Shown here: positions 1 to 41,719 of the stretch, piece by piece | Position numbering within the stretch: the first letter of the stretch is position 1 | How the letters are laid out: each line of letters starts with the position of its first letter | Position numbers and translations under genes: made by a program | Notes under the pieces: generated by a model | The model's input: only the letters and a program-made list of their open reading frames with translations | What the model was told of the DNA's origin: nothing | Databases searched by the model: none | Source: Candidatus Nanohalalkaliarchaeum halalkaliphilum | GTDB lineage: Archaea > Nanohalarchaeota > Nanosalinia > Nanosalinales > Nanohalalkaliarchaeaceae | Assembly: GCA_022729315.1 (NCBI GenBank) | Contig: JALDAF010000003.1 | Location: 1-41,719 of the forward strand | DNA length: 41,719 nucleotides | Direction: 5' to 3'

Positions 1-2173
1 CGAACCGGAACCGGACCCGTACCTTGTCCGTGGCATAGTCGGAAACATCGATCGTCTCGTTCTGCCATCCCTCTGTTTCTCCCTGGTATTGTTCCAGTTC
101 ATCCCAGCCTGTCCCATCATCGATCTCTACGTATACATCATCATTATTCTGGACTTCAAGCCAGTGGGAATACGACAGTTCTGGGTCACTCACGTTGGAC
201 AGGTCGATCGGTGGCGTGACCAGGCTGCCGTTCTCCCGGTGCCCTGTCGCGTACCGGTACTCCTCCTCCAGTCCGAAGTACCATGCCATACCCTCCGACA
301 GGTACCGGTTATCGGTCCGGTACCACAGCCCGGTTCGTTCCTCCCAGACACCGAGATACGTGTCCCAGTATATGCCGGTACCGTTCGCTGAGGAGGTATG
401 GATACGTTCCCCGTTCAGGTAGATCGTGGCGTTCCCCGCGTACCGGAAGTACGGGTGAGGATTGAAGAAGTCGTCAGGATCATAATCGAACGTCTTCCGG
501 AACCGGAACACGTCTGTGTCCTCGTCTCCAGCCTGTGTAACCGCATTGCCGCCGTATCCGAGTGGTGCTGTACCGCTACTCCAGTTCCCATCATCGTATG
601 CCGGATCCATCCAGTCCCCGTCCACATCGGACACGTTGTACCGCCACGTACCCTGTTCTGCGAATACGGTATGGTGGATCGGCCGGGTTATCAACGTGTT
701 CAACCCTTTCAGGATACCGCAACCCACACAGGTTCCACCGCCAGCCCGGTAGTCTTCGATCGTCTCATGCAGCGTCTCATTATCATGTGTTAACCGTTCC
801 CGTTCCACGATGAAGTCGTTGAACGCGTTCAGTCCACCACGGGCATCCGGCGTATCCATGATGACGTCCACGAACGTGTGGGTACCGTCCCGGGCCTCAT
901 CGATCTTCCCGTGGCTGGACATGGAACCCGCAACAGATGTCGCGGCCACGGCATCGATCGCTCCGGCTTCTCCCTGCAGTAAGCTTTCATGTTCAACACC
1001 GACACGGTACGGCGTGGTCTGCCCGCTTAACTGTGCATAGGAAAGTCCTGCCTCCGTCACGTTCCCATGTATCGTATCGTTCGTCAGGTCGACCGTGGTA
1101 TGCCCGTCGGCCTCTGCTTCGTATACGGTGGCGTTCCCGATGGATACAAAGATTGTGCCGACATCCGCAGTATAGTTCAGGAAGCCCTCCACCCCCTGTA
1201 ACGTTCCAGGCACGTGGAACGCGGAGTACAGGTTGATCACACCGTCGATCCCCGGAAGCCGCTCATGGTCGATATGATGGTCTCCCCGTGCAACAGCACC
1301 AGTCGTCTTATTATGTTTGATATTCACGAACCCGCCGCTGACACTGCTTCGGTTCTGCCAGGCGAACTCGAACCGGATCAGGTTGTCACCGTCCTCCAGT
1401 GCGTCACACCGCTCCGGGTGTACCTCGGTGGAGCAGATGTGGAACTCGTCCGCACTCAGATTTCCGGTATCTGGCGCGTACGTCCCGGATTCCACGTCGT
1501 TGATCTTCAGATCAAATTCTCCTGCAAAATCGCCTTCGACCGTAATGTTCTGTACCGTGTCCAGATCTGGGAGGGATGCGTTCAGTGTCAGGTTTCCGTC
1601 CCCAACGTATCCACCGAAACACAGGTTCTTCTCATCGAACGCGGTTGCCTCTGTTAACTGGGCGCGGGCGATGTGTCCTGCGGTCGGCTGATCCCGTGAT
1701 ACACCGGATATCATCCGGGTTGCCCGGGACACCATCGCCTGGTCCGCTGCAAGGAGGCTGGTGTTGTACACGGGGGAGATCTCACCGTCATCCATCGTCA
1801 CCCGGTACTCGTACCCGTCCGGTATGATCGTGTCGAAGAACATCCGCGTCAGGTTTTGCGCCTCAGCCGTTTCGTTGGACGCCCACAGCACAGCGATCGC
1901 ATCAAGCACCGGCTTGTCAAGGTCTGCCTCCTCCATCTCTGTCTGTTCCACGAAATAAACCTGCTCATCCACAGTCAGCATATCCCGGGCGTGTTGCCGG
2001 GACGCCACCTGCATCGCGCTTTCAGCAGTGGCATCGGCCTCGACGGATTCCTGGGTTGTCGCAGCCAGTTCATGCATGGTCTGCGGGTTAGCGGTGAGGA
2101 TAAGCGCGAACGCAACCGAAATCAGCGTCAATGCCATAACCGCGTCAAATGAGAAGTAGAATCCCTTCCTCAT
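1..2173 (-). CDS. Large pilin-like/cell-surface protein, C-terminus beyond the window edge
   Basis: The frame is open from ATG 2173 to the window edge, about 724 codons. The N-terminus is basic (MRKGFYF) then FSFDAVMALTLISVAFALIL, a class III pilin-like hydrophobic helix with an acidic residue near its start. The body has many N-x-S/T sequons and a few paired Cys. Around residues 500-580 is a region like a galactose-binding jelly roll (WMDPAYDDGNW, then GYGG), and the last part (SYSHWLEVQNNDDVYVEID) resembles a lectin/glucanase-like beta sandwich. Its ATG overlaps the stop of the upstream gene by four bases, so it is the last visible gene of a pilin-like operon. Likely an extracellular adhesin or tip protein (inference). 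Domain names are by eye; the C-terminus is not visible. Confidence 0.8.
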   Translation of the reverse strand, partial: MRKGFYFSFDAVMALTLISVAFALILTANPQTMHELAATTQESVEADATAESAMQVASRQHARDMLTVDEQVYFVEQTEMEEADLDKPVLDAIAVLWASNETAEAQNLTRMFFDTIIPDGYEYRVTMDDGEISPVYNTSLLAADQAMVSRATRMISGVSRDQPTAGHIARAQLTEATAFDEKNLCFGGYVGDGNLTLNASLPDLDTVQNITVEGDFAGEFDLKINDVESGTYAPDTGNLSADEFHICSTEVHPERCDALEDGDNLIRFEFAWQNRSSVSGGFVNIKHNKTTGAVARGDHHIDHERLPGIDGVINLYSAFHVPGTLQGVEGFLNYTADVGTIFVSIGNATVYEAEADGHTTVDLTNDTIHGNVTEAGLSYAQLSGQTTPYRVGVEHESLLQGEAGAIDAVAATSVAGSMSSHGKIDEARDGTHTFVDVIMDTPDARGGLNAFNDFIVERERLTHDNETLHETIEDYRAGGGTCVGCGILKGLNTLITRPIHHTVFAEQGTWRYNVSDVDGDWMDPAYDDGNWSSGTAPLGYGGNAVTQAGDEDTDVFRFRKTFDYDPDDFFNPHPYFRYAGNATIYLNGERIHTSSANGTGIYWDTYLGVWEERTGLWYRTDNRYLSEGMAWYFGLEEEYRYATGHRENGSLVTPPIDLSNVSDPELSYSHWLEVQNNDDVYVEIDDGTGWDELEQYQGETEGWQNETIDVSDYATDKVRVRFRF

Positions 2174-2682
2174 CGCCACAGCAGTATATGTAACGTACCT
2201 CGTTGATATAGGTTTGTAGCGTTTACCAGGACCGGCCGCTCCGCCGTGGCAATATCATCAGCATCGGTGGGGGGTGTTCCCCACACAAACTCGTTTCCCT
2301 CCGCCTGCATCGTCCCGGTCTCGTTCGTCACGTTGATCACGAAGTTCGTCTCACTACTGTATCCAAGTCCCTGCCGTATCTCATCCGTGCTCATATCGTT
2401 CAGCTGTATCATTTTCTGTTCCTGTAGCACGTGGTCAGGTTCGGCAAGACCGATGATCTTCACGTCATCAACGGTCCAGTTGGCAGGGTATCCAGGTGTC
2501 CGCGCCAGTATACTGGCACTGTGATGTGACTGCTGTTGGAGCAGCCGCTCCTCACTCAAGCCGGTCTGCTGGTTGTGCGCCTCGATCCACAGCAGGTATG
2601 ACGCATTCACCAGTACCAGGAACAGGAAGATGCTGATAACAAAATCGGTTGTAAAGATCTGTCCGATCCGGTTACTCGACAT
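2170..2682 (-). CDS. Pilin-like membrane-anchored protein
   Basis: 170 residues starting MSSNRIGQIFTTDFVISIF. One N-terminal hydrophobic helix (about 12-32) follows a short polar segment containing GQIFTTDF, which resembles the QxxxEF/EY signature of class III pilins with Asp in place of Glu; the rest is extracytoplasmic with sequons. ATG 2682 was chosen over a longer upstream frame because a G-rich ribosome binding site (GGAGGGGGA) precedes it and it overlaps the previous stop by only 11 bases. The upstream and downstream overlaps indicate one operon. No specific family recognised; a minor pilin or pseudopilin is the best reading. Confidence 0.75.
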   Translation of the reverse strand: MSSNRIGQIFTTDFVISIFLFLVLVNASYLLWIEAHNQQTGLSEERLLQQQSHHSASILARTPGYPANWTVDDVKIIGLAEPDHVLQEQKMIQLNDMSTDEIRQGLGYSSETNFVINVTNETGTMQAEGNEFVWGTPPTDADDIATAERPVLVNATNLYQRGTLHILLWR

Positions 2683-3088
2683 AGAGTTCCCCCTCCTGGT
2701 TCGATATCCGGTTCTCCCCTGGCACGATATCGCCGTTAACCGTGTCAACGATAGCATCCCGGTACAGGTTCCTGCCATCCCAGGACACGACCAGTGTCCC
2801 ATCAACAATATCTATACTGTACTCGTTCCCCCGCAGCTCACCGGGTAACGTGAAGTTTCGCGAGTACCCATCCCCCTGCAGCAACGCCATCCGTATCTCG
2901 AACACCGCATCGTTCGCGATCTCCTCCGCAGTCAACGACGCCTGATGCTGCTGGACCGCTATCTGCCGGTCGGCAAACGCCGTGTAAAACGCTGTGAACA
3001 CGATCATCACAAATATCAGCATCACCATAAACTCCAGCGAGGTCTGTCCACAGCCCCTGAACGCCTTACTCCATCTGTATCGTGACAT
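2672..3088 (-). CDS. Class III signal peptide pilin-like protein
   Basis: 138 residues starting MSRYRWSKAFRGCGQTSLEF. The GQTSLEF motif followed by VMLIFVMIVFTAFYTAF is the archaeal class III pilin pattern (Q-x-S/A-x-E-F/Y, then a hydrophobic helix); processing would occur just before the Gln-containing motif. The mature part, about 100 residues, is probably an extracellular beta-rich head. ATG 3088 overlaps the upstream gene by 23 bases; an ATG at 3112 would overlap by 47 and adds unconvincing sequence. Second gene of a four-gene operon of pilin-like proteins. Confidence 0.8.
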   Translation of the reverse strand: MSRYRWSKAFRGCGQTSLEFMVMLIFVMIVFTAFYTAFADRQIAVQQHQASLTAEEIANDAVFEIRMALLQGDGYSRNFTLPGELRGNEYSIDIVDGTLVVSWDGRNLYRDAIVDTVNGDIVPGENRISNQEGELYVE

Positions 3089-3485
3089 TGGTCCTGCCTT
3101 CAGCCTCCGCAACCAGCCTGTATCGTCCGGGATCCTCCGGTAACTCCCCGCTCACGTTGAACGGGAAGGTCCGCACGAAATCGGTCCTCCCCCGCATCCC
3201 CTCGTACTGCACAACCGCGTACTGGTTTTCGATCGTCGTGTTCACCACGCCGTTCGGCACCTCCACCTGGAACGTGATCCGTGCCGGCTCCCCCTGCGCA
3301 TAGACCAGCATACTGGCCTCCTCGATCGTGTCAAGCATGTTAACCACTTTCAGCTGATCGGTGGACTCCTGCAGCCCGATCGTGGACTGCTGCGCCTCGA
3401 TCAGGAGCGGTGCAGAGATCAGTAACAGAAACCCGATAAGTGCAAGATACTCGATCGCTGCCTGACCCTGCCGCCCCTGACACAT
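3066..3485 (-). CDS. Class III signal peptide pilin-like protein, first gene of operon
   Basis: 139 residues starting MCQGRQGQAAIEYLALIGFL. The short basic leader plus QAAIEY and a hydrophobic helix is the textbook archaeal class III signal peptide cleaved by a prepilin peptidase-like enzyme; the head carries three N-x-T/S sequons. A TATA-like box (GCTTTAAAC on the minus strand, about 3509-3517) lies about 27 bases before the ATG, so the operon is probably read from a leaderless message. The function is pilus assembly or cell-surface attachment by family analogy; the exact pilus type is unknown. Confidence 0.85.
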   Translation of the reverse strand: MCQGRQGQAAIEYLALIGFLLLISAPLLIEAQQSTIGLQESTDQLKVVNMLDTIEEASMLVYAQGEPARITFQVEVPNGVVNTTIENQYAVVQYEGMRGRTDFVRTFPFNVSGELPEDPGRYRLVAEAEGRTNVTIQME

Positions 3486-3508
3486 ACTAAAGACAATAGC
3501 GTTTCCCG

Positions 3509-3570
3509 GGTTTAAAGCTATCTCCTACTCCCCGCTGGAAAAGCTGCGTGTACGGCAAGCCTATAAATGA
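3509..3570. promoter_or_regulatory. Divergent promoter region with two separate TATA boxes
   Basis: The minus-strand box near 3509-3517 serves the pilin operon and the plus-strand box CTATAAATG (3561-3569) serves the SPOUT gene. Each sits 25-30 bases before an ATG with no ribosome binding site between, as in leaderless archaeal transcripts. Confidence 0.6.
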
Positions 3571-3591
3571 ATTCGTCCCCGACACACAGGT

Positions 3592-4404
3592 ATGGAGCTG
3601 TTTATACCTTCAACATACGCCATCAATGAACGCGACGAACGGTTACTGGTGCAGCGTATCGGCAACCTGGCCCGGACCGCCGCTATCTTCGGCGTCGATA
3701 CTGTGACAGTCTACATGGATGAAGATCCGAAGGCCGACGAGAAACGGAACGCCGAACTCATGGAAAAATACCTGGAATACGCGGAAACCCCGCCGTACCT
3801 CCGGAAAGCACTGATCCCGCACGACCCGGACCTGCAGTATGCGAACGTCATGCCACCACTCCAGATCATCTCCCACGGCTACGAGGACCGGTTCCGTGAG
3901 GGAGCGATAATCGACACGGACGACCAGTCCGTGACGATCAATGCAGGGCTGGACGACCCTATCACGATCCCGGTACCGGCCGACATGAGGATCGAGGAAG
4001 GTTCCCGCGTCACACTCATGGACACGGAGGAGGGATGGGAGCTCATCGACCACCAGGGCATAGACGGATTCTGGACGTTCAACATCCGGAACGAACGGAG
4101 AAGCCTCGGCGAACTCCTTGAGGAGACGCCACGACCGGTGATCGGTACCTCGGCCAAAGGCGAACCCCTCCACAGGTTCAGCGAGTCCGGGCACGTAGAT
4201 CAGGACATCGCTCTCGTGTTCGGAAGCGCCTGGCGTGGCATCTACGAGCTGATCGACCGCGGTGACTGCAGTGAAGACCAGTTCGACGGCATATACAATG
4301 TCATCCCGGGCCAGCACACGAAAACCGTCCGCACCAGCGAAGCCGTTCCGATCGTGCTCGGTGTCATCAACGCGTTCCGCCACACCGGCAGCGAAGGTGC
4401 ATAA
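3592..4404 (+). CDS. SPOUT-class RNA methyltransferase (COG2106, putative RNA uridine N3 methyltransferase)
   Basis: 270 residues, the usual length of the archaeal family typified by MTH1 and related to human SPOUT1. The N-terminal MELFIPSTY...VQRIGNLARTAAIFGVDTV is characteristic. An inserted beta-rich segment (about 85-165) corresponds to the OB-fold insertion. The C-terminal LVFGSAWRGIYELI and YNVIPGQHTKTVRTSEAVP blocks (about 208-262) form the trefoil-knot SAM site. It probably methylates rRNA; the target base in archaea is not established. Leaderless start 30 bases after a TATA box. The next gene begins 3 bases after its stop. Confidence 0.85.
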   Translation: MELFIPSTYAINERDERLLVQRIGNLARTAAIFGVDTVTVYMDEDPKADEKRNAELMEKYLEYAETPPYLRKALIPHDPDLQYANVMPPLQIISHGYEDRFREGAIIDTDDQSVTINAGLDDPITIPVPADMRIEEGSRVTLMDTEEGWELIDHQGIDGFWTFNIRNERRSLGELLEETPRPVIGTSAKGEPLHRFSESGHVDQDIALVFGSAWRGIYELIDRGDCSEDQFDGIYNVIPGQHTKTVRTSEAVPIVLGVINAFRHTGSEGA

Positions 4405-4407
4405 CCA

Positions 4408-5247
4408 GTGAACGTCTGCGTCATCGGTGGCCGTGGCTTTGTCGGATCCGCTGTCACGGACCGGCTGGAGGAGAGCGGGCACGATGTGACCACGATGGAT
4501 CCGCAGGTCGGCGGCCAAAACCATATCAGTGCCAGCATCCTCTCAGAAGACCTTGACGAACACCTGGACGGGTTCGATGCGGTCGTCAACCTTGTCGGCC
4601 TTTCTCCGATGACACCGCCTCTCAGGGGAGGATACCGTGACCTGCACGTGGCAGGAGCAGAGAACGTGGTCGGTGCCTGCGAATCGAACGATGTTGAGCG
4701 ACTGGTGCATATGAGCGCGCTCGGCGCCGACCCGGATTCGAACATCCTATTCCTGAAAACGAAGGGGATGGGAGAGGAGGCCGTGCTCTCATCGGATCTG
4801 GACGTTACCGTGTTCAAGCCGTCTGTCATCTACGATCACGGGAACGAACTGGTGGAGTACGCGAAACTGTTTGCACCGACCAGGCTGTTCCCCCGGCTCC
4901 CGACACCGGTCCAGCCAATATACCGTGGAGACGTTGCAGAACTGTTTGCACGGACCGTTGAAGACGATATCGAGGAAGAGGTACTGGAGATCGGTGGGCC
5001 GGACACGATGACCATGTCAGGTTTTGTTGAGCAGGTGTACAATGCGTACGGATACCGCTGCTACCAGGTGCCGATGCTTCCGTTGATGAAACTTGGGCTT
5101 ACCATCATGGAGTACGTTCCGTTTGCCCCGTGGGGACGGGACCAGAAACGGTTCCTGGACTTCGATAATACGATCGATGGAAAGAATGGGGCCGATCCGT
5201 ACGTGGACCTCACCCGGTTCACGGACTGGGTCAGGGACGCATTCTAA
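4408..5247 (+). CDS. Atypical SDR / NDUFA9-like NAD(P)-binding protein
   Basis: 279 residues with GTG start (MNVCVIGGRGFVGSAV), three bases after the previous stop, so translationally coupled. The GGxGFVG dinucleotide-binding motif is at residues 7-13. It lacks the usual YxxxK catalytic pair at the expected spot, as in the complex I NDUFA9-like atypical SDR group, and contains the conserved PSVIYD and QPIYRGDVAE blocks (about 145-175) typical of that group. Its substrate is unknown; a role in redox sensing, quinone-related metabolism or assembly is possible. The end converges on a small gene on the other strand. Confidence 0.75.
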   Translation: MNVCVIGGRGFVGSAVTDRLEESGHDVTTMDPQVGGQNHISASILSEDLDEHLDGFDAVVNLVGLSPMTPPLRGGYRDLHVAGAENVVGACESNDVERLVHMSALGADPDSNILFLKTKGMGEEAVLSSDLDVTVFKPSVIYDHGNELVEYAKLFAPTRLFPRLPTPVQPIYRGDVAELFARTVEDDIEEEVLEIGGPDTMTMSGFVEQVYNAYGYRCYQVPMLPLMKLGLTIMEYVPFAPWGRDQKRFLDFDNTIDGKNGADPYVDLTRFTDWVRDAF

Positions 5248-5261
5248 CGTGTACCTGTTAT

Positions 5262-5477
5262 TCAGGAGAACGGGTTCGGCAACCGTTCATATACCTGCAG
5301 TGCGCGCTCCCGGAGTTCTTCACGGTTCCAGTACAGCATCGCCGCTACAAACACGACAAGAAACACGTAGACCACAACACCATCCCACATCACGGGACAT
5401 CCCTCTGAACGGGTGCATTCCTGGCCGGTCATCCACCCGAACCAGGTGTTCCACGTATCCGGATCGATCCGGGTCAT
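5262..5477 (-). CDS. Small single-pass membrane protein, unknown
   Basis: 71 residues, MTRIDPDTWNTWFG start, two Cys in ECTRSEGC, one transmembrane helix (WDGVVVYVFLVVFVAAMLYW, about 31-50) and a basic amphipathic tail. The long open frame that contains it begins upstream, but the part before 5477 runs antisense-like through the neighbouring protease gene and is not protein-like. A T-rich box about 27 bases before the ATG fits a leaderless start. Possibly secreted-side disulfide and cytosolic tail. No family recognised. Confidence 0.6.
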   Translation of the reverse strand: MTRIDPDTWNTWFGWMTGQECTRSEGCPVMWDGVVVYVFLVVFVAAMLYWNREELRERALQVYERLPNPFS

Positions 5478-5520
5478 GGTTGTAGGTAGTGCGCCACTGC
5501 TCAAAAAGGTGTTGTTCCCC

Positions 5521-6105
5521 TCAGGAGGAGAACCGATCAACGACTTCGCGAATCGTTGCGTCTGCAAACGTCCGTTCATACAACTCCTGCAGGTACCTGA
5601 AGGTGTGCGTATCAGCCTCCGGATCATCCCCGAACGAATCGTACACTGTGTACGCGGTTTCCAGATGGTCAGCAGCGTGGTCACCAAACGAATAGTCTTT
5701 TGACACACCCGTTAGTGCTCGCTCGCGCCTTATATCGCTATCAAGGCCCTCAGTCTTCAGCAGGTCGTAGAAGGTGGCGGTTGCCTCTTCTACCGCGTTG
5801 ACTTCTGGATGGTGAGTCTGCACTATGATATCCCTGAAGGTATCAGCATCGTCACTATAACACTTGTGGATGAGTTCATGGCCCAGTATCGCCTGTTGCC
5901 ACTCATCACCGTATCTGTCAAACCGAGAGTTGACGTATACCCTGTCCGTCACCCGGTTATAATATGCTTCCGCGGAATCCCCTGTTACCGTTTTCAAAAA
6001 CCACATATTGCTGTGGGCAACCCGCGGCAGCTCTGCAAGTTCGAACCCGTACCGTGCAAGGTCGTCCCGTGCAGAGACCGTTGCTGCGTACAGGTCTGGA
6101 TCCAT
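5521..6105 (-). CDS. Zinc metalloprotease-like protein (HELIH)
   Basis: 194 residues, MDPDLYAATVSARDDLARYG start. HELIH at 76-80 is a canonical zincin motif and EVNAVEEATATF (101-112) supplies a likely third ligand (Glu106 or Glu107), the gluzincin arrangement. There is no signal peptide or transmembrane helix, so it is probably cytoplasmic. The C-terminal third is acidic and helical. No precise family recognised; substrate unknown. It lies between a small membrane protein and ndk, all on the minus strand but with gaps of 43 and 73 bases, so co-transcription is uncertain. Confidence 0.7.
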   Translation of the reverse strand: MDPDLYAATVSARDDLARYGFELAELPRVAHSNMWFLKTVTGDSAEAYYNRVTDRVYVNSRFDRYGDEWQQAILGHELIHKCYSDDADTFRDIIVQTHHPEVNAVEEATATFYDLLKTEGLDSDIRRERALTGVSKDYSFGDHAADHLETAYTVYDSFGDDPEADTHTFRYLQELYERTFADATIREVVDRFSS

Positions 6106-6178
6106 GATCTGTTCACCACCGGATGGGCGAGAAAGAGAAAAAATCAGCGTAAGGGGAGGAACGTTCCCCGTGCTGAGT

Positions 6179-6670
6179 TTACGCGATGTGGTACTCGTCT
6201 ACGCGCTCATAGTCGTGGATCTCGTCCTCATCGAACCAGATGCCGACCTCTTCCTCTGCTTCTTCCGGGTTGCCGGAGGCGTGGATCACGTTCTTCACTG
6301 CCACACCTTTCTCGTCCGCGTGCTCGTAGCTCATGTGGGTGAAGTCTCCGCGGATCGTGCCCGGCATCGCGGACCGGGGTTCGGTCTCTCCTACAAGTTT
6401 CCGGACGTTCTCCACCGCGTTCACACCTTCAAGGACGCCGGCAACGATCGGTCCTTCCTTCATGAACGAGGCCAGGCCCTCGTAGAAGTCCTTGTCAACG
6501 TGTTCACTGTAGTGTTCTTCCAGGATGTTGTCAGTCGCCTGCACCATCTTCAACGCGGCAACACGGAGACCTGCCCGCTCAAAACGGTGCATGATCTCGC
6601 CCATGATCCCGCGCTGCACAGCATCCGGTTTAAACGCGATAAACGTCCGTTCGATCGTATCTTCTGTCAT
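6179..6670 (-). CDS. ndk: Nucleoside diphosphate kinase
   Basis: 163 residues. It transfers gamma-phosphate from ATP to nucleoside diphosphates through a phosphohistidine. Visible family marks are FKPDAVQRG (13-21), the Kpn-like loop with GPIVAGVLEG, RGDF, and the active-site block NVIHASG with His130. Archaeal ndk often sits next to rpl24e; here it is more than 20 kb from the ribosomal protein operon. The start ATG 6670 is about 31 bases from a TATA box that also serves the divergent Nudix gene. The cytosolic enzyme normally forms hexamers. Confidence 0.97.
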   Translation of the reverse strand: MTEDTIERTFIAFKPDAVQRGIMGEIMHRFERAGLRVAALKMVQATDNILEEHYSEHVDKDFYEGLASFMKEGPIVAGVLEGVNAVENVRKLVGETEPRSAMPGTIRGDFTHMSYEHADEKGVAVKNVIHASGNPEEAEEEVGIWFDEDEIHDYERVDEYHIA

Positions 6671-6700
6671 TGGGTATCACGATACGAGCTGTACTGCCGA

Positions 6701-6712
6701 TATTTAAAAATA
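6701..6712. promoter_or_regulatory. Shared divergent TATA box between ndk and Nudix gene
   Basis: TATTTAAAAATA is nearly self-complementary and is the only good TATA match in the 62-base gap. It lies 21-32 bases from the Nudix ATG and 31-42 from the ndk ATG, so both leaderless starts fall within reach of the same box. Confidence 0.55.
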
Positions 6713-6732
6713 TCTCGGCGAACAGTTCCGCT

Positions 6733-7290
6733 ATGACCGGTACTGAAACGGTAGATCATGATGTGGAGATCGACGTGGCGATGGCGGTGACCCGTGACAC
6801 GGAGACAGGCCAGTATCTGATCATCAGGAAGCACCAGGATTACCGGGCATCAGACGAAGCGGAGTCAGGTGGCCGGTACGACCGTACGCCCTGGGAGGTA
6901 CCGGGCGGTAAGATTGCGGCAGAGGATTTTGAAGCATACGATCTTGGTAAGGACGATTATGGACACGGCACGTACCATGAAGCTGCTGAGGGGCGTGTCG
7001 TGGAGCATGCTGCTCGCCGGGAACTTGAAGAGGAAACCGGGTTAGACGGCACAGTTCTCCGGACAGCGGCCCCGTACCACGTTGTTCAGGAGGATGGTGA
7101 CACGGTGAAGGATATCTACTTCTATCCTGTCCTGCTGGCGGCGGATATAGACACGCCATCCATCAGGACATACATGAACGGTCTGACCGATCCAGAGCAT
7201 GACGGCGTCGAAACAGGTGATGTAGCAGCAATCCAGAAGCGGTTGACACAAAACGAGATGCAGGCGTTCAAAGACCTTAAACTGGAGTAA
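6733..7290 (+). CDS. Nudix hydrolase with an expanded Nudix box
   Basis: 185 residues, MTGTETVDHDVEIDVAM start. Nudix enzymes cleave nucleoside diphosphates linked to another moiety. The box starts as expected (PGGKIAAE) and ends as expected (RRELEEETGL), but about 27 residues (DFEAYDLGKDDYGHG and following) sit between the conserved Glu and the RE..EE..G part, where the consensus has 7. The metal-binding REL-EE-TG core is intact, so activity is plausible. ATG 6733 was chosen because it lies about 25 bases from the TATA box; an upstream in-frame ATG at 6670 overlaps the ndk start. Substrate unknown. Confidence 0.85.
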   Translation: MTGTETVDHDVEIDVAMAVTRDTETGQYLIIRKHQDYRASDEAESGGRYDRTPWEVPGGKIAAEDFEAYDLGKDDYGHGTYHEAAEGRVVEHAARRELEEETGLDGTVLRTAAPYHVVQEDGDTVKDIYFYPVLLAADIDTPSIRTYMNGLTDPEHDGVETGDVAAIQKRLTQNEMQAFKDLKLE

Positions 7291-7305
7291 CCGGTGCGTG
7301 ATAGT

Positions 7306-7731
7306 CTACTCCCAGTGTGTGACGTCACGGAACGTTGCTTCACAGGTCAGCAGTGTGAAGTCCTCGTGTGCTGCCTCCCAGTCCGCACAGGTCTGGCCGT
7401 CATGTTCCGCATCTCCATGGTCTGTCCAGTCCAGACCGTCCATTTCCGGGTTGGCGTTACACAGACCCTGCGCTGTCACAGCGCACTCTGCCTCCGCAGT
7501 CTGCCATTCCTCCGCCTCGTCAGGATGGATGCAGTGCGTGTCTAGGTGTTCGATGCCGATGCAGACACCGCTGACCTCGTATCCGGAGCATTCGATAGAT
7601 GTCTCGCAGTAGCCGATGGAGAACGTATCATCTTCGGTCATCGTGTAATTGTGGTATGCACCAGCAACGGCGATGAAAGCGATGATCAGAACCAGGTACT
7701 TCAGGTGAGGATCAACATCGTCCAGCGGCAT
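7306..7731 (-). CDS. Membrane-anchored Cys-rich extracytoplasmic protein, unknown
   Basis: 141 residues, MPLDDVDPHLKYLVLIIAFIAVAGAY start: one N-terminal transmembrane helix and an acidic exterior domain with eight cysteines (in IGYCETSIECSGYEVSGVC, THCIH, AEC, LCN, TCADW, TCEAT), consistent with four disulfides. ATG 7731 is preferred to 7737 because a TATA-like CCTTTATGA lies about 29 bases before it. Convergent with the Nudix gene, 15 bases apart. No family recognised; Cys pattern suggests a secreted, oxidised fold. Confidence 0.65.
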   Translation of the reverse strand: MPLDDVDPHLKYLVLIIAFIAVAGAYHNYTMTEDDTFSIGYCETSIECSGYEVSGVCIGIEHLDTHCIHPDEAEEWQTAEAECAVTAQGLCNANPEMDGLDWTDHGDAEHDGQTCADWEAAHEDFTLLTCEATFRDVTHWE

Positions 7732-7740
7732 ACACATTAA

Positions 7741-7910
7741 GCATATGATGCATATTCATAAAGGTTTAGCCGCTGATTCCCCGCCACGGTATTCGTCGGC
7801 GTATCCGGGTGCTGTCAGTGACATATAAAAACTGTTGTTGACGGGGGGGAAGGGAGGAGTTCCGGGTCCATCCAAAGCAGTTTTAACCCTTGACTGAGTA
7901 CGTATGTCAC
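7741..7910. other. Intergenic region with two TATA-like boxes
   Basis: Besides the box serving the ATPase gene (7880-7887), ACATATAAAAACTG at 7819-7832 is a second strong match followed by a G-rich stretch (7843-7858). It could start a short untranslated transcript of about 60 bases or a longer leader; no protein or RNA family is recognised. Confidence 0.3.
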
Positions 7911-10127
7911 ATGCTTATCGGGGAGATCGTGGGCGAGGTATCGACTGACAGCTTCACGTTTGAGGCCTACAAAGATATCCGCAAGTTCGATTTTGTAACG
8001 GTGAAAAACCCGAAGGAGGGGAAGGAATGGATCCTGTCCCAGGTAGATACGGTGAAGAAGTCACAGGAGGGCAAGACGACCTGTGAAGCGAATATCATCG
8101 GATTCCGTGAGAAAGGGATGCTGAAACAGCCCCGGCACGTTGTCAAACCGGATTCCATGGTATACCGGGCCGACGAGGACGTGATCGCTGAAACGCTGGG
8201 ACTGACCAAGGACGGCCTGTACATGGGACGACTGGAGACCAACCCGGACATCCGCATCTTTGTCGATCCCTCCGACCTGTACAAGCATATCGCGGTGCTG
8301 GCAAAGACCGGAGCAGGAAAAAGCTACGCGACCGGAGTGATGCTGGAGGAGCTACTGGAGGCAAACTACCCGGTCATCGTGATCGATCCGCACGGCGAAT
8401 ACCATTCCCTGGCCCATCCGAACGAGGAGATTACTGAGGAACAGACCGAGAACTACGGAATCGATCCGAAAGGATACAACATCACCGAATACTCGACCGA
8501 TACAGAGATCAACCCGGACGCGGAACAGCTTTCGTTCTCATCGAAAAACCTGAAGACGAAGGAACTGTCACAGCTCATGCCGACAAACCTCACCAACTCC
8601 CAGAAAGAGGTCATGTACAACGCGTTGAAGGAACTGAAAAAACGGGACGAGTACGACCTCGATGACATCATGGACAAATGTATGAGTCAGGACTCCAAGG
8701 CAAAATGGAACCTTGTCAGCGTCCTGGAGGTCGTGCAGGACTCCGGCCTGTTCTCAGACAACCCGACCAGCCTGGAGGATCTGGTGCGTCGCGGCCACTG
8801 CAGTATTGTCAACCTGCGTGGTGTGGACCCGGAAACCCAGCAGATGGTGGTATACAAGCTGGCGAAAGAACTGTTTGAACGCCGCAAAGTCGGTGAACTC
8901 GTGCCGTTCATCATGGTTATGGAGGAGGCGCACAACTTCGTACCAGAAGCCAACCTGGGGAAAGCAGTCTGCTCGGACATCATGCGGACGATCGCCTCGG
9001 AGGGACGGAAGTTCGGGATGGGTATCGGCGTCATCTCCCAGCGCCCGGCCAACGTCAACAAGAACATCCTCTCACAGTGCAACACACAGCTCATCATGCG
9101 CGTCACCAATAAGAATGATTTAAGTGCTATCAGCCGGTCGTTTGAAGGCATCACCTCCGAGGTACAGCAATCACTGACCAGTCTCCCGCCAGGGACCGGT
9201 CTATTGCTCGGCAAGGAGTACCCGGTCATGACCAGTATCCGCACCCGCCGCAGCAAACACGGCGGTGTCACACAGGAACTGAACCGTGAAACAGACGACG
9301 AAGACGGCGGAGCCGACGGCGAAAGGACAGACGCCTCGCCACCCGTCCAGGACGCAACGGTGGATGAACCCCCGGCAGACAAGGAACCGTCTACACCCGA
9401 TACTGAGCCGGAAACAACACAGGTTGCAGCGGACACGGCAGGAGCGTCCGCTGAAACCGAAGACCTGCCAACGGTGGACCATGAAACCGCGGAACAGGAC
9501 GCACCCGAACCGGGAACGCCACAACCATCGCCAGACCAGGGTACTGGCGCGGATGAAGCAGAGGAACAGCAGACGGAGACAGACCAGACGGATGACGGGT
9601 TCAAGGCTGTCGTTCCCGACATGGATGCGAACAAACTCAGAGACGAACTGGGAACGGTCAAGACGGCGTACTACCCGCTATGGATTGTCTCATCTGAGAA
9701 CGAGCGTATCATGGTGGACGCGACCGACGGCGAGATCAAGGCCCGGGAAAAACAGCTGGGAAGTACTGAGGAACGGGTGATGGAAGAGATCAAGTACGGA
9801 GACAGGACACGCGGAAACCTGCTGCAGGCACTGGACATCTCGCTCTCCAAGCTGGAGCGGACACTGGTTTCACTGCAGGAAAAATCGTTGATCGAGCAGG
9901 ACGGCGACCAGTACACGTTGAACGGTGTCAACCTGTTCGACCGGGACACGGAGACCGTAACCGGTGACGACCATACCGAGATCAGCACCGATGTTACGGA
10001 AAGCAAGGCCATCAACATCGCCCGCGAAGAACTGAGCGGCCCACCGGAAGGGATCGAAAAACTGTACTACCCGTACTTCACCGCGGACAAGCGCGTGTTC
10101 GACGGCGTACTGGGTGAAGAGATCTGA
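7911..10127 (+). CDS. HerA/FtsK-like ATP-binding protein (DUF87) with acidic linker and winged-helix tail
   Basis: 738 residues, MLIGEIVGEVSTDSFTFEAY start: an N-terminal HAS-barrel, then Walker A AKTGAGKS (131-138), VIVIDPHGEYHSL, and Walker B PFIMVMEEAHNF (333-343), with ISQRP and sensor Asn-Thr region after. Residues about 460-575 are a Pro/Glu/Thr-rich disordered linker. The tail has a helix-turn-helix-like segment (RGNLLQALDISLSKLERTLV) flanked by two related blocks (TAYYPLWIV...VDATDGEI and LYYPYFTAD...FDGVLGEEI). HerA works with NurA in DNA end resection; no NurA is visible. ATG 7911 lies 27 bases after GTTTTAAC; the longer TTG start is rejected for lack of a site. Confidence 0.88.
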   Translation: MLIGEIVGEVSTDSFTFEAYKDIRKFDFVTVKNPKEGKEWILSQVDTVKKSQEGKTTCEANIIGFREKGMLKQPRHVVKPDSMVYRADEDVIAETLGLTKDGLYMGRLETNPDIRIFVDPSDLYKHIAVLAKTGAGKSYATGVMLEELLEANYPVIVIDPHGEYHSLAHPNEEITEEQTENYGIDPKGYNITEYSTDTEINPDAEQLSFSSKNLKTKELSQLMPTNLTNSQKEVMYNALKELKKRDEYDLDDIMDKCMSQDSKAKWNLVSVLEVVQDSGLFSDNPTSLEDLVRRGHCSIVNLRGVDPETQQMVVYKLAKELFERRKVGELVPFIMVMEEAHNFVPEANLGKAVCSDIMRTIASEGRKFGMGIGVISQRPANVNKNILSQCNTQLIMRVTNKNDLSAISRSFEGITSEVQQSLTSLPPGTGLLLGKEYPVMTSIRTRRSKHGGVTQELNRETDDEDGGADGERTDASPPVQDATVDEPPADKEPSTPDTEPETTQVAADTAGASAETEDLPTVDHETAEQDAPEPGTPQPSPDQGTGADEAEEQQTETDQTDDGFKAVVPDMDANKLRDELGTVKTAYYPLWIVSSENERIMVDATDGEIKAREKQLGSTEERVMEEIKYGDRTRGNLLQALDISLSKLERTLVSLQEKSLIEQDGDQYTLNGVNLFDRDTETVTGDDHTEISTDVTESKAINIAREELSGPPEGIEKLYYPYFTADKRVFDGVLGEEI

Positions 10128-10185
10128 ATCAAGGCGGCGTATTTAAAATTCTTGTAGCGCATACGTATTCACGGTCATTCAACGA

Positions 10186-10344
10186 GGGTCCATGGTCTAG
10201 TGGTCAGGACGTCGCCCTTACACGCCTGCCCAAGGAAGCAGGCGGCAGTTCCTGGACGGCCTTCAACCGTCGTCCGGCTGGCGCCTGAACCTAGGTAGAG
10301 GCTGAGCAAGGCGAAGATCGGTGGTTCAAATCCGCCTGGACCCA
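10186..10344 (+). tRNA. tRNA-Val (TAC anticodon) with intron
   Basis: The mature exons are 10186-10222 and 10309-10344. Acceptor GGGTCCA pairs with TGGACCC, the D arm is GGTCTAGTGGTCAGGAC, anticodon stem TCGCC (10212-10216) pairs with GGCGA (10310-10314), anticodon TAC is 10219-10221, and the T arm is GGTGG-TTCAAAT-CCGCC. Discriminator A is 10344; CCA is not encoded. The anticodon loop is interrupted after base 37 by an 86-base intron, the canonical archaeal position for the splicing endonuclease. A TATA box (GTATTTAAAATTC) lies about 40 bases upstream. Confidence 0.93.
10223..10308 (+). other. tRNA-Val intron (86 bases)
   Basis: It begins in the anticodon loop and carries a strong hairpin near its 5' end (GCCTGC pairing with GCAGGC across a short loop, 10224-10244). 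Removal restores a 73-base tRNA. I did not resolve the exact bulge-helix-bulge, so the ends could shift by one base since base 38 could be either C10223 or A10309. Confidence 0.75.
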
Positions 10345-10390
10345 CTGTACAGGATTTGAAGCCCGAGAAAACCGGCCCAGGTTTTCGCTG

Positions 10391-10635
10391 TTCAAATCCG
10401 CCTGGACCCATCAGAGCTGTGGATTTTTCTCTCCTCACATCTGCAACAGAAGTTCAGATTCAAATCCTCTTCTCCCGGGAGAACGAGGACCCAGAAACCG
10501 ATAAGGTTTCGACCGCCTGGACCCACTCCAGTCACGGAGTGGACACGCTTCGAAAAGGGGTTCTCCTGGAGAACCCCGGACAGAGATGTGTCGACTGGAT
10601 CTCCGGCCCGACGGTTCTGAATCTGCCTGGACTCA
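10391..10635. repeat. Array of partial copies of the tRNA-Val 3' end with intervening hairpins
   Basis: The last 20 bases of the tRNA recur exactly at 10391-10410. Further copies are 10459-10493 (TTCAAATCC and GGACCCA split by an insert containing the palindrome TTCTCCCGGGAGAA), 10508-10525 (TTCGACCGCCTGGACCCA) and 10615-10635 (diverged, ending CTGCCTGGACTCA). Hairpins come just before most copies: GAAAACC/GGTTTTC (10368-10388), GAAACC/GGTTTC (10494-10510), and GGGGTTCTC/GAGAACCCC (10557-10577). GGATTTGAA (10352-10360) is the reverse complement of the T-loop part. The 320 bases from 10345 to 10665 hold no protein gene. Reading: remnants of attachment sites at the tRNA 3' end. Confidence 0.8.
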
Positions 10636-10665
10636 TTGCTGAAGAGGGGTGTTGTGATAGTCGCC

Positions 10666-12423
10666 TCACTCGTCATCAGTCAGAACCAGTTCTTGATAGG
10701 TATCTTGAAATTCACGGAGGAATGACTGTCTGTCGGCTTCGGATGCGAATATTCTGATACGGTCATAACTGGTATGTGCGAATGATTCTGTGTCCGGGTC
10801 AGGTTCAGACACCTGTTTGTAGGAGATGCCAAGTCTGTCAATCGCGTCGGCAAAGCGTTTACCATCTCTTGCCCGGTAAGAGATCGTTCCACGTCTGTCC
10901 GTGTGGCCCCAATCCCATAGTGCTTGCGTCACGTAGCCTTCAACAAAGTCGGTCTGTTCAAACCGGGTTGAGATATAGGCTGGCGGTATATCTGTTTTGT
11001 TTTTGAAGCCATGTATCCTGTAAATACCGGTGAGACAGGAGGGGATCGTCACATGCACATTCTGTTTTCCTACCTCGTTATCCTGCCGCGCCTGTACTCG
11101 TTCCTTCGTTGATACGGGTAGTGGGACGTGTTCACCAAAAGTGTTGTATCGCTTATATGCAAGCCGCCGGATGGGTGCGTTCCGGTGCCTGTCAGAAAAT
11201 ACGTATCTCAGGCGATTTCCCCCGTACTTCTGGATTCGGCCTTCCAACAATCCGCTGTAAAACATCCCCTCCATATACGCTGTGATAGGAAATCGTGGCT
11301 TCCATAGTTTTCCTTTTCCCTTTGTTCCGGCCCAGTAAGCAGGAGGTTCTATCGGTATATCAAGATGTCTCATTTGATCCAGTAAGTCCTTGGATAGTAA
11401 TGAACGGCCTTGAGCGTACCGTCTTATTTTGTTCGCGGTATTTCCGATATTCGAGTGGACGTGATCTGATCCGTATCTGGGAGGTTCGCCGTGTTCCTGC
11501 CAGTAAATGGCCAGGGGATACGGCCATTCGACAAGATACGAGGGGGATAATGTCCATCGCAGATCTGTTTCCTCTGGATTATCCACTGCCTTCGCCAGCC
11601 GTGTCCGTGATCGGTTCTCCAGATGTTTTTGCATATCCCGCAGGCTGTCAATGATTACGTCCGGTGTATCAGTGAATGGATCAAGATAGTCTACCAGGTC
11701 ATCCACCGTTGTATGTCCGACCACTACGGCGGTAAGACTCTCTTCCAGGTCAAGAGGTAATTCACCCAATGGTAGATCCGGGTCTAAATCTAGATGTGAA
11801 TATACTGTGTCAACTGCTTCGTCTCGTGCTTCTATGTAAGGAGATCTGTAAAGTCGCTTCTCAACGTGTCCAACAAGCTCACGAGCTGTATCACGATCCA
11901 TGTATCCCGTAAGGTCTTCAACTAACTGTGTCTCCTGTTCTCCGAACAGAATATAGCTCTGTAGTGGACGCTTCAACTGTTCTGTAATATCCGTATAGAA
12001 CTCCCTGTCCACTGGATAAGCGTCTGATGCATGGTTGATATCCACCGAACGCTCCGCGACGGTTTCAAGTGTATCCTCCACCGCAGCAGCTTCTGTAAGA
12101 ATAAGATACCACGTTTGTGCGTGGACGTAATGAAACCCATCAAGGTTCAATCCCTCCTCGGTCGTCAGTAAATCCTGAGCGATATTCGCGTATCTGGACT
12201 GTTTTGACGCGCTCTCCAGTAGATCAGTTGTGTAATGTATTCTATCCTTTTCTTCCTCGATACGTACCGCCAAGGAGTGGACGTCGTCTATCGCGTCAGA
12301 ACAGGTATCCTGATATATACGTTCATACGTCTTTTCCCGTATCTCCTGCTCTAATCGGTCTTTTTTCTCTTCCAGTCCCCATCCAAAATACTGGTCAGAG
12401 GGGAGTTCCCACCACTGGATCAT
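10666..12423 (-). CDS. Unrecognised 585-residue protein of a tRNA-linked island
   Basis: Start ATG 12423 lies about 26 bases after a TATA-like TTTTAAGTAA. The protein is mostly helical with a charged N-terminal half (coiled-coil-like at 15-75) and no signal or membrane segment. Two similar blocks stand out in the C-terminal half: AYMEGMFYSGLLEGRIQKYG and DFVEGYVTQALWDWGHTDRR, each an aromatic-x-E-G helix followed by a beta-like segment, then LAYKRY or FADAIDRLGI. This recalls degenerate LAGLIDADG endonuclease repeats, but the match is weak. By eye the gene is richer in A+T codons than its neighbours, suggesting transfer. Located between tRNA-Val 3'-end copies, it may encode the element's DNA-processing enzyme (inference). 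No integrase signature seen. Confidence 0.75.
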   Translation of the reverse strand: MIQWWELPSDQYFGWGLEEKKDRLEQEIREKTYERIYQDTCSDAIDDVHSLAVRIEEEKDRIHYTTDLLESASKQSRYANIAQDLLTTEEGLNLDGFHYVHAQTWYLILTEAAAVEDTLETVAERSVDINHASDAYPVDREFYTDITEQLKRPLQSYILFGEQETQLVEDLTGYMDRDTARELVGHVEKRLYRSPYIEARDEAVDTVYSHLDLDPDLPLGELPLDLEESLTAVVVGHTTVDDLVDYLDPFTDTPDVIIDSLRDMQKHLENRSRTRLAKAVDNPEETDLRWTLSPSYLVEWPYPLAIYWQEHGEPPRYGSDHVHSNIGNTANKIRRYAQGRSLLSKDLLDQMRHLDIPIEPPAYWAGTKGKGKLWKPRFPITAYMEGMFYSGLLEGRIQKYGGNRLRYVFSDRHRNAPIRRLAYKRYNTFGEHVPLPVSTKERVQARQDNEVGKQNVHVTIPSCLTGIYRIHGFKNKTDIPPAYISTRFEQTDFVEGYVTQALWDWGHTDRRGTISYRARDGKRFADAIDRLGISYKQVSEPDPDTESFAHTSYDRIRIFASEADRQSFLREFQDTYQELVLTDDE

Positions 12424-12445
12424 GCATGACGCTCAGACTATGTTT

Positions 12446-12455
12446 ACTTAAAATG
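12446..12455 (-). promoter_or_regulatory. TATA-like box for the island gene
   Basis: The minus-strand reading CATTTTAAGTAAAC lies about 26 bases before ATG 12423 with no ribosome binding site, so the message is probably leaderless. Confidence 0.45.
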
Positions 12456-12554
12456 AAACGAACATTCCAACCTGTGGCCGGATACCGAGCAGGAAAAGAC
12501 ATCCTGAAAGCAAAATTCTACAGGAAAAGCGCTCCCTGAGGCGGTAAAGCGTTA

Positions 12555-12608
12555 TCTTCCAGTGGAAGAGCCTTCGACCGCTTGGACCTGTCTTTCACTG
12601 GAACAGTG
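12555..12608. repeat. Distal degraded copy of tRNA-Val 3' end with hairpins
   Basis: TTCGACCGCTTGGACCT at 12573-12589 matches the copy at 10508-10525 with few changes. It is directly preceded by hairpin TCTTCC-AGT-GGAAGA (12555-12569) and followed by CACTG-GAA-CAGTG (12596-12608) and a T run. With the tRNA copies on the other side, it brackets the 585-residue gene and gives an island of about 2.2 kb. The rest of 12424-12765 has no convincing protein gene. Confidence 0.6.
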
Positions 12609-12669
12609 TTTTGGTTGTAGGCGTAAGATTTACATTACCTGTTTCCCTATAGTATAGTATCACCCGTTA

Positions 12670-12740
12670 CGTGCTGTCCTGGTCGGGAGGGTGCATGTCC
12701 ATCAGCTGGATGTGTCGTTGGGGGCTTCTTCGACAGCACG
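12670..12740 (+). ncRNA. Structured leader upstream of the AstE-like gene (candidate riboswitch or small RNA)
   Basis: CGTGCTGTC (12670-12678) pairs perfectly with GACAGCACG (12732-12740), closing a loop that holds a second hairpin, CATGTCCA with TGGATGTG (12694-12714, including two G-U pairs). A TATA-like CTATAGTATAGTA (12648-12660) fits a start near the outer stem. The structure ends 25 bases before the ATG and just ahead of the ribosome binding site TGGAGGCG. Not matched to a known class. Confidence 0.45.
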
Positions 12741-12765
12741 GGTTTGGTGACTGGAGGCGTGCAGT

Positions 12766-13857
12766 ATGCCGGACGAGGCTGGAAAAGAAGAGAAGACGAT
12801 CGTATCGTTCAAGGTATGGAACAAGGAGAAGGAGGAGACAGAGCTCCATGCGTTGAAGCGGTACGTGGTTGAAGGGAAGCGGAACGGGCCGCACGTCGTG
12901 GTCAATGCCGGGTCGCATGGTGACGAGTTCCTGGCGATCGATGCGGCGAAGGAGCTGTATGAACGGCTGGAACCGGAGAAGGTTAACGGAAGAGTATCGA
13001 TCATCCCGGAGGCCAATATCTTTGCCGCGTTGAAGAACAAGCGGGAGACGCCGGAGCCCGAGTTTGAGCTGTACGAGTCCGAGGAACGGAATATGAACCG
13101 GTGTTTTGACAGTGTTGACCTGGTTGATGGGCCGGACGGCAATATCACTGAGCGGTTAGCGTACCACGTGCTGAAACTGGTGGTGAAGGCGGATTACTGT
13201 TTCGATCTTCATACTGCGACCGCTCCCGGGTACAAGATCGATCAGATCCGGGGGAAGACGAATCCCGAGTTCGGGAAGGATGTGCTGCAGGTACAGGAAC
13301 GGCTTATAAGGAACTCGGGTGTGGAGTATGTGATCAAGACGCCTCCACAGTATATCGGGGAAGGCGTGCTTGCAGGGGTTGCGCCGCTGCATGGTGTACC
13401 AGCGGTCACGGTCGAGATCGGTGGCGGTGCGTATTCCGAGGAGGAGCTGGAACGGTACGTCACCGTGTTGATGAACCTGATGAAGGAGGCAGGGTCGCTG
13501 TACGGTGAGCCGGACACGGTGAAGCAGAAGATCTACCGTGACCTGGAAGAGGTCTGGGCCTCGACCGCGGGAATGTATGAACCGGTCAAGGAACCGGGGG
13601 AAGCGGTGCGGAAAGGTGAAGCGCTTGGAGTTGTTACGAACGAGCGTGGTGAGCACGAGGTGGAGTCGCCGTTCGATGGTCTGGTGGAGTCGGTCCACCG
13701 CCAGGACTGGGTGAACGAGGGGACGCGCGTCTCGTACATCGCGATCAAGCAGGAGCGGACGTTCCTCGAGGCCGTGGCTGATGCATTCAGACGGTTGCTC
13801 CGGTCCTACACGGCACGGAAGGCGACACGGGAACGGGAAGGACTTCTCAAACTGTAG
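12766..13857 (+). CDS. Succinylglutamate desuccinylase/aspartoacylase-family zinc hydrolase (M14-like)
   Basis: 363 residues. The family removes acyl or amide groups from amino-acid derivatives and shares the carboxypeptidase A (M14) fold. Zinc ligands are GSHGDE (His51, Glu54) and DLHTA (His149); catalytic Glu217 lies in VEIGGG. Residues 270-335 form the C-terminal beta-barrel typical of AstE-like proteins (GMYEPVKEPGEAVRKGEALG). ATG 12766 follows GGAGGCG by seven bases, after an unusually long structured leader. The 3' end overlaps a convergent ATP-grasp gene by 11 bases. Beside four ATP-grasp genes it could remove what they attach (inference). The substrate cannot be read from sequence. 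Confidence 0.88.
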   Translation: MPDEAGKEEKTIVSFKVWNKEKEETELHALKRYVVEGKRNGPHVVVNAGSHGDEFLAIDAAKELYERLEPEKVNGRVSIIPEANIFAALKNKRETPEPEFELYESEERNMNRCFDSVDLVDGPDGNITERLAYHVLKLVVKADYCFDLHTATAPGYKIDQIRGKTNPEFGKDVLQVQERLIRNSGVEYVIKTPPQYIGEGVLAGVAPLHGVPAVTVEIGGGAYSEEELERYVTVLMNLMKEAGSLYGEPDTVKQKIYRDLEEVWASTAGMYEPVKEPGEAVRKGEALGVVTNERGEHEVESPFDGLVESVHRQDWVNEGTRVSYIAIKQERTFLEAVADAFRRLLRSYTARKATREREGLLKL

Positions 13858-14770
13858 TATCGTCTCCGGAAACTGTTTTCCCGTACATGTACGCCATCAC
13901 CCGGTCGTAGAGATCGGTTCCAACACGTTTCTCATCACCTTCCAGGGATGGTGCCGTATTGATCTCACCGATCACGAACCTGTCGCTGTCTGTCTCCTCG
14001 ATGATGTCGACGCCGCAGATATCCAGCCCGGACACCCGTGCCGCCTGGAGCGCTGTACGGCGCATCGTTTCCGGTGCATCGAACCGTTCCATGTGGCCGC
14101 CAACCGCGACGTTGGAACGCCACTCCTCGTCGCCGCCAACCCGTTTGTAGGAATAGGTGTCGTCCCCGATCACGACGATACGGATGTCTTCTCCCGGGTT
14201 CTCCACGTATTCCTGGAGGCAGATATCCTGGTCGAACAGGGTGAGGGTGTCAACCAGTGCCGCAAGGTCTTCCGGGTCCTGCACGCGCATCACACCCTGT
14301 CCGCCGTACCCCGAGCTCAGCTTGACCACCAGCGGATAGCCGAGTGCGTTACCGGCACGCTCCGCTTCCCCTGTGGACAGCATGTACACGGACTGTGGGA
14401 CGGGGACTCCGGCTCTTCCCAGTATCTTGATCGTGTAGAATTTGTTTGACGCGATGAACAGGGAGCGAGACGCTACCTGGGTGTAGACGCCGTGATCGTG
14501 CAGGATATCAGGTAGACGTTCCGCGTACAGCATGTCCGGGTCGAAGAGCCGGAGAAACAAGCAGTCGAACGTCGTCAGATCGGTGTCACGGTACCGTATC
14601 CCGGTACCGTCCCCGTACACCAGATGGATGTTCTCGAGTGGGACGCCAAGAACCGTGTCAAAATACTGTTCCGCGGCATGCAGGAACGCCGGGTGTTCGT
14701 CGGATTCGCTTCCGTACAGGATAGCACACCGGACCTCATCTCCGTTTGCGCCGACGCTCATACCATCCAT
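13847..14770 (-). CDS. RimK-like ATP-grasp ligase (1)
   Basis: 307 residues. ATP-grasp ligases activate a carboxylate with ATP and join it to an amine. Visible: Lys110, Lys150 in YPLVVKLSSGYGGQGVM with its glycine-rich loop, LQEYVENPGEDIRIVVIGDD, Asp255 in CGVDII, and metal ligands Glu269 and Asn271 in GEINTAP, so it should be active. Its ATG overlaps the stop of the DUF1704 gene by one base (TGATG), so the two are translationally coupled. Close paralogue of the gene at 17693 (shared VILYG-like start, DTLTLFDQDICLQ-type block). Likely adds amino acids to a peptide or protein end. Confidence 0.88.
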   Translation of the reverse strand: MDGMSVGANGDEVRCAILYGSESDEHPAFLHAAEQYFDTVLGVPLENIHLVYGDGTGIRYRDTDLTTFDCLFLRLFDPDMLYAERLPDILHDHGVYTQVASRSLFIASNKFYTIKILGRAGVPVPQSVYMLSTGEAERAGNALGYPLVVKLSSGYGGQGVMRVQDPEDLAALVDTLTLFDQDICLQEYVENPGEDIRIVVIGDDTYSYKRVGGDEEWRSNVAVGGHMERFDAPETMRRTALQAARVSGLDICGVDIIEETDSDRFVIGEINTAPSLEGDEKRVGTDLYDRVMAYMYGKTVSGDDTTV

Positions 14771-15855
14771 CAGTCCGGAGTGATGTGCTGCACTGCCTGT
14801 TCGTACGCCTCAAGATGTTGTGAGCGTGGAATCGCGGGAGAACGGTCCTGGAGCTCGGGCACGGTGTCCATGTCCTCTACACTGACCTTTCCAATATATA
14901 AAGCGTCCGCAAGTTCAGGCCGGTTCTTCAGTATGGAATATCCCTGGAAGTAGATATGGTCCTTGATAAACCCTCCCGGCTGTGCCGTATCCTGCAGCCC
15001 GCGTTTCACCCGGTACGTCCGGATGAACGCCAGGCGCTGGTCCAGTCCTTTCTCCCGCATCATTTGGTACAGGTCGAAGAACGGAAGGTCTGCATTGTTG
15101 ATAGCGATGACGCGGGACGTGATCCGTGGCAACGTGTCATCGAACACGCCGACCTGTGACTCGTTGAACGTTGGCAACCCCTCCTCTGCCACCTGGTATC
15201 CCTGCGTCCCATAGATCAGTGCCGCGTTGTTCTGCTCGATACCGTTATGGGTACGGACAGAATGCGTGGACTCATGTATCAGCACACGTTTCGCCTGCAT
15301 GATCCCGTATTCGCCGTTCTCAGGGATCATGATGGTGCGTTTCCGCGGATGGTTCCGTATCGCCTCCGCCTCCACCAGTGTACAGTCGTAGTCCATCCCC
15401 AGCAGGTCGAACATGTTGTGATACACTTCCCGCAGCTGTTCCGCGGAGAGACGTGGACCGTCCTCATCGTCAGGGATATGCTTCGGGTTCAACAGGTTGT
15501 CCGCCTCCTCCACCATCGCCGCATCCGGAAACCCGTAGATTTCCCGGGACACGCCGGTGATGTCCGTGCTCCCGATGGCCTCGATGATCCGCTTCCGCCC
15601 CTTCAAACCGGCCACGAACCGGTCCGCCAGCAGGTCGTCTCCCAGCGCTGCTTTGATATCCTGGATCAGCCGGGCCGCCCGATTCTGATCCTTCGGTGTG
15701 AACGTCCGGTACTCGAACCGGGGATTATACTCCCTGTTCTCCTCCACGTTGTTGAAGAACCCGGCCTTCTCCTCCTCATAGTTCAACGGGTACAGGTAGT
15801 CGTAAAAATCCAGGAGATCCAGCGCGTCCTCAACCAGGTGTATCAGCGAAGCCAT
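14770..15855 (-). CDS. DUF1704 (MATCAP/QEGLA-like) zinc carboxypeptidase-like protein
   Basis: 361 residues. The family includes eukaryotic MATCAP, which removes the C-terminal tyrosine of tubulin, and the bacterial QEGLA proteins. Family blocks seen: SREIYGFPDAAMVEEA (103-118), a REVYHNMFDLLG helix, and HESTHSVRTHNG (194-205) followed by VAEEGLPTF (222-230). Zinc ligands are His194 and His198 with Glu195 catalytic, and a Glu in the EEGL block third. Eukaryotic members have HExxxH; here one residue fewer gives HExxH. Cytoplasmic. First gene of an operon with ATP-grasp 1. The start lies about 26 bases from a palindromic TATA box shared with the divergent ATP-grasp 2. Confidence 0.82.
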   Translation of the reverse strand: MASLIHLVEDALDLLDFYDYLYPLNYEEEKAGFFNNVEENREYNPRFEYRTFTPKDQNRAARLIQDIKAALGDDLLADRFVAGLKGRKRIIEAIGSTDITGVSREIYGFPDAAMVEEADNLLNPKHIPDDEDGPRLSAEQLREVYHNMFDLLGMDYDCTLVEAEAIRNHPRKRTIMIPENGEYGIMQAKRVLIHESTHSVRTHNGIEQNNAALIYGTQGYQVAEEGLPTFNESQVGVFDDTLPRITSRVIAINNADLPFFDLYQMMREKGLDQRLAFIRTYRVKRGLQDTAQPGGFIKDHIYFQGYSILKNRPELADALYIGKVSVEDMDTVPELQDRSPAIPRSQHLEAYEQAVQHITPD

Positions 15856-15877
15856 GCAGTAACTACAGACCTCATAG

Positions 15878-15887
15878 GTTTTAAAAC
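15878..15887. promoter_or_regulatory. Palindromic TATA box shared by the DUF1704 operon and ATP-grasp 2
   Basis: GTTTTAAAAC is a perfect palindrome, 23 bases from ATG 15855 on the minus side and 37 from ATG 15924 on the plus side. The plus transcript would have a leader of 10-20 bases carrying the ribosome binding site GAGGAGG; the minus one would be leaderless. Confidence 0.6.
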
Positions 15888-15923
15888 TCCCTCAATCAAC
15901 AGTAGTCCAGAGGAGGACACCAC

Positions 15924-16796
15924 ATGAACATCGGAATAGCAGGTACGGACCGACAGCAGGAAGAGGACTGGATCATGGACGAAATCACGGAACGCGGCCA
16001 CGATGCCGTGTTCATCGATCCGTCAGACGTGTCATACGTCCTGTCGGACGGCGATCTCGACATCCGGTACAGCGGCAACTCGTTAAACGATCTGGACGTG
16101 GTGTTCGTCCGCCGTACCCGGTTCGACCTGGAGGCCAGTCGCGACCTGGTTGCGGCACTGGACACGATCGGTGTTCGCACCATCGAACGGAAGGACGTGT
16201 TCTACAACCCATTATCCAAGTTCATCAGCCTCCTCAGCTTTGTTGATACCGAGATCGATGCTATCGCCATCCCATCAACAGGGATCGCGAAATGCCGGGA
16301 GGATGCGGGGCAGATCGCGGACAGAATCGGCTACCCGCTTATCACGAAACCGATCGCCGGCCGGGAAGGAGAAGGCGTCCAGCGGATCGACGACGCTGCA
16401 GAACTTGACACCGTGCTGGCCGATGCTGCGTTCCCGATGCTGCTCCAGGAGTTCCTGGATGTTGAGGAAGAGTACCGCATCCTTGTCGTTGGTGACACGG
16501 CACTGGGCGCGGTGACGAAGGAACCGATCGAGGGGGACGATGATTCCGTGGCCCGGAACTTCGCGCAGGGGGCCGAGTTCAATCCTGCGGACGTCGACCA
16601 CCTGTTCGAACCGGCCGTTCAGATCGCGCAGGCCATGAACATCGAACTCGCCGGTGTAGATATCGTCAAGACCACGGACGGTGACTACTACGAGATCGAA
16701 TGCAACCGCTGCCCACAGTTCAAGGGATTCACGCAGGCACACGAGGATGTGGACGTTCCCGCGCACATCGTGGATTACATCGAGGAACAGGTGTAA
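15924..16796 (+). CDS. RimK-like ATP-grasp ligase (2)
   Basis: 290 residues, from ATG after GAGGAGGACACC. Catalytic features are present: Lys99, Lys142 in YPLITKPIAGREGEGVQ with glycine-rich loop, LQEFLDVEEEYRILVVGD, Asp246 in AGVDIV, and Glu259/Asn261 in YEIECNRCP. It is diverged from paralogues 1 and 3, so probably a different acceptor. Divergent from the DUF1704 gene with a shared promoter, hence likely co-regulated. The downstream Vms1-like gene has its own TATA box. Reaction: ATP-dependent amide bond formation; substrates unknown. Confidence 0.88.
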   Translation: MNIGIAGTDRQQEEDWIMDEITERGHDAVFIDPSDVSYVLSDGDLDIRYSGNSLNDLDVVFVRRTRFDLEASRDLVAALDTIGVRTIERKDVFYNPLSKFISLLSFVDTEIDAIAIPSTGIAKCREDAGQIADRIGYPLITKPIAGREGEGVQRIDDAAELDTVLADAAFPMLLQEFLDVEEEYRILVVGDTALGAVTKEPIEGDDDSVARNFAQGAEFNPADVDHLFEPAVQIAQAMNIELAGVDIVKTTDGDYYEIECNRCPQFKGFTQAHEDVDVPAHIVDYIEEQV

Positions 16797-16858
16797 GGCG
16801 GCCGGTGGGAGACATAACTTCTTACAGTTATTTAAGTCTGAACGGGCGAGTTGCATCC

Positions 16859-17689
16859 ATGGATCTGTTCGGGAAGAAGGCACAGCAGGAGCTTGAATCA
16901 CTCAAGGAAGAGCTGGCCGAAACACAGAAGGCGCTGGAAGAGACCGAACAGGCACTGGAACGGTACCGATCAAAGTTCCGGAACGCCGAGACGGAGAAAC
17001 AGGAGGCACACAAGGATCGGAAGGACGCCGAGCAACGCCTCCAGAACCTGAAACAGTCCATCGACTCCGCCGCGGACAACGTGCGTGACACGCTTCCACT
17101 CCAGGACCTGGAACATGTACTGTCCAGCCTCGAGGATATCGAGTTTATGACGGCGCACGCCTACACCGCCTACCTTCCACCGCAACATGCGGTGTTCGCT
17201 GATGACACGGACGGTGGAGAAATCATCTTCTTTGATCCGTACACGACCGGGGTCGTACTGTATCCGCCGGTACCGGTGAAACTGGAGCAGACCAGTGCAC
17301 GCACATTCCAGACCGGACAGCTGGAGACATTGTTGAACGGCACCTACCTGTACGTCCACCTGTCCGAAGACGGTTCTGGCGCGGCCATCATCCAGGAACA
17401 GGACGTGACCGACCACGTCCTACAGCCCGATGCAGCGGTGGACAGCCTGATCGAGGAACTTGAGAATCTGCAGGTTCAGGACTGCCAGCACATCCTCGTG
17501 ACCGGTGACGACGAACCGGTCACAAGATTTACCGAACAGCTCGATCAGCCGGTGAACCTGGCCACATCAAAGCTGTTGAGTGTTAACCGGAAGACAGATC
17601 TGAAGCAGGCGTTCACCTCAGCGTTCACGGTAGAGTGCCGCCGACTCACGGATGAGGATATCGAACAGATCAAGGAAAACGTGTTCTGA
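16859..17689 (+). CDS. Vms1/ANKZF1-like (VLRF1) protein lacking the catalytic loop
   Basis: 276 residues, MDLFGKKAQQELE start, 23-31 bases after TTATTTAAG and leaderless. Residues 5-75 are a coiled coil, followed by an alpha/beta region resembling the haloarchaeal Vms1/Ankzf1 family (eRF1-like fold that hydrolyses peptidyl-tRNA on stalled ribosomes): a mid block TAHAYTAYLPPQHAVF and a C-terminal block HILVTGDDEPVTRFTEQL...LKQAFTSAFTVECRRL align by eye. The GGFSxxRF-type catalytic segment seen in active homologues is absent (replaced by TDHVLQPDAAVDSLI). It may bind ribosomes or tRNA without cleaving. Convergent with ATP-grasp 3, three bases apart. Family call is moderate. Confidence 0.6.
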   Translation: MDLFGKKAQQELESLKEELAETQKALEETEQALERYRSKFRNAETEKQEAHKDRKDAEQRLQNLKQSIDSAADNVRDTLPLQDLEHVLSSLEDIEFMTAHAYTAYLPPQHAVFADDTDGGEIIFFDPYTTGVVLYPPVPVKLEQTSARTFQTGQLETLLNGTYLYVHLSEDGSGAAIIQEQDVTDHVLQPDAAVDSLIEELENLQVQDCQHILVTGDDEPVTRFTEQLDQPVNLATSKLLSVNRKTDLKQAFTSAFTVECRRLTDEDIEQIKENVF

Positions 17690-17692
17690 CGG

Positions 17693-18586
17693 TTACAGTC
17701 CTTTCTGGCTTTCGCGTTCCATGACTTTTTCGTGCATGTACTGCATCATCACGTCGGGAACGTTGACGTCGATCATGTCCTGAAGTTCCTTGGAGATGCC
17801 GGGGGACATGTTGGCTTCGACGATGTACGGTCCGTCGTCGGATTCGATGATGTCGACGCCGCAGATGTCGAACCCGAGGAGTCGTGCTGCCTTCAGTGCG
17901 GCCTCCCGTGTTTCTTCGGATGCGTCGTATGGGACGCGGTTGCCGCCCGTTGAGATATTGGACCGCCATTCCTCGTCGTCTGCGACCCGCTTGTAGCAGA
18001 ATGTGTCGTCGCCGACAACGATCACGCGGACATCCTCTCCTGGGTTTTCAACGTACTGCTGGAGGCAGATATCCTGTTCGAACAGGGACATGGTGTCGAT
18101 CAAGGGACTGAGGTCTGAGCGGTTCGAGGACCGCATCACGCCTTTGCCGCCGTAGCCTGAGATGAGTTTGATGACGACCGGGTATCCGTACTCTTCTGCT
18201 GCCCGTTCCGTTTCCTCCGTGGACAGCAGGTAGGCGGAGCGCGGGATGTTGAGCCCGCCCTCGGATAGGACCTTGACCGAGTAGAACTTGTTGTTGGCCA
18301 GTGTCAGCGAGTCAGAGTCCAGTTGGGTGTAGACCCCGTTCCGTATCAGGATCTCGGGCAGGTATTCGCCGAACAGCATGTCATCGTCGAAGAACCGGAT
18401 GAATGCCGCGTCGAACGTGGAAAGATCCGTGTTCTTATACATCGGCTTGAGTCCGTCGTCGTACACGATCTTGATACCGTCGACGGGAACTGCCATCACG
18501 TGGTCAAAGTAGTGCTGTGCTGCTTCGATGAACAGGTTGTGTTCCGTCGATTCTTTGCCATACAGGATCACGATGTCGAGGTCCAT
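17693..18586 (-). CDS. RimK-like ATP-grasp ligase (3)
   Basis: 297 residues, MDLDIVILYGKESTEHNLF start. A close paralogue of ATP-grasp 1. Intact: Lys100, Lys140 in YPVVIKLISGYGGKGVM, LQQYVENPGEDVRVIVVGDD, Asp245 in CGVDII, and Glu257/Asn259 in IVEANMSPG. It follows ATP-grasp 4 by 12 bases in the MscS operon. The pair 1 and 3 have nearly the same ligand set but different partners: DUF1704 for one, a pseudo-ligase and an ion channel for the other. Suggests duplication with change of acceptor (inference). Confidence 0.88.
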   Translation of the reverse strand: MDLDIVILYGKESTEHNLFIEAAQHYFDHVMAVPVDGIKIVYDDGLKPMYKNTDLSTFDAAFIRFFDDDMLFGEYLPEILIRNGVYTQLDSDSLTLANNKFYSVKVLSEGGLNIPRSAYLLSTEETERAAEEYGYPVVIKLISGYGGKGVMRSSNRSDLSPLIDTMSLFEQDICLQQYVENPGEDVRVIVVGDDTFCYKRVADDEEWRSNISTGGNRVPYDASEETREAALKAARLLGFDICGVDIIESDDGPYIVEANMSPGISKELQDMIDVNVPDVMMQYMHEKVMERESQKGL

Positions 18587-18598
18587 GATGTAGCACGT

Positions 18599-19408
18599 TC
18601 ACGCCTTCAGATAACCGGCGACTTTTTCGTACATGTTTTTTCCACTGACTGATGTGAACCGTTCCAGGTCCGGGTCGAGGTAGGCTTCGACCACCTTCCC
18701 GTCCACGAGGCGGACCCGGCAGATGTCTGCTCCGATCGCCTTCACCGTCTGTTCTACAACCTCTTCCAGGTCGGAGGATATTGTGTGGTAGGTTTCCTTG
18801 ACCTGGTCTGCACGGAGCCGCCAGCTGTCCCCCTCCAGTTTGAGTGAGACGATATCTCCGTCAACGTACAGGCAGTCGAACGTGTCACCTTCCACGAACT
18901 CCTGCAGTATCAATACGTGCTTGCCGTGGTCCATGTGCTCCACGAAGGAACGAAGCTCTTCATCGGATTCCAGCAGTGTCATGTCCCGCCGAACAAATCC
19001 TTCAAACTTTTTGCCGACCATCGGGAACGCGATGTGATCCTCGATCCCGGACACGCCTTTCTCCGTGGACACAACTGCGGTCGCCGGGATCGGTACGTTA
19101 CGCTCCTCCAGGACCTGTGGCAGATAGTTCTTTTTGGCAAGGATAAAGAACGTGGCCGCATCGATATTTGTCGTGATATCCTTCTCCAGCAACACTTCAA
19201 GGAATACCCGGGAGAAGATCGCGGTCTTCGGCCGGGGATCCATGTATAACGCATCGTAATCATCGATAGATTCGCCTTCCACCAGGACCTGTTCTCCGTT
19301 TCCTGCATCGATCCGGACGCTGGCGATCGATTTCGTGGTGACCTCGTCGAAATAATCCTCAAACTGCTCTGCAAACGTGTCATTGTCCGTTATCATCAGT
19401 AAATTCAT
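18599..19408 (-). CDS. RimK-like ATP-grasp protein (4), probably inactive
   Basis: 269 residues from ATG 19408 (MNLLMITDNDTFAEQ); a GTG at 19423 is the alternative. The ATP-binding lysine is kept (Lys133 in FPMVGKKFEGF) but the glycine-rich loop is lost, the Asp of the GVDII block is Arg (CRVRLV), and the metal-binding Asn is Tyr (VVEAYLDPD; Glu241 remains). Two of three metal ligands are gone, so it is likely a pseudo-enzyme, scaffold or regulatory partner of ATP-grasp 3. The reading frame overlaps the end of the MscS gene by 29 bases, so translation is coupled. Confidence 0.78.
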   Translation of the reverse strand: MNLLMITDNDTFAEQFEDYFDEVTTKSIASVRIDAGNGEQVLVEGESIDDYDALYMDPRPKTAIFSRVFLEVLLEKDITTNIDAATFFILAKKNYLPQVLEERNVPIPATAVVSTEKGVSGIEDHIAFPMVGKKFEGFVRRDMTLLESDEELRSFVEHMDHGKHVLILQEFVEGDTFDCLYVDGDIVSLKLEGDSWRLRADQVKETYHTISSDLEEVVEQTVKAIGADICRVRLVDGKVVEAYLDPDLERFTSVSGKNMYEKVAGYLKA

Positions 19409-20966
19409 CGAGTTGCTTGTCACCTCCGTCGCCGTTGCCGTTCCGTTCGTCTGGTGCCCACATCCGTGTTACAGCGCCTTCTTCCCGCCAGTTCTCGGTG
19501 AAGTCCTCCACCGAATCAGGGATGATGTGTTTGAGGACGCGGCCGCTGCGCAGGATCTTACTTAACTGCATTTCTAAGCTTTTGCTTAATTGCTGGTACA
19601 GGGAGATGCTGGAATAAGTAAGATCGTTCTTGATCCGCCAGAATGCGGTGGTTCCACGTGGCGCAAGCACGAGGTAGCCGCCGTTATCTTGCGCCATCAT
19701 TGCACGACTCATTTCCGCCCTGTCAACGTAGTATACGCCGCCAGAGGAGTTGCTGGGATCGACCACGAGGATCTCCTCGCCCTCAACGCCAACGCAGAGC
19801 ACGTAGCTGTCTGCATCTGAACCGGGGAACAGCAGGGACTTATCGAAGTATGGGATAAGCAGTGCGCCGTTATTGAACCATATCTTGAACTCGTCCGCCA
19901 CGTCCGTGATCTTATCCTGTTCCACGAACGCGGTACGCACCTCTTTCTGCGTCAGTTTCTCGATAACCTCGCCCAGCGCCTCCGGTTCAGGTGGTTCTTC
20001 CACGTTTTCGCTGATATCGCCCTGTGTCACGTCGAATCCGAAGATGTTCAGCGCCATCTCCGTGGAGGCCGGTCCCTGCCGTGGGGTGGTACCCCCGACG
20101 AAGAAATCCTTGATATCTTCCAGTGTCTCGATCTCTGCCTTGACGCGTTTGAACAGGATATCCTTGCTCATAAGCTCCTTGTTCGGTGACAGCATGAAGT
20201 AGCCGCTGTCCGTTGCCACCGTTGTACTGAACGTGGAGATGTCACGGACCTCGCCGGATTCCTCGCCAAGCCTGATGCGTTTCCCGGGCTCCAGCACATC
20301 CGCACCCCGAAGATAGATGCCGGCAGCATAGTTCTGGATCAGATCCTTGAACCCGAAGAACCCGAGTGCGGCCAGGAGCAGGATAACGCCCCAGGTTGCC
20401 GCCGTCAGTGTAATATCGATAACATCCGTTGTGAACAGCCCGAGGTGTGCGATCGCGATCTGGACGACAACCAGGTACAGCAGGAACTTGACACCGGTCA
20501 GGAACGCATCAAGGAACTTCGGTGACATGCCAATAGTCTCCACCTGTCCCCGTAACTCCAGGTTATTGATGAAGGAGCGTACGCCGACCATCAGCCCCTT
20601 CACCAGTATCACACCGAGTACAAACAGGAGGACAGCGGTCGTGAATGTTGCTACCTGGTCTGTCAGCCCCTCGAACTGGGCAAGTATCCGGGCGTTGATC
20701 GTAACCAGGGATAGGACAAGGGTGATAACGATGATCAGGTACTGCACGAGTTTGTCCGGTGACCGCTGCCGTTCACGCAGCTTATCGATATGTTCCTCTG
20801 CCTGTTTCACCCGGTTCTCCCACATCTTTTGGGTGAGACTGGCTGCGATCCGTGCCAGCAGCAGCCCCACGATAAGTATAACAAGTGCAAGGAGGACCCG
20901 GGCACCCGGACTTTGCTGTAGTGAACTCAGGGCAGCAGCCCCGAGGGCAGAAGTTGAGAGTGGCAT
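19380..20966 (-). CDS. MscS-family mechanosensitive channel with C-terminal C39-peptidase-like domain
   Basis: 528 residues. N-terminal transmembrane helices (about 22-40, 75-95, 108-130, 155-180, 185-205), then the pore helix/beta domain (GFFGFKDLIQNYAAGIYLRG, EPGKRIRLGEESGEVRDIS, SPNKELMSKDIL). Residues about 330-470 resemble a bacteriocin-type C39 cysteine peptidase fold: WFNNGALLIPYF, SYVLCVGVEGEEILVVDPS and a GGVYYVDRAEMS block, but the usual His before the Y-V-G motif is Asp-Ser and no catalytic Cys is evident. A C-terminal charged tail follows. TATA box near 20995-21005; first gene of an operon with two ATP-grasp genes. Confidence 0.82.
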   Translation of the reverse strand: MPLSTSALGAAALSSLQQSPGARVLLALVILIVGLLLARIAASLTQKMWENRVKQAEEHIDKLRERQRSPDKLVQYLIIVITLVLSLVTINARILAQFEGLTDQVATFTTAVLLFVLGVILVKGLMVGVRSFINNLELRGQVETIGMSPKFLDAFLTGVKFLLYLVVVQIAIAHLGLFTTDVIDITLTAATWGVILLLAALGFFGFKDLIQNYAAGIYLRGADVLEPGKRIRLGEESGEVRDISTFSTTVATDSGYFMLSPNKELMSKDILFKRVKAEIETLEDIKDFFVGGTTPRQGPASTEMALNIFGFDVTQGDISENVEEPPEPEALGEVIEKLTQKEVRTAFVEQDKITDVADEFKIWFNNGALLIPYFDKSLLFPGSDADSYVLCVGVEGEEILVVDPSNSSGGVYYVDRAEMSRAMMAQDNGGYLVLAPRGTTAFWRIKNDLTYSSISLYQQLSKSLEMQLSKILRSGRVLKHIIPDSVEDFTENWREEGAVTRMWAPDERNGNGDGGDKQLDEFTDDNGQ

Positions 20967-21020
20967 GATACCGTAATCCTTGTTATCCCCGGTGTCTTTA
21001 TATAATTAACCCGTTTCAAA

Positions 21021-22226
21021 TCAGTCTCTAACGCGTCCTCCGCCGATTAAACGCCACCGAGAGGCGAATCTGCGGGATATTGCGACGCGATCTCCTTCTT
21101 CGGCGCATACCGGGAGCTTGAGATCGACTGTTATCGGGTTTCCAGCGGTTGTTACGACGCCAGATGTTTTCCCGGTTCCTGTTGTCAGCAGGAGCGGTTC
21201 GTTCTCCTTGATGTTCTGTATTTCGTCAGCATCTTCGCTGCCAACCGCACGGTCCATCAGGTCCACGTCGATCGTCAACTGGTTCCGTACCGATGGCACC
21301 TTTCCTTTCAGACCGAGGGTGTTCCCTGCCAGATTATCGGACTTGGTGAGTGCCGGGTCAAGATCAGTTTCTATCCCCAGAAGCCCGCCAGGCCGTCCCT
21401 GATCCACCTGCCTGTTACCGTGGATCACGCTCTTCACGGTCGTTTCCAGCGTCTTCCATTTTCCGTCGTCCTGGTAGCCGGGACAGATTTCGATAGTGTC
21501 CCCCACTTCGATCGTTCCACGCTGCAGGCTGCCGCCGACAACACCGCCCCGTAGATCCTTTGGCGGTGTGCCCGGCTTGTTCACATCGAATGAGCGTGCG
21601 ATCAGCATCTTCGGGTCTGCATCCGCGTCACGTTCCGGTGTGGGGATTGTATCCTCAATCGTCTGCAACAGTACATCGATATTTGTCTCGTGCTGTGCGG
21701 AGATAGGGATGATCGGGGCATCCTCCGCGATGCTTCCCTGTAAGAAGTCCTTGATCTGCCGGTAGTTCTCCGTTGCCGCTTCTTCATCAACGAGGTCTAT
21801 CTTGTTCTGTACGACGATGACGTTGTCGATCCCGACCTTGTCCAGTGCCGCAAGATGTTCGCGTGTCTGTGGCTGTGGAACCTCCTCGTTTGCCGCCACC
21901 ATCAGCAGTGCACCGTCCATGATCGCGGCGCCGGACAGCACGTTCGCCATCAGTGTTTCATGCCCCGGCGCATCCACGAGACTGATGCTGCGAACCGTCT
22001 CCGGTTCAGAACCGTCGCTGCAGCTATCTTTTACCGTGTATGTACCGTCGCTGCACTGTCGGACCGTAATATCTGCGTATCCGAGGCGGATGGTGATACC
22101 GCGCTTCAGTTCTTCGGAGTGTGTATCAGTCCATTTGCCGCTGAGCGCATTCGTGAGCGTTGTCTTTCCGTGGTCCACGTGCCCGACGAGACCGATATTT
22201 GCTTCAGGTAATGGGTCGTTGCTCAC
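21021..22226 (-). CDS. eif2g: Translation initiation factor aIF2 subunit gamma
   Basis: 401 residues. The GTPase carries initiator Met-tRNA to the small ribosomal subunit. G1 NIGLVGHVDHGKTT, switch I RGITIRLGYAD, DAPGHE, VQNKIDLV, and SAQHETNID are canonical, followed by the beta-barrel domains, ending GGGRVRD. The zinc knuckle inserted after RLGYAD has only two cysteines (VRQC and DSC) instead of two CxxC pairs. GTG 22226 was chosen because the site GAGGTGA lies eight bases before it; a GTG at 22238 overlaps that site. The upstream gene is eS6, a common archaeal pairing. Confidence 0.94.
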   Translation of the reverse strand: MSNDPLPEANIGLVGHVDHGKTTLTNALSGKWTDTHSEELKRGITIRLGYADITVRQCSDGTYTVKDSCSDGSEPETVRSISLVDAPGHETLMANVLSGAAIMDGALLMVAANEEVPQPQTREHLAALDKVGIDNVIVVQNKIDLVDEEAATENYRQIKDFLQGSIAEDAPIIPISAQHETNIDVLLQTIEDTIPTPERDADADPKMLIARSFDVNKPGTPPKDLRGGVVGGSLQRGTIEVGDTIEICPGYQDDGKWKTLETTVKSVIHGNRQVDQGRPGGLLGIETDLDPALTKSDNLAGNTLGLKGKVPSVRNQLTIDVDLMDRAVGSEDADEIQNIKENEPLLLTTGTGKTSGVVTTAGNPITVDLKLPVCAEEGDRVAISRRFASRWRLIGGGRVRD

Positions 22227-22247
22227 GAACTGGGTCACCTCGAGACG

Positions 22248-22658
22248 TTACGCGTCCTCATCCGCGTCTTCGTCTTCCTCTCCGTCTTCGGAGGGGTTGA
22301 GAAGTTCGTCAACAGACGTGTTTCCTTCCTCGACGACCTTCAGGTTTAACTGCTCAATATCATCCGCAACGGTGTTGCCGCGCACGGTTTTCCGTTGCCG
22401 TTCGCCGTCTCGAACATCTGTTGCGCCAGTATCTTTCCCGATAAGTATGCGTTTCCGGCCGGTTCCCTGGATGGATTTGCGCATCGGGAAACCGTCCTGA
22501 TCGCTTCCTCCCGTGATTTCAAGGGTGTATCCGTCGAGGCCGACCATGGTTCCGTCCACCTCATCGCCGACCTGTTTCCCGGTTAATGCGTTTGCCTGCT
22601 GTTCATCCAGTTCGAACTGGTGTGAATCGCCGTCTGGTGTGCCGATAACTGCTTGCAT
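22248..22658 (-). CDS. rps6e: 30S ribosomal protein eS6
   Basis: 136 residues. Conserved start MQAVIGTPDGDSHQFELDE and the GTGRKRILIGKDTGATDVRDGERQRKTVRGNT core (by positions 65-98) identify archaeal/eukaryotic S6. The C-terminal 25 residues are very acidic, as in halophiles. It is read first in a two-gene operon with aIF2 gamma, 21 bases upstream of its start. A weak TATA-like sequence is about 27 bases before the ATG. Confidence 0.95.
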   Translation of the reverse strand: MQAVIGTPDGDSHQFELDEQQANALTGKQVGDEVDGTMVGLDGYTLEITGGSDQDGFPMRKSIQGTGRKRILIGKDTGATDVRDGERQRKTVRGNTVADDIEQLNLKVVEEGNTSVDELLNPSEDGEEDEDADEDA

Positions 22659-22803
22659 AGTGTATCACCGTGCTCAGTCGGCCCTTTACGTTTGCATGCA
22701 GGGCGTTCCAGAGCAGTAACGGTTTGCGCTCCAACCTTTTTAAATAGTGGTATCGGGGGAGAGGGTTCATCCTTTATTAACGAGGATGCCCAATCGCTGT
22801 TGT

Positions 22804-23670
22804 ATGGCCACAGGAATCGGGGAGGCGCTGGACAGTGCATGGGATGGACTGATGCAGGTAGTGACGTTCCAGGGAACTGCACACCCACAGTTGCTTGAGG
22901 TGGCGGTGATCGCTGTCGTCGGGTTTATCGGCGGACACATCCTGTCAGAGGTTATGTTGCGGCTTCTGCGGATGACCTCTCTGGATGAGATGGGTGTGAA
23001 GTCGGATGTGCAGCGGGCACTCCGCAAACTGAACTACCACGGAACGCTGTCCAGTCTTTTCGCGGATACGGTGCGGTGGGGTATCTATATCCTTACAGTG
23101 TTTGCGATCTTCCACCGGTTCGAAGCCGAATTCGTCACCCAGTACTCGAACATCGGCATGCTGTGGCTGTCTAACGTCGTTCTGGCGATGTTCATTTTCA
23201 TCATCGGAGCACTGTTGTCGGAGCGGATCGGTGGTATCGTCGTCCAGGTGTTCCGGGCCGGCCGTATTACGGGACTGGTAGACGAATCTAATGCAGAGGT
23301 CCCACTGTACCTGGTGGTGGGCCGTGCGGTGAAATACCTGGGATACCTTGTGACGATGGTTATCGTCCTGAGCTTCCTGGGGGTGGATGATGTGATCATC
23401 CATATCCTCGTGGCCGTGATTTCGTTGAGTGTCATGCTTGCGTTCCTGATCGCTGGAAGACACGTGTTTACCAATATCGCGGTCTCGATATATTTCCAGA
23501 TGTCCCACGTGTTCCGGGGCGGCGAACAGGTAACGATCGGGGAGTACAGCGGTGAGATAATGGGGGTGCGGCCGCTGTACACGAAGATCCGGTCACATGG
23601 ACAGATCTATTACGTGCCGAACACAAAGTTGATATCCGAGGTTATCGAATACAACGGTGAAGGAGAGTGA
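22804..23670 (+). CDS. Small MscS-family channel protein
   Basis: 288 residues, MATGIGEALDSAWDGLMQ start. ATG 22804 lies 28 bases after CTTTATTAA; the longer frame from 22747 has no site. Transmembrane helices at about 30-50, 85-108, 118-140, 166-190 and 195-220 and a short beta domain (FRGGEQVTIGEYSGEIMGVRPLYTKI) ending YYVPNTKLIS. It lacks the large C-terminal vestibule of classic MscS, as in short archaeal members. One base separates its stop from the trkH start, so the channel and the potassium transporter are translationally coupled: release and uptake in one unit (inference). Confidence 0.85.
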   Translation: MATGIGEALDSAWDGLMQVVTFQGTAHPQLLEVAVIAVVGFIGGHILSEVMLRLLRMTSLDEMGVKSDVQRALRKLNYHGTLSSLFADTVRWGIYILTVFAIFHRFEAEFVTQYSNIGMLWLSNVVLAMFIFIIGALLSERIGGIVVQVFRAGRITGLVDESNAEVPLYLVVGRAVKYLGYLVTMVIVLSFLGVDDVIIHILVAVISLSVMLAFLIAGRHVFTNIAVSIYFQMSHVFRGGEQVTIGEYSGEIMGVRPLYTKIRSHGQIYYVPNTKLISEVIEYNGEGE

Positions 23671-23671
23671 G

Positions 23672-25123
23672 ATGCGCTGGACCGTTGTCACCTACTACGT
23701 AGGACTCTTCCTCAGGATTTTCTCAGTGTTACTGCTGGTACCGGTCGCTGTCGGCCGGTACTACGGTGAAAGCTTTGTCGTGATGGAGCCGTTCCTCATC
23801 GCATCGTTTCTTGCGATCGTCTTCGGCTCCCTGCTGACACGGGTCGGGGCAGACCATCGTCCGGAAACCGTGGAGGCCATGGCGATCGCAACGTTTGCAT
23901 GGATCCTGGCGGTCGGACTGGGGGCGATACCGGTGTACACGATCGCGGACGTGTCGATCGTGGACGCGTATTTCGACGCGATGGCAGGGTTCACAACGAC
24001 CGGGATGGATATCATACCGGCCGCGGTACTTGCGGAGTTACCATATTCGCTCCTGTTCTGGCGGGTGTTCATGCAGTGGATCGGCGGACTGGGGATCCTT
24101 ACATTCTTCGTGATGGTGCTCTCCGAGTCCGGCGGTGTGGCCAGTAAACTGGTGTCGCAGGAGGCGAACAAGACAGATTCCGGGGTTATCCGGCCATCCC
24201 TGTTCAACGCCATCAAATCCATGTGGTATGTCTACATCGTTCTGACCATCATCCAGGCGATCCTGCTGTACATGCTGGCGGTTCCCGCGTTCCACGCGGT
24301 CGGACATGCGATGGCAACCCTTCCCACCGGTGGATTCACCACGACAGGAGACTTTGCAGGGATGATGGGTGGTGGCGGCACCCAGGCCGTGCTGACCGTG
24401 TTCATGTTTCTGGGAGCAACTAACTTTCTACTGATCTATGCGCTGTTTCAGGGGGATATCTGGCGCATGATCCGGGACTTCGAGTTCCGCGTATATTTCA
24501 GTGTGTTCGCGGTTGCACTGGCACTCATCGCACTGGACCTGATTGTGAACACGGGGAGAGGATTCCAGGAAGCAGTCTCAACATCACTATTTCATACAGC
24601 AAGCATCGTAAGCTCTTCCGGATTTACGCTTGAGGCTGTTGGGGAGTTTCCAACGTTCTCCAAGGCACTGATCGTTATAATCATGTTTATCGGCGGGTCA
24701 CTCGGCTCCACCACCGGCGGTTTCAAGATGCTCAGGTTCGGGGTCATGTTTAAAGTGGTCCGACAGCACGTCAAATCGCTGACACTTCCGCCCACGGTGA
24801 TGAACCCGGTCGTGGTGAAGGGACGCATCCTCAAGGACCGCGAACTCATCGAGATCACCTCGTTCTTCTTCATCTGGCTCGGTGTGATCGTGACCGGCGG
24901 ACTGATCACGATCTGGTTTTCGCCTCACGGCGTTACGGACGCGATCCAGCTTATGACGTCCGCGGTCGGGACGATGGGTCCGACATTCATCACGGGGGAG
25001 GAGCTCCGGCAGCTTCCCGGAATCGTCAAGATCTCTCTTTCCCTCGGCATGCTTGCTGGCCGTCTAGAGATGCTACCTATCCTCGTCCTCCTGAACCGGG
25101 GGCTGGGACGGTGGATCCGGTAA
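23672..25123 (+). CDS. trkH: Potassium uptake protein TrkH
   Basis: 483 residues from ATG 23672 with AAGGAGAG upstream. The four pore-loop signatures are seen in order: FTTTGMD (107-113), GGFTTTGDF (about 220-228), SSSGFTL (about 318-324) and GTMGPTF near the C-terminus, plus GSLGSTTGGFKMLRF. The last loop has M-G-P in place of the usual V-G-L. The protein forms the membrane pore for K+, gated by TrkA. Halophiles using a salt-in strategy depend on it. Co-transcribed with the MscS gene; trkA lies 1.3 kb downstream past two pilin genes. Confidence 0.95.
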   Translation: MRWTVVTYYVGLFLRIFSVLLLVPVAVGRYYGESFVVMEPFLIASFLAIVFGSLLTRVGADHRPETVEAMAIATFAWILAVGLGAIPVYTIADVSIVDAYFDAMAGFTTTGMDIIPAAVLAELPYSLLFWRVFMQWIGGLGILTFFVMVLSESGGVASKLVSQEANKTDSGVIRPSLFNAIKSMWYVYIVLTIIQAILLYMLAVPAFHAVGHAMATLPTGGFTTTGDFAGMMGGGGTQAVLTVFMFLGATNFLLIYALFQGDIWRMIRDFEFRVYFSVFAVALALIALDLIVNTGRGFQEAVSTSLFHTASIVSSSGFTLEAVGEFPTFSKALIVIIMFIGGSLGSTTGGFKMLRFGVMFKVVRQHVKSLTLPPTVMNPVVVKGRILKDRELIEITSFFFIWLGVIVTGGLITIWFSPHGVTDAIQLMTSAVGTMGPTFITGEELRQLPGIVKISLSLGMLAGRLEMLPILVLLNRGLGRWIR

Positions 25124-25134
25124 AATATACAGAA

Positions 25135-25150
25135 GCTTTTTATACCAGCC
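25135..25150 (+). promoter_or_regulatory. Promoter of the first twin pilin
   Basis: GCTTTTTATACCAGCC is nearly identical to the element before the second pilin (25779-25794). The long spacing to the start gives a leader of about 45 bases, unusual for this window. Confidence 0.6.
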
Positions 25151-25163
25151 GTTCGCTTATCCA

Positions 25164-25194
25164 AACTGTACCATCAACGGTACATTCAACAGTT
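25164..25194 (+). promoter_or_regulatory. Stem-loop in the leader of the first twin pilin
   Basis: Nested inverted repeats: outer AACTGT (25164-25169) with ACAGTT (25189-25194), inner GTACC (25168-25172) with GGTAC (25179-25183). The two share bases, so they may alternate. Lies in the leader, ahead of the start codon; could act in translation control or stability. Confidence 0.4.
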
Positions 25195-25216
25195 AATCCC
25201 ATAGTTGAGGATGAAA

Positions 25217-25696
25217 ATGATGAAATTCAACACATTCAACAATGTGCGAAAAGGTATCACGCCTGTTGTTGCGATCGTCATGCTCCTGATGCTGACGATC
25301 CTCGTGGCAGGAGGCGCATTCGCATTCATCAACACATTCATGGAGGATCAGGAAGGAGATTTACAGGAACAGGTTGCTACGGACATTACCGTTCAAGATG
25401 TTCACTGTGATGGCAGTACCCTGGAATGGACGGTGTCAAACACCGGAGACACGATCGTTGACCGGTCACAGGTGGACATCTTGATCCGCAACGTGGCAAC
25501 GGACAGGTTGACGGACGATTCCCCGCTCGCGTACGAGGAAGCTGGTGCAGAGATGGACATCACAGGATCGGAACGGCACTGGCAAAGCGAGGAAACGGGA
25601 CTCACTGACGAATTCGAACCCGGCACCTCCTACCGCATCACGTTTGACTTTGTCTCCAACCAGGTAGGAACGGCAACCGGTACCTGTACCGGATAG
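25217..25696 (+). CDS. Archaellin/type IV pilin-like protein (twin 1)
   Basis: 159 residues. RKGITPVVAIVMLLMLTILV is the archaeal class III signal peptide: a prepilin peptidase would cut after KG, leaving ITPVVAIV as mature N-terminus. The head (about 120 residues) has two Cys and many Asp/Thr residues. The start could be ATG 25211, 25217 or 25220; GAGG at 25207-25210 fits 25217 best. It shares its signal sequence and the C-terminal ATGTCTG with the following gene. It lies inside the Trk potassium locus. Likely a major or minor pilin of an adhesive pilus. Confidence 0.82.
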   Translation: MMKFNTFNNVRKGITPVVAIVMLLMLTILVAGGAFAFINTFMEDQEGDLQEQVATDITVQDVHCDGSTLEWTVSNTGDTIVDRSQVDILIRNVATDRLTDDSPLAYEEAGAEMDITGSERHWQSEETGLTDEFEPGTSYRITFDFVSNQVGTATGTCTG

Positions 25697-25703
25697 TGTC
25701 CTT

Positions 25704-25740
25704 GAAGGATCCTTCCTATTCCCTTTTCTTTTCTCTTCTC
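25704..25740 (+). terminator. Terminator after twin pilin 1
   Basis: Palindrome GAAGGATCCTTC (25704-25715), eight bases after the stop codon, is followed by a pyrimidine-rich tract with several T runs to 25740, the usual archaeal stop signal. Confidence 0.55.
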
Positions 25741-25778
25741 ATCGTATGTGGAACGTGCGCTGTGTCCCGATAGGTATG

Positions 25779-25794
25779 CTTTTTTATACCAGCA
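25779..25794 (+). promoter_or_regulatory. Promoter of the second twin pilin
   Basis: GCTTTTTTATACCAGC matches the twin 1 promoter in all but one T. A leader of about 35 bases carries the ribosome binding site GGGGGGTG before ATG 25847. Confidence 0.6.
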
Positions 25795-25846
25795 CATGTA
25801 CAGTATGTAACGTGTCTCTTGAGTATAGTTATGGGGGGTGCCAGAT

Positions 25847-26332
25847 ATGGAGAACGTGAGCATGGCAGACAGTGAACGAAAAGGTCTTACGCCTGTAGTT
25901 GCGATTGTCATGCTCCTGATGCTGACGATCCTGGTGACCGGTGGCGCATTTACCTTTATCAACAACTTCATGGATCACCAGGAAAATGAGTTGCAGCGGC
26001 ATATTTCGACCGATGTTGTCGTGAGCGATGTGAACTGCAATGGTGATGAGCTCGAGTTCATCCTCACGAATCAGGGGTCGATGAATGTTGATCTGAATGT
26101 CGTGGATATTTTCATCCGCAACAGGGCAACGGGCAGTTTGACAATGGACTCTCCGATCACCACGAGTTCTCAAGGCAATCCCCCGGAGCTGGAGGTTATG
26201 GGCGAGGATCGTCACTGGAGAGGAACTGAGACGGATCTGATCGATTCGTTTGACCCTGGTTCGACGTACCGGGTTGAGTTTCAGTTCGTCTCCAACGGTG
26301 TCGGACAGGCAACCGGTACCTGTACCGGGTAG
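25847..26332 (+). CDS. Archaellin/type IV pilin-like protein (twin 2)
   Basis: 161 residues, MENVSMADSERKGLTPVVAI start. The signal is RKGLTPVVAIVMLLMLTILVTGG; the head (GDRHWRGTETDLIDSFDPGSTYRVEFQFVSN region near the end) is aligned with twin 1 over most of its length, including the final ATGTCTG, and shows a tandem duplication. The two probably form one filament of different subunits. ATG 25847 is chosen from the upstream G-rich binding site. Separate promoter from twin 1; ends 80 bases before trkA. Confidence 0.82.
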   Translation: MENVSMADSERKGLTPVVAIVMLLMLTILVTGGAFTFINNFMDHQENELQRHISTDVVVSDVNCNGDELEFILTNQGSMNVDLNVVDIFIRNRATGSLTMDSPITTSSQGNPPELEVMGEDRHWRGTETDLIDSFDPGSTYRVEFQFVSNGVGQATGTCTG

Positions 26333-26413
26333 CATCTTCATTCTCCACAGTGCTGTAAGGTGTCCGTGCGTCAATAACATTAAATAGGGAGCGACGCCAA
26401 GGTTTTGTTGTCT

Positions 26414-27073
26414 ATGTATATCATTCTCGTGGGGATCAACACGATCAGTCGGCGGCTGATCGAGGAGCTGTCACAGAACCATGATCTGGTTGTCGTGGAG
26501 GAGGATAAGGAGAAGGCTGAACGGGTGTACGCGGATACGGCGGCGACCATCGTGAACGGGTCTCCGACCACCCTGTCTGTACTGGAGGATGCGGGGATCT
26601 CCAAGGCGGATGTGCTTGTTACGGTGCAGAAGGATGACAACGAGAACATGGTGATCTCGATGATCGGGAAGAAGTACGGTGTTCCCAAGGTGGTGACCCG
26701 GCTGGAGAACACTGACTACCGGGATATATACAATATTCTCGAGGTGAACACGATCGAGTACACGGACATCGTGTACGGCGAGTTCATGTCTGTCATCGAG
26801 CACCCGGCGATCGTAAAGATCGCGAACGTTGGTGCTGGGAAGGAGATCCTGGAGCTGGTGGTCCGGAAAGGATCGGAGTTCGACGGGTTGCGGATCGATG
26901 AGATACGGAACCTGAAACATTTTCCGCGGGATGATGTGGAGTTTTCTGCCGTGCTCCGTGACGAAGATGTTATCCGGCCGCGTGACACGTTCCGGGTTCA
27001 GAGCGGTGACTCGATCATCGTGATCATCGATCCATCGGTCAAGGGAACACTCAACAAGATCCTGGGACGATAA
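26414..27073 (+). CDS. trkA: TrkA, potassium uptake regulator
   Basis: 219 residues. An RCK-N Rossmann domain (MYIILVGINTISRRLIEEL, then VVVEEDKEKAE and IVNGSPTTLSVLEDAGI) is followed by an RCK-C domain (about 135-215; FDGLRIDEI, FSAVLRDEDVIRPRDTFRVQSGD). The nucleotide loop is GINTIS instead of GxGxxG, so binding may differ. It gates TrkH in response to NAD or ATP. Leaderless: ATTAAATAG is 27-35 bases before ATG 26414. Separated from trkH by the twin pilins. Confidence 0.93.
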   Translation: MYIILVGINTISRRLIEELSQNHDLVVVEEDKEKAERVYADTAATIVNGSPTTLSVLEDAGISKADVLVTVQKDDNENMVISMIGKKYGVPKVVTRLENTDYRDIYNILEVNTIEYTDIVYGEFMSVIEHPAIVKIANVGAGKEILELVVRKGSEFDGLRIDEIRNLKHFPRDDVEFSAVLRDEDVIRPRDTFRVQSGDSIIVIIDPSVKGTLNKILGR

Positions 27074-27090
27074 AAGGAGACTGTACTGGT

Positions 27091-27252
27091 TCAGGGATCG
27101 AACAACAGCACGCCGAGGGCCGCTCCGAGGATCGCTGCACCAAGTACCCACATCAACTGTTCTGTTGCAACGATCGCGCCGTGCCACTGCAGGATACTTG
27201 CAAGATAGATCGCGATGATCGACACGCCGGTGATTCCCATCAACGCCCTCAT
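27091..27252 (-). CDS. Small two-helix membrane protein, unknown
   Basis: 53 residues, MRALMGITGVSIIAIYLASI start; helices at about 5-20 and 31-50 separated by a short QWHGAIVATE loop, ending LLFDP. The minus-strand frame was read directly. ATG 27252 lies about 27 bases from the shared TATA-like box (27274-27284), supporting a real, leaderless gene. No family recognised. Confidence 0.55.
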   Translation of the reverse strand: MRALMGITGVSIIAIYLASILQWHGAIVATEQLMWVLGAAILGAALGVLLFDP

Positions 27253-27273
27253 ACTGTTGCTACTACATGGTAA

Positions 27274-27284
27274 TTTCTTAAATG
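27274..27284. promoter_or_regulatory. TATA box shared by two tiny membrane protein genes
   Basis: TTTCTTAAATG is the only TATA-like element in the 55-base gap between the divergent starts 27252 and 27308 and lies about 27 bases from one and 29 from the other. Confidence 0.5.
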
Positions 27285-27307
27285 TCTGGTGGGATAAAGA
27301 CAGGTGT

Positions 27308-27496
27308 ATGAACTGGTATACGGTGTTTTTCGTCGGTGTCGCGGTCGGTATGCTGGTGTTGCTCCTGTTCGGTCAGGCACAACATACAGCGCTACCTGTT
27401 CCGGAGATCCGGTGGACGGTGGATGTGACCAAATACCTGTTCTCATTGTTCATTGCAGTCATCCTGTTTGTCGGAATGTTCTGGTATTTCTCCTGA
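27308..27496 (+). CDS. Small two-helix membrane protein, unknown
   Basis: 62 residues, MNWYTVFFVGVAVGMLVLLL start, two hydrophobic helices (about 5-22 and 40-60) joined by a polar loop with PVPEIRWTVD. Convergent with the kinase-like gene, six bases apart. Divergent twin of the 53-residue gene: both could be in one membrane complex (inference). Confidence 0.6.
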   Translation: MNWYTVFFVGVAVGMLVLLLFGQAQHTALPVPEIRWTVDVTKYLFSLFIAVILFVGMFWYFS

Positions 27497-27501
27497 GTAG
27501 T

Positions 27502-28386
27502 TCAGAGGTACTGTTTCAGGTCAGAAACCGTGTTTTCAACCGCGTTTTGCGTCCATTCCGGGTTCTTCGCCCATAGTTTTGCCGCGAACGGTGAGGAGAT
27601 GCCCGCACCGATATCTGCGCACAGCGGAATGTCCTCGCCGTATCCCTCCTCGATACCGTTTCGGACCGCGTTGTACCGGTCCGCTGGGAGGTGTCGGGCA
27701 TCAGAAAGCAGGGTGAGCATATCAAGAAACTTGTCACTTTCATATGCGTCATCGGTCGCGTACTCGTGGTCGATGGACCAGATATTCCGGTTCTCATCGA
27801 TCATGTAGTTGTTCAACAGGTTATCGTCCAGCGCGTATCCGCGGCTGTGAAGGGTCTGCATCGCGTCACCGATGGTTACGGCAGCCTCGTACACGTCCGT
27901 GGTTTCTGCGGTTTCCGCGTACTGTTTCATGCTTTCCCCTGAGACGTGTTCGAATTCAATGTGTTGATCGCCGTACGCAGTGATATCAGGAGCGTACAGT
28001 GGTGTGTCCTCCAGGATGTCCGTCCATCTCCGTTCCATCCGCATCCTGTCCTCCCTGCTTGTGTAAGAGACCCCGTGTGTCGCATCCGAGAGGAGATGGA
28101 TCGCATCGTCCACAGGCATGTTCAGGACGGACTGCTTCATCTCGTTCGACACCAGTTTCCGGTAAACCTGTTTCACGTCTGCCGTGCTGGTCTGCCGTGC
28201 AATATTCTCCACGATACGGGGCAGGATCTTCCCTGCTGTCTCATTCAAAGAGGTCAGCGGATAGTCTTCATACTCTTTCACCACGGTCCCGTAATCGGTA
28301 ACGGCGACACTGTTCGTCACACCCTCTTCGACCGGTTCACCGGCCTCCATCCGTTCAGTAAAGTAGTGTTCTGGCTTCCATTCCAT
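27502..28386 (-). CDS. Protein kinase/phosphotransferase-like protein
   Basis: 294 residues. A kinase-like C-terminal lobe: catalytic loop YALDDNLLNNYMI (about residues 193-205, D-x4-N) and metal-binding SIDHEYATDD, resembling choline kinase/APH and Bud32-type IDFExA. The N-terminal lobe (GVTNSVAVTDYGTVVKEYED) could supply the ATP-binding Lys (VVKEY). An N-terminal four-helix insertion (about 50-110) is unusual. Substrate unknown. 23 bases after infB on the same strand, so likely cotranscribed with translation genes. Confidence 0.65.
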   Translation of the reverse strand: MEWKPEHYFTERMEAGEPVEEGVTNSVAVTDYGTVVKEYEDYPLTSLNETAGKILPRIVENIARQTSTADVKQVYRKLVSNEMKQSVLNMPVDDAIHLLSDATHGVSYTSREDRMRMERRWTDILEDTPLYAPDITAYGDQHIEFEHVSGESMKQYAETAETTDVYEAAVTIGDAMQTLHSRGYALDDNLLNNYMIDENRNIWSIDHEYATDDAYESDKFLDMLTLLSDARHLPADRYNAVRNGIEEGYGEDIPLCADIGAGISSPFAAKLWAKNPEWTQNAVENTVSDLKQYL

Positions 28387-28409
28387 CGAGCATCATCTCA
28401 GAACGCTTA

Positions 28410-30215
28410 TCAACCCAGTTTCCACCGCGGATCCTGCTTATCCTTGATCTCCACGATATCCTCCAGCACCTGCAGTTCGCCGGCTGTGAACGCGTCCTCC
28501 ATCCGCCGGATAATCCTGTAATCCTTGCTGGACAGGTCGGTGTACAGTTCGTCACCCTCCTCCACCTGCCGGCCGATCGTGATACTGGTGATGGACACGG
28601 CGACCTCATCCCCTTTCGTTGCAGAATCGATGCTGTCACCTTCCTCCTGGATGGATTTGACCCTGCCTCGTTTCTCCCCGTTCCCATCCATCAATGCAGA
28701 TCCCGTGTTCAGCACACCGTCAAGGATCTCCACGCCGACAACGGCAGGATCCGAGCTGCGGAACACGTGATCCGGCATCAACCGGATCTTCGCTGGCCGG
28801 GTAATATTCTGCATGACGGCCTCCCGCTGCTGTACTTCCAGTTCCTGCACCATCTCCTCGTACCGATCCACGAGATCGTAGATGATGTCGCTCTGTATAT
28901 AGGTGATATCCGTGTTCTCCAGCTGCTGCGCTGCCGTATCCGTGGCCCCGGTGTTGAACGCGAGAACGGTCTGGTGTTTCCGTTCCTCTTCCTGTGTCGC
29001 CTCGATCACGTCCTTCTTTGTCACCTGTCCGACCTCTGCATGTTTCACCGGAATATCCTTCTCCTGCAGCACATCCATCACCGCCTCCAGACTTCCAAGG
29101 GAATCCGCACGGACGATGATACCGGAGGTCGCGGTCGGGAACTCGAACGCCTCCAGTTCCGCCGCAACCTCTTCCACCGCCTCCTGTACGGCATCCTCGT
29201 CGGATCCGTCCACGGCACGGACCGGGACCCCAGCTGTCACGTCATCGATACCGGGCGCCGCGATCTTGATACCGGCCGCCGCCGTGACTGCTTCGATAGA
29301 CTGGAAATCACGTTCCGTCCGGATCTCGCTGAGCGGGGACGGCTCCAGTAATGCTTTTATCGACGTTACGACCGGCTCCTGCCGGCTGCCGATGACAAGC
29401 GTATCGGTTTTATGGAGTACTCCGTTGTACAGTATCACATCAAGCGTCGTACCGAACCCTTTCACCTCGTTCACTTCAAGCACGGTTCCTTCCGCACCCT
29501 CAGGATGCATCTCCAGCCGGTCGGACAGGTAGCGCTGTGCCAGCCCGGAGATCACCATCAGCAGGTCGGGGATGCCCTCTCCCGTCTCGGCGGAGATCGG
29601 GACCACACCGATCTTGTCCGTGAAATCGTCCACACGGTCGTACCGGTCAACGGTGAACCCGAGGTCGGAGAACTCTGCCATCAGTTCGTAAATGGTTTCA
29701 TCCAGCTGTTTCTGCAACCGTTCACCCTGGTTCCGGTAGTTCAACAGAAAGCTGCCTTCACTGCTCTTCCATCCCCGCATCGTATCGATCTTGTTTAACG
29801 CGACGACAAACGGTGTCCCGGATTCTTTCAGGATATCGATCGCCTCCCTTGTCTGCGGCTGCACCCCGTTCGACACATCCACGACCACCACCGCGATGTC
29901 GGAGAGTGACCCGCCCCGTTTCCGCAGTGATGCGAACGCAGCGTGACCGGGCGTGTCAATGAACAGCAGGCCCGGTATTTGCAGTTCCGTCCCGAGTTCT
30001 TCCAGCAAATCCCCGCTCAGTTCCTCTATTTTATCGATCGGTACGGAGGTAGAACCGATCATCTGGGTGATGCCGCCGGACTCCTTCTCTGCCAGTACCG
30101 ATCCACGGATATGGTCAAGAAGTGTCGTCTTTCCTGCATCAACATGTCCAAGAACAGAGATGATCGGCTGCCTGATGCGCTGTTTCGTGTCCTGCTGCTG
30201 TTCTGCGTCTTCCAT
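28410..30215 (-). CDS. infB: Translation initiation factor aIF5B (IF2-type)
   Basis: 601 residues, usual archaeal length. GTPase promoting ribosomal subunit joining. G1 VLGHVDAGKTTLLD, switch I GGITQMIGSTSVP, DTPGHAAF, ALNKID, SAETGEG, then beta-barrel and tail ending RRMEDAFTAGELQVLEDIVEIKDKQDPRWKLG (partial recognition). ATG 30215 is preferred to GTG 30224 (GGTGG just upstream). A separate promoter (TTTATAAAG, about 30265-30274) gives a leader of about 27 bases. It follows the ribosomal protein operon. Confidence 0.96.
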   Translation of the reverse strand: MEDAEQQQDTKQRIRQPIISVLGHVDAGKTTLLDHIRGSVLAEKESGGITQMIGSTSVPIDKIEELSGDLLEELGTELQIPGLLFIDTPGHAAFASLRKRGGSLSDIAVVVVDVSNGVQPQTREAIDILKESGTPFVVALNKIDTMRGWKSSEGSFLLNYRNQGERLQKQLDETIYELMAEFSDLGFTVDRYDRVDDFTDKIGVVPISAETGEGIPDLLMVISGLAQRYLSDRLEMHPEGAEGTVLEVNEVKGFGTTLDVILYNGVLHKTDTLVIGSRQEPVVTSIKALLEPSPLSEIRTERDFQSIEAVTAAAGIKIAAPGIDDVTAGVPVRAVDGSDEDAVQEAVEEVAAELEAFEFPTATSGIIVRADSLGSLEAVMDVLQEKDIPVKHAEVGQVTKKDVIEATQEEERKHQTVLAFNTGATDTAAQQLENTDITYIQSDIIYDLVDRYEEMVQELEVQQREAVMQNITRPAKIRLMPDHVFRSSDPAVVGVEILDGVLNTGSALMDGNGEKRGRVKSIQEEGDSIDSATKGDEVAVSITSITIGRQVEEGDELYTDLSSKDYRIIRRMEDAFTAGELQVLEDIVEIKDKQDPRWKLG

Positions 30216-30340
30216 GAGAACCACCGCTAATGACCGCGTTCACAGAGAAACACGTCATAAAGAGCTTTATAAACGTATTATGTGGCGCGGTGAGGGGATG
30301 GTGAACACATCCCTGGAATCGCACCATTCATGAATGTTCA

Positions 30341-30493
30341 TCAATTATGTTCTGCGTACTGCAGGTTCCTGCCTTTCTCCCAGTTCTTCTGGCACTTCGC
30401 CGAGCAGAAATGATGCCGTGTGCCATCTGCCTGGATGAACAGCTTCCCACCGGTCTTCTCCAGTGTGTCTCCACAGTACGTACAATCTGTCAT
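30341..30493 (-). CDS. rpl24e: 50S ribosomal protein eL24
   Basis: 50 residues, too short for the longer frames but unmistakable: MTDCTYCGDTLEKTGGKLFI start, zinc ligands CTYC (4-7) and the second pair CSAKC (30-34), with RHHFC and QKNWEKGRN, ending YAEHN. The stop codon TGA is at 30343-30341. Third gene of the L7Ae-S28e-L24e operon. The 79-base gap before it carries two hairpins. Confidence 0.95.
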   Translation of the reverse strand: MTDCTYCGDTLEKTGGKLFIQADGTRHHFCSAKCQKNWEKGRNLQYAEHN

Positions 30494-30527
30494 GTATCTG
30501 TCACCTTGTTATGTAGTTGCTCAGAGC

Positions 30528-30572
30528 GAAAATCGAGGATTTTCTTATCTTCGATTCAATTCGCATTGAATC
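30528..30572 (-). promoter_or_regulatory. Tandem hairpins between rps28e and rpl24e
   Basis: In the mRNA, GATTCAAT-GCGA-ATTGAATC (30572-30553) is a perfect 8-bp stem with a GNRA tetraloop right after the S28e stop; GAAAATC-CTC-GATTTTC (30544-30528) is a perfect 7-bp stem. No T run follows. They may slow decay, set mRNA cleavage or tune L24e output. Confidence 0.5.
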
Positions 30573-30752
30573 TCAGCCCTCCATTTCTGTTTCCTGGAGG
30601 ATGAGGATATCCTGTTCGCGTACCGGGCCCATCACGTCACGGACAAGGATCTTCCCCTTGTCGTTACCTTCAACGATCTTGCAGCGGACCTTCTGCACGC
30701 CTCTGTGTCCTGTCTTTCCAAGTACCTGAATGACTTCTGCTGGTACGCCCAT
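30573..30752 (-). CDS. rps28e: 30S ribosomal protein eS28
   Basis: 59 residues, [20 protein letters not shown] start and the C-terminal [20 protein letters not shown], matching the family over full length. Second gene of the operon; its start is 13 bases after the L7Ae stop. Binds near the decoding centre/exit on the small subunit. Confidence 0.96.
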
Positions 30753-30765
30753 TGGTTACACCTTG

Positions 30766-31125
30766 TTACGCGAGTTCCTCGACCTTGGTAGCGATGTCCT
30801 TAACATCGTCGCCTGCTGATCCGGGATCCGTGATTGCGACGGCACTGGTACGGACGTTGAGTCCTGCTGCAAGTCCCAGTTCATCTTTCTCCGGGACGAA
30901 CGTGTATGCGATACCGTTCTCCTCACAGAGTGCAGGGAGATGCATCACGATCTCAGGGGGTTCAACATCACCAGCGATCACAACGAGATCTGCCTCTGCG
31001 CGTTCGATCGCTTTTGTCACTTCGTTTGTACCTTTCCGGATCTTTCCTGTATCACGCGCCCGTTCCACGGCATTGTAAGTGCTCTCTGCCAGGGAGTCAG
31101 GAACGTCAAACTGTGCGTAGCTCAT
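30766..31125 (-). CDS. rpl7ae: Ribosomal protein eL8/L7Ae
   Basis: 119 residues; [30 protein letters not shown] identifies L7Ae. It binds kink-turns in 23S rRNA, box C/D and H/ACA guide RNAs and RNase P RNA. First gene of the operon. The TATA element at 31181-31195 gives a leader of about 33 bases with a kink-turn-like loop overlapping the ribosome binding site GAGGTGG, suggesting self-regulation. Confidence 0.96.
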
Positions 31126-31129
31126 ATCT

Positions 31130-31154
31130 TTCCACCTCGTATCATCGGCTTGAA
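31130..31154 (-). promoter_or_regulatory. Kink-loop-like element in the L7Ae leader overlapping the ribosome binding site
   Basis: The mRNA reads GCC-GAU-GA-UAC-GA-GGU: three-base bulge GAU, tandem sheared G-A pairs (GA/GA), stem GCC/GGU and outer UUC/GAA. The second GA and the GGU are part of the binding site GAGGUGG, five bases before AUG. L7Ae binding would hide it. Kink-turns in L7Ae leaders are known in some archaea. Confidence 0.5.
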
Positions 31155-31180
31155 CAACTGTGTTCGATTAAGCATACACT

Positions 31181-31195
31181 ATTAAATTTATAAAT
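31181..31195 (-). promoter_or_regulatory. TATA box of the L7Ae operon
   Basis: Minus-strand ATTTATAAATTTAAT is a strong TATA element; a start about 25 bases on falls near 31158, just ahead of the kink-loop element. Confidence 0.6.
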
Positions 31196-31255
31196 GTCTC
31201 CAGCGGGCTTTGACTGCGTTTGTGCCGCGTACGTTTCAGTAAGAAGAAGTAACGG

Positions 31256-32206
31256 TCAGTCCGGAGAATTCGGAGAAACGATATCCTGTATGACCTCAGT
31301 CCCCTGGATGGTGTCGTCAAGCAGTTTCTTGAACTCGTTCTCTGTTTCAATATCTTCCTCCAGAGTGTTCTCCAGTGCTCCGATCTGCGCCTCCAGTTCC
31401 CCGGAAAGCTCTTTCATCTCGGACAGTGTTGTCAGTGCAGTCTTGAACTTGTTCATCGTGATGAACAGTGGACCCTTCTGTATGTCAGGGATATCAAGAT
31501 CCTTCACTTCTGGCGGTTTTGGAACCTCTTCACGGCTCAGGCGTGCTCCCTCACTGGCCCGGCCGTCGGACGGTGGTGAGGGAGGACTGCTCTGCTCAGT
31601 ATCTTCTTCAGGCTTGTGCGTATCCGCTGTATCTTCCTGTGAACTGTCTTCCCCGGAGATGTGCTCTTTCAGCTGCTGGCGGTCATCAACCGGTGATCCG
31701 TCGTGCTCCGGTACTGCAGGTTCCGCTGGTTCGGAGGGTGTTGGCCCTCGTTCAGTCTCAGGAGTTGCAGCTGTATCCACAGTATCCATACGAGAGAGCT
31801 CTTCATCCCTGATCGGTTCCGGATCAGTCATATCCTGTTGTGGGGACTGCTGGTCCTGTCCTGGAGGCCGTTCCGCTGGCGGTTCCTGCTGTGGTGGTTC
31901 ACGTGGCATAGATGGCTGTTCGCTGGGTTCAGGCGGTTCTGGTTCTTCAGGATATGCGATCTCCTCAAGGTCCTGTGTCTGCTCTTCCTGTTGTGGTGGT
32001 TCAGGAGGGTTCTGCTGTGGGCCGGTGTCTTTCCGGTCCCGTGAACGGTCTGGCCCCTGTCCACCCAGTCCTGAATCCCTGTTCCGGCTACGCGAACGGT
32101 TCTCACGCCCCTGCTCCTGCTGCACCTTTTTACGGATCTGGGCGATATTCTCTTCCAGTTCCTGCTTCTTTTTACTGTCGTTGCCGGAGCCTAAGAAGTC
32201 GAACAT
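31256..32206 (-). CDS. Disordered protein with coiled-coil C-terminus, unknown
   Basis: 316 residues from ATG 32206 (MFDFLGSGNDSKKKQ). Residues about 10-35 are a short coiled coil; 40-230 are a Pro/Gln/Glu-rich disordered region with PPEPPQQEE-type repeats; the last 75 (DIPDIQKGPLFITMNKF and after) are helical and look conserved-like, rich in LSEMKELSGELEAQIGALE heptads. It probably bridges partners; DPANN proteins of this layout exist but I cannot name the family. TATA GTTATAAAAGG about 34 bases before ATG. Likely its own transcript. Confidence 0.7.
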   Translation of the reverse strand: MFDFLGSGNDSKKKQELEENIAQIRKKVQQEQGRENRSRSRNRDSGLGGQGPDRSRDRKDTGPQQNPPEPPQQEEQTQDLEEIAYPEEPEPPEPSEQPSMPREPPQQEPPAERPPGQDQQSPQQDMTDPEPIRDEELSRMDTVDTAATPETERGPTPSEPAEPAVPEHDGSPVDDRQQLKEHISGEDSSQEDTADTHKPEEDTEQSSPPSPPSDGRASEGARLSREEVPKPPEVKDLDIPDIQKGPLFITMNKFKTALTTLSEMKELSGELEAQIGALENTLEEDIETENEFKKLLDDTIQGTEVIQDIVSPNSPD

Positions 32207-32268
32207 TGGTACAAGATTACATCTGTTCAATCTCCCTTTTATAACTTTGTGCGAGCCGATGCAAGAAA

Positions 32269-33954
32269 CTATGAGTGGGTATAGTACGCGTCGACAGTGT
32301 CTCCGGTATCTGTGATGTTGACGAATCCGAATCGGACGAACTGGACCACGCCTTCCGGTACGTCTGGTTCGCAGCGGCCATCGATTGTTTCACCGTCAGG
32401 CATGTGGACGGTGCAGGGTTTTCCGTCTTGCGGCACCCACTGCACGATATCTGCGTTCCTGTCGATCGCCTCGGTGTGGTCGAAGCTGTGGAGCTTGGTT
32501 TCGCCATCCCAGATGTCGACGTTGCACAGGTCCTTCAACCGCAGGAACCCGTCTACCATGTCGTCCTCCTCGATGTATACCGGGACAGTCCCCTCCTCGG
32601 CGATCAGGACGTGTTTACGTTCGCCGCGGTCCTCTTCCGGGTGGAGTGGGATGGTCGCAACCAGTTCATCCTCAACCCCATGGATCTCGATCATGACCGG
32701 GTTCGCCACGAAAAAATACCTGTCCGCGTCCCTGTCGATCGTTTTCCGGTTGAACGAGTGCAATGTGTCCATGCTGGCCTCGACATCGTTCTCCGTGACA
32801 CCCATCTCCCGCCAGAATCCGCGGATGGCGTCCGGTGTGAACCCGCGTTTCCTGAGTGACCGCAGAGTCGGTGCCCGTGGATCATCCCATCCATCCAGTT
32901 CACCGTCTTCGATCAGTTCGCGGAGTGTTGACGTACTCATCGGGGTTTCCAGGCCGTGGATGTTGACACGCCCCCAGTACCGGACGTGCGGGTAGTTCCA
33001 GTCCAGGTAGTCGTAGAGGTATTTCTGGCGTTTCGTGGAGGCGCGCAGATCTTTTCCACGCACGATATGTGTGACACCGCTTTCATGGTCTTCGATCGCG
33101 CTCTGAAAGTCCAGGAGTGGCCAGACCCGGTACCGGTCAAAGGTCCGTGGATGGTCCGGATCCTCGATGATGCGGAACGCCACCCAGTCACGGATCGCCG
33201 GGTTCTTGTGCTGCATATCGGTCTTGATCTTCAGGGTTGCCTCGCCCTCCTCGATACCGCCATCCTTCATCTGCTCCCAGTACGCCAGGTTCTTTGCTGG
33301 CTCCGTGTCCCGGTGCGGGCAGGGTTCCCCCTGCTCCCGGTAGGTGCGACCTTCTTCTGGACTGCAGAAACAGACGTATGCATTCCCCATCTCGATGAGG
33401 CGTTCAGCGTACGCGAAATAGGTCTCGAACCGCTCGGAACTGTATATCACTTCGTCAACGTCATACCCCAGCCATTCATAATCCTCCTGGTACATCTCGT
33501 ACGCATCGTGCTCATGGTTCCGGAGCGGCCGCTTCGTCCGCGGATCAGTATCATCGAACCGGAGGATCAGCGTGCCGTCATACTTCTCCTTCAGTTCGCC
33601 GTTGATCACCATACCGCGGGAACTTCCCAGTGTTGGCGGGCCGTTCGGGTTGGGTGCGAACCGTAGAACCACGTCTCCGTCCTCGGCGTCCGGGAGGTCA
33701 GGTAGCTGATCCGCGTCCGCGTCCTCTCCCGTATCATATTCATACGCTTCAGCCGCCGCCTCCAGTTCGTTCTGGGAGAGATTGTTCACCTCTTCGATGA
33801 TCGGATCGGCCTGTGCCACGACCGCACCGGCATCCTCCTTGAGTTCGGGATGGTTACCGAATACGTTGCCGATAACAGAGTCCTTCTGTGCCTCTCCATA
33901 GTCAAGAGCGTTCTTCACCGCGTATTTCCGTATCAGCTCTTCGGCATCCGCCAT
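32269..33954 (-). CDS. gltX: Glutamyl-tRNA synthetase (archaeal type)
   Basis: 561 residues. Charges tRNA-Glu (and probably tRNA-Gln, for later transamidation). Blocks: class I site FAPNPNGPPTLGSSRG, RFDDTDPRTKRP, VRGKDLRASTKRQKYLYDYL, and the signature PMSTSTLREL in place of KMSKS. The HIGH-type motif reads TLGS with both His replaced. The N-terminal 90 residues are an archaeal acidic extension; the C-terminal beta domains end VNITDTGDTVDAYYTHS. ATG 33954 lies about 31 bases from CTATTAAAG; TTG 33963 is rejected. Confidence 0.95.
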   Translation of the reverse strand: MADAEELIRKYAVKNALDYGEAQKDSVIGNVFGNHPELKEDAGAVVAQADPIIEEVNNLSQNELEAAAEAYEYDTGEDADADQLPDLPDAEDGDVVLRFAPNPNGPPTLGSSRGMVINGELKEKYDGTLILRFDDTDPRTKRPLRNHEHDAYEMYQEDYEWLGYDVDEVIYSSERFETYFAYAERLIEMGNAYVCFCSPEEGRTYREQGEPCPHRDTEPAKNLAYWEQMKDGGIEEGEATLKIKTDMQHKNPAIRDWVAFRIIEDPDHPRTFDRYRVWPLLDFQSAIEDHESGVTHIVRGKDLRASTKRQKYLYDYLDWNYPHVRYWGRVNIHGLETPMSTSTLRELIEDGELDGWDDPRAPTLRSLRKRGFTPDAIRGFWREMGVTENDVEASMDTLHSFNRKTIDRDADRYFFVANPVMIEIHGVEDELVATIPLHPEEDRGERKHVLIAEEGTVPVYIEEDDMVDGFLRLKDLCNVDIWDGETKLHSFDHTEAIDRNADIVQWVPQDGKPCTVHMPDGETIDGRCEPDVPEGVVQFVRFGFVNITDTGDTVDAYYTHS

Positions 33955-34087
33955 AACAGACAATGGTTAGGAAATCCAACTTTAATAGGGTTTCACGCTG
34001 GTGGATAGGTCACGGGAAAGTAAAAAGGGAAAAGGATTGGATAGGTGAAAGAAAAATAGGAAAACCGTTGCGGGTGCGGAAACCTGT

Positions 34088-34132
34088 TCAGTCCCGTCCC
34101 AGAAGTTCCTTGAGCTTTTCGAGTAATTTCAT
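34088..34132 (-). CDS. Candidate 14-residue amphipathic peptide
   Basis: MKLLEKLKELLGRD then TGA, from ATG 34132. The ribosome binding site GTGAGGAGGG lies 8 bases ahead, one of the strongest in the window; Leu at i, i+3/4 spacing predicts an amphipathic helix. It begins 28 bases after the stop of the protease gene. A TATA-like CTATTTAAAAG (34170-34180) inside the end of that gene could start its own transcript. Function unknown; it may be a membrane-active or partner-binding peptide, or a leader. Confidence 0.4.
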   Translation of the reverse strand: MKLLEKLKELLGRD

Positions 34133-34160
34133 CGGCGAACCCTCCTCACTAGGTCACTGG

Positions 34161-35702
34161 CTACAGTCTTTTAAATAGGTTATTGAAAAACGTGGTGATA
34201 TGGTACCCGATTTCGTGTAAAAGATCCAGTAAAACGTCTTCTAACGGTTCATCAGACTGCAGCCGGCTCACCATGTGATCTGCAGGTTCTGGCCGTTCAA
34301 CGGGCTGTATCTCGATCTCACGGGTTGTATCATCGATTGTGACCGTTTCCGGTGCCTCCAGTTCGAACGCGTTCATCTCTGCAAGACAGGTTTCGAACGC
34401 TTCCCTGTCCGGATCCTGCTCGTTGTAACACGGTGTAAAGTCCGTTCCCATCAGGGATAACACTGTTTCAGTTTCCTCCTTTGCGGTCCCGGCGCTGTCA
34501 CCGTCTTTCTCCCGTAGTTCGCTGTACACGTCGTGCAGCGCATCGAACCCGTGCTCCTCCACGTACAGGCGGATGATGAGTTCGCCGAACGCATATCCGA
34601 ATACACGTTTTTCATGTGTTTCCGCGTTTCGCGGGGACCAGTCGTACATCCGGTCCTCATCGTTCTCGTAGTACTCCCACAGCTGGTCCGGGGTGCCGCG
34701 TGGCGGGAGGGTGTACTGGTGGCGGCCGTCCCGCCAGGTCTTCCGCTCACCGAAAAGCTCCGGTGTTTTCACGCCCCGCTCGTGGTTGACAACGCTTTCC
34801 AAATATTTTGCGGTTCCTTCGTCGAACCACATCACGCGGGAGTCAGACCAGCGTAGAGCCTGTTCGTTGATGCCGTGCAGTGTCTCGTGCAGGAGGATGG
34901 CCGGCATGCTGTCGTCGTCCATCATGCTTTCCCGGATCAGGATCAGTCCACCGGTCCGGTACTGTCCGGCACTCCACCGATCGATATCCGCGTCGTATTC
35001 ACTGTCCGGCAGTATGACCACCGGGTATTTGTTCTGCTGGGGGTCGTACCCGGTGAATGCCGGGGCCAGCCAGTACAGGTCATCGGGTTCTGACAGGTTT
35101 CCTTCACCGAACCGCACGTAGTTCTCATACGTCACCCCGCCATCACTGATCGCCATATGGAGGTTAAGCGGTCCTTCGCCGTCGTACACTGCCCTGTGTT
35201 CTTCAAGCAGGTGATCGAATCCCGGTGTCTGGGACGAGGTGAGGATCCGTTCATCCACGTACACCGTTGCCTGTGTGACCTGGTCGGGTACGTCATCCCG
35301 GCGATCCGGAAATCCTGAGAGCTGCAGCTGTATCCGCTTCAACTCGCCGTACTCCGATGAGACGATGTTATCCGTCACAAACTGGATGTCAACCACTTCT
35401 TTCGTCTGTGGACGGGGATGCGGGTTGGTCTCGAACTCGATCGTCCGCCCATCGAAACTGTACTCCTCTATCTCGCCCCGGGTGTCCTCCATGTGCAGGA
35501 TCTCGGAATTCGGCGGCGTCGACCAGCTTGTCCGCCAGTGGGTGACCGTCTCATCCGGACTGCTGGTGTACAGTTCGAACGAAACGTTGACGTACGCCGT
35601 CTCATCCTCTACCGAGATGTTGTACGACGTGATCGCGGCACCACTCCCCGCGAACACGACCAGCAAGACGAGCAGAAACACGAAGCGTGGAACCCTGGCC
35701 AT
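34161..35702 (-). CDS. Secreted/membrane gluzincin metalloprotease
   Basis: 513 residues from ATG 35702 (MARVPRFVFLLVLLVVFAGS signal-like helix). Zinc motif HETLH at 272-276 with third ligand in WFDEGTAKYL (Glu295): an M1/M61-like or related gluzincin layout. Upstream is a beta-sandwich region (28-200). The C-terminal tail ends LLHEIGYHITTFFNNLFKRL, possibly an amphipathic membrane helix. It is in front of the 14-residue candidate peptide. Leaderless after CTATTTTAACC. The protein is exported; substrate unknown. Confidence 0.82.
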   Translation of the reverse strand: MARVPRFVFLLVLLVVFAGSGAAITSYNISVEDETAYVNVSFELYTSSPDETVTHWRTSWSTPPNSEILHMEDTRGEIEEYSFDGRTIEFETNPHPRPQTKEVVDIQFVTDNIVSSEYGELKRIQLQLSGFPDRRDDVPDQVTQATVYVDERILTSSQTPGFDHLLEEHRAVYDGEGPLNLHMAISDGGVTYENYVRFGEGNLSEPDDLYWLAPAFTGYDPQQNKYPVVILPDSEYDADIDRWSAGQYRTGGLILIRESMMDDDSMPAILLHETLHGINEQALRWSDSRVMWFDEGTAKYLESVVNHERGVKTPELFGERKTWRDGRHQYTLPPRGTPDQLWEYYENDEDRMYDWSPRNAETHEKRVFGYAFGELIIRLYVEEHGFDALHDVYSELREKDGDSAGTAKEETETVLSLMGTDFTPCYNEQDPDREAFETCLAEMNAFELEAPETVTIDDTTREIEIQPVERPEPADHMVSRLQSDEPLEDVLLDLLHEIGYHITTFFNNLFKRL

Positions 35703-35768
35703 AGACAGGTATTGGACTGGAACGGTTAAAATAGGTTGCTCCACGTGATACGGGTGTGCCGGAGATAC

Positions 35769-36494
35769 CTACTCAGGCACGTCAAAGTCGTGGAACTTTC
35801 GTTCATGCTCCTGTGAGAGGATGTCCAGGGCGATCGCAGCACCGTCACCGGCGGAGATCACGGCCTGGATCCTGTTGTCCCGGATCGTCCACCCGCCGGC
35901 GTACACCCGCTCCATGCTGGTGCGGCCGTACCGGTCCGCCTTCACGACCCGGGTACCGTCCAGGTCCTCGAACGCGAGTCCCAGCGACTCGGACAGTTTC
36001 CGGCCATCCCCCTCCGCCAGCACCAGGTATTTGGACCCGTAATGACTGCCGTCCGACGTGGTGATCCGGAACCCGCCGTGCATCGGCTCAACCTTCTTCA
36101 CGAACGCGGTGTGGAGCGTGGCACCGAACGCTTTGCACTGGTCCCGCACCGTGTCCGCGAACGCTGACCCGCCGATCGCATCGATCCCCGGATAGTTGTA
36201 CAGGTAGGCATCATGCAGATACGTCTCGTTCTCACCGAACACAGACACGTGCTTGATATCGTTCTTCGCCAGATACAGTGCAGCAGTCAACCCGGTCGGA
36301 CCGTCTCCGACGATGTTGACACCCTGCTGGTACGGCAGCAGTTCTTCCATGCTGACCTCGTCCTGCTCCTGCACGGCATCAGAAACCTGTGACGCGACTC
36401 TTCCGTTACCCTCACTTACAGCGGTTTTCTCCTGTTGATCGGGTTCAACGTGATCGTCTTCCGTGGTGGACGGATCTTCAGATGCGTCATCCAT
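35769..36494 (-). CDS. Thioredoxin reductase-like FAD protein without redox Cys pair
   Basis: 241 residues from ATG 36494, 26 bases after CTATTTTAAC. An acidic N-terminal tail (1-50) precedes NIVGDGPTGLTAALYLAKND (FAD-binding GxGxxG) and VYAGGWTIRDNRIQAVISAGDGAAIA (second FAD half). The NADPH domain is largely missing and there is no CxxC, so it cannot be a classical thioredoxin reductase; short relatives exist in halophilic archaea. Could act as a flavin redox sensor. Confidence 0.75.
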   Translation of the reverse strand: MDDASEDPSTTEDDHVEPDQQEKTAVSEGNGRVASQVSDAVQEQDEVSMEELLPYQQGVNIVGDGPTGLTAALYLAKNDIKHVSVFGENETYLHDAYLYNYPGIDAIGGSAFADTVRDQCKAFGATLHTAFVKKVEPMHGGFRITTSDGSHYGSKYLVLAEGDGRKLSESLGLAFEDLDGTRVVKADRYGRTSMERVYAGGWTIRDNRIQAVISAGDGAAIALDILSQEHERKFHDFDVPE

Positions 36495-36549
36495 ACGTCT
36501 TCTCATAGCGTTCCAGTGTTAAAATAGTGACTGGTCATGATCGACCGAT

Positions 36550-37047
36550 CTACTGTTCGGATGTGAGCAATGCCTTCAGCCCGTCCCTGTTGATACGACC
36601 CTCTCCCCGGCCCACGTACTCGATCACGGCCTCGCTCTCATGGTTGCTGCACTGCACGACACGCCGGAAATACCTGTCTGTCCGCCCATTCTCCCCGTGC
36701 TCCAGCAGATCATCGTAATCGAAGTTAACAACGTCTGCATCGTCATCCCGCGAGAACACGTCAGTCACATCTTCATCATCCTGCAACGTGATGGGATAGG
36801 TGCGGGTACGCAACGTATCATTCTCCGTCTCTATACGTGGATGCTGCTCCAGCCTCCGATTCGTACAGCAGGGGCACGTGTACCGGAACGCTTCTTCCTC
36901 CTGCAGCTCATATTCCTGCCGGTCCCACGCCTCCATCTGCTCCCGGCTCACAGACATATCTTCGATCGAGGGATGGCCGTCATCCTCTGACTCCCAGTCG
37001 TACACCGTGGGCATCACTTTATACCGATCGGACCGTTCCTGCACCAT
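36550..37047 (-). CDS. Acidic protein with CPCC zinc-site-like motif, unknown
   Basis: 165 residues from ATG 37047 (MVQERSDRYKVMPTVYDWES). YTCPCCTNRR (about 67-76) and a later VQCSNHE could hold zinc, while the middle is very acidic (DDEDVTDVFSRDDDADVV). A G-rich stretch (GAGGGGGGG) acts as the binding site; a TATA-like TTATATT is about 38 bases upstream. The longer frame to 37344 is antisense to the RNase P gene and rejected. Unknown function. Confidence 0.6.
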   Translation of the reverse strand: MVQERSDRYKVMPTVYDWESEDDGHPSIEDMSVSREQMEAWDRQEYELQEEEAFRYTCPCCTNRRLEQHPRIETENDTLRTRTYPITLQDDEDVTDVFSRDDDADVVNFDYDDLLEHGENGRTDRYFRRVVQCSNHESEAVIEYVGRGEGRINRDGLKALLTSEQ

Positions 37048-37189
37048 ACGCACATCCCCCCCCTCATATACGAACCCACTGAATATAAGCTTTGTTAATG
37101 AATCATGGATATAACAAAACATTTGTTTATGATCTGGGAGAGCGAAAACGGGACGAGGCTTAAGTAGCTTACCGAACCAACCAAAGTGT

Positions 37190-37492
37190 ATGGGCGGTAA
37201 ACCGGCGTACCAGCGTGAGATCGCGGAAGAACGCATCCGCATCCTGTTCGATGAGGCGGAAAACGTGTTCGATGCGCATCCAGAACGGTCTGACCGGTAC
37301 GTTGAGATCGCCCGCACCATCGCCATGAAGTTCAACCTGTCCATGCCGGACGAGTTGAAGGAACGGTTCTGTCCGGACTGCTACGCGTATTGGCGGCCAG
37401 GAAAGAACGTCAGGATCCGGATCAAGAACGGGGCGAAGGTGTACACATGTGATGAATGTGGTGGCGTGACGCGCCGCCCCTACCAGAAGTAA
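37190..37492 (+). CDS. rnp4: RNase P protein subunit Rpp21/Rnp4
   Basis: 100 residues, MGGKPAYQREIAEERIRILF start: two helices, then a zinc ribbon (CPDC at about 66-69 and CDECGG at about 89-94). The subunit binds RNase P RNA with Rpp29 and aids tRNA 5' processing. Leaderless: GCTTAAGTAGC is about 26-32 bases before ATG. Convergent with the presenilin-like gene, 10 bases apart. Confidence 0.92.
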   Translation: MGGKPAYQREIAEERIRILFDEAENVFDAHPERSDRYVEIARTIAMKFNLSMPDELKERFCPDCYAYWRPGKNVRIRIKNGAKVYTCDECGGVTRRPYQK

Positions 37493-37502
37493 TACCGGTA
37501 CG

Positions 37503-38426
37503 TTACAGGGCAGCGAACACAACTTCTAACAGCATCCAGCCAACACCGAACCCTGCGACCGACCCGATCGCCACCGGAGGGATGGCAGGGTAGAACCTGC
37601 CTGCCTGTGCCTTTACCAGCAGGAAACTGAGGCCTGCTGCCGCGCCCAGTACCGACACGACCGCGACGAACATGCCGTAGTCCGGAAGGAGCGTGGCCGC
37701 GAACACGAGCGGGATCACGATGTCGCCACCGCCCAGCAGCCCGACACCCCCCTTCTTGCTTGCTGCATCCGCTCCTTCTGATGCAGCATCCGCGGGTTCA
37801 ACCTCGTCTTCCGCACGGTATACAGCGCTGTCTCCGTCCTCCATATCCGTGTCTTCGAGTGGGATACCGCCGTCTTCCTTGGGGTAGGTGAATCCCATGA
37901 ACGTGTTGGTCTGTACACCGCTCTTCGCAAGGTTGACCATGTGTTCGCTGATGTTGACGGAGAAGTAGTCGTACAGGGAGAGCACGACCAGCAGTACCAG
38001 TGCGGCCTGGAGCCCGATGACGCTGCCGAAGAACGCGCCAGCACCGGCGAAGGGGAAGATCATCAGAACGTTCCGCAGCATGTGATCCTTTGAATATACG
38101 ATCCCGAGCAGGACCGCGGCCGTGGCGATAAGCCCCAGTATCGATTCGAATACCGTGGTGAAGAATATGAGGGTTGTCAGTCCCAGCGCCAGCACCAGCC
38201 AGCCCTTCACCGCGAAGTTCAGCTTGTATTTATACAGGAGCAGGAGCAGTACTGTGGCGATCCCGATCATAAGGAAGAAGTACAGTCCGAACTCTGCAGA
38301 GCTGTGTTGCTCCGCGGTTTCCCGTACCTCCTCGTGCTGCTGGAGCTCCGCCGCCGCTACAAGCCCCAGTCCATTCGTTATCAGGAAGAGCGTTATCAAA
38401 AAGATGATCGAGTCGTACCTGCCCAT
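37503..38426 (-). CDS. Presenilin/signal peptide peptidase-like intramembrane aspartyl protease
   Basis: 307 residues from ATG 38426. Nine hydrophobic helices can be placed; catalytic YD is in SLYDYFSVN (Asp153) and GxGD in LLGGGDIVIPL (Asp235), with PAIPPV (about 283) in the PAL position. A loop of about 55 residues (180-230) between the catalytic helices is acidic and probably cytosolic, like the presenilin loop. It cleaves transmembrane helices; in archaea the substrates are unknown. Start shares a TATA with the divergent Trm-G10 gene. Confidence 0.9.
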   Translation of the reverse strand: MGRYDSIIFLITLFLITNGLGLVAAAELQQHEEVRETAEQHSSAEFGLYFFLMIGIATVLLLLLYKYKLNFAVKGWLVLALGLTTLIFFTTVFESILGLIATAAVLLGIVYSKDHMLRNVLMIFPFAGAGAFFGSVIGLQAALVLLVVLSLYDYFSVNISEHMVNLAKSGVQTNTFMGFTYPKEDGGIPLEDTDMEDGDSAVYRAEDEVEPADAASEGADAASKKGGVGLLGGGDIVIPLVFAATLLPDYGMFVAVVSVLGAAAGLSFLLVKAQAGRFYPAIPPVAIGSVAGFGVGWMLLEVVFAAL

Positions 38427-38449
38427 ACACATAATGCGTGCGCAGGCAT

Positions 38450-38460
38450 ACATTAAAAAC
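38450..38460. promoter_or_regulatory. TATA box shared by presenilin-like and Trm-G10 genes
   Basis: ACATTAAAAAC reads GTTTTTAATGT on the other strand. It is 24-34 bases from ATG 38426 and from ATG 38484, so both leaderless genes can use one box. Confidence 0.55.
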
Positions 38461-38483
38461 ATGGCAGGTAATGTTAGTGATGC

Positions 38484-39443
38484 ATGGCCACCTACCTCTT
38501 CTTGCTTTCACAGGAACACCCGGAAATCCCTGCCGCGGAAGCACGGGCAGTTCTCAACGCAGAGAACATCGACTACCGTGTGAAGGAGCAGGAGGACAGT
38601 ATGCTGTTCGTGGAATCCGATGACATCAAAGCGGAGGCGGTAGACCGGCTGGCGATGACGTTCGAGGTCGCGGAGGTCCTCCACCGGTTCAAACCGGACC
38701 AGTACCAGAAACTGGCTGCCAAACCGTTGTCTGTGGACGGATCGTTCGCCGTCCGCAAAGAATACCTTGACGACACGGAGGCACCGGACGAACTGGAGCG
38801 GAACGTGGGCCGTATCATCGACAAGAATACCGACGGCCACGTCAACCTTAACGCCCCGGACACCCTGTTCCGCGTCTACCTGTACGACGACACCGCATAC
38901 CTGTCACGGATCGTTGCGGATATCGACCGGTCCAGCTACGAACAACGGAAGAACCAGTTCCGCCCATTCTCTTCTCCCGTATCCCTCCATCCGCGGCTGG
39001 CACATGCACTTGTCAACCTGTCGGAGGTTCCATGTGACGGCACACTGCTGGACCCCTTCTGCGGGACCGGCGGCATCCTGCTCGAAGCCGCACTCATCGG
39101 CTGCGACGTCCACGGCCTCGACATTCAGGACGAGATGGTGAATGGAAGCAGGAAGAATCTGGAGGCGTTCAACGTCGAAGGAGACATCCGTAAAGGAAAC
39201 GTAGAGGATGTGAACGACATATTTGACGATGCTCTCCCGGTGGACGCGGTCGTCACCGACCTACCCTACGGGAAAGCCTCCAAGATCAAGGATGACCCGA
39301 CCGACACGTTCCTCGAACTGATAGACGACCTCGCCGACGAGAAAACCGTGTTCATGACGGACAAAGACGATCTCGATGGATACGAACCGGCGTTCGAGAT
39401 CTATGTCCACCGATCCCTCAACCGCTACGTCTACATCGTGTGA
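38484..39443 (+). CDS. tRNA guanosine-10 N2-methyltransferase (Trm-G10)
   Basis: 319 residues. A THUMP-like N-terminal half is followed by a Rossmann methyltransferase: DPFCGTGGILLEAALIG (SAM loop, about 192-208), GLDIQDEMV, and catalytic TDLPYGK (about 259-265). It makes m2G/m2,2G at position 10 of archaeal tRNAs. The N-terminal MATYLFLLSQEHPEIPAAEA is typical. It overlaps the 3' end of the next convergent gene by 26 bases. Confidence 0.9.
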   Translation: MATYLFLLSQEHPEIPAAEARAVLNAENIDYRVKEQEDSMLFVESDDIKAEAVDRLAMTFEVAEVLHRFKPDQYQKLAAKPLSVDGSFAVRKEYLDDTEAPDELERNVGRIIDKNTDGHVNLNAPDTLFRVYLYDDTAYLSRIVADIDRSSYEQRKNQFRPFSSPVSLHPRLAHALVNLSEVPCDGTLLDPFCGTGGILLEAALIGCDVHGLDIQDEMVNGSRKNLEAFNVEGDIRKGNVEDVNDIFDDALPVDAVVTDLPYGKASKIKDDPTDTFLELIDDLADEKTVFMTDKDDLDGYEPAFEIYVHRSLNRYVYIV

Positions 39444-40002
39444 GCAGTTCTCCTGTCCATTTACGGATTACTCCGGCACGTGACAGCAGTAGAGATACCA
39501 GCAACAGCACAACGAACCCTGTGATCGCTGCCGTCTGCGCGTATTCGGATACGATATGTCCGGTCAACCTGCCATGCTCCTGATGTTCTTCGGGCTCTTC
39601 AGAATCCGCTACCGTTGCATTGCCAGGATCGGTCTCACCGGTCTCGTCCAGCGCAGTTTCTTCACCGTCTTCAGGCGTGTGCTCCGTCTGGTCGACACAA
39701 CTCCGTTCCTCGATCGGCCGCTGCTCATGGTTCGGGAAACAGGACTGGGATGGTTCACAGCTCCGGTACTGTGTTCCATCCATGCAGGCAGACCATTCGC
39801 TGCACGACCAGTCATCGCCGATGCACGCTTGTGCCGGTGATGTGCGGGACAGGTCACGTTTGTCGCTGTCTGCGGGTGCATCTGTCGTGCCGTCATGGTC
39901 TGGGCCAGATGCATCTGCTTCGTCATCATCTGCATCCCTCCTGTCGGGGCTACGCTTCTTCCGATCATCTGTATCGCCTGGCGCTGATTCCGTGCTGAAC
40001 AA
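39418..40002 (-). CDS. Thrombospondin type 1-like domain and transmembrane segment, in frame after a stop
   Basis: 194 residues if begun at TTG 40002. A charged disordered head, then WSCSEWSACMDGTQYRSC (thrombospondin type 1-like repeat, Cys-rich, as seen in DPANN surface proteins), an acidic linker and a C-terminal transmembrane helix (ITGFVVLLLVSLLLS) with basic tail. It lacks a signal peptide and any good start or binding site, and is in the same frame as the upstream secreted gene, separated only by TAA (40008-40006) and one codon. So it may be the C-terminal half of one gene read through or broken. Confidence 0.6.
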   Translation of the reverse strand: MFSTESAPGDTDDRKKRSPDRRDADDDEADASGPDHDGTTDAPADSDKRDLSRTSPAQACIGDDWSCSEWSACMDGTQYRSCEPSQSCFPNHEQRPIEERSCVDQTEHTPEDGEETALDETGETDPGNATVADSEEPEEHQEHGRLTGHIVSEYAQTAAITGFVVLLLVSLLLSRAGVIRKWTGELLTRCRRSG

Positions 40003-40005
40003 CGC

Positions 40006-40857
40006 TTACACGCCGGTCTCATTGACCGGTGCCGTGATCTGCCGCGGCTTCATGTGTACCGTGCTATCAAGCCGTTTCCACTGCGTTCCGTCGTGCTGGT
40101 AGATGGCGAGCGTGGACGGTTCCGTGGCTGCGCTGTAGTCGAACGTGATCGTGCCGTCAAACGGAACTGCTGCCGTTTCCGTGCCCACGTCGAGGCCGAG
40201 ACCGCTCACCAGTTTCCGGCCGTCTGGTCCCGGAATCACAAGGGTGTCGTACGGTTCTACTGTCACGGTCGCGTCCTGTGAGGCGTTTACCGTGACTGTG
40301 ATGCCGTCCAGTACGATCCGTGTATCCGCGTGTTTCGGTGCAGGTTCCCGTACCGGTGGCCTGGCCGGGAGCCCGATCCGCGACAGGACGTCCATCCGGA
40401 AGTGGTACGTTCCCGGCGCCGTGTTCAATGCAGTCATGATCTCCGTGTTGAGCGTGTTCCAGGACGGCTGCGTGGTACCGGGTAGCACCGTGGTGTCGTT
40501 GGAGCTGCAGAGGTAGACGCCTTCATACGGGTTCCGGTTCCCGACGTACCGGCAGTCCAGTTCTGCGGTCTGTGACCGTTCAGTGTTCTCCGACAACAGT
40601 GTCGTGGAAAGCGTGAACTCGCCGCCGTTGATACCTTCTGATGACACCGCGGTCAGCACGGTGTATACCGGGAGCGGCTGCCGCACGTGGTTCTCGAACG
40701 CGACCGTCACCTGGTCCGTGTCACCGGCGGTCAGGTTGTTGCCAAAGCCTTCGATGGTTTCGACGTGCCGGATCGGGCCTTCCGGTGTGGGGAGCGCGGT
40801 CGCTGTCACCCCTGCGAACCCTATCAGCAGTACCAGTACGAGCAGCGCACGGTTCAC
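40006..40857 (-). CDS. Secreted protein, unknown; possibly N-terminal half of a longer gene
   Basis: 283 residues: signal peptide MNRALLVLVLLIGFAGVTATA, then a beta-rich exterior with N-glycosylation-like sequons and one Cys pair (LDCRYVGNRNPYEGVYLCSS). An immunoglobulin-like fold is likely. The ATG overlaps the previous stop by four bases (ATGA), so it is in an operon with the gene at 40854. It ends in TAA two codons before an open frame with a thrombospondin-like domain. Confidence 0.72.
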   Translation of the reverse strand: MNRALLVLVLLIGFAGVTATALPTPEGPIRHVETIEGFGNNLTAGDTDQVTVAFENHVRQPLPVYTVLTAVSSEGINGGEFTLSTTLLSENTERSQTAELDCRYVGNRNPYEGVYLCSSNDTTVLPGTTQPSWNTLNTEIMTALNTAPGTYHFRMDVLSRIGLPARPPVREPAPKHADTRIVLDGITVTVNASQDATVTVEPYDTLVIPGPDGRKLVSGLGLDVGTETAAVPFDGTITFDYSAATEPSTLAIYQHDGTQWKRLDSTVHMKPRQITAPVNETGV

Positions 40858-41396
40858 TGTATGTCCACCTCCACGCGTGTCGCCCCGTCCACCTTCACAT
40901 CGTACCGTACGTGGTCCGCACCGGTCCGTTCCTCGAGCTGGTAATAGAAGTGTTCCACGTTCACCGGCTGAATCTCTGCGTCACACTGTGCAGTGTACGT
41001 CTGGTACGTGTCTCCCGTTACCTGTACCCGTTCACTGCACAGGGTGTACGCGCCGGTACTGTTGAAGTGACCGAATGTCATCCGCAGTGGCTCAGAATCT
41101 GTGGTGTTCAGCCGTGCCATGACGGTCAAGTCTGCCGTGATCGGGTAGAAGTCGGGCTCGTCCAGCCGGTCGCTCGAAAACAGTTCCGTGTCGAACGACA
41201 ATCCCTCACTTTCCAGCGTGTACACGGCCGTGTTCTTCGGTGGTGTGTTCACCAGGAGCTGGTTGTCCTCACCGGCGTAGAACGTTGGACCATCGATGGC
41301 GGCCACGCCATGCACCATTCCGTACACCGTGGTGAGCGCTGCGGCTCCGGTGCCGGCCAGCAACAGTATCAGGAGCACTGGCGTGACCCGTTTCAT
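40854..41396 (-). CDS. Secreted protein, unknown
   Basis: 180 residues from ATG 41396 (MKRVTPVLLILLLAGTGAAALT signal peptide). The exterior is beta-rich with one Cys pair (LCSERV and QCDAEI). No ribosome binding site is seen; a TATA-like CATAT is near -33. The longer frame to 41594 is rejected as it runs through the T-arm-like element. First gene of a secreted-protein operon with the two genes after it. Confidence 0.7.
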   Translation of the reverse strand: MKRVTPVLLILLLAGTGAAALTTVYGMVHGVAAIDGPTFYAGEDNQLLVNTPPKNTAVYTLESEGLSFDTELFSSDRLDEPDFYPITADLTVMARLNTTDSEPLRMTFGHFNSTGAYTLCSERVQVTGDTYQTYTAQCDAEIQPVNVEHFYYQLEERTGADHVRYDVKVDGATRVEVDIQ

Positions 41397-41403
41397 GGGG
41401 GAA

Positions 41404-41477
41404 TGCGGCTCCGGGAATCGAACCCGGATATGGGGGGTCGGGGGAAGGGGAGAGAAAAGAGACGCACCAGCGCCGCA
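41404..41477 (-). other. tRNA 3'-end-like fold (T arm plus acceptor)
   Basis: In the minus strand CCGGG-TTCGATT-CCCGG (41427-41411) is a perfect T arm with tRNA T-loop, followed by AGCCGCA (41410-41404). TGCGGC (41477-41472) could pair with GCCGCA to close an acceptor stem at 74 bases, but no D arm or anticodon arm can be found. Possibly a tRNA relic, split-tRNA half or element end. Confidence 0.35.
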
Positions 41478-41498
41478 GTACAGTCCGAAGCTCTCCCT

Positions 41499-41512
41499 AA
41501 AAAGGGAAAAGG
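41499..41512 (-). terminator. T-rich terminator after the partial gene at the right edge
   Basis: In the minus strand, CTTTTCCCTTTTTAG lies about 15 bases after the stop of the rightmost gene, with two T runs typical of archaeal termination. Confidence 0.4.
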
Positions 41513-41526
41513 TGGAGAGGAGCGTT

Positions 41527-41718
41527 TTAGTGCTCCTCCCAGTTGGATGGTCGCAGGTTGGACTCGACCGTGTAGTCATCCGGTGCCAGTGCAATGTCGA
41601 ACTGGTTCAGGATGGCTGCATCGTACGCAGTCCCGGCATCAACAGTGAATTCCTCGCTGTCTTCGTAATAGGTGAAGAGCGTGTCACCGTTGAACCGGAC
41701 GTCGTGGTAGTATAGGTC
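41527..41718 (-). CDS. C-terminal fragment of a protein cut by the window edge
   Basis: 64 codons with stop: DLYYHDVRFNGDTLFTYYED...PSNWEEH. Acidic and beta-like, perhaps from a secreted or periplasmic-side protein. The start lies outside the window. No family recognised. Confidence 0.6.
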   Translation of the reverse strand, partial: DLYYHDVRFNGDTLFTYYEDSEEFTVDAGTAYDAAILNQFDIALAPDDYTVESNLRPSNWEEH

Positions 41719-41719
41719 G

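Follow-up and report, generated by a model that had tools for sequence, protein, structure and literature searches.

The tyrT gene of Escherichia coli is followed by the rtT repeats, tandem units of ~178 bp after one tRNA gene, each terminating in a repeat of the 3' end of that tRNA; these repeats are not known to have a matched complementary arm. The tRNA-anchored modules described here are likewise tandem units ending in a tRNA 3' end, a likeness of plan only, with no claim of homology; unlike rtT, they occur at many tRNA genes and in many genera, and are palindromic units of ~55–110 nt. Integrase att duplications and islands of the SSV/pNOB8 type also share features with the modules, namely tRNA 3' ends in duplicate that enclose foreign genes, and empty sites in relatives, whereas the modules are without a linked integrase, mostly 55–110 nt long, palindromic and found at the majority of tRNAs. 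The Rickettsia palindromic elements (RPE) are likewise short palindromes inserted in varied genes throughout a reduced genome, but the modules lie at tRNA 3' ends with target duplication; the RPE hallmark of in-frame insertion in protein genes was not seen for tRNA modules. The attC sites of integrons carry core boxes R' (GTTRRRY) and R'' (RYYYAAC); judged by eye, the module arms (GTTCRAATC and GATTYGAAC or GATTTGAT) do not conform to this consensus. Like the modules, attC arrays and CALINs are tandem imperfect palindromes, sometimes with small cargo genes between, but the modules lack intI and the GTTRRRY core and are anchored to many tRNA genes. Such arrays have been reported in Archaea too, in a paper that does not mention tRNA (PMC9668308). 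Finally, archaeal tRNA introns are spread by mobile elements, with one 1.8-kb recombinase-bearing insert containing a 5' tRNA fragment (Sugahara et al. 2012, PMC3293823). That case resembles ours in the reshaping of archaeal tRNA genes by mobile DNA, where foreign DNA separates duplicated parts of the tRNA, and differs in that the modules measure about 55–110 nt and carry 3' ends. As regards the bulge-helix-bulge (BHB) of archaeal introns, the folds examined at module borders form a continuous T-loop helix in which two 3-nt bulges around 4 bp are not apparent. In the open-access literature consulted, neither att duplications nor palindromic elements nor integrons are described as having a target-matched palindrome, and the nanohaloarchaeal papers among it make no mention of such repeats.

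The window (41,719 nt of contig JALDAF010000003.1) belongs to a nanohaloarchaeal MAG of 1.13 Mb that is 76% complete (G000). Its array follows a single intron-containing tRNA-Val(UAC) gene on the plus strand (10186–10344; Rfam RF00005, 53.9 bits), with exon 1 at 10186–10222, an intron of 86 nt at 10223–10308 and exon 2 at 10309–10344. Anticodon and exon junction were confirmed by intronless orthologues beside the same herA-like gene; the intron caused ARAGORN to miss any tRNA in the window, while Rfam detects the gene. The repeated tRNA-Val 3' ends of the original prediction are real and far above chance, and hairpins precede the copies. The 21-nt 3' end of the tRNA, GTTCAAATCCGCCTGGACCCA, gave two matches with at most 3 mismatches against 0.00 expected from dinucleotide shuffles, and a diverged 18-mer gave three against 0.06, one of which, at 23900, is on the opposite strand and unrelated.

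Five modules, all on the plus strand, make up the array. Module 1 (10345–10410, 66 nt) contains the arm GGATTTGAA at 10352–10360, a hairpin at 10367–10386 and, at 10390–10410, an exact (21/21) repeat of the tRNA end, and folds as single-strand DNA with a z of -3.3. Module 2 (10411–10493, 83 nt) has a GGATTT arm at 10421–10426 and a copy interrupted by a palindrome (GATTCAAATCC at 10457–10467, then the palindrome TTCTCCCGGGAGAA, then GGACCCA at 10487–10493), a type of interruption also present in G014 (L108/L110) and G008 (L113/L115). In module 3 (10494–10525), a hairpin GAAACC..GGTTTC at 10494–10510 overlaps a 15/21 copy at 10505–10525, and module 4 (10526–10635, 110 nt) has hairpins at 10523–10542 and 10557–10577 ahead of another 15/21 copy at 10615–10635. 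Module 5 (12539–12590) is degenerate, with a GCGGT arm, the hairpin TCTTCCAGTGGAAGA at 12555–12569 and the copy TTCGACCGCTTGGACC at 12573–12588, which has 15/16 identity to the copy at 10508; in its fold, GCGGT pairs with ACCGC around the hairpin (z -1.8). Adjoining the array is a cluster with an AstE/AspA-like gene, two RimK-like ATP-grasp genes and a MATCAP-like peptidase gene (12766–16796).

Between modules 4 and 5, the sole gene-sized ORF is an orphan of 585 aa on the minus strand (10666–12423), and the description of it as a single unrecognised gene held: no match was found in Pfam, NCBIfam, PHROGs, PDB, 60 relatives, IMG/VR, phages or plasmids, and PADLOC returned only a meaningless hit (E 0.29). 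Rather than ordinary codon use, we found a compositionally foreign gene, with a GC3 of 0.48 and a codon-adaptation-like index (CAI-like) of 0.495, the medians of 122 ORFs being 0.685 for both. Foreign-looking genes lie between copies elsewhere too. The tRNA-Leu(GAG) array of G000 encloses, with modules on both sides, an orphan of 231 aa (GC3 0.375, CAI-like 0.519) for which searches, in fewer places than for the 585-aa ORF, gave no relatives. At tRNA-Pro of G014, a ribbon-helix-helix (RHH) antitoxin and ParE toxin pair lies between modules and a 21/21 tRNA-end copy, and at tRNA-Pro of G008 an unknown gene and a GNAT (acetyltransferase) gene precede a 16/21 copy.

The array is one instance of a pattern seen across the genome. 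Twenty tRNA genes of G000, an incomplete list from a genome read by stretches, were examined for a repeat, within 350 nt, of the gene's own final 21 nt with at least 15/21 matches. Own copies occurred downstream of 15 of the 20 and upstream of none, the remaining five being without a clear copy, and tails of other tRNAs occurred downstream in 1 of 130 comparisons. Modules are about 55–110 nt long, always downstream and on the strand of the tRNA, and each ends in the 3' end of its own host. Typically, a leader (a small hairpin such as TATCNNNGATATGC, or other) is followed by the reverse complement of the T-loop, for example GGATTTGAA, then by a hairpin, often GAA..TTCG, and then by the T arm and acceptor 3' strand with the discriminator base. 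Every clear copy thus forms an imperfect palindrome with this complementary arm, the copy being one side of it and the T-loop complement the other. Perfect hairpins reach 3.30/kb in arrays, against 0.39/kb elsewhere and 0.28/kb in simulated sequence, and module folds are stable (mean z -2.4; z < -2 in 16 of 26), with stems out of register in a MAFFT alignment of modules. In G000 arrays with at least two copies, the last copy never resembles the tRNA sequence more than the first does. Exact tandem duplicates exist among the Gly modules and between LeuCAA modules 1 and 3, while LeuCAA module 2 and the LeuB module have a common body with different tails, each the end of its own tRNA. Free-standing GAA..TTCG hairpins off tRNA genes (window 30528–30544, L008:3683 and L014:7672–7701) are ~7-fold above simulation, some of them between ribosomal protein genes.

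Modules extend to other genera. G001, from another genus of the same family, has them at about 6 of 17 tRNAs, whereas none occurred at the sampled tRNAs of G002–G005 (sister families). A search with a T-loop palindrome pattern found modules in G007, G008, G014, G017, G018, G023 and G025; of the loci read, nearly all directly follow a tRNA gene and terminate in its tail, intact or interrupted, the G007 match having no tRNA copy upstream in the stretch read. In G017 the modules of two tRNA-Ser genes are identical, and in G014 those of another two are nearly so, in both cases with unrelated flanks, and the leader TATCNNNGATATGC and hairpin GAA..TTCG recur across unrelated tRNAs and genera. Outside the order, G044 has ~100-nt units of similar plan after two tRNA-Gln genes and other tRNAs, and two more genomes of its family gave matches at the level of the pattern. 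For the type-b pattern, which represents one module subtype, genuine modules among 84,980 genomes/species were confined to Nanohaloarchaeota, and viral contigs of IMG/VR had none. In G044, a motif near GAGCGAAGCGA follows many tRNA 3'-end copies (L127–L129).

Comparison of the locus among relatives, as proposed in the original prediction, revealed sites with and without modules. Throughout the order, tRNA-Val is found next to a herA-like gene and pth2; in nine relatives no copy follows the tRNA and the start of pth2 lies 79–196 nt downstream, in G001 exactly one module of 75 nt intervenes before pth2, and in G000 there are three copies, one interrupted copy and the foreign-looking orphan gene, then the degenerate fifth copy. 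By motif, pth2 of G000 was not found in the stretches read. Similarly, in G025 tRNA-Gly(UCC) contains an intron filled with a hairpin and is followed by a module, whereas that of G016 (same genus), G018 and G024 has neither, and that of G019 shows neither intron nor module over the short stretch examined. The gain of modules is lineage-specific, although the flanks of orthologous filled and empty sites are too diverged for an exact insertion boundary to be demonstrable. We dropped tRNA-Arg of G023 and G020 as a candidate clean empty site, its flanks being too diverged. The tRNA-anchored island of the original prediction stands in three respects: an island-like insertion lies beside a tRNA, a gene of foreign appearance sits between the copies, and orthologous sites are empty. 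It is not special to tRNA-Val, since modules occur at most G000 tRNAs and in other genera.

The modules look like an undescribed family of tiny tRNA-targeted inserts and not like one local island. We give an even chance to the reading that such tRNA-anchored arrays, of which this locus is one among many, consist of palindromic elements that do not move autonomously and have inserted at tRNA 3' ends. In this reading, a non-autonomous hairpin about 45–60 nt long would insert at the T-arm/3' end of a tRNA gene, with duplication of the last ~21 nt of the host tRNA, so that the upstream copy would remain a working tRNA and the downstream copy would end the module. Repeated insertion beside the tRNA would stack modules, and foreign genes could become trapped between them, either brought by the same process or received by an array that serves as a tolerated landing site. 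We infer the act of insertion itself, its polarity and the involvement of a trans-acting recombinase or transposase. Non-autonomous insertion explains gain, tail identity, stacking and shared bodies; however, gene conversion between isoacceptors could also yield shared bodies, which are thus support for movement and not proof of it.

The weakest point of the insertion reading is the fit of the complementary arm to each host tRNA, which a mobile body alone does not explain. The arm is GATTTGA where the tRNA has A57 and GATTCGA where it has G57 (32:0 versus 0:6; Fisher 3.6e-7, uncorrected for relatedness among modules), and it also follows T-loop position 57 in the Val orthologue pair. Because the collecting pattern, used for part of the set, allowed both arm forms, selection of loci is not the cause of this match. 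Beyond the loop, the match of the arm to its own T-stem was not significant (p 0.11). Relative to the host tRNA, 35 changes affected just the arm, 16 just the copy and none was compensatory; one-sided changes of this kind would be expected if modules decay once inserted. Most simply, the tRNA would set the arm when the module forms, with pairing not visibly maintained later. An arm fitted to each host without selection would also follow if the palindromes were born in replication, by template switching or slippage at the tRNA's own T arm, and multiplied by unequal crossing over with no mobile element involved; the exact tandem duplicates (Gly; LeuCAA modules 1 and 3) and the running of the pattern through one order agree with this origin. 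We nevertheless consider it unlikely, as the GAA..TTCG hairpin and leader TATCNNNGATATGC recur at unrelated tRNAs and genera, the same body is found at different loci with other tails, and the foreign-looking genes between modules are left unexplained.

Classic att duplication, in which viruses or islands integrated via tyrosine integrases and the arrays are stacked attL/attR scars with foreign genes as remnants, appears decidedly improbable. SSV1-type integration leaves a tRNA 3'-end repeat (PMC3293823), and direct repeats of tRNA 3' ends border the inserts on both sides as in att duplication (10390–10410, 10505–10525, 10615–10635 and 12573–12588), with foreign-looking genes between copies and empty sites in relatives. 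On the other hand, most modules, at 55–110 nt, have no room for an element, one hairpin plan is found at many different tRNAs, and an arm tied to the T-loop is not predicted by ordinary att duplication. Nor do tyrosine recombinase genes track the modules. PF00589 was not found in G000, G001 (78% complete) or the module-bearing G017 (96%), nor was any tyrosine recombinase in module-bearing G007, G018 or G025, several of these genomes being incomplete, and it was present in G003, G004 and G016, where no module was seen. The Y1 transposase PF01797 was absent from all 14 nanohaloarchaea searched and occurred, among the genomes searched, only in G044, G127 and G191, leaving no mobile enzyme linked to modules among the Y1 transposases and tyrosine recombinases searched. 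The arrays thus do not read as scars of one integrating element, given the same modules genome-wide and in other genera, recombinases that do not track them and arms that match the T-loop.

Integron-like capture without intI is similarly unlikely. Here, a module would fold as single-stranded DNA, its arm and T-arm copy would recreate a T-loop site, and a putative recombinase recognising tRNA genes would insert the module, with or without cargo, at a matching tRNA; if so, tRNA genes would be the integration platforms of the genome. Functional RNA trailers, co-transcribed with the tRNA for 3' maturation, termination or tRNA quality control and with an arm that sequesters the spare 3' end, would suit the invariable downstream position and strand, the stable folds and the T-loop covariation between tRNA types, yet they seem very doubtful, being absent from sampled sister-family tRNAs, from orthologous tRNAs and, as a clear copy, from five of 20 G000 tRNAs, and the absence of compensatory changes among 51 one-sided ones has weakened the suggestion that the modules are tRNA-like and read as RNA. 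We rejected chance, assembly error and an island confined to tRNA-Val, since modules are also present in the single-contig genomes G008, G014 and G017.

If the modules are mobile, tRNA genes across an archaeal order would be repeated docking sites for elements of roughly 100 nt or less, offering a testable route for single-gene gain (toxin-antitoxin, acetyltransferase, orphan) in reduced, host-dependent archaea, and their movement may bear on the interruption of archaeal tRNA genes. The modules also caution against taking tRNA 3'-end repeats in these genomes for provirus borders.

Several tRNA genes are also interrupted internally. Introns of tRNA-Val come and go across the order, tRNA-Val of G010 and G016 has a 32–33-nt D-arm insert (L265; L269), and in G000 the D arm of a tRNA-Leu is interrupted by a hairpin (L008:3043–3163). 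The tRNA introns at L018, L019, L020 and L121 hold GAA..TTC-type hairpins like those of the 3' modules.

A second repeated element, GCCTGCCC(N)RRGAAGC(A/C)GGCGGCAGTTC followed by a hairpin, has four copies in G000 and none in G001. Its sites are the tRNA-Val intron (window 10223–10262), L014:10593–10640, L021 (C62:41273–41300) and L022:1037–1064, and its contexts, with gene names assigned by eye, are the tRNA-Val intron, the 3' end of pheS, a position between genes and, in frame, a suhB-like gene; this in-frame copy is the PK element and is different from the tRNA modules. Bases downstream of the hairpin are complementary to its loop (AGGAA/TTCCT, GAGAA/TTCTC, AAGAA/TTCTT), which suggests a pseudoknot. 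Repeats of the neighbouring gene end, of about 42 bp and 28 bp, flank the element (L014:10540–10745; L021:1050–1120) and resemble the tRNA 3'-end duplications. The tRNA-Lys intron at L236:11034–11053 contains a GCCTGCC..GCAGGCGG motif resembling this pseudoknot element.

Follow-up and report, generated by a model that had tools for sequence, protein, structure and literature searches.

A compact kink-turn-like element overlapping the ribosome binding site of a nanohalarchaeal L7Ae gene, a putative operator of L7Ae autoregulation

Does the L7Ae gene of Candidatus Nanohalalkaliarchaeum halalkaliphilum carry, directly before its start codon, an RNA structure through which the protein could control its own synthesis? 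The question arose from an earlier note on the window (the whole stretch of 41,719 nucleotides analysed here), which described a compact kink-loop just before the L7Ae AUG with its second half inside the ribosome binding site, and proposed it as a self-regulating switch for a whole operon. The genome it comes from (1.13 Mb, 76% complete) groups with Candidatus Nanohalarchaeota, and the named collection places QJJ-7 and QJJ-5 closest to it, with L7Ae identities of 77% and 68%, respectively.

The note had also stated that kink-turns (k-turns) occur in the L7Ae leaders of some other archaea, and this is borne out for Sulfolobus acidocaldarius and Archaeoglobus fulgidus (PMC5539422, PMC6298567). 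Daume et al. (2017) described autoregulation through the leader k-turn of S. acidocaldarius with electrophoretic mobility shift assays and reporters (PMC5539422). For A. fulgidus, Huang, Ashraf and Lilley (2019) reported that the leader k-turn folds in a protein-dependent manner and occludes the Shine-Dalgarno sequence (PMC6298567). The yeast L30e mRNA k-turn, mentioned in the same paper, is a further case of an L7Ae-family protein autoregulating through its own mRNA, although it is eukaryotic and acts on splicing too (PMC6298567).

Anatomy of the leader element

On the minus strand, the sequence before the L7Ae gene reads GCCGATGATACGAGGTGGAAAGAT, followed directly by ATG. The 16-nucleotide motif GCC-GAU-GA-UAC-GA-GGU occupies 31149..31134 and ends 8 nucleotides upstream of the start codon; after its GGU come GGAAAGAU and the ATG at 31125 (Table 1). 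Both the element and the overlap of its second half, GA-GGU, with the Shine-Dalgarno sequence are thus where the earlier note had placed them, within 31126-31160, a span written in the sense of the transcript so that its plus-strand coordinates hide the minus-strand location. The C helix before the bulge is present, with three GCC/GGU pairs of which one is G-U, and the three-nucleotide bulge of the GAU type is followed by tandem GA opposite GA. The NC helix, which in a k-turn continues beyond the G-A pairs, is absent: the three nucleotides between the two GA steps leave no room for a further helix.

Table 1. Features of the L7Ae leader and gene cluster (window coordinates)
Feature	Position	Strand	Basis
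C-stem, bulged strand GCC	31147..31149	-	sequence, order leader comparison
Three-nucleotide bulge GAU	31144..31146	-	sequence; same bulge in six published leaders
GA of bulged strand (1b, 2b)	31142..31143	-	sequence, order leader comparison
Three-nucleotide loop UAC replacing the NC helix; matches the N-A-N pattern	31139..31141	-	leader comparison
GA of non-bulged strand (2n, 1n), first two Shine-Dalgarno bases	31137..31138	-	
C-stem, non-bulged strand GGU, within the Shine-Dalgarno sequence	31134..31136	-	
Shine-Dalgarno sequence GAGGUGG	31132..31138	-	
TATA-like box TTTATAAATTTA, -69 from the L7Ae ATG	31183..31194	-	sequence
L7Ae (eL8) gene, 119 amino acids, presumed repressor	30766..31125	-	NCBIfam TIGR03677
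S28e gene, second in cluster, own Shine-Dalgarno AAGGTG; family score below cut-off	30573..30752	-	
L24e gene, third in cluster, own Shine-Dalgarno AAGGTG; family score below cut-off	30341..30493	-	
Archaeal translation initiation factor IF-2/IF5B gene, fourth in cluster	28410..30224	-	

The element shares with the S. acidocaldarius leader its gene and place, the GAU bulge, the two G-A pairs, the overlap with the Shine-Dalgarno sequence and the proposed role as an off-switch, but there four base pairs make up the NC stem and one G-C pair the C side, while here the C-stem has three pairs and the NC side none (PMC5539422). With the A. fulgidus leader it has in common the GAU bulge, found in all six leaders drawn by Huang et al., and a Shine-Dalgarno sequence that forms part of the C helix; the crystallized A. 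fulgidus RNA, in contrast, is a duplex with both helices, including an A:U pair at 3b:3n and a pair at 4b:4n that have no counterpart here (PMC6298567). In some of the published leaders only few Watson-Crick pairs follow the G-A pairs (PMC6298567).

The name kink-loop fits in part. The element is compact and resembles a k-turn, but in the strict sense a k-loop is a kink-turn in which stem I, the C stem, is replaced by a loop and stem II is kept (PMC8413462, PMC7994747). Here the arrangement is the reverse, the C stem being present and stem II (NC) replaced, which rules out a classical k-loop of the C'/D' type. Both consist of one stem and a loop around the kink core; the k-loops of archaeal C'/D' guide RNAs are bound by archaeal L7Ae. 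A box C/D guide RNA was also rejected, CCGAUGA and ACGA departing from the consensus RUGAUGA of box C and CUGA of box D. An Rfam scan of the region returned nothing near the gathering score and no k-turn leader family.

Within its own genome the motif is rare. RCCRATGANNNGAGGT occurs once, as the L7Ae leader motif itself, and the wider pattern CCGATGAN{2,20}GAGGTG occurs at three places, one of them the L7Ae leader. Of the other two, one falls within what reads, on inspection by eye, as a ribonucleotide reductase gene, and the second at the end of an open reading frame, right before the next start; both were treated as chance matches because the control pattern gave one match. The ribonucleotide reductase gene (G000:C20, minus strand, about 1180..70) itself seems to contain an intein, its reading frame running, by eye, ...NP-CVTGETLIST...ANGLVVHN-CGEQ...

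The spacing between TATA box and transcript start in archaea is usually about 25-30 nucleotides. Applied to the TATA-like box, this predicts a start near 31165 (about -40), some 16 nucleotides upstream of the motif, which would therefore lie inside the transcript. Among the 24 motif-bearing leaders of the order, the TATA-like box stands 29-35 nucleotides before the CC of the C-stem in 20; the distance is 44 nucleotides in the window and 41-54 in three others. A perfect five-base-pair hairpin, GAACA-CAGU-UGUUC (31152..31165, minus strand), lies where the leader is predicted to begin and forms in the minimum free energy fold; it may be incidental.

The gene behind the leader is identified by a TIGR03677 score of 163 bits against a cut-off of 134.6. 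Its recognition-helix residues Asn34, Glu35, Lys38 and Arg42, invariant in six aligned L7Ae sequences of the order, correspond by motif matching to Asn33, Glu34, Lys37 and Arg41 of A. fulgidus L7Ae, which read the two guanines and the backbone (PMC6298567). The relatives of the protein in the PDB include A. fulgidus entries used for k-turn complexes, for example 4bw0. Loop 9 of L7Ae has been described as tuning k-loop binding; residues 87-94 read GLNVRTSA here and GIEVAAAS in the best PDB match, and these sites vary across the order. Nop5 is encoded in all 13 order genomes tested, so C/D-type ribonucleoproteins that use or compete for L7Ae probably exist; around the Nop5 starts of these 13 genomes, a non-rigorous inspection by eye found no clear motif.

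Conservation in the order and in other phyla

Readable L7Ae leaders were available for 27 genomes of the order, a 28th (G019) having been dropped because its leader is cut by the contig end. The core was defined as a C-stem of at least three pairs, a GAU or AAU bulge, GA, a loop and GA, with the partner strand lying in the Shine-Dalgarno sequence. It is present in 24 of the 27 leaders, against 1.37 expected from shuffling bases -60 to -21 with the Shine-Dalgarno sequence left intact, and at only one of 90 other Shine-Dalgarno-bearing starts in the same loci. The pattern CCTTGATGA..GARAGGT, also written CCTTGATGAN{2,22}GARAGGT, has 17 places in the 27 whole genomes, of which 16, in as many genomes, are L7Ae leaders. 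Conservation of the GA pairs and the bulge in related leaders, the lack of which the earlier note would have taken as refutation, thus holds for most of the order.

The stem differs between families in a telling way. One large family mostly has CCUU before the bulge and [GA]AGG after the second GA; in the other families of the order the bulge is preceded by CC, and GG follows the second GA immediately. Two bases have therefore been gained or lost on both strands together, the change that a paired stem predicts. The three-nucleotide-loop form of the window is also found in a genome of another family (G002), with an AAU bulge. In nine of the 18 leaders of one nanohalarchaeal family (L012, L014, L016, L017, L018, L020, L022, L025 and L026, the last a manual addition because the automatic start finder overlooked it), the sequence CCUUGAUGAYCCAAGG gives CCUUG two possible partners: the nearby downstream CAAGG, which would hide the k-turn strand and leave the Shine-Dalgarno sequence free, or the Shine-Dalgarno sequence itself, as in the k-turn form. 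These leaders look like two-state switches, and the first hairpin (CCUUG/CAAGG) appears in several minimum free energy folds.

Three order leaders, those of G001, G004 and G027, have no core, and they count against a universal need for the element. G001 is the closest relative of the window's genome and belongs to the same family; it lacks the core along with most of the leader. In both G001 and G004 the TATA box lies at about -50, some 20 nucleotides nearer the ATG, so that the element would not fit; the leader of G027 shows no Shine-Dalgarno sequence.

Beyond the order, two phyla hold 31 places that match RCCGATGANNNGAGGT, spread over 12 of the 23 genomes of the first and 19 of the 146 of the second; the control pattern gave two and one matches there. 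Of the 31, 26 lie directly upstream of L7Ae. The pattern has no match in the 19 genomes of a third phylum, which includes a candidate with a two-nucleotide loop (G035), and in a fourth phylum RCCRATGANNNGAGGT has three matches in 34 genomes, none at L7Ae. G003 has an extra match of the three-nucleotide form away from L7Ae. The L7Ae leader of G035 (L037), GAGGC-AAAA-GCC-GAUGA-UU-GA-GGU, offers two overlapping k-turn options, one of which hides the Shine-Dalgarno sequence and the other does not.

With any loop length allowed, a core paired into the Shine-Dalgarno sequence is found in 71 of 141 (3.4 expected) and 14 of 20 (1.9 expected) obtainable L7Ae leaders of the second and first of these phyla, respectively. 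Left out of the leader counts were L094 and L119, for which no leader was found, G192, whose match starts at base 32 of its contig, and the genomes without an L7Ae match (4 of 146 and 3 of 23); the core of L027 as first counted is an alternative pairing, its ACC form being confirmed separately. Among the leaders of the larger phylum, 37 have a loop of three nucleotides and 33 one of six or more, with a single two-nucleotide loop and none of one, four or five. Several of the longer loops can, by eye, pair into an NC stem. In the smaller phylum the loop has three nucleotides in 12 leaders, five in one and six in one. Seven Heimdallarchaeota L7Ae leaders (L096, L099, L105, L111, L113, L114 and L137) read AUACC-UAAU-GA-AGGCAC...GUGCC-(C/U)-GA-GGU or similar; by eye they look like a k-turn in which the bulge has four nucleotides and a long NC stem lies over the Shine-Dalgarno sequence.

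When the start distance is relaxed by one base, the three-nucleotide form is present in 53 of 188 leaders (2 of 27 in the order, 39 of 141 and 12 of 20 in the two phyla). The first and third loop bases vary, while A occupies the middle position in 52 of the 53, compared with 46 of 128 copies of [GA]AUGANNNGA anywhere in 110 loci. Near L7Ae starts, 54 of 60 copies of [GA]AUGANNNGA, chosen without selection on pairing, are flanked by three pairs, versus 8 of 128 anywhere in the 110 loci, a figure that by construction includes the window's own copy and that of G002.

As to covariation, which the earlier note had named as a check, the two-sided change in stem length within the order speaks for a paired stem, but base-pair covariation in the three-nucleotide class is weak. 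In the 43 distinct rows of this class, which were chosen for pairing, the CC/GG pairs are invariant and the third pair is A-U or G-U, and pairing at the next three positions of an extended C-stem is no stronger than in shuffled data (the score is reached in 99 of 500 shuffles). The weakness follows from the first three pairs being tied to the Shine-Dalgarno sequence and the further pairs not rising above shuffles. Under a laxer rule, the first pair among 131 best pairings is C-G in 86, G-C in 22, U-A in 10, U-G in eight, A-U in four and G-U in one. The structural case accordingly rests on the joint conservation of the core, the two-sided change in stem length and the varied stems of the long-loop leaders.

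Proposed regulation and competing explanations

The sequence, position and conservation of the element, its complementarity to the Shine-Dalgarno sequence and the conserved residues of the protein make it very probable that the element is the RNA operator of a negative-feedback loop of L7Ae. We infer that the RNA kinks, that L7Ae binds the leader and that translation then falls; by analogy, the mechanism is the L7Ae autoregulation through a leader k-turn already known elsewhere. Free L7Ae in excess of its rRNA and guide-RNA sites would bind the leader and fix GCC/GGU as the C-stem, with GAU bulged and the two G-A pairs sheared. The kinked core would bury the Shine-Dalgarno sequence and stop L7Ae translation. 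In the absence of L7Ae, the three-base-pair hairpin would be marginal (the isolated hairpin has a calculated free energy of only -1.6 kcal/mol), leaving the Shine-Dalgarno sequence accessible part of the time for a ribosome to start, as a protein-dependent switch would need. In the published folding rules, a C:G pair at -1b:-1n is linked to ion-induced folding (PMC6298567). The window motif has C:G at this position, and a fraction of the RNA may therefore adopt its fold in a salt-rich cytoplasm even when L7Ae is not bound.

Extending this control to the whole operon, as the earlier note did, is unsupported. The S28e start lies 13 nucleotides past the L7Ae stop codon, and both S28e and L24e carry a Shine-Dalgarno sequence AAGGTG of their own; control of the downstream genes would be an extra assumption.

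The strongest competitor is a hairpin that is not kinked, in which the C-stem would be continued by tandem G.A/A.G pairs (GAU with NGA) and a U.N pair and closed by a GANA tetraloop, and which would either hide the Shine-Dalgarno sequence unaided or represent an unbound state, L7Ae then selecting the kinked form from it. Such a fold would account for the middle loop A in 52 of 53 leaders, as the last base of a GNNA loop, and for loops of three rather than four or five nucleotides. The U.N pair it requires is U-A or U-G in only nine of 43 distinct rows, though, and many rows have AAU, which turns the first G.A into A.A. Long-loop leaders of the same phylum with paired NC stems, moreover, keep the [GA]AUGA/GA core, which only a k-turn explains. 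We regard the non-kinked hairpin as improbable.

Plain sequestration of the Shine-Dalgarno sequence, or a hairpin sensitive to temperature or salt in which L7Ae plays no role, would fit the complementary C-stem strand and the marginal fold. It would not lead one to expect that GAU or AAU and both GA steps persist through changes in loop length and stem sequence, a conservation of the core and not of mere complementarity, nor that the element keeps to the gene of the one k-turn-reading protein (26 of 31 and 16 of 17 places), and we consider this reading very improbable. Since GA-rich Shine-Dalgarno sequences make GA steps common and the motif is short, a chance resemblance in a purine-rich ribosome binding site also has to be weighed; the 24 of 27 leaders against 1.37 expected with the Shine-Dalgarno sequence kept, and the single hit among 90 control starts, refute it for the group and make it scarcely credible. 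A role of L7Ae as the reader of its own leader is the preferred reading. The observation in the earlier note was right and its interpretation mostly so, the anatomy being an undersized, recurrent variant of a known switch.

A capped kink core and its implications

Judged by its sequence, this anatomy is distinctive in that the NC helix is absent and a single three-nucleotide loop bridges the two GA steps. We found no description of a C stem combined with the lack of any NC pair and a fixed N-A-N loop of three nucleotides in the literature searched, where single cases may stand in the figures or supplements of Daume et al. (2017) and Huang et al. (2019). It is an evenly balanced proposition that these leaders form a distinct class of putative L7Ae-binding RNA: a 16-nucleotide hairpin, R-C-C-[GA]-A-U-G-A-N-A-N-G-A-G-G-U, in which a three-nucleotide N-A-N loop takes the place of the entire NC helix and caps two sheared G-A pairs. 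At least three archaeal phyla would use it as the operator with which L7Ae regulates itself, and its central A would have a specific structural or protein-contact job. Possible roles for that A are a contact with L7Ae, stacking on the A-G pair and closure of a GANA tetraloop in the free state, the last being weakened by the poor support for the U.N pair that it requires.

If the class is real, it would mirror the k-loop and be, to our knowledge, the smallest natural L7Ae operator. It poses a structural question, namely how two sheared G-A pairs capped by a triloop could still be read by L7Ae, and L7Ae-based switches would gain an RNA part of very small size. The two stems of the k-turn would become separable in role: k-loops show that the C stem is dispensable, and these leaders suggest that the NC stem is dispensable too. 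Nature would have dropped the NC helix repeatedly while keeping exactly three loop bases with a central A. For the organisms themselves, the element would extend feedback control of L7Ae to the Nanohalarchaeota and, judging from sequence, to another two archaeal phyla.
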